Source: Paracoccaceae bacterium
GTDB taxonomy: Bacteria > Pseudomonadota > Alphaproteobacteria > Rhodobacterales > Rhodobacteraceae
Length of the DNA stretch: 64,000 bases
Direction of reading: 5' to 3'
NCBI GenBank assembly: GCA_028875855.1
Contig: JAGWVA010000013.1
Span: forward strand, 1-64,000
Part shown: one piece after another, positions 1-64,000 of the stretch
How positions within the stretch are numbered: position 1 is the stretch's first letter
How the letters are laid out: each line of letters starts with the position of its first letter
Notes under the pieces: generated by a model
Databases searched by the model: none
The model's input: only the letters and a program-made list of their open reading frames with translations
What the model was told of the DNA's origin: nothing
Translations under genes and position numbers: made by a program

Positions 1-74
1 ACGTCGCGAAACAGGATCCCCTCATGCGGGAAGTCGGCGATGGTGCGGATGTAGTCCTTGACGGTTTTCGTCAT
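1..74 (-). CDS. apt: Adenine phosphoribosyltransferase, N-terminal fragment
   Basis: Converts adenine and PRPP to AMP in the cytoplasm (purine salvage). Only the first 24 residues lie in the window; the gene continues past base 1. The fragment starts [12 protein letters not shown] and contains [11 protein letters not shown], matching the conserved FPxxGILFRD opening of the Apt family. The gene is co-oriented with and 53 bases downstream of mtnP, whose product releases adenine from methylthioadenosine, so the pair forms a logical salvage unit. The family call is firm despite the short length; the catalytic PRPP motif is outside the window. Confidence 0.85.
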
Positions 75-127
75 TCTTCGGGGGTCCTCGGCCAGTTCGG
101 GGGCGGTTCGGGGCAAATTCGGGAAGG

Positions 128-997
<870 letters not shown>

Positions 998-1082
998 GCC
1001 TGTCCCTTTTGCTGGCCCCGCTTGCCACCCTAAACGCAACCGCAGGGGGGCAAAAGCGGCAAATGGCCGCCCGTGCGCGGGT

Positions 1083-2168
1083 TCAGAAGCCGTCGTCGGG
1101 CAGGTCTTCGACCTGACGCAGATCCTCGGGCAGCACGGCGGGCGGGGCAAGGCCGCCGATGGGGTCCAGCAGCAGATCCTCGAGCAGCGTCGCGCGTTCG
1201 GGCGTGTCTTGCAGCAGCGCCCAGAGACGCCGCATGTCGGCCTCGAAGACCTCGTCGGCGATCTCGCCCGCGTCCCGCAGCTTCTCGATCTCGCGCATCA
1301 CCTCGACCGCGTAATCGGTCAGGCCGAGCGCGGTGATCGAGCCATAGGTCATCAGGTCGTTGCGCACCGCATGGGCGAAGGCAAAAAGCGTCACCTGCGA
1401 CATCGCCTCGCCCGGTCGCGCGCCCTTCGACAGGCGGTCGGCGATCAGGATCTGGCCCGCGTCGGTCAGGTCCAGCCCGACCACGGACAGCATCTCGCGC
1501 AGGCCCTCCAGCACCTCGGGTTGAACCGCGGCGCGGCGGGGGGCGGCCTCGTCGTCGATGGCCGTGCCACCCAGATCCTCGGTGAAGGCATCAACCGGGA
1601 TGCGGGCGCGCGGCGGGGACTTGGGGCGCGGCTTCGCGGCGGGGGCAGGTGCCGGGGCCGGTTCGGGCTGAGGTTCCGGCGCAGCCTCGATCGCGGGGGC
1701 AGGCGCCTGCGGTTCGGGGGTGGGCCCGGCGGCAGGGGCTGCCCCTGACACCGGGGCCGCGGTCGCTGCCGGGGTGTCGGTCCCGGGTTCCGTCGCCGGA
1801 GCCGCGGGCGCGGGGGGCGCTGCCGGTGCCGCCTTCGCCCCACCCGCGGCCGCGTCGGCCGGTGCCTCCGATTCGGGCTGGGCTGGCGGCGCACCGGTCC
1901 CGGCCAATGCGGCCCGGCCGGCTTCGGTCGGCTGCAACCGAGTCTGCGCCTTCGCACCGAACAGCCGGAAAAGGAAGAACGGGCGGCGCGTGATCTCTGC
2001 GACAAATCCCTGTGCGATCAGGGCGCTGAGCGGGCGCGAGACTTCCAGCCCACGTCCCCGCGCGGCGACGGACAACACATCGCGCCCCATCGCGCCCCGT
2101 TCGGCGTGAAGCGTCACGATGACGGCCAGAAGATCCTGTTCGGCCTGATCGAGCGGTTTCGTCTGCAT
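1083..2168 (-). CDS. Hypothetical protein with winged-helix-like head and Ala/Pro-rich linker
   Basis: 361 residues, no family recognised with certainty. The first ~90 residues (from MQTKPLDQ) alternate helix and turn in the manner of a winged-helix domain, with VSRPLSALIAQGFV resembling a recognition/wing segment. Residues ~95-190 are an extreme Ala/Pro/Glu low-complexity linker. The last ~165 residues are predicted helical and acidic, ending DLPDDGF. No membrane segment or signal peptide is visible. It is co-oriented with mtnP, 85 bases upstream. A DNA-associated regulatory role is only an inference from the N-terminal pattern. Confidence 0.6.
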   Translation of the reverse strand: MQTKPLDQAEQDLLAVIVTLHAERGAMGRDVLSVAARGRGLEVSRPLSALIAQGFVAEITRRPFFLFRLFGAKAQTRLQPTEAGRAALAGTGAPPAQPESEAPADAAAGGAKAAPAAPPAPAAPATEPGTDTPAATAAPVSGAAPAAGPTPEPQAPAPAIEAAPEPQPEPAPAPAPAAKPRPKSPPRARIPVDAFTEDLGGTAIDDEAAPRRAAVQPEVLEGLREMLSVVGLDLTDAGQILIADRLSKGARPGEAMSQVTLFAFAHAVRNDLMTYGSITALGLTDYAVEVMREIEKLRDAGEIADEVFEADMRRLWALLQDTPERATLLEDLLLDPIGGLAPPAVLPEDLRQVEDLPDDGF

Positions 2169-2317
2169 GGTGCCCTCGTGTCAAAGCGGACTGCGGCATC
2201 GCAGATGCAGCCGCACCCGTCAACGGATCGCAGGCCCGCGCCGCGTCGCTTTACCGCCGATGGCCCGGGGGAATCCAGTTGCACAGGCCATGGCCTTGGC
2301 GCTATGTCGGGGCTGTG

Positions 2318-2389
2318 ACAGGGGCGTCCGGGCAACCGGGCTGAGAAGGACCCTTTGAACCTGAACCGGATCATGCCGGCGGAGGAAGT
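2318..2389 (+). promoter_or_regulatory. TPP riboswitch (THI element) upstream of thiM
   Basis: Conserved core of the thiamine pyrophosphate aptamer is readable: CTGAGA at 2341-2346, CCCTTTGAACCTGA at 2351-2364, then CCGGATCATGCCGGCG and GGAAGT. It ends about 60 bases before the thiM start codon, as expected for a leader element controlling thiamine genes. Boundaries are approximate. Confidence 0.93.
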
Positions 2390-2421
2390 CGCGATGGATC
2401 ATGGCCAAGGCCATGCCACCT

Positions 2422-2449
2422 GCTCCTTTCATCCCCGGCGAGGAGGAGC
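2422..2449 (+). promoter_or_regulatory. Possible Shine-Dalgarno-sequestering hairpin of the TPP riboswitch
   Basis: GCTCCT (2422-2427) is exactly complementary to AGGAGC (2444-2449), which overlaps the thiM ribosome-binding site AGGAGG (2441-2446). A 12-base inverted repeat, CATGGCCTTGGC (2289-2300) and GCCAAGGCCATG (2404-2415), also flanks the aptamer. No T-rich terminator is visible, so translational control is the more likely mode. This is inferred from base pairing only. Confidence 0.45.
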
Positions 2450-2452
2450 GAT

Positions 2453-3241
2453 ATGACCGAATTCGGAGCCCGCCTTGCCGCCATGCGCGCCACCGCGCCG
2501 CTGGTGCAGAACATCACCAACTACGTCGCCATGAACGTGATGGCCAATGTCATGCTGGCCGCGGGCGCGTCGCCCGCCATGGTCCATGCCGAGGAAGAGG
2601 CCGCCGAATTCGCGGGCTTCACGCAGGCGCTGACGATCAACATCGGCACGCTGAGCGGGCCTTGGGTCGCCTCGATGGAAGCGGCTGCGCGCACCGCCGC
2701 GGGCAAGGGCACGCCCTGGGTGCTGGACCCGGTCGCGGTCGGGGCGACGGCGTTCCGGCGCGAGACGGGCGCCCGGCTTGTTGCGCTCAAACCGACGGTG
2801 GTGCGGGGCAATGCCTCGGAAATCATGGCGCTGGCGGGCGACGCGGGGCGCGGCAAGGGCGTGGACAGCGCCGACGGGGTCGAGGCTGCCGAGGATGCCG
2901 CGCGCCGGCTGGCCGGGGTGACGGGCGGCGTGGTCGCCGTCACGGGGCCGGTCGATTACGTGACCGACGGCACGCGCGGCTGGCGCATCGCGAACGGCGA
3001 TCCGATGATGCCGAAGATCACCGCGCTTGGCTGCTCGCTGACCGGGATCGTGGGGGCCTTCCTCGTGGGGCAACCCGCGGCCGAGGCCACGGTGGCGGCG
3101 CTGGCCTATTACGGGCTGGCGGGCGAACGGGCGGCGCAGGCGTCAGGCGGCCCCGGCAGCTTCGCGGTGGCCTTCCTCGATGCGCTGCATGGTCTGACGC
3201 CCGAGGCATTGGAGGCGGGCGCGCGGGTCAGCGCGGCATGA
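2453..3241 (+). CDS. thiM: Hydroxyethylthiazole kinase
   Basis: Phosphorylates 4-methyl-5-(2-hydroxyethyl)thiazole with ATP, salvaging the thiazole half of thiamine. 262 residues, typical for ThiM. Seen: LVQNITNYVAMNVMAN near residues 17-32 (substrate loop), VLDPVAVGAT near 92-101 and the late glycine-rich ALGCSLTGIVGAFL anion-hole segment of ribokinase-like thiazole kinases. It starts 6 bases after a strong AGGAGG and is the first gene under the TPP riboswitch. It overlaps thiE by ATGA, indicating translational coupling. Confidence 0.95.
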   Translation: MTEFGARLAAMRATAPLVQNITNYVAMNVMANVMLAAGASPAMVHAEEEAAEFAGFTQALTINIGTLSGPWVASMEAAARTAAGKGTPWVLDPVAVGATAFRRETGARLVALKPTVVRGNASEIMALAGDAGRGKGVDSADGVEAAEDAARRLAGVTGGVVAVTGPVDYVTDGTRGWRIANGDPMMPKITALGCSLTGIVGAFLVGQPAAEATVAALAYYGLAGERAAQASGGPGSFAVAFLDALHGLTPEALEAGARVSAA

Positions 3242-3852
3242 GCCTCTCGGTCTATTTCGTCACGCCCGACGCGCGCGCTGCCCCGGTCGAGGATCTCGTC
3301 GCCGCCGCGCTGCGGGGCGGGGTGACCGCGGTGCAGCTGCGCGACAAGACGGCGACGGATGCCGAGATGATCGCCCTCGGGCGCCGTCTGCACGCGCTTG
3401 TGGCACCGCGGGGCGTGCCGCTCATCATCAACGACCGGGTCGAGGTGATGCTGGCCTGCGGTGCCGAGGGGCTGCATGTCGGCCAGACCGATGCGCCGGT
3501 GGACGAAATGCGCCGCCGCATCGGGCCTGGCCGCATTCTGGGCCTGTCGATCGAGACAGACGCGCAACTGGCCCATATTCCGCCCGGCATCGTCGATTAC
3601 ATCGGTGTGGGGCCGGTCCGCGCAACCGGCAGCAAGACCGACCATGCGGCCCCCATCGGGTTCGACGGGCTCGCCCGCATCTGTCGCGCGGCGCCTGTTC
3701 CGGCAGTCGCCATCGGGGGCATCGGGCTGGCGGATGTGGCCGCGCTGAAGGCGGCCGGGGTGGTCGGCATGGCCGTCATCTCCGCCATCGCCGGCGCGCC
3801 CGACCCAGAGGCGGCGACGCGGGCGCTGGTCCGGGCATGGAGGCTGGCATGA
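3238..3852 (+). CDS. thiE: Thiamine-phosphate synthase
   Basis: Joins HMP pyrophosphate and thiazole phosphate to give thiamine monophosphate, the step where both salvage branches meet. 204 residues, the usual TIM-barrel ThiE length. Seen: TAVQLRDKTA near 30-39, LIINDRVEVML, GLHVGQTD near 80-87, IGVGPVRATGSKTD and AVAIGGIG (phosphate-binding glycine loop). The start ATG overlaps the thiM stop by four bases, and its own stop overlaps the thiD start likewise. It sits inside the riboswitch-controlled operon. Confidence 0.95.
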   Translation: MSLSVYFVTPDARAAPVEDLVAAALRGGVTAVQLRDKTATDAEMIALGRRLHALVAPRGVPLIINDRVEVMLACGAEGLHVGQTDAPVDEMRRRIGPGRILGLSIETDAQLAHIPPGIVDYIGVGPVRATGSKTDHAAPIGFDGLARICRAAPVPAVAIGGIGLADVAALKAAGVVGMAVISAIAGAPDPEAATRALVRAWRLA

Positions 3853-4652
3853 TCCCGAATGTCCTGTCCATCGCGGGCTCGGACCCCTCCGGCGGGGCGG
3901 GGATACAGGCCGACCTCAAGGCGATCAGCGCGAATGGCGGCTATGCGATGGCCGCGATCACGGCGCTGACGGTGCAGAACACGCAAGGCGTGCGCGACGT
4001 GATGATGATCCCGCCAGCGTTCATCGCAGCCCAGATCGCCGCCGTCTTCGACGATATCCGCGTCGATGCGGTGAAGATCGGCATGCTTGGCACGGCCGAG
4101 ATCACGGTGGCCGTCGCCCGGGCTTTGGCGGGGCGGGCGGTGCCCGTGGTGGTGGACCCGGTGATGGTCGCCAAGGGCGGCGATCGTCTCTTGGCGGCGG
4201 AAGCCGTGGCGGCGCTCCGCGATCACCTGCTGCCGCTTGCAACCGTGCTGACCCCGAACCTGCCCGAGGCCGCCGATCTGCTGGGCGAGACCGAGGCCGG
4301 GACGCGGGCCGAGATGGAGGCGCAGGCGGCGCGGCTTCTGTCGCTTGGACCTCGCTGCGTGTTTCTCAAGGGCGGCCATCTGCCGGGGGCGGAAAGCCCC
4401 GACCTTTTCGCCGATGCCAGCGGCTTTCGCTGGATCGAGGCGGCGCGGGTCGCCACGAAGAACACCCATGGCACGGGCTGCACGCTGTCGTCGGCCCTTG
4501 CCACCCGGCTTGCCCGCGGTGGCGATGCCCATGCCGCCTGTCTGGCGGCCAAGGATTACACCGCCCGCGCCATCGCGGGGGCGGACGATCTGACCGCGGG
4601 CCATGGCCACGGCCCCACCGACCATTTCTTCATGCTGAGGACCCAGATATGA
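3849..4652 (+). CDS. thiD: Hydroxymethylpyrimidine/phosphomethylpyrimidine kinase
   Basis: Phosphorylates HMP and then HMP-phosphate, providing the pyrimidine pyrophosphate for ThiE. 267 residues, ribokinase fold. Seen: SIAGSDPSGGAGIQADLK near residues 6-23 (ThiD signature), MIPPAFIAAQI, VVDPVMVAKGG near 100-110, LTPNLPEAADLLG and KNTHGTGCTLSSA near 204-216 with the catalytic-base DxxxC-like glycine loop. An in-frame ATG four codons upstream exists, but the chosen ATG overlaps the thiE stop as ATGA, like the other junctions in this operon. Confidence 0.94.
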   Translation: MIPNVLSIAGSDPSGGAGIQADLKAISANGGYAMAAITALTVQNTQGVRDVMMIPPAFIAAQIAAVFDDIRVDAVKIGMLGTAEITVAVARALAGRAVPVVVDPVMVAKGGDRLLAAEAVAALRDHLLPLATVLTPNLPEAADLLGETEAGTRAEMEAQAARLLSLGPRCVFLKGGHLPGAESPDLFADASGFRWIEAARVATKNTHGTGCTLSSALATRLARGGDAHAACLAAKDYTARAIAGADDLTAGHGHGPTDHFFMLRTQI

Positions 4653-5587
4653 AACGCCTTCTTCTTCTCGCGCTTCTCGCCGCCGCCCCGCAGGCGCAGG
4701 CGGCCGACAAGCTGACCGTGATGCTGGACTGGTTCGTGAACCCCGATCACGGGCCGATCATCGTCGCCAACCAGCTTGGCTATTTCAAGGATGCCGGGCT
4801 TGACGTGAAGATCATCGCGCCCTCGGACCCGGCCGAGCCGCCGAAGATGGTGGCCGCGGGCAAGGCCGATCTGGCCGTGGCCTATCAGCCGCAGCTGTAT
4901 CTTCAGCATCAGGAGGGGCTGCCGCTGGTGCGCGTCGGCACGCTGGTGGACACGCCGCTTTACTGCGTGCTGACCAAGGCCGACGGGCCGGTGAAAACGC
5001 TTGCCGACCTCAAGGGCCGCAAGGTCGGCTATTCGGTGGCGGGCGTGGAACAGGCGCTGCTGGGCGGCATGCTGCAGCACAACGGCGTCGCGCCCGATCA
5101 GGTCACCTGGGTCAACGTGAACTTCTCGCTCGTGCCGGCGCTGGCTTCGGGGCAGGTCGCCGCCGTCAGCGGCGCGTTCCGCAACTTCGAGCCGCACCAG
5201 CTGGCGAAGCTCGGCCAGCAGGGCCGCTGCTTCAAGCCCGAGGACAACGGCATCCCGCCCTATGACGAGCTGATCTACGAAGCGAACCCCAAGACGATGA
5301 AGCGCGACAGCATCGTGCGCTTCCTTCTGGCGACCGAAAAGGCCGTGGCCTATATCAAGGCGCATCCCGAAGAAGCCTGGAAAGCCTATACGTCCTATGC
5401 CAAGGATCTTGGCGACACGCTGAACCGCGAGGCATGGCAGGACTCGGTGCATTACTTCGACCCCAAGCCGATGGCGCTGGACGCCAAGCGTTACGCCGAT
5501 TTCGGCGCCTTCATGGCGGCGGCGAAGCTGATCCCGGCGGCACCCAAGGTGGCCGAAATCGCCATCGACCCGTCGCAGGCGAAATGA
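4649..5587 (+). CDS. thiY: ABC transporter substrate-binding protein for thiamine pyrimidine precursor
   Basis: 312 residues with an N-terminal signal peptide (MKRLLLLALLAAAPQAQA, cleavage after the second AQA), so periplasmic. NMT1/THI5-like fold: VMLDWFVNPDHGPIIVA near residues 25-41 is the family hallmark, followed by GYFKDAGLDV and LADLKGRKVGYS. It is placed between the salvage kinases and matching ATPase and permease genes, with ATGA overlaps on both sides. By analogy with ThiXYZ it should bind a pyrimidine such as HMP or formylaminopyrimidine; which one cannot be read from the sequence. Confidence 0.88.
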   Translation: MKRLLLLALLAAAPQAQAADKLTVMLDWFVNPDHGPIIVANQLGYFKDAGLDVKIIAPSDPAEPPKMVAAGKADLAVAYQPQLYLQHQEGLPLVRVGTLVDTPLYCVLTKADGPVKTLADLKGRKVGYSVAGVEQALLGGMLQHNGVAPDQVTWVNVNFSLVPALASGQVAAVSGAFRNFEPHQLAKLGQQGRCFKPEDNGIPPYDELIYEANPKTMKRDSIVRFLLATEKAVAYIKAHPEEAWKAYTSYAKDLGDTLNREAWQDSVHYFDPKPMALDAKRYADFGAFMAAAKLIPAAPKVAEIAIDPSQAK

Positions 5588-6306
5588 CCCTTGCCGACCC
5601 CTCTGCGCCCCCGCCCGCCGGGCTGGAGGGGTCGGCCTGGTTCGGCACCGCCCGCCTGTTCGAAGGCGTGCGGCTGGACCTTCCCATGGGCTGGACCTGC
5701 CTCATCGGCCCTTCGGGCGCGGGCAAGTCCACGCTTCTGCGCCTGCTGGCGGGCCTTCCCGCCGCGGTGCGCTTCGACGGGCGGGTGACCGCGCCCGGCC
5801 GCATCGCCTATCTCGCCCAAGAGGACCTGCTGCTGCCCCGCCTGTCGGCGCTGGCCAATGTCACGCTGGGCGCGCGTCTTCGGGGCGGGCCGGTGGACCG
5901 GGGCGAGGCGATGGCGCTGCTGGAGGCCGTGGGGCTGAAGGGGATGGAGGCGCGCCGCCCGGGCCAGTTGTCGGGCGGTCAGCGACAGCGCGTGGCGCTG
6001 GCCCGCGCGCTGATGGAACACGCGCCCCTTGCCCTGCTGGACGAGCCGTTCTCGGCGCTCGATGCCGCGAACCGCGAGCGGATGCAGGATCTTGCCTTGA
6101 CGCGGCTCGCGGGCTGCCGGGTGCTGCTGGTCACCCACGACCCGTTCGAGGCGCTGCGGCTTGGGCAGCGCATCCTGCTTCTGAACGGCGGGCGGCTGGA
6201 AGAGATCGAGGCCCTGCCCGGCAAGGCCCCGCACGGGCCGCAGACGCCGGGCTTCGGCGCGCGTTACGACGAGGTGATGGCCCGGCTGAAGGGGGCGGTC
6301 GCATGA
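5584..6306 (+). CDS. thiZ: ABC transporter ATP-binding protein, thiamine precursor uptake
   Basis: 240-residue cytoplasmic ATPase that energises the ThiXY importer. Seen: Walker A GPSGAGKST near residues 43-51, Q-loop around AYLAQEDLLLP, ABC signature LSGGQRQRVALARAL near 130-145, Walker B LALLDEPFSALDA and the switch VTHD. Its first ~25 residues diverge from the usual strand pattern of ABC ATPases, giving a slightly short N-terminal sheet. The start ATG overlaps the thiY stop; a longer open frame upstream runs inside thiY and was rejected. Downstream it overlaps thiX by ATGA. Confidence 0.9.
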   Translation: MTLADPSAPPPAGLEGSAWFGTARLFEGVRLDLPMGWTCLIGPSGAGKSTLLRLLAGLPAAVRFDGRVTAPGRIAYLAQEDLLLPRLSALANVTLGARLRGGPVDRGEAMALLEAVGLKGMEARRPGQLSGGQRQRVALARALMEHAPLALLDEPFSALDAANRERMQDLALTRLAGCRVLLVTHDPFEALRLGQRILLLNGGRLEEIEALPGKAPHGPQTPGFGARYDEVMARLKGAVA

Positions 6307-7019
6307 GGGGGATCGCGCTCCTTGCGGCCTTCGGCGCGCTTTGGCAGGCGGTGATCGTGCTGACCGGCGTGCCGCCCTTCATCCTGCCCGCGCCCGCCCG
6401 CGTTCTGGCCGCGCTCTGGAGCGCGCGGGCCATGCTGGCCGAGAATGCCGCCGTCACGGGGATGGAGGTGTTGCTGGGCATGGTCATCGGCTCTGCGCTC
6501 GGGATCGGGGCGGCCGTGGGGATGGCCCTGTCGCCGTGGCTGTGCCGCGTGCTGCGCCCCGCGCTGGTCGCAAGCCAGGCGGTGCCGGTCTTTGCCCTCG
6601 CCCCGGTGCTGACGCTGTGGCTGGGGTTCGGGACGCTGCCGAAGATCGTGATGACGGTGCTGATCGTCTTCTTCCCGCTGGCCTCGGTCTTCCTTGATGG
6701 GCTCTTGGCGGTGCCCGAAGGGATGCTGGACCTTGGCCGCCTTGCCCGCGCGCCCGGCTGGCGGGTGCTCGTGTTCCTGCGGCTGCCGATGGCGCTGCCG
6801 TCGCTGGGGGCAGGGCTCACGGTCGCGGCGGTCTATGCGCCGATCGGGGCTGTGATCGGCGAATGGGTGGGCGCCGCGCAGGGCCTTGGCTACGTGATGA
6901 CGATGGCGAACGCACGCAGCCAGACCGACGTGATGTTCGCGGCATTGGTCGTGCTGGTGGCGATGACGCTGGCGCTGCACTGGGCTGCCGGTCGGCTGGG
7001 CGCGATGCTGCGGGGGTAG
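6303..7019 (+). CDS. thiX: ABC transporter permease, thiamine precursor uptake
   Basis: 238-residue inner-membrane permease of the taurine/nitrate/HMP (BPD_transp_1) type, with about six hydrophobic segments starting with an N-terminal one from IALLAAFGALW. The EAA-type coupling loop is visible near residues 150-165 (LGRLARAPGWRVLVFLRLP), just before PSLGAGLTVAAVYAPIGAVIGEW. It is the last gene of the thiMEDYZX operon and is followed at once by a strong GC hairpin that probably ends the transcript. Confidence 0.9.
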   Translation: MRGIALLAAFGALWQAVIVLTGVPPFILPAPARVLAALWSARAMLAENAAVTGMEVLLGMVIGSALGIGAAVGMALSPWLCRVLRPALVASQAVPVFALAPVLTLWLGFGTLPKIVMTVLIVFFPLASVFLDGLLAVPEGMLDLGRLARAPGWRVLVFLRLPMALPSLGAGLTVAAVYAPIGAVIGEWVGAAQGLGYVMTMANARSQTDVMFAALVVLVAMTLALHWAAGRLGAMLRG

Positions 7020-7021
7020 GG

Positions 7022-7053
7022 CAGCGCCCGCCCCGCCCCCACGGCGGGCGCTG
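7022..7053 (+). terminator. Probable terminator hairpin after thiX
   Basis: CAGCGCCCGCC (7022-7032) pairs perfectly with GGCGGGCGCTG (7043-7053) around a 10-base C-rich loop, followed by TCCTTGTCG. It begins two bases after the thiX stop. The T-rich tail is weak, as is common in GC-rich genomes. Confidence 0.65.
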
Positions 7054-7089
7054 TCCTTGTCGCTTGAGACGCGCCGCGCGCGCGGGGCG

Positions 7090-7386
7090 TCACACCGCCT
7101 TCGGCTCATAAACCTCCATGATCTGCACCTTGGCGGGGGCGACCATGTCGCTGGCGTGATCCCTTGCCAGCAGGTCGCGGTGGGTCGCGGCGGCGGCATC
7201 GGCGTCTTCGCGCGTCTGCCAGACCGAGAAGGAGCCGTATTCCCCCTTCGCCTCGTCGATGAACATGAAATACACCGCCACGAAGCCCTTGCAGCGGCGG
7301 TAGAGCGCGTTGGCCTCGTCCCCGATGCGCGTGGCGGTCGCGCGCGCGCCGGGCTTCACATGGATTGTCACCAGTCGTGCAAACAT
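7090..7386 (-). CDS. Antibiotic-biosynthesis-monooxygenase-like small protein
   Basis: 98 residues with an ABM/dimeric alpha-beta barrel pattern: a beta strand FARLVTIHVKPG, a helix around RIGDEANALYRRCKGF, strand FVAVYFMFID and a late strand KVQIMEVYEP. Such proteins are small cytoplasmic oxygenases or stress-related binding proteins; the substrate is unknown. The start is set at MFARLV because GGGAGG lies a few bases upstream; longer in-frame starts lack a ribosome site. It is co-oriented with the flavin reductase-like gene 74 bases upstream. Confidence 0.75.
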   Translation of the reverse strand: MFARLVTIHVKPGARATATRIGDEANALYRRCKGFVAVYFMFIDEAKGEYGSFSVWQTREDADAAAATHRDLLARDHASDMVAPAKVQIMEVYEPKAV

Positions 7387-7460
7387 CCGATCCTCCCTCA
7401 TGCCGTGCGGAAAAGGGTCCGCCCGACAGAGGATCGGCACAAGTCACGAAGCTGCGAGGG

Positions 7461-8069
7461 CTACTTCTCCCCCGGCCGGGTCATCTCGAAGACCTCTGTC
7501 ACGACGCTGTAATCCTTGTATCCCAGCCGCGCGACGGGCTTGAAGCGGGTCACGTCGAAGCGCCCGTCCACCATGCAGTCGTCGCGCAGGTGGACGCCCA
7601 CGACTTCGCCAAGGACAAGGAAATTGCCCTGCCCCTCCAGCGTCACGATCTGCGTCATGCGGCATTCCAGGCTTGCGGGCGCGCCGGCCACGCGCGAACA
7701 GGCGATCGTCTCGCAGGCCGCGCGCGCGATGCCGGCATCGGTGAATTCGTCCGTCTCCTTCGGCCAGGGGCCGGAGGTCCGGTTCATCGCCTCGCGCGCG
7801 GCATATTCCACGATGTTCACGCAGAAGACGCCCGTGTCGCGGATATTCGACAGGCTGTCCTTGCCGAAGTCGCGGTCGCCCTTGGTCCCTGTCGAGGCGA
7901 ACATGACCTGCGGGGGCACATAGGCCACGGCGTTGAAGAACGAGTAGGGCGCGAGGTTCTCGGACCCGTCCGCGCCGCGGGTGGACACCCAAGCGATCGG
8001 CCGGGGCGTCACGATGGCGTTGAACGGGTTGTGCGGCAGGCCGTGGCCATCGGCAGGGCGGTAGAACAT
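7461..8069 (-). CDS. Flavin reductase-like (DIM6/NTAB) flavoprotein
   Basis: 202 residues, single split-barrel FMN-binding domain. Seen: PRPIAWVSTRGADGSENLAPYSFFN near residues 22-46, the typical FMN-binding opening of this family, then VMFASTG and later HLRDDCMVDGRFDV and YCRLGYKDY-like strands before the C-terminus. The family includes flavin reductases and uncharacterised oxidoreductases, so the exact reaction is not determinable. It is divergent from the GNAT gene and precedes the ABM-like protein on the same strand. Confidence 0.85.
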   Translation of the reverse strand: MFYRPADGHGLPHNPFNAIVTPRPIAWVSTRGADGSENLAPYSFFNAVAYVPPQVMFASTGTKGDRDFGKDSLSNIRDTGVFCVNIVEYAAREAMNRTSGPWPKETDEFTDAGIARAACETIACSRVAGAPASLECRMTQIVTLEGQGNFLVLGEVVGVHLRDDCMVDGRFDVTRFKPVARLGYKDYSVVTEVFEMTRPGEK

Positions 8070-8165
8070 CGGGGCTCCTTCGGGATCGAGCGGTTTGCCC
8101 CTGACCTAGGGCCATGCTACGCGCGTTTCCAGATGATTCCCGCCGGCCGGAGGACAGGGGCCCGC

Positions 8166-8669
8166 ATGTATCAGCTTGACGAGGAAAGCCCCGCCGATCT
8201 GTGGGAGGTGGAGGCGCTCTACGACCTCTGTTTCGCGCCGGGGCGGACGGCTCTTTCGTCCTACCGGCTGCGCGACGGCGTGGCCCCGGTCCGGGAGCTG
8301 TGCCTGACCCTGCGCGAGGATGGCGTGCTGGCCGCCGCGATCCGCTTCTGGCCCGTGCGTGTGGGCGGCAAGCCCGTCCTGCTTCTGGGCCCCGTCGCCG
8401 TCCACCCGACCCGGCAGGGCGAGGGGCTGGGCGGCTACCTGATCCACGAAAGCCTCGCCGAGGCGCGGCGCCTTGGCTGGGAGCGGGTGATGCTGGTGGG
8501 CGATGCGCCCTATTACAGCCGCTTCGGCTTTCGCAAGCTGGCGGACGTGGTGATGCCGCCGCCGACCAACCCTGACCGGGTTCTGGGGTTCGAACTGGTC
8601 ACGGGGGGCTGGAAAGGCGTTGCGGGCGAGGTCGAGAAATGGACCGACGCCCAATGTGGTCCAGTCTAG
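8166..8669 (+). CDS. GNAT family N-acetyltransferase
   Basis: 167 residues. The acetyl-CoA-binding motif is clear: LGPVAVHPTRQGEGLGGYLIHESL near residues 77-100 contains the RxGxG loop (RQGEGLG), followed by VMLVGDAPYYSRFGF near 119-133, the motif-B region seen in YhbS-type GNATs. Substrate unknown. I chose MYQLDEES as start because GGAGG lies 12 bases upstream; another in-frame ATG lies 33 bases upstream. The base composition drops sharply right after its stop codon, marking the border of an AT-rich islet. Confidence 0.85.
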   Translation: MYQLDEESPADLWEVEALYDLCFAPGRTALSSYRLRDGVAPVRELCLTLREDGVLAAAIRFWPVRVGGKPVLLLGPVAVHPTRQGEGLGGYLIHESLAEARRLGWERVMLVGDAPYYSRFGFRKLADVVMPPPTNPDRVLGFELVTGGWKGVAGEVEKWTDAQCGPV

Positions 8670-8677
8670 GTCTACTT

Positions 8678-8713
8678 CTGAAAGTTATGCAGCGAGATGA
8701 AATCAACTTTCAG
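8678..8713. repeat. 9-bp perfect inverted repeat at the left edge of the AT-rich islet
   Basis: CTGAAAGTT (8678-8686) and AACTTTCAG (8705-8713) are exact inverted copies separated by 18 bases. The element begins nine bases after the GNAT stop codon, where the sequence switches to AT-rich. It could be an operator, a hairpin, or a trace of insertion; no matching copy is seen at the right edge. Confidence 0.6.
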
Positions 8714-8769
8714 TTGCTTAGCGTCCTCGTAGGAGTCATCTTTCATCGTCCCTATTTGGAGATGTTACG

Positions 8770-9072
8770 ATGGCAACTCATGAAAACGAAATCGCCATGG
8801 CTGTCTTGCGCGTTGCTGGCAAGCAGCCGAATGGCGTCGCGACATTTAAGCGACTGTATAAGGAAATTCCAAATGTAATTGCCCTAGACAGGGATGACCG
8901 TGCGGCTTCTCAAACGAGAAATGGTGAGGAAATGTGGCAACAGATCGTTCGCAATATTAAATCGCACGACAAAACGGAAGGTAACTACATCGCCGAAGGA
9001 TGGCTCGAGTCTGTTCCGCGCGTCGGCTACCGTATCACTACACTGGGAAAGAAAAAGTTGCTCAATTGTTGA
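8770..9072 (+). CDS. Small winged-helix-like hypothetical protein in AT-rich islet
   Basis: 100 residues, no firm family. It starts MATHENEIAMAVLRVAG, has a helix-turn-helix-like stretch (PNGVATFKRLYKEIPNVI) and ends with SVPRVGYRITTLGKKKLL, the strand-turn-helix close often seen in small winged-helix domains next to restriction or methylation genes. TGGAG lies 8 bases before the ATG. Codon use is AT-rich, unlike all neighbours. It is convergent with the methyltransferase gene; only two bases separate the stop codons. No nuclease motif is present. Role unknown; DNA binding is an inference. Confidence 0.6.
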   Translation: MATHENEIAMAVLRVAGKQPNGVATFKRLYKEIPNVIALDRDDRAASQTRNGEEMWQQIVRNIKSHDKTEGNYIAEGWLESVPRVGYRITTLGKKKLLNC

Positions 9073-9074
9073 GC

Positions 9075-9665
9075 CTATGAATATCGAGCCTTATAGCCCG
9101 GTTTGAGCCAACGAAGTTCGGTTCCTGAACTATCTTTGTCCCATACGAACCATGCGTATGCGGTGGTGCCGCTTCCTTTAACCTCGGCTCCGGCTGGATA
9201 GAAGGTTATACGTTCACTGAAAACCCAGACCCTTGATGGCGGAGTTAAGGAGAAAATGGATCTTTGACGGTTTGCGCCCTCAAGGAAAGCTAGTCGAAGC
9301 AGTAAGGCAAACTTCCGTTGCGCCGCTGCAAGGCCCGCCCCCACAAATCCTTCTGCAGCGTTATAGGGAGGATTTGTGACGATATTGTCTGATCGTTGAT
9401 CCGTTTTCAGAAAATCAATTCCCGACTCGCCAAACCCGCGGTCATACAGGTCGGAACTACGAACGTTTTGACCAGTCTCTTCGAGTACTCGTGACATTGC
9501 CCCATTGCCGCAGGCGCATTCCCAGATATTGCCAGAAAATACCTCGTTGTCGATCAGAGCAAATGTAGCCCAGGGGGGCGTAGGAAAAAAGTCAGGCCCA
9601 CTTAGGTCAGCGAACCGCTTGGTTGTTGGCTTGAAGCCGCCGTGCAGATTGTATGTCGTGTCCAT
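9075..9665 (-). CDS. Phage-type adenine-specific DNA methyltransferase
   Basis: 196 residues. Seen: PTPPWATFALID near residues 28-39, the SAM-binding motif ECACGNGAMSRVLEETG near 49-65, acidic SSDLYDRGFG, and the catalytic motif IVTNPPYNAAEGFV (NPPY) near 94-107. The later RLAFLEGANRQ, RVWVFSERI and AYAWFVWDK segments match my recollection of small methyltransferases carried by prophages of Rhizobiales and Rhodobacterales. There is no cognate endonuclease gene beside it, and no clear ribosome site before the ATG. AT-rich codon use indicates horizontal acquisition. Target sequence unknown. Confidence 0.8.
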   Translation of the reverse strand: MDTTYNLHGGFKPTTKRFADLSGPDFFPTPPWATFALIDNEVFSGNIWECACGNGAMSRVLEETGQNVRSSDLYDRGFGESGIDFLKTDQRSDNIVTNPPYNAAEGFVGAGLAAAQRKFALLLRLAFLEGANRQRSIFSLTPPSRVWVFSERITFYPAGAEVKGSGTTAYAWFVWDKDSSGTELRWLKPGYKARYS

Positions 9666-9886
9666 TCGAAAAACATAGCAGAATCATGATGTTAGTCAAT
9701 ATCGACGATGTTCGAGCTAAGTGACTCAAATGACTCGTAAAAGTCTTCTGAATGAGGCATTCCCTGAATCGATGGGCCACTGTTGTCATCTCCGACGCCC
9801 CCGCCGATTGATCCGCTGAAAGGCCGATGCTAGCCTCGCACCCGGGTCCGTGTCCGCGCATCGGGCCCGCTGGGTGGGAGGTGGTC

Positions 9887-10687
9887 GTGGATATCGTCGT
9901 CTGCACGCGGTTTTCCTATTTCGGGCGGTCGGGCTGGCAGAGCGATTTCTCGCAGGACAAGGCGCTTCTCTTCGCGCCCGAACGGCTGACCGCGCGGCTG
10001 GCGACGTTCCAGTCGATCACGTTGCCATCCCTTGTCGCGCAGACGCGGCAGGCGTTTCACCACTTCGTGCTGACCAGCGATGCCTTGCCCGATTGGGCGA
10101 TGGAGCGTCTGCAGGCGGCGCTGCGGGGGGCCTATGGCGACGAGAGCCGCTATACGATTTCGGCCAAGCCCGTCGCGGGGGCGAAGAAATACCTGTCGGA
10201 ATTCCTTGTCCGCCGGTTCGGCACCGATATCGCGGCGCAGGTCGTGCTGGACGACGACGACGGGCTTGCGGCCGTCTTCATGGAGGACCTCGCGCCCCGG
10301 CTGGACGCCATCGCGGCGGCGGAGGCAGAGGGGCGGCTGAGCTTGCCCTATTTCGTCAGCTACCCCTACGGCTATGCGCTCGACATGCGGGGCGACGGCA
10401 CGGCAGAGCTTTACCGGCACAGCTACGATTTCATCAACCTCGGCCTGACCATGGTCGCCCGCCCGCAGGATCGCAACATCTTCGCCGTCGATCACCTGAG
10501 CGCGCCCAAACGCTATGGCGTGGAACTGGTGGAGCGCAAGCAGATGTTCGTCCGCTCCATGCACGGCTTCAACGACTCCCGCGTCGATGTCACCCACCGC
10601 TGGGTGCGCGAGGAGGACTGGCACCGGCAGGAGGATATCTTGTCCGCTCTGCCTTGCCTGCGCCCGCTGGCGGCCGTGCAGGGCTGA
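9887..10687 (+). CDS. Rhamnosyltransferase-like putative glycosyltransferase
   Basis: About 266 residues. It opens DIVVCTRFSYFG, followed by FAPERLTARLATFQSITLPSLVAQT and FHHFVLTSDALPDW, the arrangement of the Rhodobacterales putative rhamnosyl transferase family (PF11316 type). VVLDDDDGLA near residue 120 is the acidic cluster expected for metal and nucleotide-sugar binding. No membrane segment; cytoplasmic. The start is uncertain: I use a GTG at 9887 after GGGAGG, but a GTG two codons earlier or an ATG at 9827 is possible. GC content is again high, so this lies outside the AT-rich islet. Confidence 0.7.
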   Translation: MDIVVCTRFSYFGRSGWQSDFSQDKALLFAPERLTARLATFQSITLPSLVAQTRQAFHHFVLTSDALPDWAMERLQAALRGAYGDESRYTISAKPVAGAKKYLSEFLVRRFGTDIAAQVVLDDDDGLAAVFMEDLAPRLDAIAAAEAEGRLSLPYFVSYPYGYALDMRGDGTAELYRHSYDFINLGLTMVARPQDRNIFAVDHLSAPKRYGVELVERKQMFVRSMHGFNDSRVDVTHRWVREEDWHRQEDILSALPCLRPLAAVQG

Positions 10688-10725
10688 ACCTTGCGGAGCG
10701 CCGCCCCACCGCCTACCTTCCTGCC

Positions 10726-11496
10726 ATGGACACACCCGATCCCGCCGAACGCCCCGTGACCTTGCCCGCCGCGCCCCGCGCCCAGGTTCCCGCCGCCGAG
10801 ATCGCAGCGCTGGCCGCCCGCCAGCGTCGCGCCGGCGGGCTGGCGATGAAGCTTGTCAACATGGCCGGCACGCGGATCGAGAACCGGCTGGAAAGCCTGC
10901 CCGACGGGGTGAAGGACCGCATCGAGGCCGCCGCCTCGCGCGCGCTGGAGCAAAGCTACCTGCTGGCCGGGCGCACCTCGGACATCGCGCCGCAGATGGG
11001 CCATCGCGGGCACCTCGCGCTTGCCACGCTGAGCGGTGCGGTCGGCGGGGCCGGCGGGATCGCCACGGCGCTGGCCGAACTGCCTGTGACCGTCACCGTC
11101 ATCTTCCGCGCACTGCAGAAGATCGCGGCGGACCATGGCTTTGACCCCGAGGCGGCCGAGACGCGGCTGGAATGCCTGCAGGTCTTCGGCTCGGGCGGGC
11201 CGCTCAAGCGCGACGACGGGGTGAACACCTCGTTCCTGTCGGCGCGGGTTGCGCTGAACGGCGCGGCGCTCAATCGGGTGATCGCCACCGTCGCCCCGCG
11301 CTTTGCCGCCGTGCTGGGCGAAAAGCTCGCCGCGCAGGCGGTGCCGCTGCTGGGATCGGTCGCGGGGGCGGGGATCAACTACGCCTTCGTGAATTATTAC
11401 CAGGAAATGGCCCATGTCCGCTTCGGCCTGAAACGGCTTGCGCTGGACTATGGCGAGGCGCCGGTGCTGGAGGCGTTCCGCGCGGCGGCTGGCTAG
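10726..11496 (+). CDS. EcsC family protein
   Basis: 256 residues. The centre contains GHLALATLSGAVGGAGGIATALAELPVTVTVIFRALQKIA (described by position: residues ~90-130), an alanine/glycine-rich amphipathic stretch characteristic of the EcsC family, and a C-terminal YAFVNYYQEMAHVRFGLKRL. The N-terminus is Pro/Ala-rich. EcsC homologues are of unknown biochemical function and often membrane-associated. It follows the glycosyltransferase gene after 38 bases on the same strand. A short GC hairpin and a dispersed repeat lie just after the stop. Confidence 0.8.
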   Translation: MDTPDPAERPVTLPAAPRAQVPAAEIAALAARQRRAGGLAMKLVNMAGTRIENRLESLPDGVKDRIEAAASRALEQSYLLAGRTSDIAPQMGHRGHLALATLSGAVGGAGGIATALAELPVTVTVIFRALQKIAADHGFDPEAAETRLECLQVFGSGGPLKRDDGVNTSFLSARVALNGAALNRVIATVAPRFAAVLGEKLAAQAVPLLGSVAGAGINYAFVNYYQEMAHVRFGLKRLALDYGEAPVLEAFRAAAG

Positions 11497-11512
11497 GGGC
11501 GGCCGTCGCAGG

Positions 11513-11565
11513 CTGGGGGGCTGTCTGCCCCCCAGACCCCCCGAGGATATTTTCCGACAGAAAAT
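11513..11565. repeat. Dispersed intergenic repeat, copy A, with hairpin
   Basis: CTGGGGGGC (11513-11521) pairs with GCCCCCCAG (11527-11535), followed by ACCCCCCGAGGATATTTT. This G-tract/C-tract hairpin with a GAGGATATTT tail resembles an intergenic repeat I recall from Rhodobacteraceae genomes; a diverged copy lies near 56750. It follows the EcsC gene and may also act as its terminator. Confidence 0.55.
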
Positions 11566-11734
11566 GGGGCGGGCGAGGATCGTGGCAGACGATCCCGAGA
11601 CGTCCGTTCAGCCCGGCACGACGATGGGCAGGCGCATGGTCAGCCTCCGGCCGGAGACCGTGAAGACGCGGCGCAGGAAGGGTGCCCGGGTCAGCGAAAC
11701 CGTCGAATGGGCGTTTGCCGATCCCTGAGGCCGC

Positions 11735-13990
11735 TCACAGGCCTTCGTTCTGCCGCGACAGCCAGTCCATGATCGCGGGGCGCACGGTGGTGCGGCCCAC
11801 GCGGATCTCGTCGTCGATCACCCGGCGCACTTCGGCAAGGTTCACGCGGCGGATGAGCGACTTGACCGGGCCGATGGAGGCCGGGCGCATCGAGAGCGTC
11901 CGCAGCCCCATGGCGGCAAGGCAGAGCGCCTCGACCGGGCGGCCGGCATCCTCGCCGCAGAAGGAGAGCGCCGTGCCGCTTTCGACGCAGCGGTCCACGA
12001 TATGCCCGATGAAGGTCAGGAAGCTTGCGTTGAGCGTGTCGTAGCGCCGCCGCACGCGTTCGTTCTCGCGGTCGGCGGCGAAGAAGAACTGCTTGAGGTC
12101 GTTGCCGCCGATCGAGATGAAATCGGCCAGATCGAAAAACTGCTTGGGCGCAAAGGCGAGGCTCGGGGTTTCCAGCATGGCGCCGATCTCGATCCGCTCG
12201 GGCAGGACATGGCCCAGTTGCCCCTCGCGGTCGATCTCGCGCAGAAGATGGTCGCGGGCTTCTAGGAATTCCTCGAACTGGGCGACGAAGGGGAACATGA
12301 CCATCAGCGGGCGCCCGTTCGCGGCGCGCAAAAGCGCCTGCAACTGCATCCGAAGCACGCCCGGCTTGTCCAGCCCCACGCGGATCGCGCGCCAGCCCAT
12401 CGCGGGGTTCGGCTCGTCCACGCGTTTCATGTAGGGTAGGACCTTGTCCGACCCGATGTCGAGCGTGCGGAAGGCCACGCGGCGGCCCTTGGCGGCATCG
12501 AGCACGCGGGAATAAAGCGCCGCGAGTTCCCCCCGCTTGGGCACCTGGTTGCGGATCAGGAATTGCAGCTCGGTCCGGAAGAGGCCCACGCCCTCGGCGC
12601 CCGACCCTTCGAGCGAGGGCAGGTCGGCCATCAGCCCCGCGTTCATGTGCAGCCCGACGGTCGTGCCGCAGAGCGCCTGCGCGGGCAGCAGGCGCAGGCC
12701 CGCGTAGCGTTCCATCGCCTGCGCCTGCATCGCGATCTTGTCGCGGAAGGCGGCGGCGACGTTCTCGTCGGGGCGCAGGTGGACGATGCCCTGATCGCCG
12801 TCCACAAGGATGCGGTCGCCGTTCAGCGCCTCGGTCGTGATGCGCTCGGCATGGATCACCAGCGGGATCGCCAGCGCGCGGGCGACGACGGCGGCGTGGC
12901 TGCCGACCGAGCCCTCTTCCAGCACGACGCCCTTGAGCTTGCGGCCGTATTCCAGAAGCTCTCCGGGCCCGATGTTGCGCGCCACCAGCACGGGGTTCGG
13001 CGGCATCGCGGCCCCGGTGTCGTGGCCTTGCCCGGTCAGGATGCGCAGCAGGCGGTTCGACAGGTCGTCGAGATCGTTCAGACGTTCGCGCAGATAGGGA
13101 TCGGGCACGTCGTTCAGCCGCGCGCGGGTGGCGGACTGTTCCTTTTCCACCGCCGCCTCGGCCGACAGGCCGCGGTGGATGTCCTCTTCCATCCGGCGCA
13201 GCCAGCCGCGGGAATTGGCGAACATCCGGTAGGCTTCCAGCACCTGCTGCTGTTCGCCATCCTCGCTGTCGGCCTTGGCCAGAAGCGTATCGACCGACAG
13301 CCGCAGCTTTTGCACCGCGTCGCGCAGGCGTTCGCATTCGGCCTGCGGATCGTCGGCGACGGGGTTGGTGATCAGGACCCGCGGTTCGTGCAGCCAGACG
13401 TGACCCTCGGCCGTGCCTTCCTGCCCCGTGCCGCCGCGAAACAGGACCGGGTGCTGGTGCGGGGCGGACAGCGCCTCGCCTTCCCCCACGAAGGCGCCAA
13501 GCTCGGCCATTTCGGCCAGAACCATGGCGACGACCTCGATCGCATAGACCTCGTCGTCGGAATATTGCCGCGCGGCCTTGGCCTGCACGACAAGCACGCC
13601 CAGCATCTCGCCCAGCCGCTGGATCGGCACGCCGAGGAAGGCGGAATAGATTTCCTCCCCCGTCTCGGGCATGTAGCGGAACCCGCGTTCCGATGGCGCG
13701 TTGCCGGTGTTGATCGGCTTGCCCATCTTGGCCACGCGGCCCACCAGCCCCTCGCCCAGCCGAAGCCGGGTCTGGTGGACGGATTCGGCCTTCAGCCCCT
13801 CGGTCGCGCACAGTTCCAGCGTGTCGTCGTCGCGGAACAGGTAGATCGAGCAGACCTCGCATCCCATCGAATCCGCGATAAGCGAGGTGATGCGGTCGAG
13901 ACGCTCCTGCCCCTTGCCGGCCTCCGCGAGGGTGTCGCGCAGGCGGCGCAGGAGCTTGCGGCTTTCACTTTCGGTCCCGTCGGCCATCAT
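11735..13990 (-). CDS. ptsP: Phosphoenolpyruvate-protein phosphotransferase, nitrogen PTS (EI-Ntr)
   Basis: First enzyme of the nitrogen-related phosphotransferase relay: takes phosphate from PEP and passes it to NPr. 751 residues with an N-terminal GAF domain (~20-165) that distinguishes EI-Ntr from sugar EI, then the EI N-domain with the phosphorylated histidine in SVGSHAAVVAR (His365), and a C-terminal PEP-binding barrel with GVGLFRTELQFLIR, MLETPSLAF and SFCGEDAGRP. The start is one of two adjacent ATGs. Located 38 bases after lysC on the same strand; no HPr or EIIA gene is near. Confidence 0.95.
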   Translation of the reverse strand: MMADGTESESRKLLRRLRDTLAEAGKGQERLDRITSLIADSMGCEVCSIYLFRDDDTLELCATEGLKAESVHQTRLRLGEGLVGRVAKMGKPINTGNAPSERGFRYMPETGEEIYSAFLGVPIQRLGEMLGVLVVQAKAARQYSDDEVYAIEVVAMVLAEMAELGAFVGEGEALSAPHQHPVLFRGGTGQEGTAEGHVWLHEPRVLITNPVADDPQAECERLRDAVQKLRLSVDTLLAKADSEDGEQQQVLEAYRMFANSRGWLRRMEEDIHRGLSAEAAVEKEQSATRARLNDVPDPYLRERLNDLDDLSNRLLRILTGQGHDTGAAMPPNPVLVARNIGPGELLEYGRKLKGVVLEEGSVGSHAAVVARALAIPLVIHAERITTEALNGDRILVDGDQGIVHLRPDENVAAAFRDKIAMQAQAMERYAGLRLLPAQALCGTTVGLHMNAGLMADLPSLEGSGAEGVGLFRTELQFLIRNQVPKRGELAALYSRVLDAAKGRRVAFRTLDIGSDKVLPYMKRVDEPNPAMGWRAIRVGLDKPGVLRMQLQALLRAANGRPLMVMFPFVAQFEEFLEARDHLLREIDREGQLGHVLPERIEIGAMLETPSLAFAPKQFFDLADFISIGGNDLKQFFFAADRENERVRRRYDTLNASFLTFIGHIVDRCVESGTALSFCGEDAGRPVEALCLAAMGLRTLSMRPASIGPVKSLIRRVNLAEVRRVIDDEIRVGRTTVRPAIMDWLSRQNEGL

Positions 13991-14028
13991 CCGCTTCCAG
14001 ACAGCCGCTTTCCGGGGTCACGGAAAGG

Positions 14029-15288
14029 TCAGGCGGTCTTTTCCAGTTCAAAGGCATCATGGAGTGCCTGCACGGCGAGTTCCATATATTTCCGGTCGAT
14101 CAACACCGAAATCTTGATCTCTGACGTGGCGATCACCTTGATGTTGATTCCTTCGGCAGAGAGCGAGCGGAACATCTTCGCCGCGACGCCCGCGTGGCTG
14201 CGCATCCCGATGCCCACGACCGAGACCTTGGCCACGTTGGTGTCCACGACCAGCTCGTCGTAGCGGATCGCGCCCGCGGCCCGCGCATCCTCGAGCGCCT
14301 TCTGCGCGCGCGCGACCTGGTTGATCGGCAGCGAGAAGGTCATGTCGGTCACGGCGCCCGTGTGGCCGGCGTAGTTCTTCTCCGAGATGTTCTGAACGAT
14401 CATGTCCACGTTCACCCCGGCCTCGGCCAGCGGCCCGAAGATCGCGGCGGCGATGCCGGGGCGGTCCTCGACGGTCACGAGGGTCATTTTCGCTTCGTCG
14501 CGCGAATAGGCGACGCCCGAGACGGCTTTCGATTCCATGATATCCTCCTCGTCGCAGACGAGCGTGCCAGAGTTTTCGTCGGTTTCCTCGAAGCTCGAAA
14601 GAACGCGCAGCTTCACCTTGTAGCGCATCGCAAGCTCGACGGATCGGGTCTGCAGCACCTTCGCGCCGAGCGAGGCGAGTTCCAGCATCTCTTCGAAGGC
14701 GATCTTGTCGAGCTTGCGGGCCTTGTCGGTGATGCGGGGATCGGTGGTGTAGATGCCGTCCACGTCGGTGTAGATGTCGCAGCGTTCGGCGGCGAAGGCG
14801 GCGGCAAAGGCCACGGCGGTCGTGTCCGACCCGCCGCGGCCCAGCGTGGTGATGCGGCCCTCGGGCGAGACGCCCTGAAAGCCCGCGACCACGGCAACCT
14901 TCATGCCTTCGGCGAATTTCGCGTCGATATTGTCGCGCGGGATGTCCACGAAGCGGGCCGCGGCATGGGCGCTGGTGGTCTGGATCGGCACCTGCCAGCC
15001 CTGCCAGCTGCGCGCGGGCACGCCCATTTCCTGAAGCGTCAGCGCCATCAGGCCGGCCGTCACGTTCTCGCCCGAGGACACGACCGCATCGTATTCGCGC
15101 GCGTCATACAGCGGCGAAGTCTGTTCGACCCAGCCGACAAGCTCGTTCGTCTTGCCCGACATGGCCGAGACGATGACGATGACGTCATAGCCGCGTTCGA
15201 CCTCGCGCCGCACTTTGCCAGCGGCGTTCTTGATGCGCTGAAGGTCGGCCACCGAGGTGCCGCCGAATTTCATCACGAGAAGTGGCAT
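14029..15288 (-). CDS. lysC: Aspartate kinase
   Basis: Phosphorylates aspartate, the entry step to lysine, threonine and methionine. 419 residues: the catalytic amino-acid-kinase domain starts with VMKFGGTSV (residues 5-13) and holds GRGGSDTTAVAFAAA near 170; two ACT domains follow from ~265, including VDMIVQNIS and GINIKVIATSEIKISVLI. The ACT pair suggests feedback control by lysine/threonine, as in family members. Same strand and upstream of ptsP, possibly co-transcribed. Confidence 0.96.
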   Translation of the reverse strand: MPLLVMKFGGTSVADLQRIKNAAGKVRREVERGYDVIVIVSAMSGKTNELVGWVEQTSPLYDAREYDAVVSSGENVTAGLMALTLQEMGVPARSWQGWQVPIQTTSAHAAARFVDIPRDNIDAKFAEGMKVAVVAGFQGVSPEGRITTLGRGGSDTTAVAFAAAFAAERCDIYTDVDGIYTTDPRITDKARKLDKIAFEEMLELASLGAKVLQTRSVELAMRYKVKLRVLSSFEETDENSGTLVCDEEDIMESKAVSGVAYSRDEAKMTLVTVEDRPGIAAAIFGPLAEAGVNVDMIVQNISEKNYAGHTGAVTDMTFSLPINQVARAQKALEDARAAGAIRYDELVVDTNVAKVSVVGIGMRSHAGVAAKMFRSLSAEGINIKVIATSEIKISVLIDRKYMELAVQALHDAFELEKTA

Positions 15289-15383
15289 CCGGCCCCCCCG
15301 GTGGTGTCATGACGGCGGCGTCATATGCGCGGGGGGCATCGGTTGCAAGGGCAATCCTGTGCGCGGGGCCGGGGGCTTGCCGG

Positions 15384-16046
15384 TCAGAACGGATGCGGGC
15401 GACCGTCCCATGTCTCGAAGCAGCCGGTGGTGGCGATCGAGAGGGCGGCAAAGCGCGCGATCAGGCCGCGGGCGGCCTCGTCCGCGTCGATGGAGGCGCC
15501 CGGGCCGCCCATGTCGGTGCGCACCCATCCGGGGTGGTAGATGCCGACGGCGATGCCTTCGGACTTCAGATCGGCGGCAAGGTTGCGCCCGAGGTTGAGC
15601 ACGGCGGCCTTCGAGGCGCGGTAGATGTAGCTGCCCCCCGGCGCCCGGGTGTCCGAGGCCATCTGCGAGGACAGGATGGCGATCTTCGCCCCCCGCGCCG
15701 CGCGCAGGTTGGGCAGCAGGGCCTGGATCGTCAGGAAGGGGGCCGTCACGTTCACCGCGAACATCTCGGCCCAGAGGGCTGGCGGGTATCCCGTCTCTAG
15801 CCCTTCGGCCCGGTCGCTGTAGATGCCTGCGTTCAGCACCAGAAGATCGAGCGGCGCGCCGTCCATCGCGGGGCCAAGTGCGGCAAGGCTGGCGGGATCG
15901 GTCATCTCGGCGGCAAGCCAGCGACCGGGCGCGCCCGACGGGGTTGCGCCACGGAAGGTGCCGATCACATCGTCGCCCGTGGCGGCAATGGCTTCCAGAA
16001 GCGCGCGGCCCACGCCGCGGGCGGCGCCGGTGATGAGGGTGGTCAT
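15384..16046 (-). CDS. Short-chain dehydrogenase/reductase (CsgA-like)
   Basis: 220 residues, Rossmann fold. Seen: TLITGAARGVGRALLEAI near residues 3-20 (TGxxxGxG nucleotide site), VLNAGIYSD (NAG motif), ILSSQMAS with the catalytic Ser, and YIYRASKAAVLNL with the YxxxK pair. It lacks a C-terminal extension, as in the CsgA/C-factor subgroup. Substrate unknown. It lies between lysC and a DUF1178 gene, all on the minus strand. Confidence 0.88.
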   Translation of the reverse strand: MTTLITGAARGVGRALLEAIAATGDDVIGTFRGATPSGAPGRWLAAEMTDPASLAALGPAMDGAPLDLLVLNAGIYSDRAEGLETGYPPALWAEMFAVNVTAPFLTIQALLPNLRAARGAKIAILSSQMASDTRAPGGSYIYRASKAAVLNLGRNLAADLKSEGIAVGIYHPGWVRTDMGGPGASIDADEAARGLIARFAALSIATTGCFETWDGRPHPF

Positions 16047-16077
16047 GGAACCTCCGTCCCTGTGTGCGGTTGGCGGG

Positions 16078-16515
16078 TCAGTTCGTCTTGCGCGGCGGCA
16101 GGAAGGGCAGGGGGGCGACGGGGATGCCGTCCTCGATCAGCGCCTTTGCCTCGTCCAGCTTCGCCTCGCCGAAAATCGGACGCTCGGGCGCGTCTCCCTC
16201 GTGCATGGCGCGTGCTTCGGAGGCGAAACGCATGCCCACATATTCGGATTTCTCTTCGATCTCCTTGCGCAGCCGTGCCAGCGCCAGTTCCATCGGCGAT
16301 TGCGGCGCGGACAGGGGGCGGGGCGGCGTTGCGGGGTCAGGGTCGCCCTTTCCATGGCTGACAGAGGGCGCCATCAGCGATTTCGTCACCTTTGCCGATC
16401 CGCAATGCATGCAGGCCAAGCGACCGGACGCCATGAGGCTGTCGCAGGCTTCGGCCGAGGCGAACCAGCTGTCGAAGTCGTGTCCCTTGTCACATTTGAG
16501 AGCGTAGCGGATCAT
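16078..16515 (-). CDS. DUF1178 family protein
   Basis: 145 residues. The N-terminus MIRYALKCDKGHDFDSWFASAEACD, with LACMHCGSAKVTKSLMAPSV, is the conserved DUF1178 opening: two cysteine pairs (CDKGH and CMHC) that look like a small zinc-ribbon. The C-terminal half is helical, with YVGMRFASEARAMHEG conserved in the family. Function unknown. It is conserved in alphaproteobacteria and lies in a minus-strand run with the SDR and NUDIX genes. Confidence 0.9.
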   Translation of the reverse strand: MIRYALKCDKGHDFDSWFASAEACDSLMASGRLACMHCGSAKVTKSLMAPSVSHGKGDPDPATPPRPLSAPQSPMELALARLRKEIEEKSEYVGMRFASEARAMHEGDAPERPIFGEAKLDEAKALIEDGIPVAPLPFLPPRKTN

Positions 16516-16565
16516 GGCAGGCCCGAAGAAGTCTTATGAAGGACTTATGCAATCGGGCGCGGAAA

Positions 16566-17054
16566 TCAATCGCGCGTCGCGGCAATCCTGTCCGGATCGA
16601 AGCCCCTGATCAGCGCCGAAAGCTCTGCTTCGTCCACCTTCTTGGCGGCCTTTGCAAGGGGAAACCACTTGCGCTGGCGCTGGGAGGCTTCGGGAAAGCG
16701 GCTGGCCAGATGCTTCACCTCGATCGGGAACACCGTCACCTCGCAGGGGAAGCCGTTCTGCGCGTCGACCGTCTTCACATAGGGATAGGCCCCGATCGGC
16801 CGGTTCGTCGCGACGCCTTCGACGCCTGCTTCTTCGTAGGCCTCGCGGAGCGCGGATTGCGGACCGCTCAGCCCCTTGATCGGCCAGCCCTTGGGCAGAA
16901 CCCACCGGCCCGTGTCACGCGACGTGATGAGAAGAACCTCGATCTCCTTGCCCGACTGCCGCCAGCACAGGCCGGCGATCTGGCAGCACACCGGATCGGT
17001 TACTGCCGCCGTCGCCAGAGGCATCACCTCGGGGATCTTCTTCTCGAAAGACAT
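16566..17054 (-). CDS. NUDIX hydrolase
   Basis: 162 residues. The NUDIX box is recognisable as GWPIKG-L-SGPQSAL-REAYEEAGV: the REx2EExG core is intact, but the first box glutamate is replaced by leucine, as I recall for the diphosphoinositol-polyphosphate-phosphohydrolase-like subgroup. GRWVLPKGWP precedes it. Hydrolyses a nucleoside-diphosphate-linked substrate, identity unknown. The start is uncertain: MSFEKKIPE is used; ATGs 3 and 10 codons upstream (17063, 17084) are alternatives. It is divergent from the deacetylase-like gene. Confidence 0.83.
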   Translation of the reverse strand: MSFEKKIPEVMPLATAAVTDPVCCQIAGLCWRQSGKEIEVLLITSRDTGRWVLPKGWPIKGLSGPQSALREAYEEAGVEGVATNRPIGAYPYVKTVDAQNGFPCEVTVFPIEVKHLASRFPEASQRQRKWFPLAKAAKKVDEAELSALIRGFDPDRIAATRD

Positions 17055-17220
17055 GCACACCATCCGCCCCGCATTCGCAGGCATTTTGTCTTGCCGTTCT
17101 GGCAACTGCTCTAAGGTGTAACATATCACTATACGTCGGGTTGTTCCAGTCGGCGGGCAAACGTGGTCCTTGGGTTGGGGGCGGTGCAACGAATTTGTGC
17201 AAGCAGGAGGCCTGTGGCCG

Positions 17221-18357
17221 ATGGATGGGCATGAGTTGAACGTGCCCCGCGCGGCGCCGCTTTTCATCGGGTCGGACATCTACCGGCGGTCGAGCTATGG
17301 CGACTGGCATCCCTTGCGGGTGCCGCGCGTCTCGACCGTCATCGACCTTGCTCGCGCGATGGGATGGCTGGCGACGGGGCAATACCGCAGCAGCCCGCGC
17401 GCCAAGCCGGCCGCTCTGGCGCTTTGGCACACGCCCGATTATGTCGCGGCGCTGCAACGGGCCGAGGCAGAGGGCGCGGTCAGCCCCGAGGTGCGCGACC
17501 GGCACGGGCTGGGCACGACCGCGAACCCGATCTTCCCCGAGATGTTCCGCCGTCCTGCGACCTCGGCCGGGGCGGCGATGCTGGCGGCCGACCTCGTGCG
17601 CGACGGCGGTGTCGTCTATACCCCCGCCGGCGGCACCCATCACGGGCTGCGCGACCGGGCGAACGGGTTTTGCTACCTCAACGATCCGGTGCTGTGCATC
17701 CTGACGCTGCGGCGGTTGGGGATCGGCCGCGTCGCCTATGTCGATATCGACGCCCATCACTGCGACGGGGTGGAGGCGGCGTTCGCGGGCGATCCGTCGG
17801 TCCTGATGGTCTCGGTCCACGAAGAGCGGCGCTGGCCCTTCACGGGCGCGCTCGAGGATGACGGCGGCGGCAATTGCTTCAACCTGCCCGTTCCGCGCGG
17901 CTTCAACGACACCGAGATGCGCGCGGCGCTTCACGAGCTGATCCTGCCGCGTGTCGTGGCGCACCGGCCCGAGGCCATCGTGCTGCAATGCGGGGCCGAT
18001 GCGCTGGACGAAGACCCGCTGTCGCGGCTGGCGCTGTCGAACAATGCCCACCGCGAGGTCGTGACCGCGCTGCGTCCGCTCAGCCCCCGGATGATCGTCA
18101 CCGGCGGGGGCGGCTACAACGCCTGGTCGGTCGGGCGCTGCTGGGCCGGGGTCTGGGCGGCGCTGGCGGGCCACGAGATCCCCGACCGCCTGCCCGCCCC
18201 GGCCGAGGCCGTGCTGCGCGCCCTGTCGGGTCGGGGCTACGAGCGGGGCCGCGCGCCGGTGGCCGAGGCGCTGTTCACCACGCTCGCCGATCCCCCACGC
18301 GAGGGGCCCCTGCGCGCAGAGGTCCGCGACCGCCTGCGCAGGCTTGCCGCGCGATGA
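17221..18357 (+). CDS. Histone deacetylase-like amidohydrolase (AcuC/HdaH superfamily)
   Basis: 378 residues, zinc-dependent deacetylase fold. Seen: GGTHHGLRDRANGFCYLND near residues 137-155 (catalytic His140-His141), YVDIDAHHCDGVE near 173-185 (zinc ligands Asp177 and His179), LQCGADALDEDPL (third zinc ligand Asp) and GGGGYN (transition-state Tyr). In bacteria these enzymes act on acetylated proteins, polyamines or small amides; the substrate here is unknown. AGGAGG lies 10 bases before the chosen ATG. It overlaps thpR by ATGA, so the two are translationally coupled. Confidence 0.9.
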   Translation: MDGHELNVPRAAPLFIGSDIYRRSSYGDWHPLRVPRVSTVIDLARAMGWLATGQYRSSPRAKPAALALWHTPDYVAALQRAEAEGAVSPEVRDRHGLGTTANPIFPEMFRRPATSAGAAMLAADLVRDGGVVYTPAGGTHHGLRDRANGFCYLNDPVLCILTLRRLGIGRVAYVDIDAHHCDGVEAAFAGDPSVLMVSVHEERRWPFTGALEDDGGGNCFNLPVPRGFNDTEMRAALHELILPRVVAHRPEAIVLQCGADALDEDPLSRLALSNNAHREVVTALRPLSPRMIVTGGGGYNAWSVGRCWAGVWAALAGHEIPDRLPAPAEAVLRALSGRGYERGRAPVAEALFTTLADPPREGPLRAEVRDRLRRLAAR

Positions 18358-18905
18358 TCCGCGCCTTTGTCGCCATCGGCCTGCCCGAGGCCGTGCGGGC
18401 CGAGCTTGCGCGCCTTCAGGCGGTCCTGCCGCTGCCGCGCCGAAGCCTGCCGGACGGATTTCACCTCACGCTTGCCTTTCTGGGCGATCGGCCCGAGCCG
18501 GAGCTGGACGAGGCGCATCTTGCGCTTTCCGCGATCCGCTGCCCGGCCTTCGAGATGGAACTGCGCGGGGCGGCCCTGTTCGGCGGCGACCGTCCGCGCG
18601 TGGCCTATGCCGCGGTGGCGCCCGCGCCGGGGCTGATGGCGCTTCACGACCGCGTCGAGACCGCCCTGCGGCGGGCGGGCATCGCGATCGAAGCGCGCCG
18701 TTTCACGCCGCATGTGACGCTGGGCCGGCTTGGCGGGCGGCGGGACGAGGCCGCGCGGATCGAGGCGGCGGTGGCCGCGGCCGCGGGATTTCGCGCGGGC
18801 CCATGGCGGGTGGACCGCTTCGGGCTGTGGCGCTCCGATCCGGGGCCGGAGGGGCGGGTCTATGCCGAGATGGTGGATTATCCCCTGATGCCGGCCTTGC
18901 CCTGA
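18354..18905 (+). CDS. thpR: RNA 2',3'-cyclic phosphodiesterase (2H family)
   Basis: 183 residues. Two catalytic HxTx motifs, HLTL at residues 37-40 and HVTL at 120-123, define the 2H phosphoesterase fold of ThpR/LigT. The enzyme opens 2',3'-cyclic phosphate ends of RNA to 2'-phosphates. The start is IRAFVAIGLP after the first Met, a standard LigT opening. Coupled by a 4-base overlap to the deacetylase-like gene. A T6 run follows the stop, without a strong hairpin. Confidence 0.92.
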   Translation: MIRAFVAIGLPEAVRAELARLQAVLPLPRRSLPDGFHLTLAFLGDRPEPELDEAHLALSAIRCPAFEMELRGAALFGGDRPRVAYAAVAPAPGLMALHDRVETALRRAGIAIEARRFTPHVTLGRLGGRRDEAARIEAAVAAAAGFRAGPWRVDRFGLWRSDPGPEGRVYAEMVDYPLMPALP

Positions 18906-18946
18906 CCTGCCCCTTTTTTGCGGTGCATCCGGGTTCGAAACGTGAC

Positions 18947-18963
18947 ATGCTGCATTGCAGCAT
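18947..18963. promoter_or_regulatory. Palindrome upstream of orphan parA (operator candidate)
   Basis: ATGCTGCA-T-TGCAGCAT is a perfect 8-bp inverted repeat with a one-base centre, 24 bases before the parA-like start codon and upstream of its ribosome site. It contains CTGC-N3-GCAG, an arrangement I recall for the polyhydroxyalkanoate regulator PhaR in Paracoccus; this link is memory-based and unverified. Confidence 0.5.
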
Positions 18964-18986
18964 TCGGGGATCTGAAGGAGACCGGC

Positions 18987-19619
18987 ATGGCGGGCAAGGT
19001 CATCACCATCGCGCAGCAGAAGGGCGGGTCGGGCAAGACCACGCTTGCCGTGACGCTGGGCACGGTCTTCGCGAAACAGGGGCTGAGCGTCGCGCTGCTC
19101 GATACCGATCCCCAGGGCAGCCTTGGCCGCTGGTTCATGACGCGCCGCGACCGGCTGGGGGAGGCGGGGCTGGAGTTCTCGACCGCCTCTGCCTGGGGCG
19201 TGTCCTACGAATGCGACAAGCTCCGGCGCGGGGTGGATGTGGTGCTGGTCGATACGCCGCCCAAGGTGGACGCCGACCTGCGTCCCGCGCTGCGCGAGGC
19301 GGACCTCGTGCTTGTGCCCGTTTCGGCCAGCCCCGTGGACCTCTGGGCGACCGAGGGCGTTCTGGACCTTGCCGCCCGCGAGGGGCACCGCCCGATGATC
19401 GTGCTGAACCGGACGCGGAGCGGGACGCGGATCGGCGACGAAATCGCCGCCGCCGCGGCGCGGCTCGAGGCCGACCTGGCAAGCGCGCGGCTGGCAAACC
19501 GGGTCGCCTATGCCGAAACGCTGGGCCTTGGGATGGGCGTCGTCGAGGCGGGGCGCGGGGCGGCTGCGGACGAGGCCGAGGCGCTGGCCGCAGAAATCCT
19601 GGCGACCCTCGCGGGCTGA
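18987..19619 (+). CDS. Orphan ParA/MinD-family ATPase
   Basis: 210 residues. Deviant Walker A KGGSGKTT (residues 12-19) with signature lysine, ALLDTDPQGSLGRW near 34-47 and VVLVDTPPK near 83-91 (Walker B) place it among ParA ATPases, which position plasmids, chromosomes or protein clusters. No parB gene or parS-like repeat lies nearby, so it is not a standard partition operon. GAAGGAG precedes the ATG. A 17-bp palindrome lies just upstream. The gene abuts, tail to tail, the small membrane protein on the other strand. Confidence 0.88.
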   Translation: MAGKVITIAQQKGGSGKTTLAVTLGTVFAKQGLSVALLDTDPQGSLGRWFMTRRDRLGEAGLEFSTASAWGVSYECDKLRRGVDVVLVDTPPKVDADLRPALREADLVLVPVSASPVDLWATEGVLDLAAREGHRPMIVLNRTRSGTRIGDEIAAAAARLEADLASARLANRVAYAETLGLGMGVVEAGRGAAADEAEALAAEILATLAG

Positions 19620-19841
19620 TCAGCCCTCGCTGCCGCCGTTGCCGCCCTGGCCGTCGGGGTCGTCCGGTCCGACGATGAAAAGCTGGTAATAGGCGTAGGC
19701 CGCAGCCGCCGCGAAGCCGAGCGCCCAGGGCATCGTGCCGACCCAGGCCTCGACACAGGCCCATGCGGCGGGAACGCCCACCGTTGCCCAGCGTCGCCAC
19801 ACCGGGCGGAAGAACGGATCGTTCGGATCGAGAAAGCTCAT
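19620..19841 (-). CDS. Small inner-membrane protein, conserved in Rhodobacteraceae
   Basis: 73 residues beginning MSFLDPNDPFFRPVWRRWAT, followed by two hydrophobic segments (about residues 20-36 and 38-54) and a Gly/Asp-rich tail. I recall close relatives as short unnamed proteins in Rhodobacter relatives; no function is known. The start at MSFLDP is favoured over an upstream in-frame ATG because that extension looks non-coding. Its stop directly abuts the parA stop. Confidence 0.8.
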   Translation of the reverse strand: MSFLDPNDPFFRPVWRRWATVGVPAAWACVEAWVGTMPWALGFAAAAAYAYYQLFIVGPDDPDGQGGNGGSEG

Positions 19842-19977
19842 ACGCCTCGTTAGCGCGAAGTGCTGCGGCGGGATAGCCCTTCGCGAAGGTCCGATGCGGG
19901 GCGTCGTGTGGCCGGTGGGCCCAAGCGGTCGGGCACGGGCCGGTGCCATTCGGTTCTGTATCGTTTTTTTGGATTTA

Positions 19978-20054
19978 TGGTAGCGGAGGAGGGACTTGAA
20001 CCCCCGACACGCGGATTATGATTCCGCTGCTCTAACCAACTGAGCTACTCCGCC
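19978..20054 (-). tRNA. tRNA-Met (anticodon CAT)
   Basis: Read on the minus strand: acceptor GGCGGAG pairs with CTCCGCT (one G-U), D-arm AGCTCAGTTGGTTAGAGC, anticodon stem GCGGA/TCCGC around loop ATCATAA (anticodon CAT), T-arm GGGGGTTCAAGTCCC and an encoded CCA. An elongator methionine tRNA is most likely; a lysidine-type isoleucine tRNA also reads CAT but usually has a different acceptor stem. Confidence 0.93.
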
Positions 20055-20239
20055 ACAGGCCGCGTGGGGATAGAATCTGCCGCTGGGCGCGTCAAGGGGA
20101 AATCGGCGATCGACCGGCAGGGGCGCGCGGGCGAGGGCTCACGCAGGCGTCAGGCACGAATTCGCGCGATGTCAGCCGTTTGTCAGGGGCACCGCCTATA
20201 TGCAGGCGACCTACCTCCTCAAGACCGAAGGGTTTCCCG

Positions 20240-20836
20240 ATGTCTACCTCCTCCGACCCGCAACGCCACGCTCTGGTGACACGGATCTTCCATGGCGCGC
20301 TGGCGACGGCGGTGATCTTGCAGCTTGTCTCCAGCACGACGATGGAATTCGCCTATCGCGGCCATCCCGGCAACCTGATGGCGCCCTTGCACGAATACAC
20401 CGGCATGGCGGCGCTGGCGCTGGCTGTCCTCTTCTGGCTGACCGTGTTCCTGCGCCGCCGCGGCACGCCGCTGGGGATGCTCGTTCCCTGGTTCTCGGCC
20501 CGTCGGCTGCGGGGTCTCTGGGACGACATCTGGGTGCATGTCGAGGCCGCGCGCCAGCTGACGCTGCCGGACCACGACGATCACGCGCCGCTTCCCTCGG
20601 CGGTGCACGGCCTCGGGCTGTTGCTCATCACCGGCCTCGCCGCATCGGGAACCTTCTGGTTCGTCCTGCACAGCCTGGGGCTGGGCGGCAATATCTTCGT
20701 GCGCCTTGTGCTGTTCCTGCACGCGGGCATGGGCGTGCTGGCGTGGGGTTACTTCATCGGCCACGTCGGGCTTGCGTTCCTGCACCATGTGACGAAGCAC
20801 CTGCCGCTGAACGTCATGTGGTCGCTCAAAAGCTAA
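20240..20836 (+). CDS. Cytochrome b561-type membrane protein
   Basis: 198 residues, about four transmembrane helices (near 15-33, 45-65, 115-137 and 150-175). Candidate haem-binding histidines are in RIFHGALA, LHEYTGM and LHAGMGVLAWGYFIGHVGLAFLHH (positions ~17, 50, 160-178). It would carry electrons across or within the inner membrane; the partner is unknown. The ATG follows the tRNA-Met region by 185 bases. Its stop overlaps the mprF stop from the opposite strand by four bases. Confidence 0.82.
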   Translation: MSTSSDPQRHALVTRIFHGALATAVILQLVSSTTMEFAYRGHPGNLMAPLHEYTGMAALALAVLFWLTVFLRRRGTPLGMLVPWFSARRLRGLWDDIWVHVEAARQLTLPDHDDHAPLPSAVHGLGLLLITGLAASGTFWFVLHSLGLGGNIFVRLVLFLHAGMGVLAWGYFIGHVGLAFLHHVTKHLPLNVMWSLKS

Positions 20837-23445
20837 CGGGTCTTTCCGCTCCCCCGTGCCGTGCCGGAGATGGCCAGCGTCACGTCGCGCAAGGCGGCGA
20901 TGGGCGCCAGCGATCCCGGCACCGCGAAATACCGCGACCGCCAGTCGGGGCCGAACTTCTGCTTGAAGGCGCGCAGGCCCGCGAAGTTGTAGAAGCTGCG
21001 CCCGTATTTGAACAGGATCGAGCCGAAGCGGTTCCACAGCCGCGCGCCGTATTTCACCTCGAGACCCGCCAGAGGCGCCATGCCGAGGCTGAACTGGGCG
21101 AAACCTTCGTCGCGCAACTGTTCCATCAGGGCGATGAACAGGAATTGCATCACGTTGGCGGGCGCATCCGGGCCAAAGCGCATCAGGTCGATGGTGGCGC
21201 CGGCCTTCGTTTCGGTCTCGAGCAGGTTGGCAAAGGCCACCACCCGGCCCTCGCGCTTGATCAGCGCGATGCGGAAGCCCTGCAGGTAATCGGGCGAGAA
21301 GCGCCCGACGGAGAAGCGCTTTTCCCGTCCGCGCCGGCTGGCGAGCCAGGCATCCGAGATGTCCTTGAGCCGGGCCAGCAATTCGGGCGAATGGGGGGGC
21401 GCGGCCAGTTCGAAGCTGATCCCCTCACGTTCCAGCTTGTTGTAGGCCGCGCGCATCGCCTTGTATTTCTGCCCGGCGAGCGAGAAGGCGGGAAGGTGGA
21501 CCGTCGCCTCTTCGCCGATCTTGTTGACGGTCATGCCCATCTCGACCCAGATCGGCAGATAGGCGTCGCTGACTTCATAGAAGACGGGCCGGCAGCCCGC
21601 CGCGAAGGCCGCGTCGAAGAAGGCCCAGGCGAGGTCGCGCACCGCGGCCTTGGGGCCCACGGGGTCGGAATAGGCGATCCAGGATTTGCCCTGCACCGCA
21701 TACATGATGAAGGCGTCGCCGGTTTCCGAGAAGAAGAAGGTCTTGTCCCCGGTCAGGGCGAGGTTCGCCAGCGGCTGATCCTGCCTCGCCACGATGTCGC
21801 GCACGCGCGCCATGGCCTCGGCGTCGGCGGTCACGCTTTTGCCGCGCGCGGGCTGCATGGCGATGTAGATCAGCGCGAAGGTCATCAGCGCCGAGGCGAC
21901 CAGACCGGCCCGCAGGGCACGGGCCGCATTGGCTTCGGCCGAGAAGCGCAAGAGCAACCCCGAATGCAGCGCGTGGCCGTCCATCAGCACCCAGAAGACC
22001 ATGGCCGACAGGGTGATCGAGGCGATCAGGGCGAACCATCCCGGAGAGAGCAGGTTCTGCGTCAGCCGCGCCGCGCGGTAGAACTCTCCCTTGATCGGCC
22101 AGAGCAGCACTGCCCCCCCGATCAGCACGCCCGCCGCCACGAAGTTCAGCCCGTTCAGGAGCGAGGCGGCCGCGCCCGCGATCAGGGCGGCTTCGGTCAG
22201 CCAGAAGGCAGCCGAGATTCGCCGCATCAGCCCCTGTGCCAGCAGGATCATGATGACGCCAAGAACGGCCGACAGGACCGCCCCGCCTTCCAGAAGGATC
22301 GCAGTGACGACATTCGGCGTCACTTCATGCGGACGCACCGAAGGCATGAGGGCGACGAGCAGCAGGTAGATCCCCAGCCCCAGCACGGTCGCCCCGGCCG
22401 CGCCCGGCGCGACCGTCGTCAGCACCCGGCTGATCGGGGCCATCGTGTCCGAGACATCCCCCAGCATCCGCGCAAGCGGACCCCGAGCCAGGCGCGCCTC
22501 GTTCGCCGAGATCAGGATCATGGCGAGGATGAAGGGCACGAGGTAGTAGATCATCCGGAACAGCAGCAGCGCGACCGCCGCCTGTTCCACGCTGACGCTG
22601 GCCGGGAGCGCGGTGATCACCACGCTTTCGAACACGCCGATGCCGCCCGGCACATGGCTCAGCACGCCGGTCATCGTGGCCGTCGCGAAGATCACGAGGA
22701 AGGTCACGAAGTCCGGCGCGCCCTGCGGCAGCAGCACGTAAAGCGCAAGCGCGGCAAAGCAGGTGTCGGTGGCCGTGAAAGCAAGCTGGCCCAGCAGAAT
22801 GCCCGGCGAGGGCGCGCGCAGTTCGAGCCGCCACAGCCGCAGCGTGCGCCCCGCCAGCGACGCGGCCCCCAGCACCGCGACCGTCAGCACCAGCGCCACC
22901 AGCGCGATCAGCCGCATCCGTTCGGGCGAGATGCCGAATATCCCGGTCAGCGCGCCGGGATGGAAGACGAGCGAGGCCAGACCGATCACGCTGATCCCCA
23001 CGCCGAAGGCCAGCGACACGAAGGTCGAGATCGCCGCCACCTCCAGCGCGTTGATGCCGTAGGCCGAGTAGATGCGATAGCGCACCGCGCCGCCCGACAG
23101 TACCGAGATGCCGATCGTGTTGCCCAGCGAATAGCCAAGGAAGGCGCCCACCGCGACGACAGGGAAGGGCAGCTTCTTGCCGATGTGCCGCAGCGCCGAC
23201 CAGTCGTAGCCGATCAGTGCGGTGTAGCCCGCCGCGGTTGCCGCCAGCGCGCCCAGCAGCGCCGTCACCGGCATCTGCTTGGCATCGGCGATCACCTTGT
23301 GCAGGTGGATCGGGGCCAGCAGGTGAAAGAGTGCACCCAGTCCCGCGGCAAAGAGCGCGATCCCGATCAGGAACGGGGCGGCCTGCTGCAATCTGGCCAG
23401 CAGCGGATGGCGCTCTTCGTCGGGGTCGTCCTGGGTCTGCGTCAT
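20833..23445 (-). CDS. mprF: Bifunctional phosphatidylglycerol lysyltransferase/flippase
   Basis: 870 residues, the normal MprF length. An N-terminal two-thirds with roughly 12-14 hydrophobic segments (from PFLIGIALFAAGLGALFHLL) forms the flippase; a soluble C-terminal DUF2156 transferase domain starts around residue 540 and holds DAFIMYAVQGKSWIAYSDPVG and FSLGMAPLAGL. Transfers lysine (or another amino acid) from aminoacyl-tRNA to phosphatidylglycerol, reducing surface charge and giving resistance to cationic peptides. The start is MTQTQDD; 28 upstream codons of open frame are discounted. Amino-acid specificity is not readable. Confidence 0.92.
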   Translation of the reverse strand: MTQTQDDPDEERHPLLARLQQAAPFLIGIALFAAGLGALFHLLAPIHLHKVIADAKQMPVTALLGALAATAAGYTALIGYDWSALRHIGKKLPFPVVAVGAFLGYSLGNTIGISVLSGGAVRYRIYSAYGINALEVAAISTFVSLAFGVGISVIGLASLVFHPGALTGIFGISPERMRLIALVALVLTVAVLGAASLAGRTLRLWRLELRAPSPGILLGQLAFTATDTCFAALALYVLLPQGAPDFVTFLVIFATATMTGVLSHVPGGIGVFESVVITALPASVSVEQAAVALLLFRMIYYLVPFILAMILISANEARLARGPLARMLGDVSDTMAPISRVLTTVAPGAAGATVLGLGIYLLLVALMPSVRPHEVTPNVVTAILLEGGAVLSAVLGVIMILLAQGLMRRISAAFWLTEAALIAGAAASLLNGLNFVAAGVLIGGAVLLWPIKGEFYRAARLTQNLLSPGWFALIASITLSAMVFWVLMDGHALHSGLLLRFSAEANAARALRAGLVASALMTFALIYIAMQPARGKSVTADAEAMARVRDIVARQDQPLANLALTGDKTFFFSETGDAFIMYAVQGKSWIAYSDPVGPKAAVRDLAWAFFDAAFAAGCRPVFYEVSDAYLPIWVEMGMTVNKIGEEATVHLPAFSLAGQKYKAMRAAYNKLEREGISFELAAPPHSPELLARLKDISDAWLASRRGREKRFSVGRFSPDYLQGFRIALIKREGRVVAFANLLETETKAGATIDLMRFGPDAPANVMQFLFIALMEQLRDEGFAQFSLGMAPLAGLEVKYGARLWNRFGSILFKYGRSFYNFAGLRAFKQKFGPDWRSRYFAVPGSLAPIAALRDVTLAISGTARGSGKTR

Positions 23446-23614
23446 GAAGTGAAACGGGCCTTGATCACCAAAGCGCCGATCCGCCCGCCCCTGAAAGGTG
23501 CGGACGCGGCGCTCACATTCGCGGGACACATGCCCTGCCGGGGGTCAAAAAACAAGGGGAACGCATGCTGCGGCAGCGGGTGCTTGCCGCCGCGAGGGGG
23601 TATGGGCCGCGACC

Positions 23615-23643
23615 GGGCGGGCGCGGGTTGGGCGGGCGCGGGT
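23615..23643. repeat. 14-bp direct repeat
   Basis: GGGCGGGCGCGGGT occurs at 23615-23628 and again at 23630-23643, a tandem pair with 15-base period ending at the stop codon of the GntR gene. Probably a slippage product; no function is apparent. Confidence 0.6.
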
Positions 23644-24293
23644 CAGGTCACGAGATGGCGCAGGCCCTGCGTTACATCCGTGCGCACCGCAAGCCGCAGG
23701 CCCGGCTCGTCGCCGGCGCGCAAGGCGGCCAGAATCATCCGGTGATGCTGTGGCGGCTCGTTGCGGCGCAGTCGGCCATAGAGCGCGCGCATCGTGGGGC
23801 CCAGTTGCAGCCAGACGGTCTCGGCGATGGCCAGCATCGCGGGGGCCTGTGCCCGCAGATAAAGCGTGCGGTGAAACTCGAGGTTCGTGCGGATGTAGGC
23901 CACCGCATCCTGCTTGGCCACGGCCTCGGCATTCGCCGCGTTGATGGTCTGAAGCCGTTCGATCAGCGCGAAATGCGCGCGCGGCAGCGCCCGGCTGGCC
24001 AGTTCCGGCTCCAGCAGCGCGCGGATGGCGGCCATCTCCTCGATCCGCTCGTTCGACAGCTCGGGCGTCGAGACCCGGCCGGATGACGACATCGTCAGCG
24101 CGCCCTCGGCCACCAGACGCCGCACGGCCTCGCGCGCGGGGGTCATCGACACGCCGTAGGTCTTGCCGATGCCGCGAAGCGTCAGCGGCTGGCCCGGCGC
24201 GAACTCGCCATGCATCACCTGCGTGCGCAGGCTGCGATAGAGCCGGTCGTGAACGGCGGTGACGGAGTCCGAAGGGCGGTTCTGCAACAGCAT
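23643..24293 (-). CDS. GntR-family (FadR/FCD subgroup) transcriptional regulator
   Basis: 216 residues. N-terminal winged helix with LRGIGKTYGVSMTPAREAVRRLVAEGAL near residues 39-66 (the GntR signature around the recognition helix) and a C-terminal FCD domain from ~80, with IRALLEPELASRAL and a metal/ligand pocket suggested by EFHRTLYLRA and HHRMILAAL. Typically represses or activates a catabolic operon in response to a carboxylate. No obvious target operon is adjacent. A perfect palindrome lies just before its start codon, suggesting autoregulation. Confidence 0.88.
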   Translation of the reverse strand: MLLQNRPSDSVTAVHDRLYRSLRTQVMHGEFAPGQPLTLRGIGKTYGVSMTPAREAVRRLVAEGALTMSSSGRVSTPELSNERIEEMAAIRALLEPELASRALPRAHFALIERLQTINAANAEAVAKQDAVAYIRTNLEFHRTLYLRAQAPAMLAIAETVWLQLGPTMRALYGRLRRNEPPQHHRMILAALRAGDEPGLRLAVRTDVTQGLRHLVT

Positions 24294-24299
24294 GCGCGC

Positions 24300-24311
24300 A
24301 TGTGATCACAT
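24300..24311. promoter_or_regulatory. 12-bp palindrome before the GntR gene (autoregulatory operator candidate)
   Basis: ATGTGATCACAT is a perfect palindrome seven bases upstream of the GntR start codon. It has the GT...AC core typical of GntR-family operators. A second palindrome, CATGCGCGCATG (24291-24302), partly overlaps it and includes the start codon. Confidence 0.5.
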
Positions 24312-24323
24312 CCGTCCCGGGCG

Positions 24324-25010
24324 TCAATCCCCGAAGCGGATGGCCTGAAGGCCCGAGCCGTTGCGCTTGAGCCAGCGCCGCGGCACCTCGTAGCCCGGCA
24401 TCAGCCGGCCGACCACGGCCCAGAAGGCGGGCGAGTGGTTCATCTGCGCCAGATGCGCGACCTCGTGGGCGGCGACGTAGTCCAGCACCTCGGGCGGCGC
24501 CATGGCGAGGCGCCAGGAGAACATCAGCGCCCCGTCCGGCGCGCAGGACCCCCACCGCGACCGCGTGTCGCGCAGCGTGATGCGGGCATAGGGCAGGCCG
24601 AGCGCCCTTGAATGGATGTCGCAGGCCTCTGTCAGCCGTTCCCGGGCCAGCACCTTGAGGAAGCCCGACACGCGGGCCGCCGCGCGCTCGGGATCGCCCG
24701 GCACCAGCAGCAGGCCGCCCTCGATCCGGGGCGCGCGGCCCGTGCCGGGGCGAATCGACAGCTCGCGGCCCGCGACCGGAACGCTTCCGCCGATCTCGAC
24801 CCGCCGCAGAAGGGGCAGACCCGCCAGGGTCGCGCGGATCCAGTCCTCTTTCTCACGCGCGAAGGCCATGGCCTCGGATTCGCGGGCCCAGGTCGGCAGC
24901 GACAGCGTCACCTGACCGTCAACCCGCGACACCCGCAGGGAAAACCGCCGCGCCCGCGCTGAACGGCGCAGCGCCACGTGAACCGGAGGGTCCCCCGGAA
25001 GGAAGGTCAT
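24324..25010 (-). CDS. YgjP-type (DUF45/M48-like) metallopeptidase
   Basis: 228 residues. The zinc motif HEVAH lies in YVAAHEVAHLAQMNHSP near residues 178-194, preceded by TRSRWGSCAPDGALMFSWRL (the RWGSC signature of YgjP proteins) near 148-167. An intracellular metalloprotease of unsettled substrate. The start MTFLPGDPP was chosen at a family-like position; a further 70 upstream in-frame codons run antisense into the TIGR02300 gene and lack conserved sequence. It sits 30 bases upstream of the GntR gene on the same strand. Confidence 0.88.
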   Translation of the reverse strand: MTFLPGDPPVHVALRRSARARRFSLRVSRVDGQVTLSLPTWARESEAMAFAREKEDWIRATLAGLPLLRRVEIGGSVPVAGRELSIRPGTGRAPRIEGGLLLVPGDPERAAARVSGFLKVLARERLTEACDIHSRALGLPYARITLRDTRSRWGSCAPDGALMFSWRLAMAPPEVLDYVAAHEVAHLAQMNHSPAFWAVVGRLMPGYEVPRRWLKRNGSGLQAIRFGD

Positions 25011-25144
25011 GCGTCGCTCCTGCCTCGTGTCGCGCCGAACGAAGGATAGCCGTTGCCGTGTCGGGCCGAAAGCCTTTGACAGGCTGCCCCCTTTGTGGCA
25101 AAGGCGCTCGACTCTGAACAGTTCAGCATTCGAGGGGATCCACC

Positions 25145-25471
25145 ATGCCCAATCCGGAATGGGGCGTGAAGCGCGTCTGCCCGACGACGGGAAAGCGCTT
25201 TTACGACCTGAACAGGACACCGATCATCAGCCCCTACACGGGGGAAGAGGTGGACGTGGAAAGCACGCGCCGCAAGGTGATCTCGGCCGCCCCGCGCGGC
25301 GCGGCGCAGAAGCACGACGAAACGCTGGTCGATGATCTGGATGCGGATGACGACCTGCTGGCGGACGATGCCACCGACGATACCGCGATCGACGACGATC
25401 TGCTGGAAGACGAGGATGACGACAACGTCTCGCTCGACGACCTCGCGGACGTGCCCGGCGACGAGGAATGA
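25145..25471 (+). CDS. TIGR02300 family (FYDLN acid domain) protein
   Basis: 108 residues. The first ~45 residues are strongly conserved in alphaproteobacteria: KRVCPTTGKRFYDLNRTPIISPYTGE contains the FYDLN motif and a single cysteine pattern. The rest is a long Asp/Glu-rich tail (DDLDADDDLLADD onward). Function unknown; the acidic tail suggests binding to basic partners. It is monocistronic, with a strong GC hairpin directly after the stop. Confidence 0.93.
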   Translation: MPNPEWGVKRVCPTTGKRFYDLNRTPIISPYTGEEVDVESTRRKVISAAPRGAAQKHDETLVDDLDADDDLLADDATDDTAIDDDLLEDEDDDNVSLDDLADVPGDEE

Positions 25472-25481
25472 CGAAAGCCGC

Positions 25482-25511
25482 GGGGGGCGCATTTTTTCCC
25501 TTGCGCCCCCC
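25482..25511 (+). terminator. Hairpin after the TIGR02300 gene
   Basis: GGGGGGCGCA (25482-25491) pairs with TGCGCCCCCC (25502-25511) around a T-rich 10-base loop, 11 bases after the stop codon. No T run follows, so termination efficiency is unclear. Confidence 0.55.
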
Positions 25512-25561
25512 CGCGCGCTCACATAGATAGCCCGAGCGCTTCGCAAGGAGCGCGACCCGGT

Positions 25562-25637
<76 letters not shown>

Positions 25638-25662
25638 ATTAAAACAACGGCTTGAAAAGCAG

Positions 25663-25689
25663 AAAACCCCGCCTGACCGGCGGGGTTTT
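25663..25689 (+). terminator. Rho-independent terminator after tRNA-Ala
   Basis: AAAACCCCGCC (25663-25673) pairs with GGCGGGGTTTT (25679-25689) around TGACC, followed by GCTTTT. Located 25 bases after the tRNA. Confidence 0.88.
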
Positions 25690-25834
25690 GCTTTTGCCGG
25701 TCAGAGTCCCGTTGCCTGGCCGATGACGGTGTGCCGTGTTGTGCCCGAGCGTCGGGGAGGCGGGCCCGGCGATCGCCTGCGGCGGGGTTCACGTCGCGCT
25801 GGCGCCGCAGGATGGCTGCCCTTATTGTGGTCTC

Positions 25835-26821
25835 ATGCGGGACATAAACCTGAAGGCGACCGAATACTTCGAAGCCGTGGTGCGCCTTGGCACGGTCACC
25901 AAGGCCGCCGAGGAGCTTGGTATCTCGCCCTCCGCGGTGAGCCAGCAGATCCGCCTTCTCGAGACGCAGTTCGGCGTCCGGCTGTTCCGGCGGGAAAAGC
26001 AGCGGCTCATCTTGACGCTGGATGGCGACCGTCTGTTCCAGACGGCGACGCACGCCTTTGCCGCGATGCGGAACGCGCGCAGCGCGATCATCCAGCAGCG
26101 CAACGTCCGCAGCCTGACGATCCGCGTCAGCCCGAGTTTCGGTGTCCGGTGGCTTGGCCCGCGCATCGCCCATTTCGCGTCCGAGAACCCGGAATGGAAC
26201 ATCCGGATCGACGCCACGCCGGATTTTTCCGCGTTCGACACCGAGGCGGTCGATCTCGACTTGCGTTACGGGCTTGGCGGCTGGCCCGGTCTTGCCGTGA
26301 CGCGGGTCATGAATGACCTTGTCCTGCCGCTTTGCAGTCCGGAGTATCTCAAGGAGCTGCAACGGCACTCCGATGACCCGATTGCCCAGCTTGGCGCGGC
26401 CCGGCTGATCGACAGCGTGAAGACCCTCTACCGATGGGATCTCTGGCTGGCGTCGAACCGCATCGAACTGCCCGACCTCAGCTATCAGTTCCGGTTTGAC
26501 CGCTCGTCCATGGCCATCGAGATGGCCAAGCAGGGCGGGGGCCTTGCGCTCGACAGCGTCAACCTTTGTCTGCCCGAGTTGCAGCGGGGGGAACTCGTCC
26601 CCTTCTGCACCGGGTTTCCGGTGATCGACTTCGCGGCCTATTGGTTCGTCTGTCCGCCCCGGCATTTCAGCCGCCGGATCGTGAACCGCTTCTCGCAATG
26701 GCTGATCGAGGAATGCAGGGCCCACGAACTCAAGGCGCGCGCCCTGCTTGAGGCTCTGGGCTGCCGCTTCCAAGCGCAGTCCGGGCCCGGTCTGATCGAC
26801 GTGAAACCCTGGGGCCTCTAG
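25835..26821 (+). CDS. LysR-family transcriptional regulator (GcvA-like)
   Basis: 328 residues. N-terminal HTH: ATEYFEAVVRLGTVTKAAEELGISPSAVSQQIRLLE near residues 7-42, with the typical SAVSQQI recognition helix. The effector domain begins ~90 and includes GLALDSVNL. It faces the TRAP/transketolase operon tail to tail (stop codons overlap by three bases) and is the nearest regulator for that operon, although LysR proteins more often sit divergent from their target. The start MRDINLK is chosen; 33 upstream in-frame codons are unlike LysR N-termini. Confidence 0.88.
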   Translation: MRDINLKATEYFEAVVRLGTVTKAAEELGISPSAVSQQIRLLETQFGVRLFRREKQRLILTLDGDRLFQTATHAFAAMRNARSAIIQQRNVRSLTIRVSPSFGVRWLGPRIAHFASENPEWNIRIDATPDFSAFDTEAVDLDLRYGLGGWPGLAVTRVMNDLVLPLCSPEYLKELQRHSDDPIAQLGAARLIDSVKTLYRWDLWLASNRIELPDLSYQFRFDRSSMAIEMAKQGGGLALDSVNLCLPELQRGELVPFCTGFPVIDFAAYWFVCPPRHFSRRIVNRFSQWLIEECRAHELKARALLEALGCRFQAQSGPGLIDVKPWGL

Positions 26822-28074
26822 TAGATCGTGAGCGCCGGAACGTAGGAAATCAGGGCCAACACCACGAGGGCGACCAGATAGAACGGCGCGAGCGCCTTGA
26901 CGGTCTGGCCGATCCCCACCTTTGCGATGGCGGCGGAGATGAACAAGGTCGTCCCGACCGGCGGTGTGTAGAGACCGATCGAGAGGTTCACCACCATCAT
27001 CAGCCCAAGCTGCACCAGATCCAGCCCGATCGCGTGACCGATGGTCACGAACAGCGGGCCAAGCAGCAGCACGGCCGCCGGCAGATCGAGGAACATGCCC
27101 ACCACCAGCATCACGAGGTTCAGCGCCATGATGACCATCCAGCGCGCGCTGAAGGCAGAGGTGACCCAGACGGCGAGATGCTGCGGGATCTGCTCGGCGG
27201 TCAGAAGCCATTGGATCGTGGACGAGCCCATGATGATGAACATCACGGCGCCGGTCATCATCGCGGTCTCGACGCCGGCCTCCCAGATGCCGCGGAGGGT
27301 GAGATCGCGGTAGATCAGGCCGCTGACGATCAGCGCGTAGGCCACCGCCATCACGCTGACTTCGGTCGGCGTCGCGACGCCGAAGCGCAGCGTGCCGATG
27401 ACGAACACGGGCATCAGCAGCGCGGGGATGGCAGAGACGATCTGGCCGCGGAAGGCGTGAAAGCCGCCCTCGAGCGGGGCGCGCGGCAGGTCGCGGCGCC
27501 GCGCCACCCACCAGACGGCCGCCGACATGCCGACGCCCAGCATCAGTCCGGGCAGGATACCGGCCACGAACAGATCCGTGATCGACACGTTGGAGACAAG
27601 CCCGAACAGAATGAGTGGGATGGACGGCGGGATCAGGACGGCGATGGTCGCGGAGGACGCGTTGATCGCGGCGGAGAAGCCGGCCGGATATCCCGCGGCC
27701 TTCTGCACCGGGATGAGCGCATTGCCCATCGCCGAGGCGTCGGCCACCGCCGAACCGGAGACCCCGCCGAACATCACGGAGCCGATGATCGAGACCTGGC
27801 CGAGCCCGCCCCGGAAATTGCCGACGAGAAGCCGTGCGATGTTTACGAGATAGACGCCGAACCGGCCGGACATCATCAGGCTGCCCGCAAGGATGAAGAA
27901 CGGGATCGCGAGCATCGGAAAGCTCTGCGTCGGCGAATAGAGACGCTGGGCGATGACGGCCAGAGACCGGCCGTCGAGCCAGAGCGCGACGCCGACACCG
28001 CCGGTCATGGCCTCGGCCACCGGAACGGCGATGGCCAGCAACACAAAGAACACCCAGATCATCACGGAGGTCAT
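26818..28074 (-). CDS. TRAP transporter large permease (DctM)
   Basis: 418 residues, about 12 hydrophobic segments. Family signatures: FPMLAIPFFILAGSLMMSGR near 50-70, GGVSGSAVADASAMGNALIP near 102-121 and INASSATIAVLIPPSIPLILFG near 138-159. It forms the ion-driven channel of the tripartite importer with DctP and DctQ encoded just upstream. Last gene of the split-transketolase operon. The substrate cannot be read; the linked enzymes suggest a sugar, polyol or their acids. Confidence 0.93.
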   Translation of the reverse strand: MTSVMIWVFFVLLAIAVPVAEAMTGGVGVALWLDGRSLAVIAQRLYSPTQSFPMLAIPFFILAGSLMMSGRFGVYLVNIARLLVGNFRGGLGQVSIIGSVMFGGVSGSAVADASAMGNALIPVQKAAGYPAGFSAAINASSATIAVLIPPSIPLILFGLVSNVSITDLFVAGILPGLMLGVGMSAAVWWVARRRDLPRAPLEGGFHAFRGQIVSAIPALLMPVFVIGTLRFGVATPTEVSVMAVAYALIVSGLIYRDLTLRGIWEAGVETAMMTGAVMFIIMGSSTIQWLLTAEQIPQHLAVWVTSAFSARWMVIMALNLVMLVVGMFLDLPAAVLLLGPLFVTIGHAIGLDLVQLGLMMVVNLSIGLYTPPVGTTLFISAAIAKVGIGQTVKALAPFYLVALVVLALISYVPALTIY

Positions 28075-28085
28075 TTCGTCTCTCC

Positions 28086-28658
28086 TCAGCTCAGGCTGGC
28101 GTGACCGGGATCGCGGTCCGCGACGTCCTGGCCTGCCAGCAGGCGCAGGATGTCCAGGACGGCGATCGCCGCCAGGCCGGAGAAGGCATAGATCAGGCTC
28201 GCATAGCCCCAGATCTGCTTCAGGGGCAGCGTCGAATAGGTCTGGTATTGCGCGGCCATCAGGATCGGCCGGCTCGACAGCAGGACGGTGACCGAGATCA
28301 CCAGGGCCACCGTCTCCACCGCCAGCATCAGGATCTGCCGGCCGCGCCCGCCTAGAACGTCGGGCAGCAGGGTGATGGCAATGTTGCGCCCGCGCGCCGC
28401 CGCGATCACGACGCCGCCCGCGACGAGCCAGGGCAGCAGCACCGCGTGGATTTCATAGGCCCAGGTGATCCCGGAGTCGAAGGCGTAGCGCAGGATCACG
28501 TTCGCCAGAAGTGCGGCAAACAGGACCCCGAGGCACAGGGCCGACACGATCTTGCCGCTCCATTCGATCAGCGTCTTCAGCCCGACGATGTAGCTTGGGA
28601 AGGGGCGCCTGCGCCCCTTCCGGCCACGGCCGGGGGTGGTTTCCCCCTCGCCGGTCAT
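28086..28658 (-). CDS. TRAP transporter small permease (DctQ)
   Basis: 190 residues with four predicted transmembrane helices (near 32-54, 68-88, 105-127 and 150-172) after a basic cytoplasmic N-terminus. LLANVILRYAFDSGITWAYEIHAVLLPW near 48-75 matches the DctQ core (ilRYxFnxsitW.eE). The start overlaps the dctP stop by ATGA. It couples the DctM channel to the periplasmic binding protein. Confidence 0.9.
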   Translation of the reverse strand: MTGEGETTPGRGRKGRRRPFPSYIVGLKTLIEWSGKIVSALCLGVLFAALLANVILRYAFDSGITWAYEIHAVLLPWLVAGGVVIAAARGRNIAITLLPDVLGGRGRQILMLAVETVALVISVTVLLSSRPILMAAQYQTYSTLPLKQIWGYASLIYAFSGLAAIAVLDILRLLAGQDVADRDPGHASLS

Positions 28659-29623
28659 TTCAGTCCGGCCGCTTTCTCGAGCGCGGCGACGATCTTGGGG
28701 TATTGCTTGGCATACTTTTCGTAAACCGGCGCGGTTGCCTTCACGTAGGCGGCATGGTCGGCATCCACGAATTTCACGCCCGCCGCCTCCATTTTCGGCC
28801 GCACTTCCGCATCGGCCTTGAGCGACATCTCGCGCTGGATCTTGCCGGCCTCGGCCGTGGCCGACAGCGCGCAGTCCTTCGATTTCTGGTCAAGCCCCTG
28901 CCACCAGGCCAGTCCGGCAACGACGGGCGTGCTTTCATACTTGTGTCCCGTCATCGTGATGAACTTGGTGATCTCGTAGATCTTCGAGGTGTAGATGTTG
29001 ATCAGCGGGTTCTCCTGCCCGTCGAAGACGCCCGATTGCAACGCCGTCGGCAGTTCCGAGAAGGCCAGCGGGGCAGGGGCGGCGCCGAGCGCCTTGAAGA
29101 TGTCGATGGTCATCTGGTCCGGGGGCGTGCGGATCTTCATCCCGTTCAGGTCGGCCGGCTCCGGGACCAGCTTCTTCAGTGTGCTGATGTTGCGAAGCCC
29201 GTTGTCCCAGAAACCGAGGATCTTCAGCCCGTGTTTCTGCGCCCGCTCGTCCAGCATCTTGCCCACCGGCCCGTCTTCGACCTTCCAGGCGGTCGGCAGA
29301 TCCTTGAACAGGAACGGCAGACCGAGAAGCCCCACCTCGGGCACGATCTGCGCCACCGGTCCCTGACTGTTCGCCGTCACGTTGATGACCCCGCCGATGG
29401 TCGAGGTGAGCATCTCCACATCGTCGCCCATCGTGGCCGAGGGCGCGACCTGCACGGTGGTCTTGCCGCCGGTGCATTTGGCGTAGAGATCGGCCCAGTC
29501 GTTGGCCGCCACATAGCGCGGGTTGCCCGGGTTGGCGCCGTGGGCGAAGATGATCTTGTCGGCCTGCGCCGTTCCTGCGGCGAGGGTTGTGGCGGCAAGA
29601 ACCGCCAGCAGAGTTGTTTTCAT
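28655..29623 (-). CDS. TRAP transporter solute-binding protein (DctP)
   Basis: 322 residues with signal peptide (MKTTLLAVLAATTLAAGTAQA), so periplasmic. DctP family features: FAHGANPGNPRYVAANDWADL near 26-46, GLPFLFKDLPTAWKVEDGPVG, LKILGFWDNGLRNIS near 135-149, MKIRTPPDQMTIDIFKALGAAPAPLAFSE (R164-region, the arginine that binds the ligand carboxylate in TRAP proteins) and VFDGQENPL. The intact arginine suggests an acidic ligand, but sugar-binding DctPs also exist. Confidence 0.92.
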   Translation of the reverse strand: MKTTLLAVLAATTLAAGTAQADKIIFAHGANPGNPRYVAANDWADLYAKCTGGKTTVQVAPSATMGDDVEMLTSTIGGVINVTANSQGPVAQIVPEVGLLGLPFLFKDLPTAWKVEDGPVGKMLDERAQKHGLKILGFWDNGLRNISTLKKLVPEPADLNGMKIRTPPDQMTIDIFKALGAAPAPLAFSELPTALQSGVFDGQENPLINIYTSKIYEITKFITMTGHKYESTPVVAGLAWWQGLDQKSKDCALSATAEAGKIQREMSLKADAEVRPKMEAAGVKFVDADHAAYVKATAPVYEKYAKQYPKIVAALEKAAGLK

Positions 29624-29693
29624 CGTCTTCTCCTCCTCTGTCAGATTATCGGTTGGATACCGCCGCGCCAGTTCCTCCTCCGGCGCGGCGCGA

Positions 29694-30446
29694 TCAGTGA
29701 ATGAGCTGGCCCCCGTTCACATCGACCTCGGTGCCGGTGCAGTAGGCCGAAAGGTCGGAAGCCAGAAACAGCGCGCATCCCGCCACGTCCGAAGCCTCGC
29801 CGACGCGCCCCATGGGAATGCTCGCGAGGATCTGGGCCTTCATCTCGGGCGTCAGCTTTCCGGCGGTGATGTCGGTTGCGATGAAGCCCGGGCAGATCGC
29901 GTTCACCCGGATACCGTCGGGCGCAAGCTCGCGCGCCATGGCCTTGGTCAGGCCCAGAATGCCCGCCTTGGCGGCGGAATAATGGGGGCCGCCGAAGATG
30001 CCGCCGCCCCGCTGCGCGGAGACCGAGGACAGGTTGACGATGCTGCCCGAGCCCGTCGCGCGCATTCCCGGGATCACAGCCTGGCTCATGTAAAGCGTGC
30101 CGCGCAGGTTCACGTCGAGCACGGCCTCGTAGTTCTCGGGCGCGATGTCCATGATCCTGAGCGGCTGGGTGATGCCGGCATTGTTGACCAGCACGTCGAT
30201 GCGACCCCAACGCGACATCAGTTCCCGCACCGCCGCCTCGCAGGCTGCCTTGTCGGTCACGTCGCAGGCAAGGCCTGCGTGCCCCGCGCCCAGATCGGCG
30301 GCGGCGGCGGCGGCCGCAGCGGCGTCGAGGTCGAGGATCGCGACCGTTGCCCCGTGCGCGGCAAAAAGCTTCGCCGTGGCCTTGCCGAGGCCGCGCGGAC
30401 TCGCCGCGCCGGTAACGATGATGAACTTGTCCTGCAGCAGCGCCAT
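29694..30446 (-). CDS. SDR-family NAD(P)-dependent dehydrogenase
   Basis: 250 residues, classical SDR. Seen: IIVTGAASPRGLGKATAKLF near residues 9-28 (nucleotide loop with an extra Pro-Arg), VLVNNAGITQPL near 88-99, LSSVSAQRGGG with catalytic Ser, HYSAAKAGILGL with Tyr-xxx-Lys and ICPGFIATDI. Its place between the split transketolase and the TRAP transporter suggests that it oxidises the imported compound (or a derived alcohol) to a ketose-like transketolase substrate; that order is inference. Confidence 0.9.
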   Translation of the reverse strand: MALLQDKFIIVTGAASPRGLGKATAKLFAAHGATVAILDLDAAAAAAAAADLGAGHAGLACDVTDKAACEAAVRELMSRWGRIDVLVNNAGITQPLRIMDIAPENYEAVLDVNLRGTLYMSQAVIPGMRATGSGSIVNLSSVSAQRGGGIFGGPHYSAAKAGILGLTKAMARELAPDGIRVNAICPGFIATDITAGKLTPEMKAQILASIPMGRVGEASDVAGCALFLASDLSAYCTGTEVDVNGGQLIH

Positions 30447-30507
30447 CAGGCTGTCTCCTCCCTTGAAAGGCGTTGTCCTTTGCTCCGCGCGGGGGCTTTG
30501 GGCCGGT

Positions 30508-31551
30508 TCAGAGCCAGCCCCTGATCTGTTCGACCACCCTTGCGACCGAGATGCCGTACATGTCGTGCAGCGTCGGCAGCGCCCCGGCTTCGAGGAAGGC
30601 ATCGGGAAGGCCGATCATGCGGAACCGCGGTGTCACGCCGGCTTCCAGCAGCGTCCGCGCCACGGCCTCGCCCAGCCCGCCGACAAGGGAATGGTTCTCG
30701 GCCGTCACCAGCAGCCGTCCGCCCCGGCCGGCCTCTGCGAGGATCGTTGCGGTGTCCAGCGGCTTGATGGTCGGCGCGTGCAGCACCGCCACATCGATGC
30801 CGTCGGCGGCGAGCCGTTCCGCCGCATCGAGCGCCCGCATCGTCATGAATCCGCTCGAGACCACCAGCACGTCCCGGCCGTCGCGGATGAGCTGCGCCTT
30901 GCCCAGCTGGAAGCGGTAGTCCGGCTTGTGGCGGGTCAGCACCTGCGGAACCCGGCCGCGCAACAGGCGGGCATAGACCGGGCCATCGTGCCCGGCGATG
31001 GCCGGCACCATTCCGGCGATGTCGCAGGCGTCGCAGGGATCGACGATCGTCAGGTTCGGCAGGCCGCGGAAAATGGCAAGGTCCTCGGTCGCCTGATGGC
31101 TGGGCCCGTAGCCCGTCGTCAGGCCGGGGAGCGCGCAGACGATCTTGACCGGCAGGTTCTCCTCGGCGATCGCCATGGCGATGAAGTCATAGGCCCGACG
31201 CGAGGCAAAGACGGCGTAGGTTGTAGCGAAGGGAATGAACCCCTCGCGCGCCAGTCCGGCTGCGGCCGAGACCAGCACCTGTTCGGCCATGCCCATCTGG
31301 TAGAACCGGTCCGGCATCGCCTGCGCGAAGACATGGAGGTCGGTGTATTTCGACAGGTCCGCCGAAAGGCCGACGATCCGTTCGTCCTTGCGGGCGAGGT
31401 TTACCAAGGCATGGCCGAAAGGCGCGACGACGGCCTCATAGCCCTCGGCATCGAGCGAGGCGATCATGGCAGAGGTGGTGAGGCGTCCGCCGCCCGCGCG
31501 CATCGGCGTCGGTCGCGGCTCGTATTTGCGGGCCATGGACTCAAGCGTCAT
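30508..31551 (-). CDS. Transketolase C-terminal (pyrimidine-binding) subunit
   Basis: 347 residues carrying the transketolase Pyr and C-terminal domains only. Seen: IVGLSADLSKYTDLHVFAQAMPDRFYQMGMAEQVLVSAAAGLA near residues 60-100, which includes the catalytic glutamate in the MAEQ motif, then FATTYAVFASRRAYDFI and a C-terminal domain from ~230 (HAPTIKPLDTATI). The TPP diphosphate-binding half is supplied by the upstream gene, which it overlaps by ATGA. Such split transketolases occur in specialised sugar pathways (for example apulose-4-phosphate and sulfosugar routes). Confidence 0.9.
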   Translation of the reverse strand: MTLESMARKYEPRPTPMRAGGGRLTTSAMIASLDAEGYEAVVAPFGHALVNLARKDERIVGLSADLSKYTDLHVFAQAMPDRFYQMGMAEQVLVSAAAGLAREGFIPFATTYAVFASRRAYDFIAMAIAEENLPVKIVCALPGLTTGYGPSHQATEDLAIFRGLPNLTIVDPCDACDIAGMVPAIAGHDGPVYARLLRGRVPQVLTRHKPDYRFQLGKAQLIRDGRDVLVVSSGFMTMRALDAAERLAADGIDVAVLHAPTIKPLDTATILAEAGRGGRLLVTAENHSLVGGLGEAVARTLLEAGVTPRFRMIGLPDAFLEAGALPTLHDMYGISVARVVEQIRGWL

Positions 31552-32402
31552 TGCGGTTTCCCCTCTTCCAGCACGGCCAGCGCCTTGCCCCATTCATCGG
31601 CCTCGACGCGCACGAAATGGGTGATCTCGCGGTTTTCGAGGAAGGGCACGCCCTTGCACATCGTGGTGTCGAAAATGATCACGCGCGGCTTCGGTTCGCT
31701 GAGCGCGCGGGCTGCGTCGAAGGCGGCGACCACGGCGTCGATGTCGTTGCCGTCCACCCTTTGCGCATGCCAGCCGAAGGCGGCCCACTTGGCCTCTTCC
31801 GGCACTTGTGCAAGCGCCGCGGTTGTCTTGCCGTCTGCCTGCTGATCGTTGAAATCCACGAGACATATCAGGTTGTCGAGCCGGTGCTGCACGGCCGACA
31901 TTGCCGCCTCCCAGGTCGAGCCTTCGCCCAACTCGCCATCCGACATCAGGTTATAGACCAGCGCGGGGTTCTGCTTGCGCTTGAGCCCCATCGCCATGCC
32001 CACAGCAATGCCGAGCCCCTGTCCCAGCGACCCGCCGGTGATCTCCATCCCCGGGGTGTAGGAGGCCATGCCCGACATCGGCATGCGGCTGTCGTCCATG
32101 CCGTAGGTCTCAAGTTCGTCCTCGGGCAGGATGCCCGCTTCCATCAGCACGGCATAAAGTGCGATGGCATAGTGTCCGATCGACAGAAGGAAGCGGTCGC
32201 GCCCCTCCCATTCGGGGTCATCGGGCCGATAAGTGAGCGCGTGGAAATACGAGACGGCAAGAACGTCGGCGACGCCAAGGGCCTGTCCGATGTAACCCTG
32301 TCCCTGAACCTCGCCCATCAGCAGGGCCTTGCGGCGGATGTTCCAGGCGCGCTGGTGCAGCGATACGTTGGATAACCCGCCCTCGCGCGGTGCAGCGGTC
32401 AT
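31548..32402 (-). CDS. Transketolase N-terminal (TPP-binding) subunit
   Basis: 284 residues, the PP domain of a split transketolase. Seen: FLLSIGHYAIALYAVLMEAG near 71-90, GGSLGQGLGIAVGMAMGLK near 122-140 and the TPP diphosphate motif MSDGELGEGSTWEAAMSA near 152-169, with the downstream NDQQADGKT replacing the usual NNISIDG segment. It forms a heterotetramer-type enzyme with the next gene by family analogy and moves a two-carbon ketol unit. First gene of the operon tktN-tktC-SDR-dctPQM. Confidence 0.92.
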   Translation of the reverse strand: MTAAPREGGLSNVSLHQRAWNIRRKALLMGEVQGQGYIGQALGVADVLAVSYFHALTYRPDDPEWEGRDRFLLSIGHYAIALYAVLMEAGILPEDELETYGMDDSRMPMSGMASYTPGMEITGGSLGQGLGIAVGMAMGLKRKQNPALVYNLMSDGELGEGSTWEAAMSAVQHRLDNLICLVDFNDQQADGKTTAALAQVPEEAKWAAFGWHAQRVDGNDIDAVVAAFDAARALSEPKPRVIIFDTTMCKGVPFLENREITHFVRVEADEWGKALAVLEEGKPQ

Positions 32403-32482
32403 CGTGTCCTCCCCAGATCGACGTTCCGTGGGAAGACCGTAGCATCATCGGGGGAGCGAAGATTTTATCAAAAATTCAACAG

Positions 32483-32492
32483 TTCTTAAGAA
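32483..32492. promoter_or_regulatory. Palindrome in the leader of the split-transketolase operon
   Basis: TTCTTAAGAA, a perfect 10-bp palindrome within an AT-rich stretch (about 32455-32510), lies 80 bases upstream of the first operon gene. The AT-rich patch is the likely promoter/operator region. I cannot assign -35/-10 boxes with confidence. Confidence 0.35.
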
Positions 32493-32596
32493 GGACTTCA
32501 TAACTTGGCATCGGCATGAAGATCGCGGACGCCTTGCGACGGTCCATGCCGATGGCGGTGAATCGTCCGCACGCACCCGCGCGACGATCCGCGATG

Positions 32597-33089
32597 TCAG
32601 AGCCGCGGCTTCATCCGCGCAAGCGTCCCGTCCTTGCGGACGACCTGATTGAAGACTGCGGCAGCCGCATGGGCTATGGCTGCGAAGAACAGCCCGGTGT
32701 TGAGCGCGACATGCACAGCGCCCAGCGGTGCGATCCCGTTCCACGTGAGCATTCCGGTCACCACCGTCCCGACCAGCAGGCCGTAGAGGGCGGTATGCAT
32801 CATGCCGGCGATGCGCGCCTGTGCGGCCGAAGTGCCGGGGGCATGGGCCGGTGCGCCGTGACGCCAACGCAAGGCAAGCCGGGCAAGGACAGCCAGAAGG
32901 ATCGTGCTGCCGATGCCGATGGACCCAGGCCCCTGTCATGTCGGCGGCCCCGGGCGTTTGCCCGACCTTCTGGGCTTCGATGACGGCGACGATGGCGTCG
33001 TGAAAACCGATCTGGAGGACGACACCGATCACGACCATCCAGTGCAGCCAGATCTGGGCGGGGCGGTAGGCGGCGGGCGCGGGGATCAT
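32597..33089 (-). pseudogene. Cytochrome b561-type membrane protein, frameshifted
   Basis: The N-terminal part (from 33089) reads AAYRPAQIWLHWMVVIGVVLQIGFHD, a b561 first helix with haem-ligand type His16. It loses homology after GAWVH near base 32918. A second frame continues as IGIGSTILLAVLARLALRWRHG and MMHTALYGLLVGTVVTGML through ARMKPRL at 32597. Joining the frames needs +1 or -2 bases around 32916-32921, best explained by loss of two bases after the His codon. The gene overlaps the upstream VOC gene by ATGA. It could be a real mutation or a sequencing error. Confidence 0.78.
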
Positions 33090-34022
33090 CGCGCGTCCTC
33101 CTTCCGGGATGCGGCGGAGCGCAGCCGCAGCGACACGCCGGCGGGGTCGGTCCCGGTCAGATCGCCGGTCGCGGGGTCCTCGGTCAGACGCGCGCGGGCA
33201 GCGGTGAAGGTGGCCTCGTCCGACGTGACCAGCGTATAGGTCATCAGCCGCGCCGAGGTGGCCGGCGCAGACCGGACGCCCGGCCCCGCCCAGATGTTCA
33301 CCGCAAGCCGGTGGGTATAGGGCGCGCCGGTTCCCATGTCGGCCATGCCGAGACCGTCAAGCGTCAGGTTGCGGGCAAAGCCCAGACCCTCGAACCACGC
33401 CAGGGCAGACTCGAGGGCGGGCACATGCAGGTGCAGATGTGCCACCCTTGCGTCGCGGTGCAGCGGGAGCGCGGGATCGCGGCCATCGGCCATCGGCCAG
33501 CGCGCGTTCCGCGCGTATGTCCAACGGTTCCCGCCCGCTGCGGACCCGTCCGTCGGAGTCGATCAGCACAAGACGGCCGCTGACGGTGCTGAAACTGCCG
33601 AAGCGTTCGGGCGTCTCCCACGCGATCTCGATGCCGTGGCCGTCGGGATCGCTGAGATAGAGCGCCTTGGACATCAGGTGATCGACCGGCGAGAAGGCGA
33701 TGCCGAGGTCGATGAATCGCTGAATCCGTCGCGAGAACTCGGCCTTCGAGGCCATTCCGAGGGCCACGTGATAGAGCCCGGCATGGCCCCGGGCGACGGG
33801 GGCGCGGGCGCCGGGGATCAGCACGACCAGCGTGCGGTCCGCCGTGCCAAGCGCGAGGCCGGGACCTTCGGCGGGACGGCGGACCAGCCCGACGACGCCG
33901 GTCCAGAAGGCCTCGGCACGGTCAAGGTCGGTGACCGAAAGGCTCAGCGTCTCCCAGGTCAGCCGTTCTGGCAGGTTCTCGGCGGCCCGCTGCCGGGCCA
34001 GCGCAAGCGCTTGGGTGTCCAT
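33086..34022 (-). pseudogene. Two-domain VOC (catechol-2,3-dioxygenase-like) protein, frameshifted by a 7-bp duplication
   Basis: The N-terminal frame (from 34022) encodes one vicinal-oxygen-chelate domain: WETLSLSVTDLDRAEAFWTGVVGL near 22-45, GLYHVALGM and LYLSDPDGHGIEIAWE. It runs to ERALADGR and then leaves homology. The next frame continues GRDPALPLHRDARVAHLHLHVPALESALAWF and completes the second VOC domain to 33086. At the junction GGCCGAT is duplicated in tandem (plus strand 33485-33498); removing one 7-base copy restores one frame across the whole gene. Metal ligands of both domains are otherwise present. Sits between doxX-like and b561-like genes. Confidence 0.85.
33485..33498. repeat. 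7-bp tandem duplication causing a frameshift
   Basis: ATCGGCC occurs twice back to back (33485-33491, 33492-33498; GGCCGAT on the coding strand). One extra copy shifts the VOC dioxygenase frame by one base. Typical of replication slippage. Confidence 0.85.
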
Positions 34023-34045
34023 GTCTTTCTCCTTGCGGCCGAGGC

Positions 34046-34474
34046 TCAGGCGCGGGGCGCGATCGGGGCCTTGCGGGCGCGTCCCCAGAGGACGAACACG
34101 GCCAGCGTCACATAGACGAGGTTGAAGCCCAGCACATGCGCTTCACCCCGTATCAGGTGGAAGGGAATGGCCAGAGCCTGAATGGCCAGAAGCCCGGTGG
34201 CGGCCCAGACGGTCAGATGCGGCATGATGCGGGTCGCAGCGGGCAGGATCACGCCGACGGCGCCAAGGAATTCCATCAGCGCGATACCGCGCACCAGCCA
34301 GATCGGCGCGCCGGTCGTCCAGCCCATGCCCATCCGGGCGAGGTCGGCGATGGGCATCGTGCCCTTCATGTAGGCGGCCATCAGGTAAAGCGCGGCAAGC
34401 GCGATCTGGCCCGCCCAGATGGCGATGGTCCAGCTGCGGCCCGAGGATGCAACGGCGGTCGAGGTCATGGTCAT
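34046..34474 (-). CDS. DoxX-family membrane protein
   Basis: 142 residues with four predicted helices (near 15-35, 58-82, 86-103 and 113-130). IWAGQIALAALYLMAAYMKGTMPI and LVRGIALMEFLGAVGVILPAATRI match the DoxX core (lR..lg..El.gaigLllP). DoxX proteins are linked to thiosulfate/quinone or electrophile stress chemistry. Two ATGs lie close together (34474 and 34468). First gene of the unit DoxX-VOC-b561 and divergent from a LysR gene, its probable regulator. Confidence 0.82.
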   Translation of the reverse strand: MTMTSTAVASSGRSWTIAIWAGQIALAALYLMAAYMKGTMPIADLARMGMGWTTGAPIWLVRGIALMEFLGAVGVILPAATRIMPHLTVWAATGLLAIQALAIPFHLIRGEAHVLGFNLVYVTLAVFVLWGRARKAPIAPRA

Positions 34475-34706
34475 GGTCGGTCCCTTCGGATCGGGGGGCA
34501 TCGGCCCCGGTGTCTGATGCCCCGAGACATACCGCTGCACTTCGCCCGCATCATCGGCGGGACGCGAAAGGCACCATTTCCTGACAGTTGATGATCTTCG
34601 GAAATCTGCCGAGCATTCTGCATTGATTGGAAATCGCGCTGGCTCTAGCCTCGATGCCGGAAAGCCGCAGCGCCCTGCTGCGGTGGGGGAAAATCCCGAG
34701 GAAAGC

Positions 34707-35621
34707 ATGGACAGCCTGCTGAGCCTTCGCGTCTTTGCCGCCGTTGCCGAAGCGAAGAGTTTCGCCGCCGTGGCCGATCGTCTGGGCCTGTCCGCCGCGA
34801 TGACCAGCAAGCATGTCAAGCACATCGAGGCCGAGGTCGGCGCGCGGCTTCTGAACCGCACCAGCCGGAGCGTCAGCCTGACCGAGGCGGGGGCAATCTA
34901 CCTCGCCGCCCTGCGCCCCCTGCTGGAGGGGCTGGACGAGGCGGGGGCGCGACTGGCGCAATCGACGATCGACCCGCGCGGGACGCTGAAGATCAGCCTG
35001 CCGGTCTGGATGGCCGAACCCGGCTTCGTGCGGGTGCTGGCCGCCTATCGGACGCGCTATCCCGAGGTGATGCTCGATCTCGACCTCAGTGGGCGGCAGG
35101 TGAACCTTGTCGAGGACGGCTACGATCTGGCCCTGCGGGTCAGTCCCGTCCTGGATGAGGGGCTGATTGCACGGCGGCTCACGGATATCGCCTTCCACAT
35201 CGTGGCCGCTCCGGCCCTGCTGGACCGGATCGGTCGCCCGAAGGCGATTGCCGATCTGACGGGCGCGCCCTTGCTCGCCTACAGCCCGATCAGCGCCGGC
35301 GGCCGCGTCCGTCTTGGGCTGGGGCCGAACGCGCCCGAGGTTCGCATGATGCCCGTCGTCCAGAGCGCGAACGAGACGGTTCTGTTTCAGGCCGCGCTGG
35401 AAGGGATGGGCATCGCCATCATGCCCCACCTCGTCGCCCGCCAACATCTGGAAGAGGGGCGGCTGGAGCGCATCCTGCCCGATATTCCTCCGCCGACGGT
35501 CGGCCTGTCGGCCATCTATCCCGACCGGAGCTACCTCCCGGCCAAGACCCGCAGTTTTCTGGACTTCCTCGCCGGCCCCGACGGCTTCGGTGGCGACCGT
35601 CGGGCCCTGATGACCCCCTGA
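34707..35621 (+). CDS. LysR-family transcriptional regulator
   Basis: 304 residues. HTH near 3-35: SLRVFAAVAEAKSFAAVADRLGLSAAMTSKHVKHIEAEVGARLL (described by position) with the SxxMTSKHV recognition helix of the DsdC/AaeR-like LysR subgroup. Effector domain from ~90 with ALRVSPVLDEGLIARRL and ANETVLFQAALEGMGIAIMP. It is divergent from the doxX-like gene with a 232-base shared promoter region, the classical LysR layout, so it most likely controls that operon. The start is set at MDSLLS. Confidence 0.88.
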   Translation: MDSLLSLRVFAAVAEAKSFAAVADRLGLSAAMTSKHVKHIEAEVGARLLNRTSRSVSLTEAGAIYLAALRPLLEGLDEAGARLAQSTIDPRGTLKISLPVWMAEPGFVRVLAAYRTRYPEVMLDLDLSGRQVNLVEDGYDLALRVSPVLDEGLIARRLTDIAFHIVAAPALLDRIGRPKAIADLTGAPLLAYSPISAGGRVRLGLGPNAPEVRMMPVVQSANETVLFQAALEGMGIAIMPHLVARQHLEEGRLERILPDIPPPTVGLSAIYPDRSYLPAKTRSFLDFLAGPDGFGGDRRALMTP

Positions 35622-35808
35622 AGTGCGATGCATCGCAGTGAGCCGCTCTCCGCGGCCTGCTTCAACCGGATCGAAACCGACCAGCAGGGCCAGAGAGGAG
35701 CATGAATTATCCTGGAAACTGTCCAAGGGATGGGGACTGGCTGTTCCTTGAACAGCAGTGAAAAGCCTGCCCGGGGCCGGATAGGGATTACGCTTTCAAG
35801 GATGCTTA

Positions 35809-35898
35809 TGGCGGAGTGGAAGGGATTCGAACCCTCGAGACGGTTTCCCGCCTGCACCCTTAGCAGGGGTGTGCCTTCGACCACTCGGCCACCACTCC
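35809..35898 (-). tRNA. tRNA-Ser (anticodon GCT)
   Basis: On the minus strand: acceptor GGAGTGG/CCACTCC, discriminator G, encoded CCA, D-arm GGCCGAGTGGTCGAAGGC, anticodon stem CACCC/GGGTG around CTGCTAA (anticodon GCT), a long variable arm (CAGGCGGGAAACCGTCTC) and T-arm GAGGGTTCGAATCCCTT. The long variable arm confirms a class II serine tRNA. Confidence 0.95.
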
Positions 35899-36050
35899 GC
35901 CGATCCGTTTATCGATGCCTTGGCGGGGGGACAAGCCGAAAAACGCTTTGGGCGCAGTTGATCGAAGGGCGAAGGGCTGCGGGGCAGGGGAGGCGGATCG
36001 GGCGCCTCTCAGGGCGCCCGCAAGTCTGTAGTGCCGGGGGGTGCCAGAGG

Positions 36051-37148
36051 TCAGGCGTTGAACAGGAAATGGAGGACGTCCCCGTCCTGCACCTCGTAAG
36101 TCTTGCCCTCGACGCGGAACTTTCCCGACTCCTTCGCGCCAGCCTCGCCCTTGCCCGCGACGTAATCCGCGTAGGCGATGGTTTCCGCGCGAATGAAGCC
36201 TTTCTCGAAGTCGCCGTGGATCACGCCCGCGGCCTGTGGCGCCAGTGTGCCCTTCTCGATCGTCCAGGCGCGCGCTTCCTTGGGGCCGACCGTGAAATAG
36301 GTCTGTAGCCCAAGCAGGTCGTAGCCCGCGCGGATCAGCCGGTCGAGGCCCGCCTCGTGCAGCCCCATCTCCTCGAGAAACATCGCCTGCTCCTCGGCGT
36401 CGAGTTGGCTGATCTCCTCTTCGATACGGGCGGAGATGACGACGATACCCGCGCCTTGCCGTGCCGCCATCTCGGCCACGCGGGCGGATTGGGTGTTCCC
36501 GCTGGCCGCGGCCGACTCCTCGACGTTGCAGACGTAAAGGACGGGCTTGGCAGTCAGAAGCTGCAATTGCTGCCAGGTGCGGCGATCGTCTTCGACAACC
36601 TTGACGGTTCGCGCGGGCTTTCCGTCTTCAAGTGCCGTTTGCGCGAGGCGCAGAAGGCGGTCCTGATCGGCGGCCTCCTTGTCGCCGCCGCGGATCTTGC
36701 GGCTGAGGTTGGCCAGCCTGCGTTCGACCGACTCCAGATCGGCCAGCATCAGCTCCGTCTCGATTGTCTCGGCATCTGCGACGGGGTCGATGCGACCCTC
36801 GACATGGGTGATGTCGCCGTCCTCGAAGCAGCGCAGGACATGCGCGATGGCGTCGCATTCGCGGATATTGGCGAGGAACTGGTTGCCCAAGCCCTCGCCC
36901 TTCGACGCGCCGCGCACAAGACCCGCGATGTCCACGAAGGTCATGCGCGTCGGGATGATCTGTTTGGACCCGGCGATCGCGGCAAGTGTATCGAGCCGCT
37001 TGTCCGGCACCGCCACTTCGCCCACGTTCGGCTCGATGGTGCAGAAGGGGAAATTCGCTGCCTGCGCCGCCGCCGTGCGGGTGAGCGCGTTGAAGAGCGT
37101 CGACTTGCCCACGTTCGGCAGCCCGACGATGCCCATCCTGAAGCCCAT
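36051..37148 (-). CDS. ychF: Redox-responsive ATPase/GTPase YchF
   Basis: 365 residues, usual length. P-loop GLPNVGKST (residues 9-17), G3 DIAGLVRGASKGEGLGNQFL near 70-89, and the altered G4 motif NVEES near 207, which gives YchF its preference for ATP. A C-terminal TGS domain includes AWTIEKGTLAPQAAGVIHGDFEKGFIRAE and ends with VQDGDVLHFLFNA. A ribosome-associated translation factor. Monocistronic, following tRNA-Ser on the same strand. Confidence 0.97.
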   Translation of the reverse strand: MGFRMGIVGLPNVGKSTLFNALTRTAAAQAANFPFCTIEPNVGEVAVPDKRLDTLAAIAGSKQIIPTRMTFVDIAGLVRGASKGEGLGNQFLANIRECDAIAHVLRCFEDGDITHVEGRIDPVADAETIETELMLADLESVERRLANLSRKIRGGDKEAADQDRLLRLAQTALEDGKPARTVKVVEDDRRTWQQLQLLTAKPVLYVCNVEESAAASGNTQSARVAEMAARQGAGIVVISARIEEEISQLDAEEQAMFLEEMGLHEAGLDRLIRAGYDLLGLQTYFTVGPKEARAWTIEKGTLAPQAAGVIHGDFEKGFIRAETIAYADYVAGKGEAGAKESGKFRVEGKTYEVQDGDVLHFLFNA

Positions 37149-38003
37149 GATCTTTCCCCGTGATTACATCGCGCCGCTTCTATGAGAGGGCGCGCCCCGG
37201 ATCAAGGCGGCTGCACAGGCTTGCGGCCTTGTTTTCCGGCGTCGGTCAGAGCATTGAACCAGGATCCAAAGGCCGGCTCGGGCGCGCACGCGCAGGTTGT
37301 CGCGGCTATCAGGGGGCGATTCGCCTCCGGTTGACCCGCCGCCCATCCGTGCGGACCGCAGGGCGCTTGAGCGGTTTCGAAAGGCACGGGACTTGCGCAA
37401 GGCGGGTTGTCACCAAATCGTTCCCCATGCGTGATGCGGTCGCATGTCGAGCAACCGGACGGAGGGCGTTCCGGGCCGTCTGCCAAGCTTGCCACGCCAT
37501 GGGAGAGGAGCCGTTTCACCCCGCCGAAGATGTAGCGTTGCTTTCCCGGCATGATGCGGATCGTTTTGGCAAGGCGTTGGAGACGCTTCATAAATGTTGG
37601 CAACTTTGTGTCTTTTTGGTGGCGGCACGGAGCATGAGCGCCCCTGTCGGGACGGGGCGGAGCGTGCTTGGTCGTCGGTCGCTTCGGCTGATCCGACGCC
37701 TCGGCCGATCAACGAAAGACAGGGTCCGGACGTCCCTTTCGCCGATCATCCGACGCGCCTCTTTCATGCTGCCTTGCAGCGAGCATCTCGTTGATTGTCT
37801 TGATGGTGTTGTGAAAATTATCTAAAGTATAGGGCACGGGGATGTGCCAAGCCACCTATGCCACTAGGTGCGTTTGCCTTCGAATTTAACGCGCGGCCCG
37901 ATTCATCGGGGCCTTCAGTTTGTGAGCCAAGTCGCTTTTCGATCTTGGCCGTCGGAGTGTGAGTGCAGTCTGTGTGCGAGGTATTTTTATTCGGGTTGGC
38001 TAA
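37149..38003. other. 855-base region without a convincing gene
   Basis: Lies between the divergent ychF and WecA-like genes. Open frames exist on both strands (e.g. 37160-37825 and 37202-37603), but their translations are Arg/Ala/Cys-rich with no domain pattern and no ribosome sites. The right third is AT-richer with a possible promoter (37800-37828). A long untranslated leader for the WecA-like gene is possible. Confidence 0.55.
37800..37828 (+). promoter_or_regulatory. Possible sigma-70-type promoter
   Basis: TTGATG (37800-37805), a 17-base spacer and TAAAGT (37823-37828) resemble -35 and -10 boxes at 4/6 matches each, within an AT-rich patch 175 bases before the WecA-like gene. Weak but the best candidate in the region. 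Confidence 0.3.
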
Positions 38004-39182
38004 ATGATGATTTCCCATTTCATTGCCGCATTCCTGGCTTCGACCATTCTGGCCGGAATCATTGTCGGGACGGTACGCTTTCATTCTCATATCTCCGCGG
38101 ATGGCGTAGCCGGTGCGCAGAAGATCCATAGCGGGTCCATTCCGCGCGTCGGCGGCATCGCGATTGCCTTCGGGGCCGTGATCGGTGGATTGGCCTTGCC
38201 GGGGGCGCACGGGCTGTGGTCGCTGGTTGCGCTCTGTGCGGTTCCGGCGTTTCTTGCCGGTCTGCTGGAGGATGTGACGAAACGCGTCAGCGTGCGCACG
38301 CGTCTCGTGGCGACGATCCTGTCGGGGGGCGTTTTTGTCGCTTTGTCGGGCTACAGCCTTCATCACCTTGCGCTGCCGGGCGTCGATTACGTGCTTGGCG
38401 TCCCGGCGGTGGCGGTTGCTTTCACGGCCTTTGCCGTTGGCGGGATCGCCAATGCGATGAATATCGTGGACGGCTGCAACGGGCTTTCCTCGGGGACGTC
38501 GATCATTCTGTTCGTCGCCTTCGGTTTCATTGCCCGCTCGGCCGGAGATGCAGAGCTTTTCGCGCTGTGCCTGCTGTGCGCCGCTGCAATCGCCGGGTTT
38601 CTCGTTTGGAACTTCCCGATGGGCAAGATCTTTCTGGGCGATGCCGGCGCCTACACGGTGGGTTTCGTACTGGCCGCGGTGGCGGTGGCGCTGCCCGCCC
38701 GCAACGCCGAGATCTCGCCGGTGATCGGACTGCTGATGCTCATCTATCCGGTTGGCGAAACGGTCTATTCCATGGCGCGGCGCGCGCGGCGGAAGACGGG
38801 GGCCGTGGGGCAGCCGGACAGCATGCATCTGCACAGTCTGACCTTCAAGGCGCTGCGCCCTGTCGTGGCATCCGGCGTCCTTCGCAATTCGCTGGCCGGG
38901 GCGACGATCTGGTTGCTGCCGCTGGCGTCTGGCGTGCTCGCCTACGTCCTGCGGGAAGAAAGCACGGGCGTCGTTTTGCTGGCCTGTGCCGGGAATTTTG
39001 TCCTTTACTGCATGGCCTATGGTCTGGCGGAGCGGGGCGCGCGCAGGGCAGCTTCTGCGGCGCAGGCCGGACGGGCGGCCGAGGTTGTGTCGTTCACTCT
39101 CCCGGCCTCCGGACCCCGTCGTGCGACCGAGGGTGACAATCCGCAACGTGAGCTTGTCCGCACCAATGCAACTGGCACCTGA
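38004..39182 (+). CDS. WecA/MraY-family undecaprenyl-phosphate sugar-1-phosphate transferase
   Basis: 392 residues, about ten membrane helices. Signature motifs: SGSIPRVGGIAIAFG near 44-58, NAMNIVDGCNGLSSG near 149-163, VWNFPMGKIFLGDAGAY near 200-216 (catalytic Asp) and HLHSLTFKAL near 275-284 (HxH sugar-recognition loop). Transfers HexNAc-1-phosphate to undecaprenyl phosphate, starting polysaccharide or O-antigen synthesis at the inner membrane. The next gene, a NusG paralogue, overlaps its 3' end by 17 bases. No other polysaccharide genes lie in the window. Confidence 0.9.
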   Translation: MMISHFIAAFLASTILAGIIVGTVRFHSHISADGVAGAQKIHSGSIPRVGGIAIAFGAVIGGLALPGAHGLWSLVALCAVPAFLAGLLEDVTKRVSVRTRLVATILSGGVFVALSGYSLHHLALPGVDYVLGVPAVAVAFTAFAVGGIANAMNIVDGCNGLSSGTSIILFVAFGFIARSAGDAELFALCLLCAAAIAGFLVWNFPMGKIFLGDAGAYTVGFVLAAVAVALPARNAEISPVIGLLMLIYPVGETVYSMARRARRKTGAVGQPDSMHLHSLTFKALRPVVASGVLRNSLAGATIWLLPLASGVLAYVLREESTGVVLLACAGNFVLYCMAYGLAERGARRAASAAQAGRAAEVVSFTLPASGPRRATEGDNPQRELVRTNATGT

Positions 39183-39681
39183 CGCGCCCTGGTATGCCGC
39201 GCAGTTGCGGCCGAACGGCCTGAACATGGCGCTGCGCGGTCTCGCCCGCCAAGGCTTCGAGCTGTTCTTGCCGAAGATACGTTCCAATCCGAAGCGCGTG
39301 GCGGGCACTGTCCTGCCATGGGTCCCGCTGTTCCCCGGCTATCTCTTCGTGCGCTTCGATCCGGAGCGCCCGGCCTGGCGGGCCATCAACAGCACGCGGG
39401 GCGTCACACGGCTGCTCGGTCATGCCGAGACCGGGCCGCGCCCCGTGCCGGCCGGTCTTGTCGAGGCGCTTCAATTGCGCTGCAACGAGAACGGGCTGCT
39501 GACGACGGTCGAAGACCTCGCCCCTGGCGACCGGGTCCGTTTGCTCACGGGGCCGTTCAGCGACCTTGTGGCCGAGATCGAGGCCATTGCGCCGGATCGT
39601 CGGATCTGGCTGCTGCTTGATCTCATGGGGCGCAAGACACGGGTCGGGGTGCGCATCGAGGATCTCGCGCGCATCGGTTGA
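39166..39681 (+). CDS. NusG/RfaH-like transcription antitermination factor
   Basis: About 171 residues. An NGN domain opens with APWYAAQLRPNGLNMALRGLARQGFELFLPKI near residues 6-37, then PWVPLFPGYLFVRFDPERPAWRAINSTRGVTRLLG near 50-84, hallmark of NusG-like proteins. The C-terminal KOW domain holds LAPGDRVRLLTGPFSDLVAEIEAI. It is a paralogue rather than the core NusG because it lacks the usual neighbours (secE, rplK). RfaH-type paralogues promote transcription of long polysaccharide operons. The start is uncertain (GTGs at 39133 and 39148 are alternatives); it overlaps the WecA-like gene. Confidence 0.85.
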   Translation: MQLAPDAPWYAAQLRPNGLNMALRGLARQGFELFLPKIRSNPKRVAGTVLPWVPLFPGYLFVRFDPERPAWRAINSTRGVTRLLGHAETGPRPVPAGLVEALQLRCNENGLLTTVEDLAPGDRVRLLTGPFSDLVAEIEAIAPDRRIWLLLDLMGRKTRVGVRIEDLARIG

Positions 39682-39767
39682 ACCGACGCGGCGCGTGCAA
39701 GCCTGACGAAGGGGGCCCCTCGTTCAGCACATCATGCCTTGTGGCCTACTGACGGCGCCTGCGGATG

Positions 39768-39800
39768 ACATTCGGCCGGAGGCGATATCCGGCCGAATGT
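39768..39800. terminator. Strong hairpin between the convergent NusG-like and prpE genes
   Basis: ACATTCGGCCGGA (39768-39780) pairs perfectly with TCCGGCCGAATGT (39788-39800) around GGCGATA. It lies 86 bases after the NusG-like stop and 14 bases after the prpE stop. No T run, so a bidirectional terminator is likely but not certain. Confidence 0.6.
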
Positions 39801-39813
39801 CCTGTGAAGGCCG

Positions 39814-41706
39814 TCAGGCCCTGGCGTAGCCCAGACCCTGAAGCGCGAGCCTGATCTCGTCCAGAATGGCGGGATCGTCGATCGTCGCGGGCATCTTGAA
39901 CGCCTCGCCATCGGCGATCTTCACCATGGTGCCGCGCAGGATCTTGCCCGAGCGGGTCTTGGGCAGCCGGTCCACCACGCAGGCCAGCTTGAAGGCCGCC
40001 ACGGGTCCGATCTGGTCGCGCACGAGCGCCACGATTTCCTTCACGATTTCCCCATGGGGCCGGTTGCAGCCCTTGTTGAGGCACAGGAAGCCCAGCGGCA
40101 ACTGGCCCTTCAACTCGTCCGTCACGCCGATCACAGCGCATTCGGCGACATCGGGATGCGAGGCGAGAACCTCTTCCATCGCCCCGGTGGACAGGCGGTG
40201 ACCGGCGACGTTGATCACGTCATCCGTGCGGGCCATGATGTAGATATAGCCGTCCTCGTCGATATAGCCCGCATCGCCCGTCTCGTAGTAGCCCGGGAAG
40301 TGATCGAGGTAGGATTTGCGGAACCGCGCCTCGGCGTTCCAGAGCGTCGGAAGCGTCCCGGGGGGCAGCGGAAGTTTCACCACGATCGCGCCAAGCGTGC
40401 CCGGCTCCACCGGGTGGCCGCCCTCGTCGAGCACCTGCACATCATACCCCGGCATCGGCACGGAGGGTGAGCCGACCTTGACCGGCAGTTCCTCGATCCC
40501 CAGCGGGTTCGCGGCAATGGGCCAGCCGGTTTCCGTCTGCCACCAATGGTCCACGACCGGCACGTTCAGCTTCTTCTGGGCCCATTCGATGGTGGCCGGG
40601 TCTGCCCGTTCGCCGGCAAGGTACAGCGCGCGCAGCGACGACATGTTGTAATTCGCCAGCAGTTTCCCCTCGGGGTCGTCGCGCTTGATCGCGCGGAAGG
40701 CGGTGGGGGCGGTGAAGAAGCTCGCCACCTTGTGGTCACGGATGACGCGCCAGAAAGTGCCGGCGTCCGGGGTGCCGACGGGCTTGCCTTCGAACACCAC
40801 GGTGGTGTTGCCGTGCACCAGCGGGCCGTAGCAGATGTAGCTGTGGCCCACGACCCAGCCCACATCCGACGCGGCCCAGAACACTTCGCCCGGATCGACG
40901 TTGAAGATGTTCTTCATCGACCAGTTCAGCGCGACAAGGTGGCCGGCGGTCGGGCGGACGACGCCCTTCGGCTGGCCCGTCGTGCCGGACGTGTAAAGGA
41001 TGTAGGCCGGATGGTCGCCCTCGACCGGGACGCAGTCGGCGGGGGCGGCGCCGTATTGGAACGAGTGCCACCCGAAGTCGCGGCCCTCGACCAGCTTCGC
41101 CACTTCCTGCTCGCGCTGGAGGATGACGCAGAACTCGGGCTTGTGCTCCGCAAGTTCGATCGCCGCGTCCAGCAACGGCTTGTAATGCACGATCCGGCCC
41201 GGTTCGATTCCGCAAGAGGCGGCAAGGATCGCCTTGGGCTTGGCGTCGTCGATCCTGACCGCAAGCTCGTGCGCGGCAAAGCCGCCGAAGACGACCGAAT
41301 GGACCGCCCCGAGCCGCGCGCAGGCCAGCATCGCCTCCAGTGCCTCGGGGACCATGGGCATGTAGATGATGACCCGGTCGCCTTTTTCGATGCCCTTGGC
41401 CTTCAGCGCACCGGCCAGCGTCGCCACGCGGTTGCGCAGTTCGGAATAGGTGATCTTGTGCGTCCGCCCGGTGACCGGGCTGTCATAGATGATCGCATAT
41501 TGCGGACCTCTTCCGGCCAGAACGTGCCGGTCCACGGCGTTCCAGCAGGTGTTGACCAAGCCGTCCTTGAACCATTCGTAAAGCGGTGCGTTCTCGTCGA
41601 ACAGGGCTTTGCTGGGCTTCCTGACCCAGTCGATGGCTTCGGCCGCCTGCATCCAGAAGGCTTCGGGGTCGCGCTTCCAGGCGCCGTAGACGTCTTCGTA
41701 TGCCAT
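39814..41706 (-). CDS. prpE: Propionate-CoA ligase
   Basis: Activates propionate to propionyl-CoA via propionyl-AMP. 630 residues, ANL superfamily. Seen: ILYTSGTTGQPKGVVRPTAGH near 235-255 (P-loop), FWAASDVGWVVGHSYICYGPL near 276-296, DHWWQTETGWPI near 385-396, YYETGDAGYIDEDGY and KTRSGKILRGTM with the catalytic acylatable lysine near 590. GIEELPVKVGSPSVPMPGYDV is characteristic of PrpE rather than Acs, as is the shorter length. Possible TTTGC half-sites lie upstream. Confidence 0.88.
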   Translation of the reverse strand: MAYEDVYGAWKRDPEAFWMQAAEAIDWVRKPSKALFDENAPLYEWFKDGLVNTCWNAVDRHVLAGRGPQYAIIYDSPVTGRTHKITYSELRNRVATLAGALKAKGIEKGDRVIIYMPMVPEALEAMLACARLGAVHSVVFGGFAAHELAVRIDDAKPKAILAASCGIEPGRIVHYKPLLDAAIELAEHKPEFCVILQREQEVAKLVEGRDFGWHSFQYGAAPADCVPVEGDHPAYILYTSGTTGQPKGVVRPTAGHLVALNWSMKNIFNVDPGEVFWAASDVGWVVGHSYICYGPLVHGNTTVVFEGKPVGTPDAGTFWRVIRDHKVASFFTAPTAFRAIKRDDPEGKLLANYNMSSLRALYLAGERADPATIEWAQKKLNVPVVDHWWQTETGWPIAANPLGIEELPVKVGSPSVPMPGYDVQVLDEGGHPVEPGTLGAIVVKLPLPPGTLPTLWNAEARFRKSYLDHFPGYYETGDAGYIDEDGYIYIMARTDDVINVAGHRLSTGAMEEVLASHPDVAECAVIGVTDELKGQLPLGFLCLNKGCNRPHGEIVKEIVALVRDQIGPVAAFKLACVVDRLPKTRSGKILRGTMVKIADGEAFKMPATIDDPAILDEIRLALQGLGYARA

Positions 41707-41742
41707 TGTATACCTCCCGTGACGAGTCGCATTTCGTTACGC

Positions 41743-41805
41743 TTTGCCAAATATTGAAGCAAGATTATTGCGCATGAAAGGCTGCGATTCTTTGCCACTG
41801 TTTGC
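41743..41805 (-). promoter_or_regulatory. TTTGC-type half-sites upstream of prpE
   Basis: TTTGCCAAA at 41743-41751 and TTTGCC/TTTGCG 10 bases apart (41791 and 41801) resemble TTTGCAAA-like operators that I recall for short-chain fatty acyl-CoA regulators (PccR/RamB) in Rhodobacter. The spacing does not match the recalled motif exactly. Confidence 0.3.
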
Positions 41806-41836
41806 GCTAACGTCAACGCGGCACACGGAAAAATGA

Positions 41837-41863
41837 AAAAGGCGGCTCTCTGAGCCGCCTTTT
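41837..41863 (-). terminator. Rho-independent terminator of maeB
   Basis: GAGCCGCC pairs with GGCGGCTC, extended by A4/T4 (41837-41863; loop TCT on plus), followed on the minus strand by TTTTTCATTTTT. It begins 23 bases after the maeB stop codon. Confidence 0.9.
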
Positions 41864-41885
41864 CACGTGGTTCGAGGGCAGAAAG

Positions 41886-44165
<2,280 letters not shown>

Positions 44166-44185
44166 CGCGCGTCTCCCGCCTGTTT

Positions 44186-44199
44186 GTTTAACGCTAAAC
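44186..44199. promoter_or_regulatory. Inverted repeat upstream of maeB
   Basis: GTTTA-ACGC-TAAAC (5-bp arms, 4-base spacer) lies 21 bases before the maeB start codon. An operator is possible, but short repeats like this can arise by chance. Confidence 0.3.
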
Positions 44200-44297
44200 T
44201 ATCCGGCCACGCCCCGGAATACAGCCGCGGTGAGATCACTTTCAACAAGAACTTGCAAATCGTCCCGCCCGTGCAGTTTCGCTGTGCCCAATCGGGC

Positions 44298-44330
44298 CCG
44301 CAAGGGGAAACAAACGGCTGCCCCTTGCGG
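44298..44330 (+). promoter_or_regulatory. Leader hairpin upstream of cdd
   Basis: CCGCAAGGGG (44298-44307) pairs perfectly with CCCCTTGCGG (44321-44330), loop AAACAAACGGCTG, about 50 bases before the cdd start. It could be part of a leader regulatory structure, or a terminator for upstream readthrough; no T run follows. Confidence 0.4.
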
Positions 44331-44382
44331 TCGGCGGCGGCAGGCCGCAGACTTTGCCCGAACAGCCGAAGGGGCCAAGACC

Positions 44383-44781
44383 GTGACCGAAGACCTGATT
44401 GCCGCTGCGACGGCGGTGCGCCTGAACGCCTACACGCCCTATTCGCGCTTCAAGGTCGGGGCGGCGCTGCGCTCGACCTCGGGGCATGTCCACGTCGGCT
44501 GCAACGTCGAGAACGTCGCCTACCCCGAGGGCACCTGCGCCGAGGCCGGTGCGATCGCCGCCATGGTGGCGGGCGGGGATGACCGGATCGCCGAGATCGT
44601 GGTGATCGCCGACAGTCCGACGCCCGTGCCGCCCTGCGGCGGCTGCCGCCAGAAGATCGCCGAATTCGCATCGCCCGACGTTCTGGTGACGCTTTGCACG
44701 ACGGACGGCGAGCGGCTGCAACTGACGGTGGCCGACCTCCTGCCCGGGGCCTTCGGGGCCGATCACATGGACCGCGCCTGA
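44383..44781 (+). CDS. cdd: Cytidine deaminase
   Basis: Deaminates cytidine and deoxycytidine to uridine forms. 132 residues, the normal tetrameric Cdd size. Seen: AYTPYSRFKVGAAL near residues 16-29, VGCNVENVAYPEGTCAEAGAI near 37-57 (CAE zinc/catalytic Glu) and PTPVPPCGGCRQKIAEF near 82-98 (PCxxC zinc ligands). It starts with GTG, preceded 8 bases by GAAGGGG. First gene of the cdd-deoA-deoB-add-upp salvage operon, one base from deoA. Confidence 0.94.
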   Translation: MTEDLIAAATAVRLNAYTPYSRFKVGAALRSTSGHVHVGCNVENVAYPEGTCAEAGAIAAMVAGGDDRIAEIVVIADSPTPVPPCGGCRQKIAEFASPDVLVTLCTTDGERLQLTVADLLPGAFGADHMDRA

Positions 44782-44782
44782 G

Positions 44783-46090
44783 ATGGATGCCCGCGGATTG
44801 ATCGCAGGTCTGCGGCAGGGGCGCGTTCCGTCAGCCGAGGAACTGGCCCGGTTCGCCAAGGGCCTTGCTTCGGGTGAAGTCAGCGACGCGCAGGCGGGCG
44901 CCTTCGCCATGGCGGTCTGCCTCAAGGGGCTGGGCGACGCGGGCCGTGTCGCGCTGACCCGCGCGATGCGGGATTCCGGCGAGGTGCTCGACTGGGACCT
45001 GCCGGGGCCGGTGCTGGACAAGCATTCCACGGGCGGGATCGGGGACTGCATTTCCCTGTTGCTGGCCCCCGCGCTTGCGGCCTGCGGGGCCTTCGTTCCG
45101 ATGATCTCGGGCCGGGGGCTCGGTCATACCGGCGGCACGCTGGACAAGCTCGAGTCGATCCCCGGCCTGAAGACCGACGTCACGACCGAAACCTTGCGCC
45201 GCATCACCGGCGAGATCGGCTGTGCCATCGTCGCGGCCAATGCCGAGATTGCCCCGGCGGACAGGCGGCTTTACGCGATCCGCGACGTGACCGGGACGGT
45301 GGAAAGCATCGACCTCATCACCGCCTCGATCCTGTCGAAAAAGCTCGCCGCGGGGCTCGAGGCGCTGGTGCTGGACGTCAAGGTCGGCTCGGGCGCCTTC
45401 ATGAAGACGCTGGATGAGGGCCGCGCCCTTGCGCGCGCGCTGGTTACGACGGCACAGGGGGCGGGCTGCATGACCCGCGCGCTCATCACCGACATGAGCC
45501 AGCCGCTGGCCACCGCGGCCGGCAATTCGCTCGAGATGATCGAGGTGATGGAGACGCTGACCGGGACCTCGGTCAACGCGGCGCTGTGGGATCTGACGGT
45601 GGCGCTGGGCGGCGAGGCGCTGGCGCTGGGGGGCATCGCGGCGGACGCCGAGGATGGCGAGGCGCGGATCGAGCAGGCGCTGGAATGCGGTCGCGCCGTC
45701 GAGATCTTCGGCGAGATGGTCGCAGCGCTGGGCGGCCCGTCCGATTTCATCGAGCGGTGGCCGGATCGGTTGCCCTCGGCGCCCGTGGTGCGCGAGGTGA
45801 TGGCCGACCGCGCGGGCTATGTGCGGGCGATCGACGGCGAGGCGCTGGGTCTGGCCGTGGTAGAGCTTGGCGGCGGGCGGCATCGCGAGGGGGACCGGAT
45901 CAATCCCTCCGTCGGCCTGTCGGACATGGCCGGGATCGGCGAGGATGTCTCGACCGACCTGCCGCTCGCCATCATCCATGCCGCAACCGCGGCCGAGGCC
46001 GACCGCGCGGCAAAGGCGGTGCAGGCGGCCTATGTCCTGTCCGACGCGCCGGTGGAAGACCCGCCGCTGGTTCTTGAAAGGATCGGGTGA
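44783..46090 (+). CDS. deoA: Thymidine phosphorylase
   Basis: Phosphorolyses thymidine/deoxyuridine to base and deoxyribose-1-phosphate. 435 residues. Seen: LDKHSTGGIGDCISLLLAPALAACG near residues 78-102 (phosphate loop KHSTGG), MISGRGLGHTGGTLDKLESIPG near 107-128 (family signature), and SILSKKLAAGLEALVLDVKVGSGAFMKT near 185-212. Between cdd and deoB; its stop codon overlaps the deoB start region, consistent with coupling. Confidence 0.96.
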   Translation: MDARGLIAGLRQGRVPSAEELARFAKGLASGEVSDAQAGAFAMAVCLKGLGDAGRVALTRAMRDSGEVLDWDLPGPVLDKHSTGGIGDCISLLLAPALAACGAFVPMISGRGLGHTGGTLDKLESIPGLKTDVTTETLRRITGEIGCAIVAANAEIAPADRRLYAIRDVTGTVESIDLITASILSKKLAAGLEALVLDVKVGSGAFMKTLDEGRALARALVTTAQGAGCMTRALITDMSQPLATAAGNSLEMIEVMETLTGTSVNAALWDLTVALGGEALALGGIAADAEDGEARIEQALECGRAVEIFGEMVAALGGPSDFIERWPDRLPSAPVVREVMADRAGYVRAIDGEALGLAVVELGGGRHREGDRINPSVGLSDMAGIGEDVSTDLPLAIIHAATAAEADRAAKAVQAAYVLSDAPVEDPPLVLERIG

Positions 46091-47301
46091 TGGCGCGCGC
46101 TTTCCTGATCGTGATGGATTCCGTGGGGTGCGGCGGCGCGCCGGACGCTGACGCCTTTTTCAATGCCGGTGTCCCGGATACCGGGGCCAATACGCTTTTC
46201 CACATTGCCGAGGCCTGCGCCTCTGGCCATGCGGAAACGGGGCGGAGCGGGCCCTTGACCATGCCGGTGCTGGACGGCCTCGGGCTGGGGGCGGCGATCC
46301 GCCTTGCCTCGGGGGCGACGGCGCCGGGACTGGGGGCCAGCCCCCAAGGTCTTTGGGGCGCGGCGACAGAGGTGTCGAAAGGCAAGGACACGCCATCCGG
46401 CCATTGGGAACTGGCCGGGGTGCCGGTGCCGTGGGACTGGCACTACTTCCCCGATGCGCGCCCGTCCTTTCCGTCCGATCTCAGCGCCTTCGTGGCCACG
46501 GCGGCAGGCACGAAAGGTATCCTTGGCGATTGCCATGCCTCGGGCACCGAGATCATCGCCCGGCTTGGCGAGGAGCACATGCGGACGGGCTGGCCGATCT
46601 GCTACACCTCGGCCGACAGCGTGTTCCAGATCGCCGCGCACGAGGACAGCTTTGGCCTCGACCGGTTGATCGCGCTGTGTCGGGCGGTCGCGCCGCGGCT
46701 GCATGCGATGAAGGTGGGTCGGGTGATCGCGCGGCCCTTCGTCGGAGAGCCGGGCGCCTTTACCCGCACCGCCAACCGGCGCGATTTCGCCATAGCGCCG
46801 CCCGCGCCGACGCTGCTCGATTGGGTCAGCGGGGCGGGGCGGATGACCCATGCGGTCGGCAAGATCGGCGACATCTTCTCGATGCGGGGCGTGGGAAAGC
46901 TCCACAAGGGCAAGTCAGACGCTGACCTTTTCGAACATCTCATGGGGCTTGCGGGCGAAGCAGAGGACGGTTCCTTGACCTTTGCCAACTTCGTCGAATT
47001 CGACAGCCTTTACGGCCATCGCCGTGACGTCTCGGGCTATGCCCGCGCGCTGGAATGGTTCGATGCCGCCGCCGGGCGCTTCCTTGCGGCGCTACGGCCC
47101 GGCGATCTGGCCCTTTTCACCGCCGATCACGGCAACGATCCGACATGGTCCGGCACCGATCACACGCGCGAGCGCGTGCCGGTCCTTGTGCACGGCGCGG
47201 GCGCGGGGTCCATGGGCCTTGTTGCCTTTACCGACATCGCGGCAAGCATCGCGGCCCATCTCGACGTTCCGGCCGAAGGGCCGGGCAGGAGCTTTCTATG
47301 A
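46090..47301 (+). CDS. deoB: Phosphopentomutase
   Basis: Interconverts (deoxy)ribose-1- and -5-phosphate, taking the DeoA product toward central metabolism. 403 residues, alkaline phosphatase superfamily. Seen: FLIVMDSVGCGGAPDADAF near residues 6-24 (metal Asp), DTGANTLFHIA with the phosphoacceptor Thr, KDTPSGHWELAG near 98-109, and FTADHGNDPTWSGTDHTRERVP near 345-366 with the metal-binding D-H pairs. ATG at 46090 overlaps the deoA stop; a GTG one codon earlier is an alternative. Confidence 0.95.
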   Translation: MARAFLIVMDSVGCGGAPDADAFFNAGVPDTGANTLFHIAEACASGHAETGRSGPLTMPVLDGLGLGAAIRLASGATAPGLGASPQGLWGAATEVSKGKDTPSGHWELAGVPVPWDWHYFPDARPSFPSDLSAFVATAAGTKGILGDCHASGTEIIARLGEEHMRTGWPICYTSADSVFQIAAHEDSFGLDRLIALCRAVAPRLHAMKVGRVIARPFVGEPGAFTRTANRRDFAIAPPAPTLLDWVSGAGRMTHAVGKIGDIFSMRGVGKLHKGKSDADLFEHLMGLAGEAEDGSLTFANFVEFDSLYGHRRDVSGYARALEWFDAAAGRFLAALRPGDLALFTADHGNDPTWSGTDHTRERVPVLVHGAGAGSMGLVAFTDIAASIAAHLDVPAEGPGRSFL

Positions 47302-48284
47302 ATTCCAAGGACTTCCCCAAGGTCGAACTGCACCTGCACCTTGAAGGCGCCGCGCCGCCGAGCTTCATCCGCGGCCTTGCGCGCGAGAAGGGCATCGATA
47401 TCTCGGGCATTTTCAACGAGGCCGGACACTATGCCTACACCGACTTCTGGCATTTCCTGAAGGTTTACGACGCGGCGACCTCGGTGCTTCAGACCCCGCA
47501 GGACTACTATCGGTTGACCCGCGCGGTGCTTGAAGAAAGCGCTGCAAATGGCGTGATCTATTCGGAAACCTTCCTGTCGCCGGATTTCTGCGGGGGGCGC
47601 GACGTCGTGGCCTGGCGCGACTATCTTTCGGCGATCCGCGAGGCTGCGGAAGAGGCCGAGCGCAAGGACGGCATCGCGTTGCGCGCCATCGTCACGGCCG
47701 TGCGCCACATCGGACCCGAGGCGTCGCGCGAAACCGCGATCTGCGCGGCCGAGACGGCGGGGGATTTCCTCACCGGCTTCGGCCTTGCCGGGGACGAGAA
47801 GATGCATGCCCCCAAGGATTTCGTCTGGGCCTTTGACTGCGCGCGCGAGGCGGGGCTGCGGCTGACCGCCCATGCCGGCGAATGGGGCGGGCCGCAGTCG
47901 GTTCGGGACGCGCTTCACGATCTGAAGGTCGAACGCATCGGCCACGGCGTCCGCGCGATCGAGGATCTGCAATTGGTGGACGAACTGGCCGAACAGGGCG
48001 TGGTGCTCGAGGTCTGTCCGGGGTCCAACATCGCGCTTGGCCTCTATCCCCAATGGCGCAAGCATCCGATTGCGGAACTGGATCGGCGCGGGGTCCGGGT
48101 GACGATCTCGACCGACGACCCGCCCTTCTTCCACACCACCATGACGCGCGAACACGACCGGCTGGCCGATGCCTTCGACTGGGACGAGGGCCAGTTCCGC
48201 ACGATCCACCGCACCGCCGCCCGCGCGGCCTTCTGTGACGAGGCGACGCGCGACAAGATCCTGAGCCGACTGGAGGACGCATGA
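47298..48284 (+). CDS. add: Adenosine deaminase
   Basis: Deaminates adenosine (and deoxyadenosine) to inosine. 328 residues. Seen: [15 protein letters not shown] near residues 8-22 (zinc ligands HxH), [16 protein letters not shown] near 192-207 (His and catalytic Glu region), [12 protein letters not shown] and [14 protein letters not shown] near 271-284 (DD motif). It could also act on adenine or aminodeoxyfutalosine, but the operon context (deo genes, upp) favours adenosine. Start and stop overlap neighbours by ATGA. Confidence 0.9.
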
Positions 48285-48928
48285 CCGACCCCGCCACCCC
48301 CGCCGCCGTGACGATCGTCGATCACCCGCTGGTGCAGCACAAGCTGACCATCATGCGCAAGAGGGAGACCTCGACCGCCGGTTTCCGGCGGCTCCTGCGC
48401 GAGATCAGCCAGTTCCTCGCCTACGAGGCGACGCGTGGCCTGCCGCTGACCCTCACGCGGATCGAGACGCCGCTCTGCGAGATGGATGCCCCGATGATCG
48501 AGGGCAAGAAGCTGGTGCTGGTGTCGATCCTGCGCGCGGGCAACGGGCTTCTGGACGGCATCCTGGAACTGGTGCCCGGGGCCCGGGTCGGCTTCGTGGG
48601 ATTGTATCGCGATCCCGAAACACTGAAGCCCGTGCAATATTACTACAAAGTGCCTGACGAACTGGAGGACCGCATGGTGATCGTGGTCGATCCGATGCTG
48701 GCCACAGGTAACTCCTCTGTTGCGGCGGTGGACCTGTTGAAGGCCTCGGGGGCGCGGAACATCCGCTTCATGTGTCTTCTGGCCGCCCCCGAAGGGATCA
48801 AGCGGATGCAGGAGGCACATCCCGACGTGCCAATCGTGACAGCGGCTGTGGACGATCACCTGAATGACCATGGATATATTGTTCCGGGCCTAGGGGATGC
48901 GGGCGACCGGATGTTCGGCACAAAATAA
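48281..48928 (+). CDS. upp: Uracil phosphoribosyltransferase
   Basis: Converts uracil and PRPP to UMP, the final recovery of pyrimidine base in this operon. 215 residues. Seen: [25 protein letters not shown] near 15-40, [12 protein letters not shown] near 88-99 (RAG loop), QYYYKVP and [19 protein letters not shown] near 137-155 (PRPP-binding motif), ending [13 protein letters not shown] as in the family. Overlaps add by ATGA; last gene of the unit. Confidence 0.96.
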
Positions 48929-48996
48929 ATGGTCATCCCCCTTTACTGATTCGAATCGCTCCGGCATGATTCGCCCATCTTTCGATGGGGGTTTTC

Positions 48997-49902
48997 ATGC
49001 GCGTTCGGTTACCTGCCCTGACGGTTCTGGCGGCCATGTCCGCTCCGATTGTTGCGCATTCGTTGACATTGGCGGAGGGGCGCCAGCCTCTGGAACGCCC
49101 TCCGGCCAGTTTCGCCGGACCGCAGTATGTCGATAGCCGCGGCTGCGTTTACATGCGGGCGGGCTATGGCTCGGTCATCAACTGGGTGCCGCGCATCGAC
49201 GACAAACGGCAGGTTCTGTGCGGCTACAAGCCGACATTCCCGACGCAAATGGCGGCTGCCTCGGTTCCGGCCGCGCCGCAGATTGCGCCTGGTGCCCCCG
49301 TGCAGCACGCAGCCCTCGCGCTGACCGTCACGCCGGCCGAACAATCCATGAAGGTCGCGCCGATCAGCATTCCCAAGGGCTACATGCTCGGCTGGACGGA
49401 TGATCGGCTGAACCCGCTCCGGGCGGTCGGGACGAAGGAGGGCGAGGCCCAGATGGAGCGGATCTGGACGAACACCGTCCCGCGCCGTCTGCGCGACGTG
49501 CCCGCGCCCGAGGTCTCGGCCCCGGCGCCGGTTGCGGTGGCGCAGGTGCAGCGGCCGATCCGACCGACGCAGGTGACCGACACCGCCTATGAGGCGCCTG
49601 CGCCGAGGCCTGTCGCCCATCTTTCCACGAGCAACGCACCCAGCCCGGTCACGAACCAGGCGGAAGCCGCGGCCACGGGTCGCTTCGTGCAACTTGGCGC
49701 CTTTGCCGTGCCCGCGAACGCGGCGCGCGCGGCGGCGGAGCTGGGCAAGATGGGCCTGCCGGTGGTTCAAAGCCCGAGCCATCTGGGCAAGACACCGGTC
49801 GAGGTGGTCCTCGCCGGGCCGTTCGACGGGCGTGCGGCGCTGCAAGCGGCCCTTGTGCGCGTTCATGGCGCAGGCTTCCGCGACGCTTTCGCCCGAAACT
49901 GA
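48997..49902 (+). CDS. SPOR-domain periplasmic protein
   Basis: 301 residues with an N-terminal signal peptide (MRVRLPALTVLAAMSAPIVAHS). The middle has YVDSRGCVYMRAGYGSVINWVPRIDDKRQVLCGY near 45-78 with two cysteines, then a Pro/Ala-rich linker (~90-220). A C-terminal SPOR fold from GRFVQLGAFAVPANAARAAAELGKMGLPVV near 228 onward binds denuded peptidoglycan at division sites in known cases. The start at 48997 is preferred; an ATG four codons earlier (48985) is possible. Single gene between upp and a convergent membrane protein. Confidence 0.85.
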   Translation: MRVRLPALTVLAAMSAPIVAHSLTLAEGRQPLERPPASFAGPQYVDSRGCVYMRAGYGSVINWVPRIDDKRQVLCGYKPTFPTQMAAASVPAAPQIAPGAPVQHAALALTVTPAEQSMKVAPISIPKGYMLGWTDDRLNPLRAVGTKEGEAQMERIWTNTVPRRLRDVPAPEVSAPAPVAVAQVQRPIRPTQVTDTAYEAPAPRPVAHLSTSNAPSPVTNQAEAAATGRFVQLGAFAVPANAARAAAELGKMGLPVVQSPSHLGKTPVEVVLAGPFDGRAALQAALVRVHGAGFRDAFARN

Positions 49903-49920
49903 GGCCGCCGTCAAAGGCGC

Positions 49921-50949
49921 TCAGGGCGCACAGATCCCCTGAAGCGCCACCCAGTCGTCATCGTTCAGCAGCGGACGCGGCGGAGGCGTCTTGGCGAAGG
50001 GGTCGGCGGTCATCATCGCATCCAGCGTGGGATTGTGCCCCGAGGCATCCGCCGCCTTGGCATAGGGTGTCGTGGGCAGGCCTGCCGCGCGGAACTGGGC
50101 GATCAGCGGCTGCGGCGGCAAAGTTTCCGGCGGCCGGGTCAACAGCGCCTCGCCATAGCCTTTCAGCGTGCCTTTCGGCAAATGGCCCGAGGTCAACAGA
50201 CCAAGCGTCGCGCGCAGGCCCGCCCAGTTCAGCAGCGGCAGCAACGGGTCTTCGGCCCGGGCACGCGCCTGTTCCATGATGAGATAGCCCGCAAGCACGT
50301 CTGGGCCCTCGTGATCCTCGATCAGGTGGCGGCTTACGATCAGCAGATCGCCGGGCAAGTGGGTCGCCGCGGCCGGGGTCTCGCGCAGCACGACGATGCG
50401 CGGGGCGGCCGATCCGAACAGCCGGTGCGACAGGCGGTCGAGTATGTCGCGGGCGCGCGTCTGGTTGCAGGGCGTGCCGCTGATATGGGTGATGTTCGCC
50501 AGAACGCGCTGCCCGATGCTGGACCGTTCTGCCGGGGGAACGATCTTCGCCGTTTGCCGCACGAGGGCACCCGGCAGCCACAGTGCGGCAAGGGCGATCA
50601 GCCCGGCCGCCACCGCGGCCACGATCCAGCCCCGCATCCGGCCCGGACGGGGGCGCTTTGCCTCGACCACGCGATGGATCGTCTCCAGCGCCTCGATCAT
50701 AAGCGGATCGTCGATCTCCAGCGTCTCGACCGCGTCTGCGCCCGGTCCGTAGATCGCGGGCATCGCGCCGGGGTTCAGACGCTCCACGGCGGGCAGGGAC
50801 CAGTGGCTGAGCGGCGTCTCGCTCCGGCTGTCGGAAATGATGAGGGTCGCCTCTCCGAAGGAGACGATCACATCCCGCCGCTGCGCTGTCTGAAGTGCAC
50901 GCCAGATCCCGGGGCTTTCAAGCCTCTGGTATTGCTTCAGCGCCGTCAT
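49921..50949 (-). CDS. Membrane protein with degenerate M48-like peptidase domain
   Basis: 342 residues: a cytoplasmic N-terminal part (~1-103), one transmembrane helix (~107-129) and a periplasmic C-terminal domain. The latter reads like an M48 peptidase: GTPCNQTRARDILDRLSHRLFG, PRIVVLRETP, THLPGDLLIVSRHLIEDHEGPDVLAGYLIMEQ near 197-227. Where M48 proteases have HExxH after the DExELAxVLA-type helix, this protein has GYLIMEQ, so the zinc site is lost. The M48 comparison is pattern-based. Function unknown, possibly a pseudoenzyme. Convergent with the SPOR gene. Confidence 0.7.
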   Translation of the reverse strand: MTALKQYQRLESPGIWRALQTAQRRDVIVSFGEATLIISDSRSETPLSHWSLPAVERLNPGAMPAIYGPGADAVETLEIDDPLMIEALETIHRVVEAKRPRPGRMRGWIVAAVAAGLIALAALWLPGALVRQTAKIVPPAERSSIGQRVLANITHISGTPCNQTRARDILDRLSHRLFGSAAPRIVVLRETPAAATHLPGDLLIVSRHLIEDHEGPDVLAGYLIMEQARARAEDPLLPLLNWAGLRATLGLLTSGHLPKGTLKGYGEALLTRPPETLPPQPLIAQFRAAGLPTTPYAKAADASGHNPTLDAMMTADPFAKTPPPRPLLNDDDWVALQGICAP

Positions 50950-51075
50950 GCCCCGGCCGATTTCCTGCCTGTTGCCTCGTTCTGGCGACAGGTTACCCCA
51001 CCCGGTCCGCCGTCACAATTGAAAGCGCATCCGATCCGGCGTGACAGGACGCCCGGAACCGGCCAGACTGCCGGC

Positions 51076-51729
51076 ATGATCCTGTCGCGCGGCCGCCGTT
51101 ACCTGTTCATCCACGTTCCCAAGACCGGGGGCACCGCCCTGTCGCTGGCGCTTGAGGCGCGCGCGATGAAGGATGACATCATCATCGGCGACAGCCCCAA
51201 GGGACAGGCCCGCCGTCAGCGGCAGAAGGGGTTGAAGGCGGCGGGGCGGCTCTGGAAGCATTCCACGCTGGCCGATCTCGACGGGCTGGTGACGGAAGCG
51301 GAGTTGCCCGGCCTCTTCGTCTTCACGCTTGTGCGAAACCCCTGGGATCGTGCGGTGAGCTATTACCATTGGCTCAGGGCACAAAGTTTTGCGCATCCGG
51401 CGGTCGGGCTTGCGAAGGTGCTGGAGTTCAGCGCCTTCCTGAACCACCCCCAGACGCAGGCCTCGCTGGCGGCCTGGCCCTATGGCGCCTATGTCCGCGA
51501 CCGGCGGGGCGAGGAGAAATGCGACCTCTTCCTGCGGATGGAGCATCTGGAAGACGACCTTTCGCCGCTCGAGGCGCATCTGGGGTTTCGGCTGGGCCCG
51601 CTGAAACGGGTGAATGAAAGCGCCCGGCCAAGGGATTGGCGGGCGCTTTATTCCGATGCCGATGCCGCCCTGATCGGGCGTCTTTGCGGCGAAGATATCG
51701 ACCGCTTCGGCTATCGCTTCGATGGCTAG
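51076..51729 (+). CDS. Sulfotransferase family 2-like protein
   Basis: 217 residues. LFIHVPKTGGTALSLAL near residues 10-26 is the 5'-PSB loop for the PAPS donor, and FTLVRNPWDRAVSYYHWL near 82-99 contains the 3'-PB motif (RNPxxRxxS). These identify the sulfotransferase family 2/Stf0-like group. It would transfer sulfate to a carbohydrate or small molecule; the target is unknown. Single gene, convergent with the fadJ-like gene and followed by a short GC hairpin. Confidence 0.85.
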   Translation: MILSRGRRYLFIHVPKTGGTALSLALEARAMKDDIIIGDSPKGQARRQRQKGLKAAGRLWKHSTLADLDGLVTEAELPGLFVFTLVRNPWDRAVSYYHWLRAQSFAHPAVGLAKVLEFSAFLNHPQTQASLAAWPYGAYVRDRRGEEKCDLFLRMEHLEDDLSPLEAHLGFRLGPLKRVNESARPRDWRALYSDADAALIGRLCGEDIDRFGYRFDG

Positions 51730-51750
51730 GCGGGGGCGTCCTGCCCCCGC
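51730..51750. terminator. GC hairpin between sulfotransferase and fadJ-like genes
   Basis: GCGGGGGC (51730-51737) pairs with GCCCCCGC (51743-51750) around GTCCT in the 30-base gap between convergent stop codons. No T tail. Confidence 0.55.
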
Positions 51751-51759
51751 GGCCTGCGG

Positions 51760-53958
51760 TCAGGCGGCTTTTGCCTCGGGGCCGAAGCGGCCGTAGAAGC
51801 TTTCGCCCTTTTCGGCCATCTCGACCAGCAGCGCAGGCGCTTCGAACCGGGCTCCGTGCGCCTGGGTCAGCCTGTTGCAAAGCTCGACCGCGCGCGGCGC
51901 GCCGATGATGTCGAGCCAGCTGAAGGGCCCGCCCGACCACGGGGCGAAGCCCCAGCCGAGGATCGCGCCCACGTCGCCCTCGCGGATGTCCATGAGCACG
52001 CCGGCCTCAAGCGCGCGAACCGCTTCCAGAACCTGAACGAAGAGCAGGCGGTGCTGCACGTCGGTCACGTCGGGCTGGTCGCCCGCCACCGGGAACTGCG
52101 GGCCAAGACCCTCCCAGATCCCCTGCCGCTTGCCCGCCTCGTCATAGGCATAGAACCCCGCCTTGGCCTTGCGCCCCAGTCGCCCGTGATCGGCCATCCA
52201 GAACAGGACGTCATCCACGGCGTCGTCAGGGTAATCCGCGCCCATCGCGGCCTTGGTCGCCTTGGCGATCTTCACGCCAAGGTCGATCGAGGTCTCGTCC
52301 ACCAGTTGCAGCGGCCCGAGCGGCATGCCCACAAGCTTTGCGGCATTCTCGATCAGCACCGGCTCCACCCCTTCGGCGACCATCCGGATGCCTTCGTTGA
52401 TGTAGGGAATGATGCAGCGGTTGGCGTAGAAGAAGCGCGCGTCGTTGACCACGATCGGCGTCTTGCGGATCTGGCGCACGAAGTCGAGCGCCTTAGCCAC
52501 CGCGCGGTCGCCCGTTTCGCGGCCCTTGATGATCTCGACCAGCGCCATCTTGTCCACGGGCGAGAAGAAGTGGATGCCGATGAACTGGCCGGGGCGCTGG
52601 CTGGCGCGGGCCAGATCGGTGATCGGCAGGGTCGAGGTGTTGGTGGCGAAGATGCAATCCGTCCCCACCACGGCCTCGGTCTTCGCGGTGACCTCGGCTT
52701 TCACCTTCGGGTCCTCGAACACGGCCTCGACGATCAGGTCGCAGCCAGCCAGCGCGGCATAGTCGGTCGTCGGCGTGATGCGGGAGAGAAGGTCCGCCTT
52801 CTGCGCCTCGGTGGCCTTCTTGCGACCGATGGCCTTGTCCATCAGGTCGGCCGAATGCGCCTTGCCCCGCTCGGCCGAGGCCTGGGCCGCGTCGATCAGC
52901 ACGACCTCGATGCCCGCACGTGCGCTGACATAGGCGATGCCCGCGCCCATCATGCCGGCGCCGAGGATGCCCACTTTCTTCACCGTCTGGTCGGGCACGC
53001 CCGCGGGCCGCACCGCGCCCTTTTCCAGCGCCTCCTTGTTGAGGAACAGCGACCGGATCATCGCGGTCGAGGACGGGTTCATCAGCACATTGGTGAACCA
53101 GCGCGCCTCGATCTTCAGGGCGGTGTCGAAGGGCACCAGCGCCCCTTCATAGACCGCCGACAACAGCGCCTTGGCGGCCGGATAGACCCCCATCGTCTTG
53201 CCCATGATCATCGCGTTGGCGCCAAGGAAGGTCATGAAGCCCGCCGGGTGATAGGGCGCGCCGCCAGGCATCTTGTAGCCCTTCTGATCCCAGGGCTTCA
53301 CCAGGTCGGCATCCTTTGCCTGCAACACCCATGCCTTCGCCGCGGCCATCGGATCGGCCACGACCTCGTCGATGAGGCCCGCCGCCTTCGCCTTGGCCGG
53401 GTCCGAAAGCTTGCCTTCAAGCAGGAAGGGCGCGGCGGCCATGGCGCCCATCTTGCGCGTCAGCCGCGTCGTGCCGCCCGCGCCGGGGAAGATCCCCACA
53501 AGGATTTCCGGCAGGCCGATCTTGGCCTTGGGGTTCTCGGCGGCAAAGATGCGGTGGCAGGCCAGTGGCAGTTCCAGCCCGATGCCCACCGCGGTGCCGG
53601 GCAGGGCCGCGGCAATCGGCTTGCCCCCCTTGAGCGTCTTGGGGTCCATGCCGGCCCGCTCGATCTTGCGCAACAGCGCGTGAATGCGCATCGTGCCTTC
53701 GAACAGGCCGCGGGCCGGGTCCGCGCCCGCCTCGTCCTTCATCCGGGCGATCACGTTCAGATCCATGCCCCCGGCGAAGTCCTTCTTGCCCGATGTGATG
53801 ACGATCCCCCTGACGCCCGGATCGCCAAGGGCGGCATCGACGAGCGCGTCAAGCTCTTCGAGCCCTTCAAGGCTCATCACGTTCATCGACTTGCCCGGCA
53901 CATCCCAGGTGATCGTGGCAACGCCCTCGGCGTCGGTTGCGTAATGGAATTCGGTCAT
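51760..53958 (-). CDS. fadJ: 3-hydroxyacyl-CoA dehydrogenase/enoyl-CoA hydratase (FadB/FadJ)
   Basis: Multifunctional beta-oxidation enzyme (hydration and NAD-dependent oxidation). 732 residues. Crotonase domain ~1-290 with SGKKDFAGGMDLN near 61-73 and GIGLELPLACHRIFAAENPKAKIGLPEILVGIFPGAGGT (oxyanion and catalytic Glu region). The dehydrogenase Rossmann begins KKVGILGAGMMGAGIAYVSA near 325, with FFSPVDKMALVEII and HD-domain C-terminus. The start is MTEFHYA. FadB versus FadJ naming is uncertain. Thiolase is encoded upstream, with one small gene between. Confidence 0.92.
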   Translation of the reverse strand: MTEFHYATDAEGVATITWDVPGKSMNVMSLEGLEELDALVDAALGDPGVRGIVITSGKKDFAGGMDLNVIARMKDEAGADPARGLFEGTMRIHALLRKIERAGMDPKTLKGGKPIAAALPGTAVGIGLELPLACHRIFAAENPKAKIGLPEILVGIFPGAGGTTRLTRKMGAMAAAPFLLEGKLSDPAKAKAAGLIDEVVADPMAAAKAWVLQAKDADLVKPWDQKGYKMPGGAPYHPAGFMTFLGANAMIMGKTMGVYPAAKALLSAVYEGALVPFDTALKIEARWFTNVLMNPSSTAMIRSLFLNKEALEKGAVRPAGVPDQTVKKVGILGAGMMGAGIAYVSARAGIEVVLIDAAQASAERGKAHSADLMDKAIGRKKATEAQKADLLSRITPTTDYAALAGCDLIVEAVFEDPKVKAEVTAKTEAVVGTDCIFATNTSTLPITDLARASQRPGQFIGIHFFSPVDKMALVEIIKGRETGDRAVAKALDFVRQIRKTPIVVNDARFFYANRCIIPYINEGIRMVAEGVEPVLIENAAKLVGMPLGPLQLVDETSIDLGVKIAKATKAAMGADYPDDAVDDVLFWMADHGRLGRKAKAGFYAYDEAGKRQGIWEGLGPQFPVAGDQPDVTDVQHRLLFVQVLEAVRALEAGVLMDIREGDVGAILGWGFAPWSGGPFSWLDIIGAPRAVELCNRLTQAHGARFEAPALLVEMAEKGESFYGRFGPEAKAA

Positions 53959-54203
53959 GTTTCCTCCTTCGCGCAACAGGGCGCGTCAATTGTTCCAATC
54001 GGCGGCCAACGTCCCGTCCGGGCGGACGAAGCGGCGGTGGCTGGCGTGGTTGATCCGGGTAAGCCCGCCCGGGCCGCGCGGCCGGCGCGGCGCATGGGGG
54101 CTGGTGTCGGAACGGGTCGCCGGGGGGCGGTCGGCGGATGCCTGAAAGACGGCAAGATCGGGCGAGGGCGGTATCCCACGCAGCGCGCCGCCTGTCGCGG
54201 GGA

Positions 54204-54737
54204 TCAGCCCTCGGAACGGTCCTGCTGCGTCCGCAGCCGCGCGTTCAGCGCCGCATGGGCCTGTTGTTGTGCGCGGGCGATGTCGGGGGCCAGGAACTCC
54301 ACGTCCGTCTCGGCGACATGCGCCTGTTCCCAGATCGCCTTCCACTGGCCGTCGATCCGCATCAGCACCAGCCGGCACTGGTAGGGAGATACGATGAAGC
54401 CGTCGGCGCTGACGATTTCCGTGCGATGGGCACCCACGATCATGTCGGGCAGGTTGGGCTGGAACTCCGCCCAGAGACAGGTCCGCCGGTAGTCCACCAG
54501 ACCTTTCGACACAAGTTGCTGGCGATACTCGGAGATCAGGATCTCCATTTCCTCGACCGAAGAGACGACCACCTCGCGCGAGCCGGTGCTCAAGAGGATC
54601 GGCACGCCGATGTGCTGCACGATCAGTCGGAAATCCCCGGTCAGGACGCCAAGCGACACGGCATCCAGATTGCTCTTGTAGATTTCGGTCGCGCTGACCA
54701 CGAACACACCTGCAACATGAACCGATGGCCGCCGCAA
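54204..54737 (-). CDS. Hypothetical protein between thiolase and fadJ
   Basis: 177 residues, unrecognised with certainty. The core SATEIYKSNLDAVSLGVLTGDFRLIVQHIGVPILL followed by CRLVLMRIDGQWKAIWEQAHV looks like a SnoaL/NTF2-like alpha+beta cone: helices, then long strands with a VxRIDGxWK turn. No membrane segment or signal peptide. The first ~10 residues are poorly supported. It lies inside the beta-oxidation gene run on the same strand, with gaps of 129 and 245 bases on either side, so co-transcription is possible but not proven. Confidence 0.65.
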   Translation of the reverse strand: MRRPSVHVAGVFVVSATEIYKSNLDAVSLGVLTGDFRLIVQHIGVPILLSTGSREVVVSSVEEMEILISEYRQQLVSKGLVDYRRTCLWAEFQPNLPDMIVGAHRTEIVSADGFIVSPYQCRLVLMRIDGQWKAIWEQAHVAETDVEFLAPDIARAQQQAHAALNARLRTQQDRSEG

Positions 54738-54866
54738 GGACGCCCTGAGGTAGAATGTAAGTCATCGGGCCACGCTTTTCCACAAATCGCAAGATCAAGT
54801 TGTCCGAAAACGCTCCCATTCTCGGGGGCCGGACAAGGGATGCGCGGGCGCCGACCTGCGACATCG

Positions 54867-56078
<1,212 letters not shown>

Positions 56079-56088
56079 GGGTGCCTCC

Positions 56089-56724
56089 TCAGGCCCGGTC
56101 GGACGGGTTGCCGGGCATCAGTTCATAGGGATGTTTCCAGCCGGGCTGGGCCGCGATGCGGTCGAGCCAGGCGGCGATGTTCGGCCAGTCGTCGCGCGAA
56201 AAACCGAAGGGTTCGGGGTAGTAAAGGTAGCTGCAACAGGCGATGTCGGCGATGGTCACGCTGTCGCCCACCAGCCAGTCGCGGTCCTCAAGATGATGTT
56301 CCAGCGTGGCATAGGCGGCCTTCATGCGGCCTTGAAGCCAGCGGATCGCCTCTTGCGGGCGCTTGTCCTCGGGCAGGAAGTTCATCAGGAACCGCAGCGA
56401 TCCCGCCTGGCTCGACATCTTGTGATTGTCCCAGAACAGCCAGCGCAGCACGTCGCGCCGCTCGGCCTCGTCCTTGCCGCCGAGCTTGCCGGTCTTCGAG
56501 GCGACATATTCCTGGATCACGCCGGACTGGCTGATGGTCACGTCGTCTTCGACGAACACCGGAACCTCGCCCATCTCGTTGATCGCGCGAAAGGCGGGCG
56601 TGCGCGTTTCGCCGTTGAAGAAATCGACATAGACGGGGGTCCAGTCGTAGCCTGCCAGCGTCATCGTCAGCGCCGCCTTGTAGGCGTTGCCGCTTTCGCC
56701 AAAGCAGTAAAGTTTCGCGGTCAT
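56089..56724 (-). CDS. Glutathione S-transferase family protein
   Basis: 211 residues. N-terminal thioredoxin-like domain: KLYCFGESGNAYKAALTMTLAG near 4-25, with Ser/Asn near the glutathione thiol, GEVPVFVEDDVTISQSGVIQEYVA near 52-75 (cis-Pro and SxG glutathione-binding motif). C-terminal helical domain with DWLVGDSVTIADIACCSYLYY (N-capping box). Substrate unknown; in the beta-oxidation cluster it may detoxify reactive acyl compounds (inference). Confidence 0.92.
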   Translation of the reverse strand: MTAKLYCFGESGNAYKAALTMTLAGYDWTPVYVDFFNGETRTPAFRAINEMGEVPVFVEDDVTISQSGVIQEYVASKTGKLGGKDEAERRDVLRWLFWDNHKMSSQAGSLRFLMNFLPEDKRPQEAIRWLQGRMKAAYATLEHHLEDRDWLVGDSVTIADIACCSYLYYPEPFGFSRDDWPNIAAWLDRIAAQPGWKHPYELMPGNPSDRA

Positions 56725-56749
56725 GTGTCGCTCCCGTTGGACAAGGGCA

Positions 56750-56791
56750 GGGGGGTCACACCCCCGTACCCCCGTGAGGTATCTGGGTCCG
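56750..56791. repeat. Dispersed intergenic repeat, copy B (diverged)
   Basis: GGGGGT-CAC-ACCCCC hairpin (56751-56765) followed by GTACCCCCGTGAGGTATCTGGGTCC. Same layout as copy A (G-tract, C-tract, ACCCCC, GAGG-TAT). In the 81-base gap between the GST and small RHH-like genes. Confidence 0.5.
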
Positions 56792-56805
56792 GATCGAAGG
56801 CCAGG

Positions 56806-57018
56806 TCATCTTTTCCGGTCCTCCAGCTCCGCCTTGAACAGCCGCAAGCGGTGGCCAAGGTTGTCGGCATCGGTGACCGAGCCGAAATGTTCGAACAGGA
56901 AGACCAGCGCCTCGTCCTGCGTGATGCCCGCCTCGGCCGAGAAGGCGCGCAGCTTTCGATACGCGTCTTCGGTCAGCATGATCGGAAAGCGGCGGGTGAA
57001 GCGCAGGCGCTTGGGCAT
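56806..57018 (-). CDS. Small ribbon-helix-helix-like protein
   Basis: 70 residues, very basic N-terminus MPKRLRFTRRFPIML, then TEDAYRKLRAFSAEAGITQDEALVFLFEHF near 16-45, a strand-helix-helix pattern of ribbon-helix-helix DNA-binding proteins, and a charged tail. I recall similar short unnamed proteins next to acyl-CoA dehydrogenase genes in Rhodobacteraceae. Could modulate the cluster; function unknown. It lies 27 bases after the acyl-CoA dehydrogenase gene on the same strand. Confidence 0.75.
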   Translation of the reverse strand: MPKRLRFTRRFPIMLTEDAYRKLRAFSAEAGITQDEALVFLFEHFGSVTDADNLGHRLRLFKAELEDRKR

Positions 57019-57045
57019 CGTGTCCTCCCTGACGGTGCCCCGAGA

Positions 57046-58824
57046 CTAGAACGCCTCGGCCGGGAGCGCCATCACCGGCTCGGCCCCGCTTTCGATCCGG
57101 GCAAGGTGCAGGGCTGCCGCGGGAAGCTGACGGGCCATGTAGTAGCGCCCGGTTGCGATCTTGGTGCGGTAAAAGCCCTCGTCCGCCGTTCCGGCCGCCA
57201 GCGCATCGAACGAGGCGCGGGCCATCTTCGCCCACATCAGCCCAAGGGCGACATGGCCGAAGAGATGCAGGAAGTCGGTCGATCCGGCCAGCGCGGCGTT
57301 GGGCGTCTTCATGCCATTCTGCATGAAGAACATCGCCGCCGCCTGCAGGTTCTTCGATGCCGTCTTCAGCGGCTCGAGGAAGCCCTGCTGCATCCCCTCG
57401 TGGTCGGCATTCTCCTTCAGGAAGCCCTTCACCATGTCGAGGAAGGCCATGAAGTGCTTGCCTCCGTCCAGCGCCAGCTTGCGCCCGACAAGATCGAGCG
57501 CCTGCACGCCGTTCGCGCCTTCGTAGATCATGGCGATCCGGGCGTCGCGGACGAACTGGCTCATGCCCCATTCCTCGATATAGCCATGCCCGCCGAAGAT
57601 CTGCTGGGCCTGCACGGTCGAGTCGAAGCCCTTGTCGGTCAGGAAGCCCTTGATGACCGGAGTCAGGAGCGAGATCATCCCGTCTGCCGCCGCATCGCCC
57701 TGCCGGTGGCTGCGGTCGATCAGTTCCGCACCCCAATAGGTCAGTGCGCGGGCGCCCTCGACGAAGCTTTTCTGGTCCATCAGGGCGCGGCGGATGTCGG
57801 GATGCACGATCAGCGGATCGGCCGGACCTTCGGGATTCGCGGCCCCCGTCACGGCGCGGCCCTGCAGGCGGTCCTTTGCATAGGCGAGCGAGGCCTGATA
57901 GGCGGCTTCCGCCACCGCATAGCCCTGAAGCCCCACGCCAAGGCGGGCTTCGTTCATCATGGTGAACATGTTGCGCATGCCCTTGTGCAACTCGCCCACC
58001 AGATAGCCGGTCGCGCCATCGTAGTTCATCACGCAGGTGGCGTTGCCGTGGATGCCCATCTTCTCTTCGATCTTGCCGGGCGCCACGGCATTGCGCGCGC
58101 CCAGGCTGCCGTCGTCCTTCACGAGGAACTTCGGCACGATGAAGAGCGAGATCCCCCGCGTCCCCTCGCCACCGCCCGGCGCCTTGGCCAGCACCAGATG
58201 GATGATGTTTTCCGCAAGGTCATGGTCGCCCGCCGAGATGAAGATCTTCTGCCCGGTGATCTTGTAGCTGCCATCTGCCTGCGGCTCGGCCTTGGTGCGG
58301 ATCAGGCCCAGATCAGTGCCGCAATGCGGCTCGGTCAGGTTCATGGTGCCGGTCCAGTCGAGGCTGACCATCTTCGGCAGGTATGTGGCCTTCTGCTGGT
58401 CCGAGCCGTGGGCGAGGATCGCGCCGATCGCGCCGTGGGTCAGGCCCTGATACATGTTGAACGCCATGTTGGCAGAGACGAAGACCTCGCCTACGGCGGT
58501 GCCCATCAGGTAGGGCAGCCCTTGGCCCCCGAATTCCTCGGGCAGGTCGAGGCCGTTCCAGCCGCCGTCCTTCATCGCGGCGAAGGCCTCCTTGAACCCC
58601 GTAGGGGTAGAGACCACCCCGTTCTCAAGCCGGCAGCCCTCGGCATCGCCGGTCGCGTTCAAAGGCGCCAGAACGTCCGAGGCAAGCTTGCCCGCCTCGT
58701 CGATGATCGCCCCGGTGGTGTCGCGGTCGAGGTCCGCAAAGCCCGCCACGGAGCTTTCGCTGATTTTCAGAACGTCGTGCAGCAGGAACTGGATGTCCTT
58801 CGTCGGGGCCGTGTAGGCGGGCAT
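57046..58824 (-). CDS. Acyl-CoA dehydrogenase (long form, DmdC-like family)
   Basis: FAD-dependent first oxidation of acyl-CoA. 592 residues, the ~600-residue class with an extra C-terminal domain that includes 3-methylmercaptopropionyl-CoA dehydrogenases. Opens [16 protein letters not shown], typical of this class. Seen: [19 protein letters not shown] near 161-179 (substrate/FAD), [28 protein letters not shown] near 195-220 and [23 protein letters not shown] near 410-432 with the active-site region. Exact chain specificity unknown. MerR is 15 bases upstream. Confidence 0.92.
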
Positions 58825-58839
58825 CGTCTCTCTCCCTTG

Positions 58840-59238
58840 TCAATTCTGGTGGGGCGCGGCTGACAGGCGGGCAAGCTCTGTCGCCCCCCAGTCCAGTTCG
58901 GCCTCAAGATCACGGATGGCTTCGTCGAGTTCGGCCCGCTGCGCCTTCATCTGGTCGAGGCGGGTCTGCCCGATCTCGATCGCGCGGCGCATCTGCGCCT
59001 CGTTCTGGCTGTCGCGGGCGTAAAGGTCGAGCAGCTGGCGGATGTCTTCAAGGCTCAGGCCAAAGCGCTTGCCGCGCAGGATCAGCTTCAGCCGGGCGCG
59101 GTCGCGCTTGCCGTAAAAGCGCCGCTGCCCGTCGCGACGTGGGGCGATCAGTTCCTTGGCTTCGTAGAACCGCAATGTTCGCGCCGTCACGCCGAAGGCG
59201 TCGCACATCTCGCGGATGGTGAGGTCTTGCTCGCTCAT
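58840..59238 (-). CDS. MerR-family transcriptional regulator
   Basis: 132 residues. HTH: LTIREMCDAFGVTARTLRFYEAKELIAPRRDGQRRFYG near residues 6-42 (MerR signature with RTLRFYE), then KRFGLSLEDIRQLLDLY and a coiled-coil dimerisation helix (~85-120). No cysteine metal-binding loop at the C-terminus, so it is of the fatty-acid/branched-chain (LiuR/PsrA-like) kind rather than a metal sensor. First gene of the beta-oxidation cluster; a near-palindromic site lies upstream. The start is MSEQDLT. Confidence 0.9.
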   Translation of the reverse strand: MSEQDLTIREMCDAFGVTARTLRFYEAKELIAPRRDGQRRFYGKRDRARLKLILRGKRFGLSLEDIRQLLDLYARDSQNEAQMRRAIEIGQTRLDQMKAQRAELDEAIRDLEAELDWGATELARLSAAPHQN

Positions 59239-59301
59239 GGTCCACCGGTCGTTCGCGTTGGGCCAAGAGATGGCCGCCGCGATGGGGTCTGGCAAGGCAA
59301 G

Positions 59302-59317
59302 TTTACGCGAACGTCAA
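59302..59317. promoter_or_regulatory. Near-palindromic MerR-box candidate
   Basis: TTTACG-CGAA-CGTCAA: arms match as inverted repeats except at one position (TTTACG versus TTGACG). Located 64 bases upstream of the MerR start codon, in the gap after the rhomboid gene. Resembles recalled LiuR-type operators (TTTACGT...ACGTAAA). Confidence 0.4.
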
Positions 59318-59352
59318 CGAAACGTCGCGTCACGGATCGGCGACGCGACGTC

Positions 59353-60096
59353 CTAGCGGCGGCGCACACGCGGGATCGTGGTCAGCGTGTTCCGGACAGG
59401 GGTCGGCGGCCAGGGCGGGGCGCCCTCGGTGCGCCGCCAGTGGCGCGGCCCGCCATGCAGGAACCACAGCGGCAGGGTCAGCAGAAGGCCGGCGCCGAAG
59501 CCGCCGACATGGGCCATGTAGGCGACGCCTGCCTGTGTCGGGTCGGCGACGAGACCCGCCAGAAGCTGGATGCCGAACCAGATCGTCAGGACGAGCCATG
59601 CGGGCATGATGAACAGGCGGATGAAAATGAAGATGATGACGACGATGTCCACCTGCGCCCTTGGGTAGAGCAGCAGATAGCCCCCCATCACCCCCGCGAT
59701 CGCGCCGGACGCCCCCACCATCGGGATCGGCGATGCGGGATCGACGGCGATCTGGGCCAGGCCAGCGGCCAGCCCGCAGCAGAGGTAGAAGACCAGAAAC
59801 CCCCCGTGGCCGAAGGCGTCTTCGAGGTTGTCGCCGAAGATCCACAGGAACAGCATGTTGCCCAGAAGGTGCAGCCAGCCGCCGTGCAGGAACATGGCCG
59901 TCACCAGCGTCACCCAATCCTGCCCGGCCGAGATCTGCGCAGGCACCGCCGCCCAAGACATGTAGAAGCGTTCCAACGCGGCAGGGGAGCCGAGGCTGAC
60001 ATAGGTCATCAGGAACACGAACACGTTCACCCCGATCAGGGCGACCGTGACAAGGGGCACCGTGCCCGAGGGGTTGTGATCGCGGATCGGGAACAT
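59353..60096 (-). CDS. Rhomboid family intramembrane serine protease
   Basis: 247 residues, six or more membrane helices. Catalytic serine in MVGASGAIAGVMGGY (Ser130, GxSG) and histidine in AYMAHVGGFGAGL (His196); FLHGGWLHLLGNMLFLWIFGDNLED near 69-93 is the conserved L1-loop/helix-2 region. Cleaves membrane-spanning substrates; the target is unknown. The start MFPIRDHN is chosen over a much longer upstream open frame with no conserved sequence. Between putA and the MerR cluster, same strand. Confidence 0.93.
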   Translation of the reverse strand: MFPIRDHNPSGTVPLVTVALIGVNVFVFLMTYVSLGSPAALERFYMSWAAVPAQISAGQDWVTLVTAMFLHGGWLHLLGNMLFLWIFGDNLEDAFGHGGFLVFYLCCGLAAGLAQIAVDPASPIPMVGASGAIAGVMGGYLLLYPRAQVDIVVIIFIFIRLFIMPAWLVLTIWFGIQLLAGLVADPTQAGVAYMAHVGGFGAGLLLTLPLWFLHGGPRHWRRTEGAPPWPPTPVRNTLTTIPRVRRR

Positions 60097-60155
60097 GGCC
60101 GCAGGCTCGCCCGGCCATGTGTCCCCGTCAAGCGCCCGTGATCGGGCTGCGACAC

Positions 60156-63100
60156 TCAGGCCGCGACAGCCGCCAGCAGTTCGGCGTTCCCGCCCGAGGC
60201 CGTGGTGTCGATGCAGACATGGCGTTCCACCAGCACGCGGCCCGCATCCGGCATCTCGGTCACGAGCGGCAGGATCGGACCTGCGCGGCGCGACAGCGCC
60301 GTGGCGTAGGCGCGCGCGACCTCGGCCTCGCCCCACCAGAGCGCCTGCGAGAAGCCGGTCAGCGTCTCCAGCGCCTCAGGCGGAAGCTGGCCGTCCACGG
60401 CGACGGCGACGCCCCCCGCCGCTTCGACCGCCGCGGCCTGACGCTGGGCCGTGTCCGCGCCCGGTCCAAGGCAAAGCGCGGGCGCGCGGGCAAACAGCGA
60501 CAGGCGGTTCGACTCCCCCGTGGGGCCGGGCAGGTTCGTCACCCGCACCGCGCCTTCGGGGATACGCGCCGCGTTCAGCGCCGCCTGAACCCGGGCCGGA
60601 TCGGCCGCGCGGTCCCAGAGGCTGCCCGCGGGGCGGGGCGCATCGGTGAAACGGGTCAGGTAGTCCGGCCCGCCCGCCTTGGGCCCGGTGCCCGACAGTC
60701 CTTCGCCGCCGAAGGGTTGGCTGCCCACCACCGCGCCGATCTGGTTGCGGTTCACATAGACATTCCCCACGCGGATGCGGTCCACCACCTCCTGCACGCG
60801 GTCGTCGATGCGGCTGTGCAGCCCGAAGGTCAGCCCGTAGCCGGTCGCGTTCACCGCCTCGATCACCTTGCCGATCTCGGCGGCCTTGAAGGTGGCCAGA
60901 TGCAGGACCGGGCCGAAGACTTCGCGCGTGAGCGCCTCGATGCCCGGCACGCGGATCACGACGGGGGCGATGAAATGGCCAGCCGCGGGGCGGGGCAGTT
61001 CCTTCAGCACGCGACCGTCCTTGCGGGCGGCTTCGACATAGGCGGCGATCTCGGCCTCGGCCTGGCCGTCGATCACGGGGCCCACGTCTGTCGAAAGCTC
61101 CCACGGATCGCCGAGGGCCAGTTCCTCCATCGCGCCGAACAGCATCTCCTGCACCGTCTCGGCCACGTCCTCCTGCACGTAAAGGCAGCGCAGCGCCGAG
61201 CAGCGCTGCCCGGCCGACTGGAAGGCCGAGGCAAGGATGTCGCGCACCGCCTGTTCCGGCAGGGCGGTGGAATCGACGATCATCGCATTGAGGCCGCCGG
61301 TTTCGGCAATCAGCGGGGCCGTGGCATTGCCCTTGGTCGCCATCGCGCGCCGGATCGCCTGCGCCGTCTCGGTCGAGCCGGTGAAGGCCACGCCCGCGAT
61401 ACGCGGATCGGCGGTCAGCGCGGCGCCGACCACGGCGCCGTCGCCCGGCAGGAATTGCAGCACGTTCTCGGGCACCCCCGCCTGATGCAGAAGCCGCACC
61501 GCCAGCGCGGCGATCAGGGGCGTCTGCTCGGCGGGCTTGGCAATCACCGCGTTGCCCGCGGCAAGCGCGGCCGAGATCTGGCCGGTGAAGATCGCCAGAG
61601 GGAAGTTCCATGGGCTGATGCAGACGAAGGTGCCGCGCGGCGGCGCGGTCAGCTTCTCTGCCCCCGCAGCGTAGAAGCGCAGGAAGTCGGCCGCCTCGCG
61701 CAACTCGCCCACCGCATCGAGCTGTGTCTTGCCCGCCTCGCGCGCGAGGATGGCGAAGATCGGGCCGTATTCGGCCTCGTAAAGCTCGGCAGCGCGGCGC
61801 AGCACGGCTGCGCGCTCGGCCGCCGGGGCCTGCCAGACGCGGGCCTGTGTCAGCGCCGCCTCGACGTCGTCGGGCGCGGCCGGAACGACGGTGCCCACCT
61901 GTTCCTGCGGACGCGCCGGGTTCGTCACGGGCTGCGGCGCGCCGCCGGTTGCGCCGCCCGCCACCATGGGCGCGGCGTGGAACATCTCGTGCCGGGACGG
62001 CCCGCGCGCCTTTTCGATGGCGGCGAGATCGACGGCCGAGGTCAGATCGAACCCGCGCGAATTCCCGCGCGCGCCGAAAAGGTCGGGGCCCCGCCGGATC
62101 ACCGGGTTCGCGGCTTCGGGCAGCACGGCCTCCATCGCGGCGAAGGGGCAGGCGGCCACCGTTTCGGGGGGCACCTCTTCATTCACGATCTGGTTCACGA
62201 AGGACGAGTTCGCGCCGTTCTCCAGCAGCCGTCGCACGAGATAGGCCAGAAGGTCGCGATGCGCGCCGACCGGGGCATAGATGCGGCAGCGGGTCCCTTC
62301 GGTCGTGTGAACGATCTCGTGCAGGCGCTCGCCCATGCCGTGCAGGCGCTGGAACTCGAAGGCCGTCTTGTCGGTCGCCATCTCGAGGATCGCGGCCACG
62401 GTATGGGCGTTGTGGGTGGCAAACTGCGGATAGATCCGGTCCGTCATGCCCAGAAGCTTGCGGGCATTCGCGATGTAGCTGACGTCCGTCGCGGTCTTGC
62501 GGGTAAAGACGGGGAAGCTGTCCAGCCCCATGACCTGCGCCCGCTTCACCTCGGTGTCCCAGTAGGCGCCCTTGACCAGCCGGACCATGATGCGCCGGTC
62601 CAGCCGTTCCGCCAGCGCATGGAGCCAGTCGATCGCCAGCCCCGCACGCCGGCCATAAGCCTGCACCACGACCCCGAAGCCGTCCCAGCCCTTGAGTGAC
62701 GGGTCCGACAGCACCGCCTCGATCACCTCGAGCGAGAGCGTGAGTCGGTCTGCCTCTTCCGCGTCGATGTTGAAGCCGAGGCCCGCGGCCTTGGCCAGCC
62801 CCGCCAGCGCGCGCACCCGGGGCACGAGTTCGGACATCACGCGGTCGCGCTTGGCGACCTCGTAGCGCGGATGCAGGGCCGAAAGCTTCACCGAGATACC
62901 CGGATTGTCGCGGATGTCGCGGCTCTTGCAGGCCCCGGCGATTGCGCCGATCGCCTTGGAATAGGCAAGATGATACCGGCGGGCGTCGGCTTCGGTCCGC
63001 GCGGCCTCGCCCAGCATGTCGTAGCTGTAGGTATAGCCCTTCGCCTCAAGCGTGCGGGCGCGGTCCATCGCGGACTGGATCGTCTCGCCCAGCACGAACT

Positions 63101-63608
63101 GGCGGCCCATCTCCTTCATCGCGCGGCTGACCGCGCTGCGGATGACCGGCTCTCCCAGCCGCTTCACGGCGCCGCGCAGATGCCCCACGACGCCGGGCGC
63201 GCGGTCTTCCAGCACCTTGCCCGTCAGCAAGAGCGCCCAGGTGGACGCGTTGACCAGGGACGAGGCCGACCGGCCCAGATGGCGACCCCAGTCCGACGGG
63301 GCGATCTTGTCTTCGATCAGCGCATCCATCGTCTCGGCATCGGGCACCCGCAAAAGCGCCTCGGCCAGACACATCAGGGCGATGCCCTCTTCCGTGGACA
63401 GGCCGTATTCGGCCAGAAAGACCTCCATCAGCCCGGGCTTCGCGCTGTCGCGGATGCGGCGGACGAGGTCGGCGCCGCGGGCCACGACACGATCGCGGGC
63501 CGCGGGATCGAGCGCCGCCTGCCGGATCAGCCGGCTGACCAGCGGACCTTCGGGGGCGAGAGTCATCGCCTCGATCCCGTTCAGAAGCTCCTGCAAGATG
63601 GCATCCAT
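60156..63608 (-). CDS. putA: Bifunctional proline dehydrogenase/L-glutamate gamma-semialdehyde dehydrogenase
   Basis: Oxidises proline to glutamate in two coupled steps at the inner membrane. 1150 residues. FAD-dependent PRODH domain ~100-470 with SVKLSALHPRYE near 268-279, FNIDAEEADRLTLSLEV and YAPVGAHRDLLAYLVRRLLENGANSSFV. The aldehyde dehydrogenase domain from ~600 holds FAGNAVIAKPAEQTP-like and QSAGQRCSALRCLYVQED with the catalytic Cys near 815. It lacks the N-terminal RHH DNA-binding domain of enteric PutA, so it is not a self-repressor; the divergent PutR takes that role. Confidence 0.96.
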   Translation of the reverse strand: MDAILQELLNGIEAMTLAPEGPLVSRLIRQAALDPAARDRVVARGADLVRRIRDSAKPGLMEVFLAEYGLSTEEGIALMCLAEALLRVPDAETMDALIEDKIAPSDWGRHLGRSASSLVNASTWALLLTGKVLEDRAPGVVGHLRGAVKRLGEPVIRSAVSRAMKEMGRQFVLGETIQSAMDRARTLEAKGYTYSYDMLGEAARTEADARRYHLAYSKAIGAIAGACKSRDIRDNPGISVKLSALHPRYEVAKRDRVMSELVPRVRALAGLAKAAGLGFNIDAEEADRLTLSLEVIEAVLSDPSLKGWDGFGVVVQAYGRRAGLAIDWLHALAERLDRRIMVRLVKGAYWDTEVKRAQVMGLDSFPVFTRKTATDVSYIANARKLLGMTDRIYPQFATHNAHTVAAILEMATDKTAFEFQRLHGMGERLHEIVHTTEGTRCRIYAPVGAHRDLLAYLVRRLLENGANSSFVNQIVNEEVPPETVAACPFAAMEAVLPEAANPVIRRGPDLFGARGNSRGFDLTSAVDLAAIEKARGPSRHEMFHAAPMVAGGATGGAPQPVTNPARPQEQVGTVVPAAPDDVEAALTQARVWQAPAAERAAVLRRAAELYEAEYGPIFAILAREAGKTQLDAVGELREAADFLRFYAAGAEKLTAPPRGTFVCISPWNFPLAIFTGQISAALAAGNAVIAKPAEQTPLIAALAVRLLHQAGVPENVLQFLPGDGAVVGAALTADPRIAGVAFTGSTETAQAIRRAMATKGNATAPLIAETGGLNAMIVDSTALPEQAVRDILASAFQSAGQRCSALRCLYVQEDVAETVQEMLFGAMEELALGDPWELSTDVGPVIDGQAEAEIAAYVEAARKDGRVLKELPRPAAGHFIAPVVIRVPGIEALTREVFGPVLHLATFKAAEIGKVIEAVNATGYGLTFGLHSRIDDRVQEVVDRIRVGNVYVNRNQIGAVVGSQPFGGEGLSGTGPKAGGPDYLTRFTDAPRPAGSLWDRAADPARVQAALNAARIPEGAVRVTNLPGPTGESNRLSLFARAPALCLGPGADTAQRQAAAVEAAGGVAVAVDGQLPPEALETLTGFSQALWWGEAEVARAYATALSRRAGPILPLVTEMPDAGRVLVERHVCIDTTASGGNAELLAAVAA

Positions 63609-63661
63609 GGCGATTCTCCCGTTTTCACGATGATATCCTGCTGGACGCAGTCCGATTTCCC

Positions 63662-63677
63662 GAAGACTGTTGTCTTC
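63662..63677. promoter_or_regulatory. Inverted repeat in the putA-putR intergenic region
   Basis: GAAGAC-TGTT-GTCTTC, perfect 6-bp arms with a 4-base spacer, in the 97-base gap between divergent putA and putR. A good candidate for a PutR (Lrp-type) binding site. Confidence 0.45.
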
Positions 63678-63705
63678 CGATCCGATTGACCCGATGAGAG
63701 GTCCC

Positions 63706-64000
63706 ATGACGAGCCAACCGATTTTCCCCGAACTCGACCGCTTCGACCGCGCGATCCTTCAGGTGCTGGCCGCCGATGGGCGGATCTCGATCACCGAGCT
63801 GGCGCGGCGGATCGGATTGTCGAAATCCCCCACGCAGGCGCGGGTGAAACGGCTGGAGGAAACCGGCGTGATCACCGGCTATCGCGCGCTGCTGGACCCG
63901 ATCCGCATGGGCCTGTCGCACGTGGCCTTTGTCGAGGTGCGGCTGACCGACACGCGCGAGGCGGCGTTGCAGGCCTTCAACCGCGCCGTCACCCATGTGC
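63706..64000 (+). CDS. putR: Lrp/AsnC-family proline utilisation regulator PutR, partial
   Basis: Only the first 98 residues are in the window. HTH: LDRFDRAILQVLAADGRISITELARRIGLSKSPTQARVKRLEETGVITGYRA (residues ~10-61 by position) is the Lrp/AsnC signature with the LSKSP recognition helix, followed by the start of the RAM effector domain (VAFVEVRLTDT). It is divergent from putA and in relatives activates putA when proline is present. GAGAGG precedes the ATG; an in-frame ATG four codons upstream (63694) is an alternative. Confidence 0.93.
   Translation, partial: MTSQPIFPELDRFDRAILQVLAADGRISITELARRIGLSKSPTQARVKRLEETGVITGYRALLDPIRMGLSHVAFVEVRLTDTREAALQAFNRAVTHV

Follow-up and report, generated by a model that had tools for sequence, protein, structure and literature searches.

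A two-gene AT-rich islet between GNAT and glycosyltransferase genes

The window analysed here is a stretch of 64,000 nucleotides from a Paracoccaceae bacterium (positions 1 to 64,000 of the forward strand of contig JAGWVA010000013.1, assembly GCA_028875855.1). Directly 3′ of the stop codon of a GNAT gene, which ends at position 8669, lies an inserted AT-rich cassette (8670–9829, no strand assigned), the ends of which are good to a few bases. On its other side is a glycosyltransferase gene, listed as an open reading frame (ORF) from 9827, whose homology to relatives starts approximately 20 codons inside the listed frame. The gene content of the islet consists of an ORF of 100 residues on the plus strand (8770–9072) and one of 196 residues on the minus strand (9075–9665), which are convergent and have two bases between their stop codons (9073–9074). 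At the convergent gene ends of the window copy there is a terminator-like inverted repeat, GCTCAA-CAA-TTGAGC (9060–9074, no strand assigned); four terminator-like sites were found in the region 8600–9900, against 1.7 expected.

The G+C content of the islet was 49.5%, compared with 67.4% in the remaining window, and the lowest value among 3026 other segments of 1160 bp was 59.3%. The GC3 values were 49% for the gene on the minus strand and 51% for that of the small protein, compared with 85–90% for the four neighbouring genes measured. The islet is present as a single copy in the 3.86-Mb draft genome. In a relative of the same genus (G002), the GNAT and glycosyltransferase genes are adjacent without the islet, i.e. 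the site is empty. The left end of the islet coincides with the GNAT stop codon TAG, and homology with G002 restarts at about TAGCCT (9831), a junction that was read by eye. At the loci read in G001, G003, G005, and G006, the GNAT gene is followed by the gene found beyond the glycosyltransferase gene in the window, and neither the islet nor the glycosyltransferase gene is present. None of the genus relatives G001–G006 gave a match to the 196-aa protein.

No tRNA gene was found in the region 5000–14000, and no direct repeat joined the two islet borders, as the two short repeat families detected (11 and 10 nt) lie elsewhere. The islet contained no recombinase or transposase frame, and its borders in the window shared no terminal repeats. 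The tetranucleotide CTAG is common to both borders, at 8666–8669 (with the GNAT stop codon) and at 9830–9833.

The 196-aa ORF (9075–9665, minus strand) encodes an N6-adenine DNA methyltransferase-like protein, as indicated by an NPPY motif at residues 98–101, which agrees with the (D/N)PPY motif of N6-adenine DNA methyltransferases, by a match to PHROG_799, a family of phage DNA methyltransferases (residues 19–193, E 1.9e-59), and by a predicted structure with a methyltransferase fold, in which residues 1–23 were of low confidence. No Pfam model above the cut-off and no NCBIfam model matched the protein. PADLOC gave a weak match to a generic Type II methyltransferase (MTase_II, E 0.025) and none for the partner. 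There was no restriction nuclease in the islet, and the companion of the methyltransferase had no match to a nuclease family.

This companion, referred to below as the partner, is a winged-helix protein of 100 aa (8770–9072, plus strand), as judged from an AlphaFold2 model, a weak Mrr_N match, and a set of invariant residues. The model showed a confident winged helix with a mean pLDDT of 92.9 and a pTM of 0.84. The Pfam Mrr_N model (PF14338) matched the partner with 17.2 bits, below the curated cut-off of 29.5, and also matched several homologues; the cassette lacks the Mrr catalytic domain. The structural neighbours were transcription regulators (e.g. MarR, PadR, and forkhead domains) with Z values of up to 8.3, a level that the tool calls common and that points to generic winged helices only. 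No PDB entry matched the partner sequence with an E value below 0.25. In an alignment of 60 partners (the window protein and 59 of 75 listed references, with the long type iii described below excluded), R50, Q58, N62, H66, and G77 were invariant and R61 and S65 nearly so. Residues 58, 62, and 66 are spaced by four and are located on or just after a predicted helix (55–65), suggesting that the conserved residues may form a DNA-contacting face. Paralogues outside the cassette carry the same residues, and the motif thus marks a wider family.

A sequence-only reading of the window had described an AT-rich islet with a sharp change in base composition and codon use, holding nothing but an NPPY methyltransferase and a 100-residue HTH-like or winged-helix-like protein, convergent with two bases between the stops and without a nuclease, and had seen no integrase, tRNA, or direct repeats at its borders. 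The results above agree with this description in each respect, the shared CTAG being all that was found at the borders, and the coordinates given were right to within a few bases. Its proposal to look for relatives lacking the islet is answered by the empty site of G002.

Recurrence and mobility of the gene pair

Relatives of the methyltransferase were sought in one genome per species (84,980 species), which gave 160 loci. The best 80 (70–83% identity) were kept, a selection by likeness to the window methyltransferase that favours its clade. Among these best 80 of 160 loci, a winged-helix gene was convergent and adjacent in 76, and a match to the partner profile was present in 77. In L073, the two genes are separated by a transposon that itself carries a methyltransferase frame, and no partner match was found in L061, L065, and L084. 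The script used for the downstream frames returned a frame in 81 of 83 rows, of which those of L061 and L084 were false; it mis-called L113, where the partner was confirmed, and it overlooked L003, L018, and L019, which were read separately. The gap between the genes was measured in 69 loci (L073 was dropped), and 53 of these were overlaps, 28 by exactly 4 bases.

Evenly drawn samples of the class and the family, which in part contain the same records as the 160-locus scan, so that the counts overlap, showed the same pairing: in 385 class genomes, the methyltransferase (E ≤ 1e-50, a threshold of our own choice) was present in six and the partner (E ≤ 1e-3) in eight, all six methyltransferases having an adjacent partner, and the methyltransferase had a match of some kind in 35 of 394 family genomes and one of at least 65% identity in seven, all seven with the partner. 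The hypergeometric probability of the co-occurrence in the class sample was 6e-12, or 3e-10 without the window genome. Among the loci of weaker relatives (L020–L041), one of 22 had a partner match (in genome G183).

In a phage collection of 50,697 records, relatives of the methyltransferase were found in 157, all of them less than 60% identical to the window protein, as against 70–83% in the best 80 of the 160 genome loci. The partner matched only two records, both labelled Zymomonas; one of these is a plasmid, in which the partner domain forms the end of a DinD-annotated protein. The partner found no relative among viral contigs; the methyltransferase alignment found 538 there, and the best 80 of them were retained. 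Five of these 80 were 67–79% identical, and three of the five had a partner match (L144, L147, and, in part, L145), the contigs being viral by the label of the collection. The remaining 75, weaker, relatives (L149–L223, 42–52% identical) had no partner match. The cassette enzyme is like the PHROG_799 phage methyltransferases in its profile match, but unlike them in identity and in its usual neighbour.

The epithet ‘phage-type’ in the sequence-only reading therefore holds at the family level (PHROG_799) and fails at closer range. A prophage scar, another of its suggestions, was rejected: the same two-gene unit is intact in several orders, the islet holds nothing else, and neither a tRNA nor a border-linking repeat is present. 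What stood was its option of a solitary methyltransferase, here with a companion, and the check on co-occurrence in other genomes that it had suggested was strongly positive.

The cassette G+C was below that of the flanks in all 80 loci (mean 52% versus 64%) and below both flanks in 72 of 74, and it was uncorrelated with the G+C of the host (r 0.04, p 0.70). Only six of 627 flank segments were as shifted as the median cassette. The flanking genes were mostly unshared between loci; the largest cluster (eight loci) corresponded to the long partner type itself, and the remaining clusters join at most six loci each. The pair was also found on plasmids, namely on pHAE2 from Paracoccus and on p1 from a bacterium of the Acetobacteraceae. 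On a quick methyltransferase tree (10 starred branches of 83), the order labels (76 rows, nine orders) change 24 times, compared with 35–39 times in five shuffles, which points to extensive transfer alongside a degree of vertical or ecological signal.

Mobile and plasmid-borne copies, together with the occurrence of methyltransferase relatives in phage records, would suit an anti-restriction or anti-phage pair, with methylation as a protection for the cell or for incoming DNA and the partner as a sensor or blocker of unmethylated foreign DNA. We nevertheless give little credence to this possibility, since no effector domain was recognised and PADLOC returned nothing beyond the weak generic match mentioned above.

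The partners were assigned by eye, from their sequences, to three kinds: window-like (i), with the motif FSQKVRNLVSH (ii), and of approximately 225 aa with an unknown N-terminal domain (iii); five loci (L082, L085, L087, L093, and L104) were placed separately as iiib. A further form was found in G183, where a methyltransferase approximately 40% identical to that of the window overlaps, tail to tail, a gene for a 251-aa protein consisting of a winged helix and an HNH part (PF01844, 21.5 bits; cut-off 21.4). The bare partner thus looks like a restriction enzyme reduced to its DNA-binding half. The 6mA-reading winged-helix fusion endonucleases DpnI, HhiV4I, and wH-HNH, as presented in PMC11037411, likewise contain a winged-helix DNA-binding domain, and G183, like the wH-HNH fusions, joins it to HNH, in this case beside a related methyltransferase. 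These fusions carry a nuclease, whereas the cassette has none and has its two genes side by side in 76 of the best 80 loci, a set selected by the methyltransferase. For 87% of the winged-helix fusions, no methyltransferase was reported within three genes (PMC11037411).

The G183 locus raises the possibility that the cassette is a nuclease-less remnant of a restriction-modification system, in which the partner is the decayed half of a winged-helix–HNH enzyme and the pair persists by addiction or chance. However, among 335 family genomes, 38 of which matched, G183 was the only full-length case, the others matching in just one of the two domains, HNH or winged helix. Moreover, a bare partner of approximately 100 aa with invariant residues, present in several orders and often with overlapping gene tails, is unlike a product of decay. 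We consider a remnant improbable. The cassette also resembles the solitary adenine methyltransferases CcrM and Dam in having no adjoining restriction enzyme, but differs from them in being accessory and mobile and in having a dedicated convergent DNA-binding gene.

GANTC sites in the methyltransferase promoter

GANTC is the methylation site of CcrM. A consensus scan predicted a sigma-70 promoter for the methyltransferase gene, TTGACT-16 nt-TATGTT with TG before the −10 element (9672–9699, minus strand), a layout common to many relatives; it was the single promoter in the region 8600–9900, compared with 1.2 expected in shuffles, and is not above chance on its own. Judging from its position, the start site would be at or near the A of the ATG, giving a leaderless transcript. 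A proximal GANTC site (within TGATTCT; 9681–9685, minus strand) lies in the promoter spacer, adjoins the −10 element, and is 15 nt before the ATG. A distal pair, GAGTC-ATTT-GAGTC (9723–9736, minus strand), has a start-to-start distance of 9 nt. The sequence-only reading had made no mention of a promoter with GANTC sites.

Upstream of the methyltransferase genes there were 196 GANTC sites in 12,000 nt (16.3 per kb), compared with 1.53 and 1.70 per kb in the flanks and 1.45 per kb inside the methyltransferase gene. Upstream of the partner genes the density was 4.9 per kb; this value is blurred, since the reference list gives wrong start codons for type iii, the counts of which carry no meaning here. 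AT-richness was rejected as the cause of the enrichment, as dinucleotide shuffles of 55 type i regions gave 0.73 sites per region versus 2.78 observed. The commonest positions relative to the ATG were −20 (28 sites), −60 (14 sites), and −51 (13 sites), and −68, −13, and −59 also recurred. Of 81 upstream regions, 44 had a core consisting of GATTC and an extended −10 element and 38 had a GANTC pair; the flank frequencies predict 0.0012 cores and 0.0014 pairs per 150 nt, or approximately 0.1 of each among 81 regions.

The common layout is GAGTC-N4-GAGTC-ACTTAG...TTGACTAA...TGATTC-TG-NTANNNT, followed in 24 of 45 core matches by six bases and then the ATG, i.e. with a predicted leaderless start. 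Bradyrhizobium showed a second layout, in which the pair is inverted (TGAGTCA-aaa-TGACTC) and the leader is approximately 25 bases long. The extended motif YGAKTCK fitted 37 of 45 proximal sites compared with 150 of 1243 GANTC sites in the flanks, a comparison in which the middle T is fixed by the search pattern and only the two outer letters are free. The palindrome TGANTCA was found at 57 of 154 non-proximal upstream sites compared with 40 of 1243 flank sites, in some cases as inverted pairs.

A core or a pair was present in 52 of the 81 regions and neither was present in 29. By order, the regions with a core or a pair were eight of eight in Rhodobacterales, 13 of 14 in Sphingomonadales, 19 of 36 in Hyphomicrobiales, three of seven in Rhodospirillales, three of six in Acetobacterales, and two of two in Caulobacterales, the rest being small groups or unplaced. 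None of the eight loci with the long type iii partner had a core or a pair, compared with 48 of 65 loci with types i and ii (Fisher p 8e-5, kinship being ignored); a test of partner type corrected for relatedness comprised only four pairs on starred branches and showed no signal either way. Both elements were also absent from five further members of the pair (the clade with 65–68% identity and the second plasmid copy). As 29 of 81 regions and all five of these basal members are without sites, GANTC control would be a frequent trait of the main clade and not a requirement of the pair.

Weaker relatives were different. With start codons estimated and regions shorter than 120 nt dropped, 69 viral loci had 2.2 GANTC sites per kb with no core and one pair, and 26 loci of family and class genomes had 0.2 per kb with neither. 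A second GANTC pair with a core in the window, near 33714–33726, was set aside, since by eye it seemed to lie inside a coding region.

Candidate control by CcrM and GcrA and the role of the partner

Genes for GcrA (E 1.5e-47) and for a CcrM-like protein that has a RAMA domain are present in the genome of the window, the latter gene downstream of one read by eye as RNase HII. According to PMC7403470, GcrA is an Alphaproteobacterial sigma-70 cofactor that stimulates the formation of open complexes at methylated promoters. A motif for activation by GcrA, TGATTCG or more broadly YGAKTCK, was hypothesised in PMC7987155, and the window site TGATTCT has YGAKTCK near the predicted start, as would a promoter activated by GcrA and CcrM. 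The same paper reports no preference for the extended motif in Brevundimonas and warns that the motif alone is a poor proxy for GcrA regulation. The cassette is similar to the CcrM–GcrA promoters of Caulobacter (ftsZ, mipZ, and ctrA P1) in having GANTC near or between the −35 and −10 elements (PMC3708114 and PMC3667746). The ftsZ site is between the two elements and artificial hemimethylation raises the activity (PMC3708114), mipZ has two juxtaposed GANTC sites (PMC3708114, PMC3667746), and two GcrA-bound promoters were unchanged in activity after mutation of GANTC (PMC3667746). Unlike in the Caulobacter promoters, the gene that would be regulated in the cassette encodes a methyltransferase and is mobile, and in many copies there is also a distal pair, at a distance that recurs.

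The islet is neither a scar nor a lone gene; it is a mobile methylation module of two genes, many copies of which share a candidate switch built from GANTC sites. Our preferred reading, with a probability of about 0.5, is that it is a copy of a mobile cassette of Alphaproteobacteria that consists of a nuclease-free writer and a DNA-binder and is under the control of CcrM and GcrA. The first gene would encode a small m6A-type DNA methyltransferase without a nuclease, and the second gene, convergent with the first, a stand-alone winged-helix DNA-binding protein. In the main clade, to which the window copy belongs, with one TGATTC in the spacer between −35 and −10 and an upstream pair approximately 9 bp apart, the CcrM of the host would methylate the GANTC sites of the promoter, and GcrA with sigma-70 would then fire it. 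Production of the new methyltransferase would in that case be confined to cells with functional CcrM and GcrA and would follow the state of these two proteins. The data show a cassette that recurs, its gene pairing, an empty site, a shift in base composition, and sites in the promoter; the target specificity of the enzyme, the role of the partner, a leaderless start, and activation by GcrA are inferred. We regard it as somewhat more probable than the contrary that host CcrM and GcrA switch the methyltransferase promoter on. The most likely role of the partner is methylation-dependent DNA binding, either at the target of the methyltransferase itself or as a regulator of the cassette; that the winged helix is a methylation-sensitive DNA binder acting without a nuclease has, in our judgement, an even chance.

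The main rival is self-methylation, in which GANTC, or a longer site that includes it, is the target of the cassette methyltransferase, and the enzyme modifies the promoter of its own gene, with CcrM and GcrA as bystanders. Autoregulation of methylases through their own sites is known, as in restriction-modification genes, and offers a precedent. The sites are at recurring positions in the methyltransferase promoter and far fewer at that of the partner (by the blurred figure of 4.9 per kb). They also track the methyltransferase lineage and not the partner type, as in L111/L121 (support 98) and L063/L076 (support 80), where partner types differ and the promoter sites are kept. On the other hand, host CcrM, a CcrM-like protein having been seen in the window genome, should already methylate GANTC, so that another enzyme writing the GANTC mark would be superfluous and could disturb the timing of hemimethylation. 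In addition, the proximal site fits the GcrA motif, and the basal cassettes have the same pair of genes without the sites. Self-methylation is, for these reasons, unlikely.

It is also conceivable that the partner is a repressor that binds the GANTC pair of the promoter as TGANTCA palindromes, with binding set by methylation, which would make the cassette a self-contained switch. The excess of these palindromes at non-proximal sites, including the inverted pairs, is consistent with a target of this kind, and the sites are missing where the partner is of type iii, which has an additional N-terminal domain. The promoter is, however, kept while partner types differ on the closely placed methyltransferases of L111/L121 and L063/L076, which favours control by the host or the methyltransferase over control by the partner, and in the three loci read in which partner paralogues lie near a ribonucleotide reductase-like gene, there was no GANTC pair. 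We regard a partner acting as such a repressor as less likely still than self-methylation, although the absence of sites from all eight type iii cassettes is a counterpoint to control by the host or the methyltransferase.

Returning to control by CcrM and GcrA, the full arrangement would be a mobile epigenetic relay, in which CcrM marks gate a second methyltransferase through GcrA and a dedicated winged-helix protein reads the new mark or GANTC. This we propose tentatively, at somewhat less than even odds. All of the parts have known relatives; neither their combination nor its wiring was found in titles and abstract openings, covering the literature in part, none of which described the pair or a mobile GANTC-controlled methyltransferase. 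Solitary methyltransferases are usually catalogued gene by gene, without a partner or control logic. The cassette is small and recurs in many natural copies, and it has both a defined partner and a candidate switch. Should its promoter respond to CcrM and GcrA, it would clearly exemplify a mobile gene licensed by the cell-cycle methylation of its host.

The relay, if true, would tie a methylation programme of foreign origin to the cell cycle of Alphaproteobacteria, and the near-confinement of the cassette to this class would then have an explanation. Three of the best 80 loci carry titles from outside the class (L044, a Phycisphaerae MAG; L082, an Acidobacteriota MAG; and L115, Frankia sp.), and these may be misbinned or contaminated. 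A separate observation concerns L119, a Micavibrio MAG, which belongs to Bdellovibrionales by NCBI ranks.

Variability at the islet border and a recurrent setting of cassettes

The rhamnosyltransferase-like gene at window 9827-10687 adjoins the islet. When this gene was compared with six genus relatives of the window genome, strong matches were observed only in G002 and G004, and the match to G006 comprised 28 bases. By these sequence matches, the gene is itself variable among the genus relatives.

Three loci (L068, L087, and L093, from one Rhodobacterales MAG and two rhizobia) have a common neighbourhood, which by-eye naming identifies as ruv and tol genes, and carry cassettes of different partner types. 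It is possible that this neighbourhood is an insertion hot spot.

Plasmid-borne genes and a transposon-split cassette

The methyltransferase and partner pair was also observed on pHAE2 (L224), a tiny Paracoccus plasmid of 5777 bp, where it is accompanied by a DndB-family gene, a replication gene, and a resolvase. A distant winged-helix relative (L226:4959-5315) was seen close to an MmeI-type methyltransferase on a plasmid of Agrobacterium pusense.

At L073:6625-9560, the cassette methyltransferase is separated from its partner by a transposase, which we take to be of the ISXO2/IS1595 kind from its look, and the frame of a 628-aa DNA methyltransferase. This methyltransferase cassette is interrupted by a transposon that itself carries a methyltransferase.

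Long partners, a partner domain in a larger protein, and paralogues

Partners of ~225 aa are encoded downstream of the methyltransferase at L045, L047, L048, L051, L091, L096, L103, and L117. Their N-terminal domain contains the motif PQAI.WRP and, in the two partners scanned, gave no Pfam match over cut-off. The GANTC promoter, i.e. CcrM sites at recurring places upstream of the methyltransferase, was absent from all eight of these cassettes. On a Zymomonas plasmid (L122:3939-5267), a protein that is annotated as DinD and has a BRO-N domain carries the partner domain as its C-terminal part.

Three genomes from the same family as the window each contain a partner paralogue (L012:1477-1797, L013:1483-1824, and L014:1498-1800), and no methyltransferase was seen in these loci as read. 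The one paralogue scanned exceeded the cut-off for Mrr_N (PF14338). In all three loci, a gene read by eye as ribonucleotide reductase-like adjoins the paralogue.
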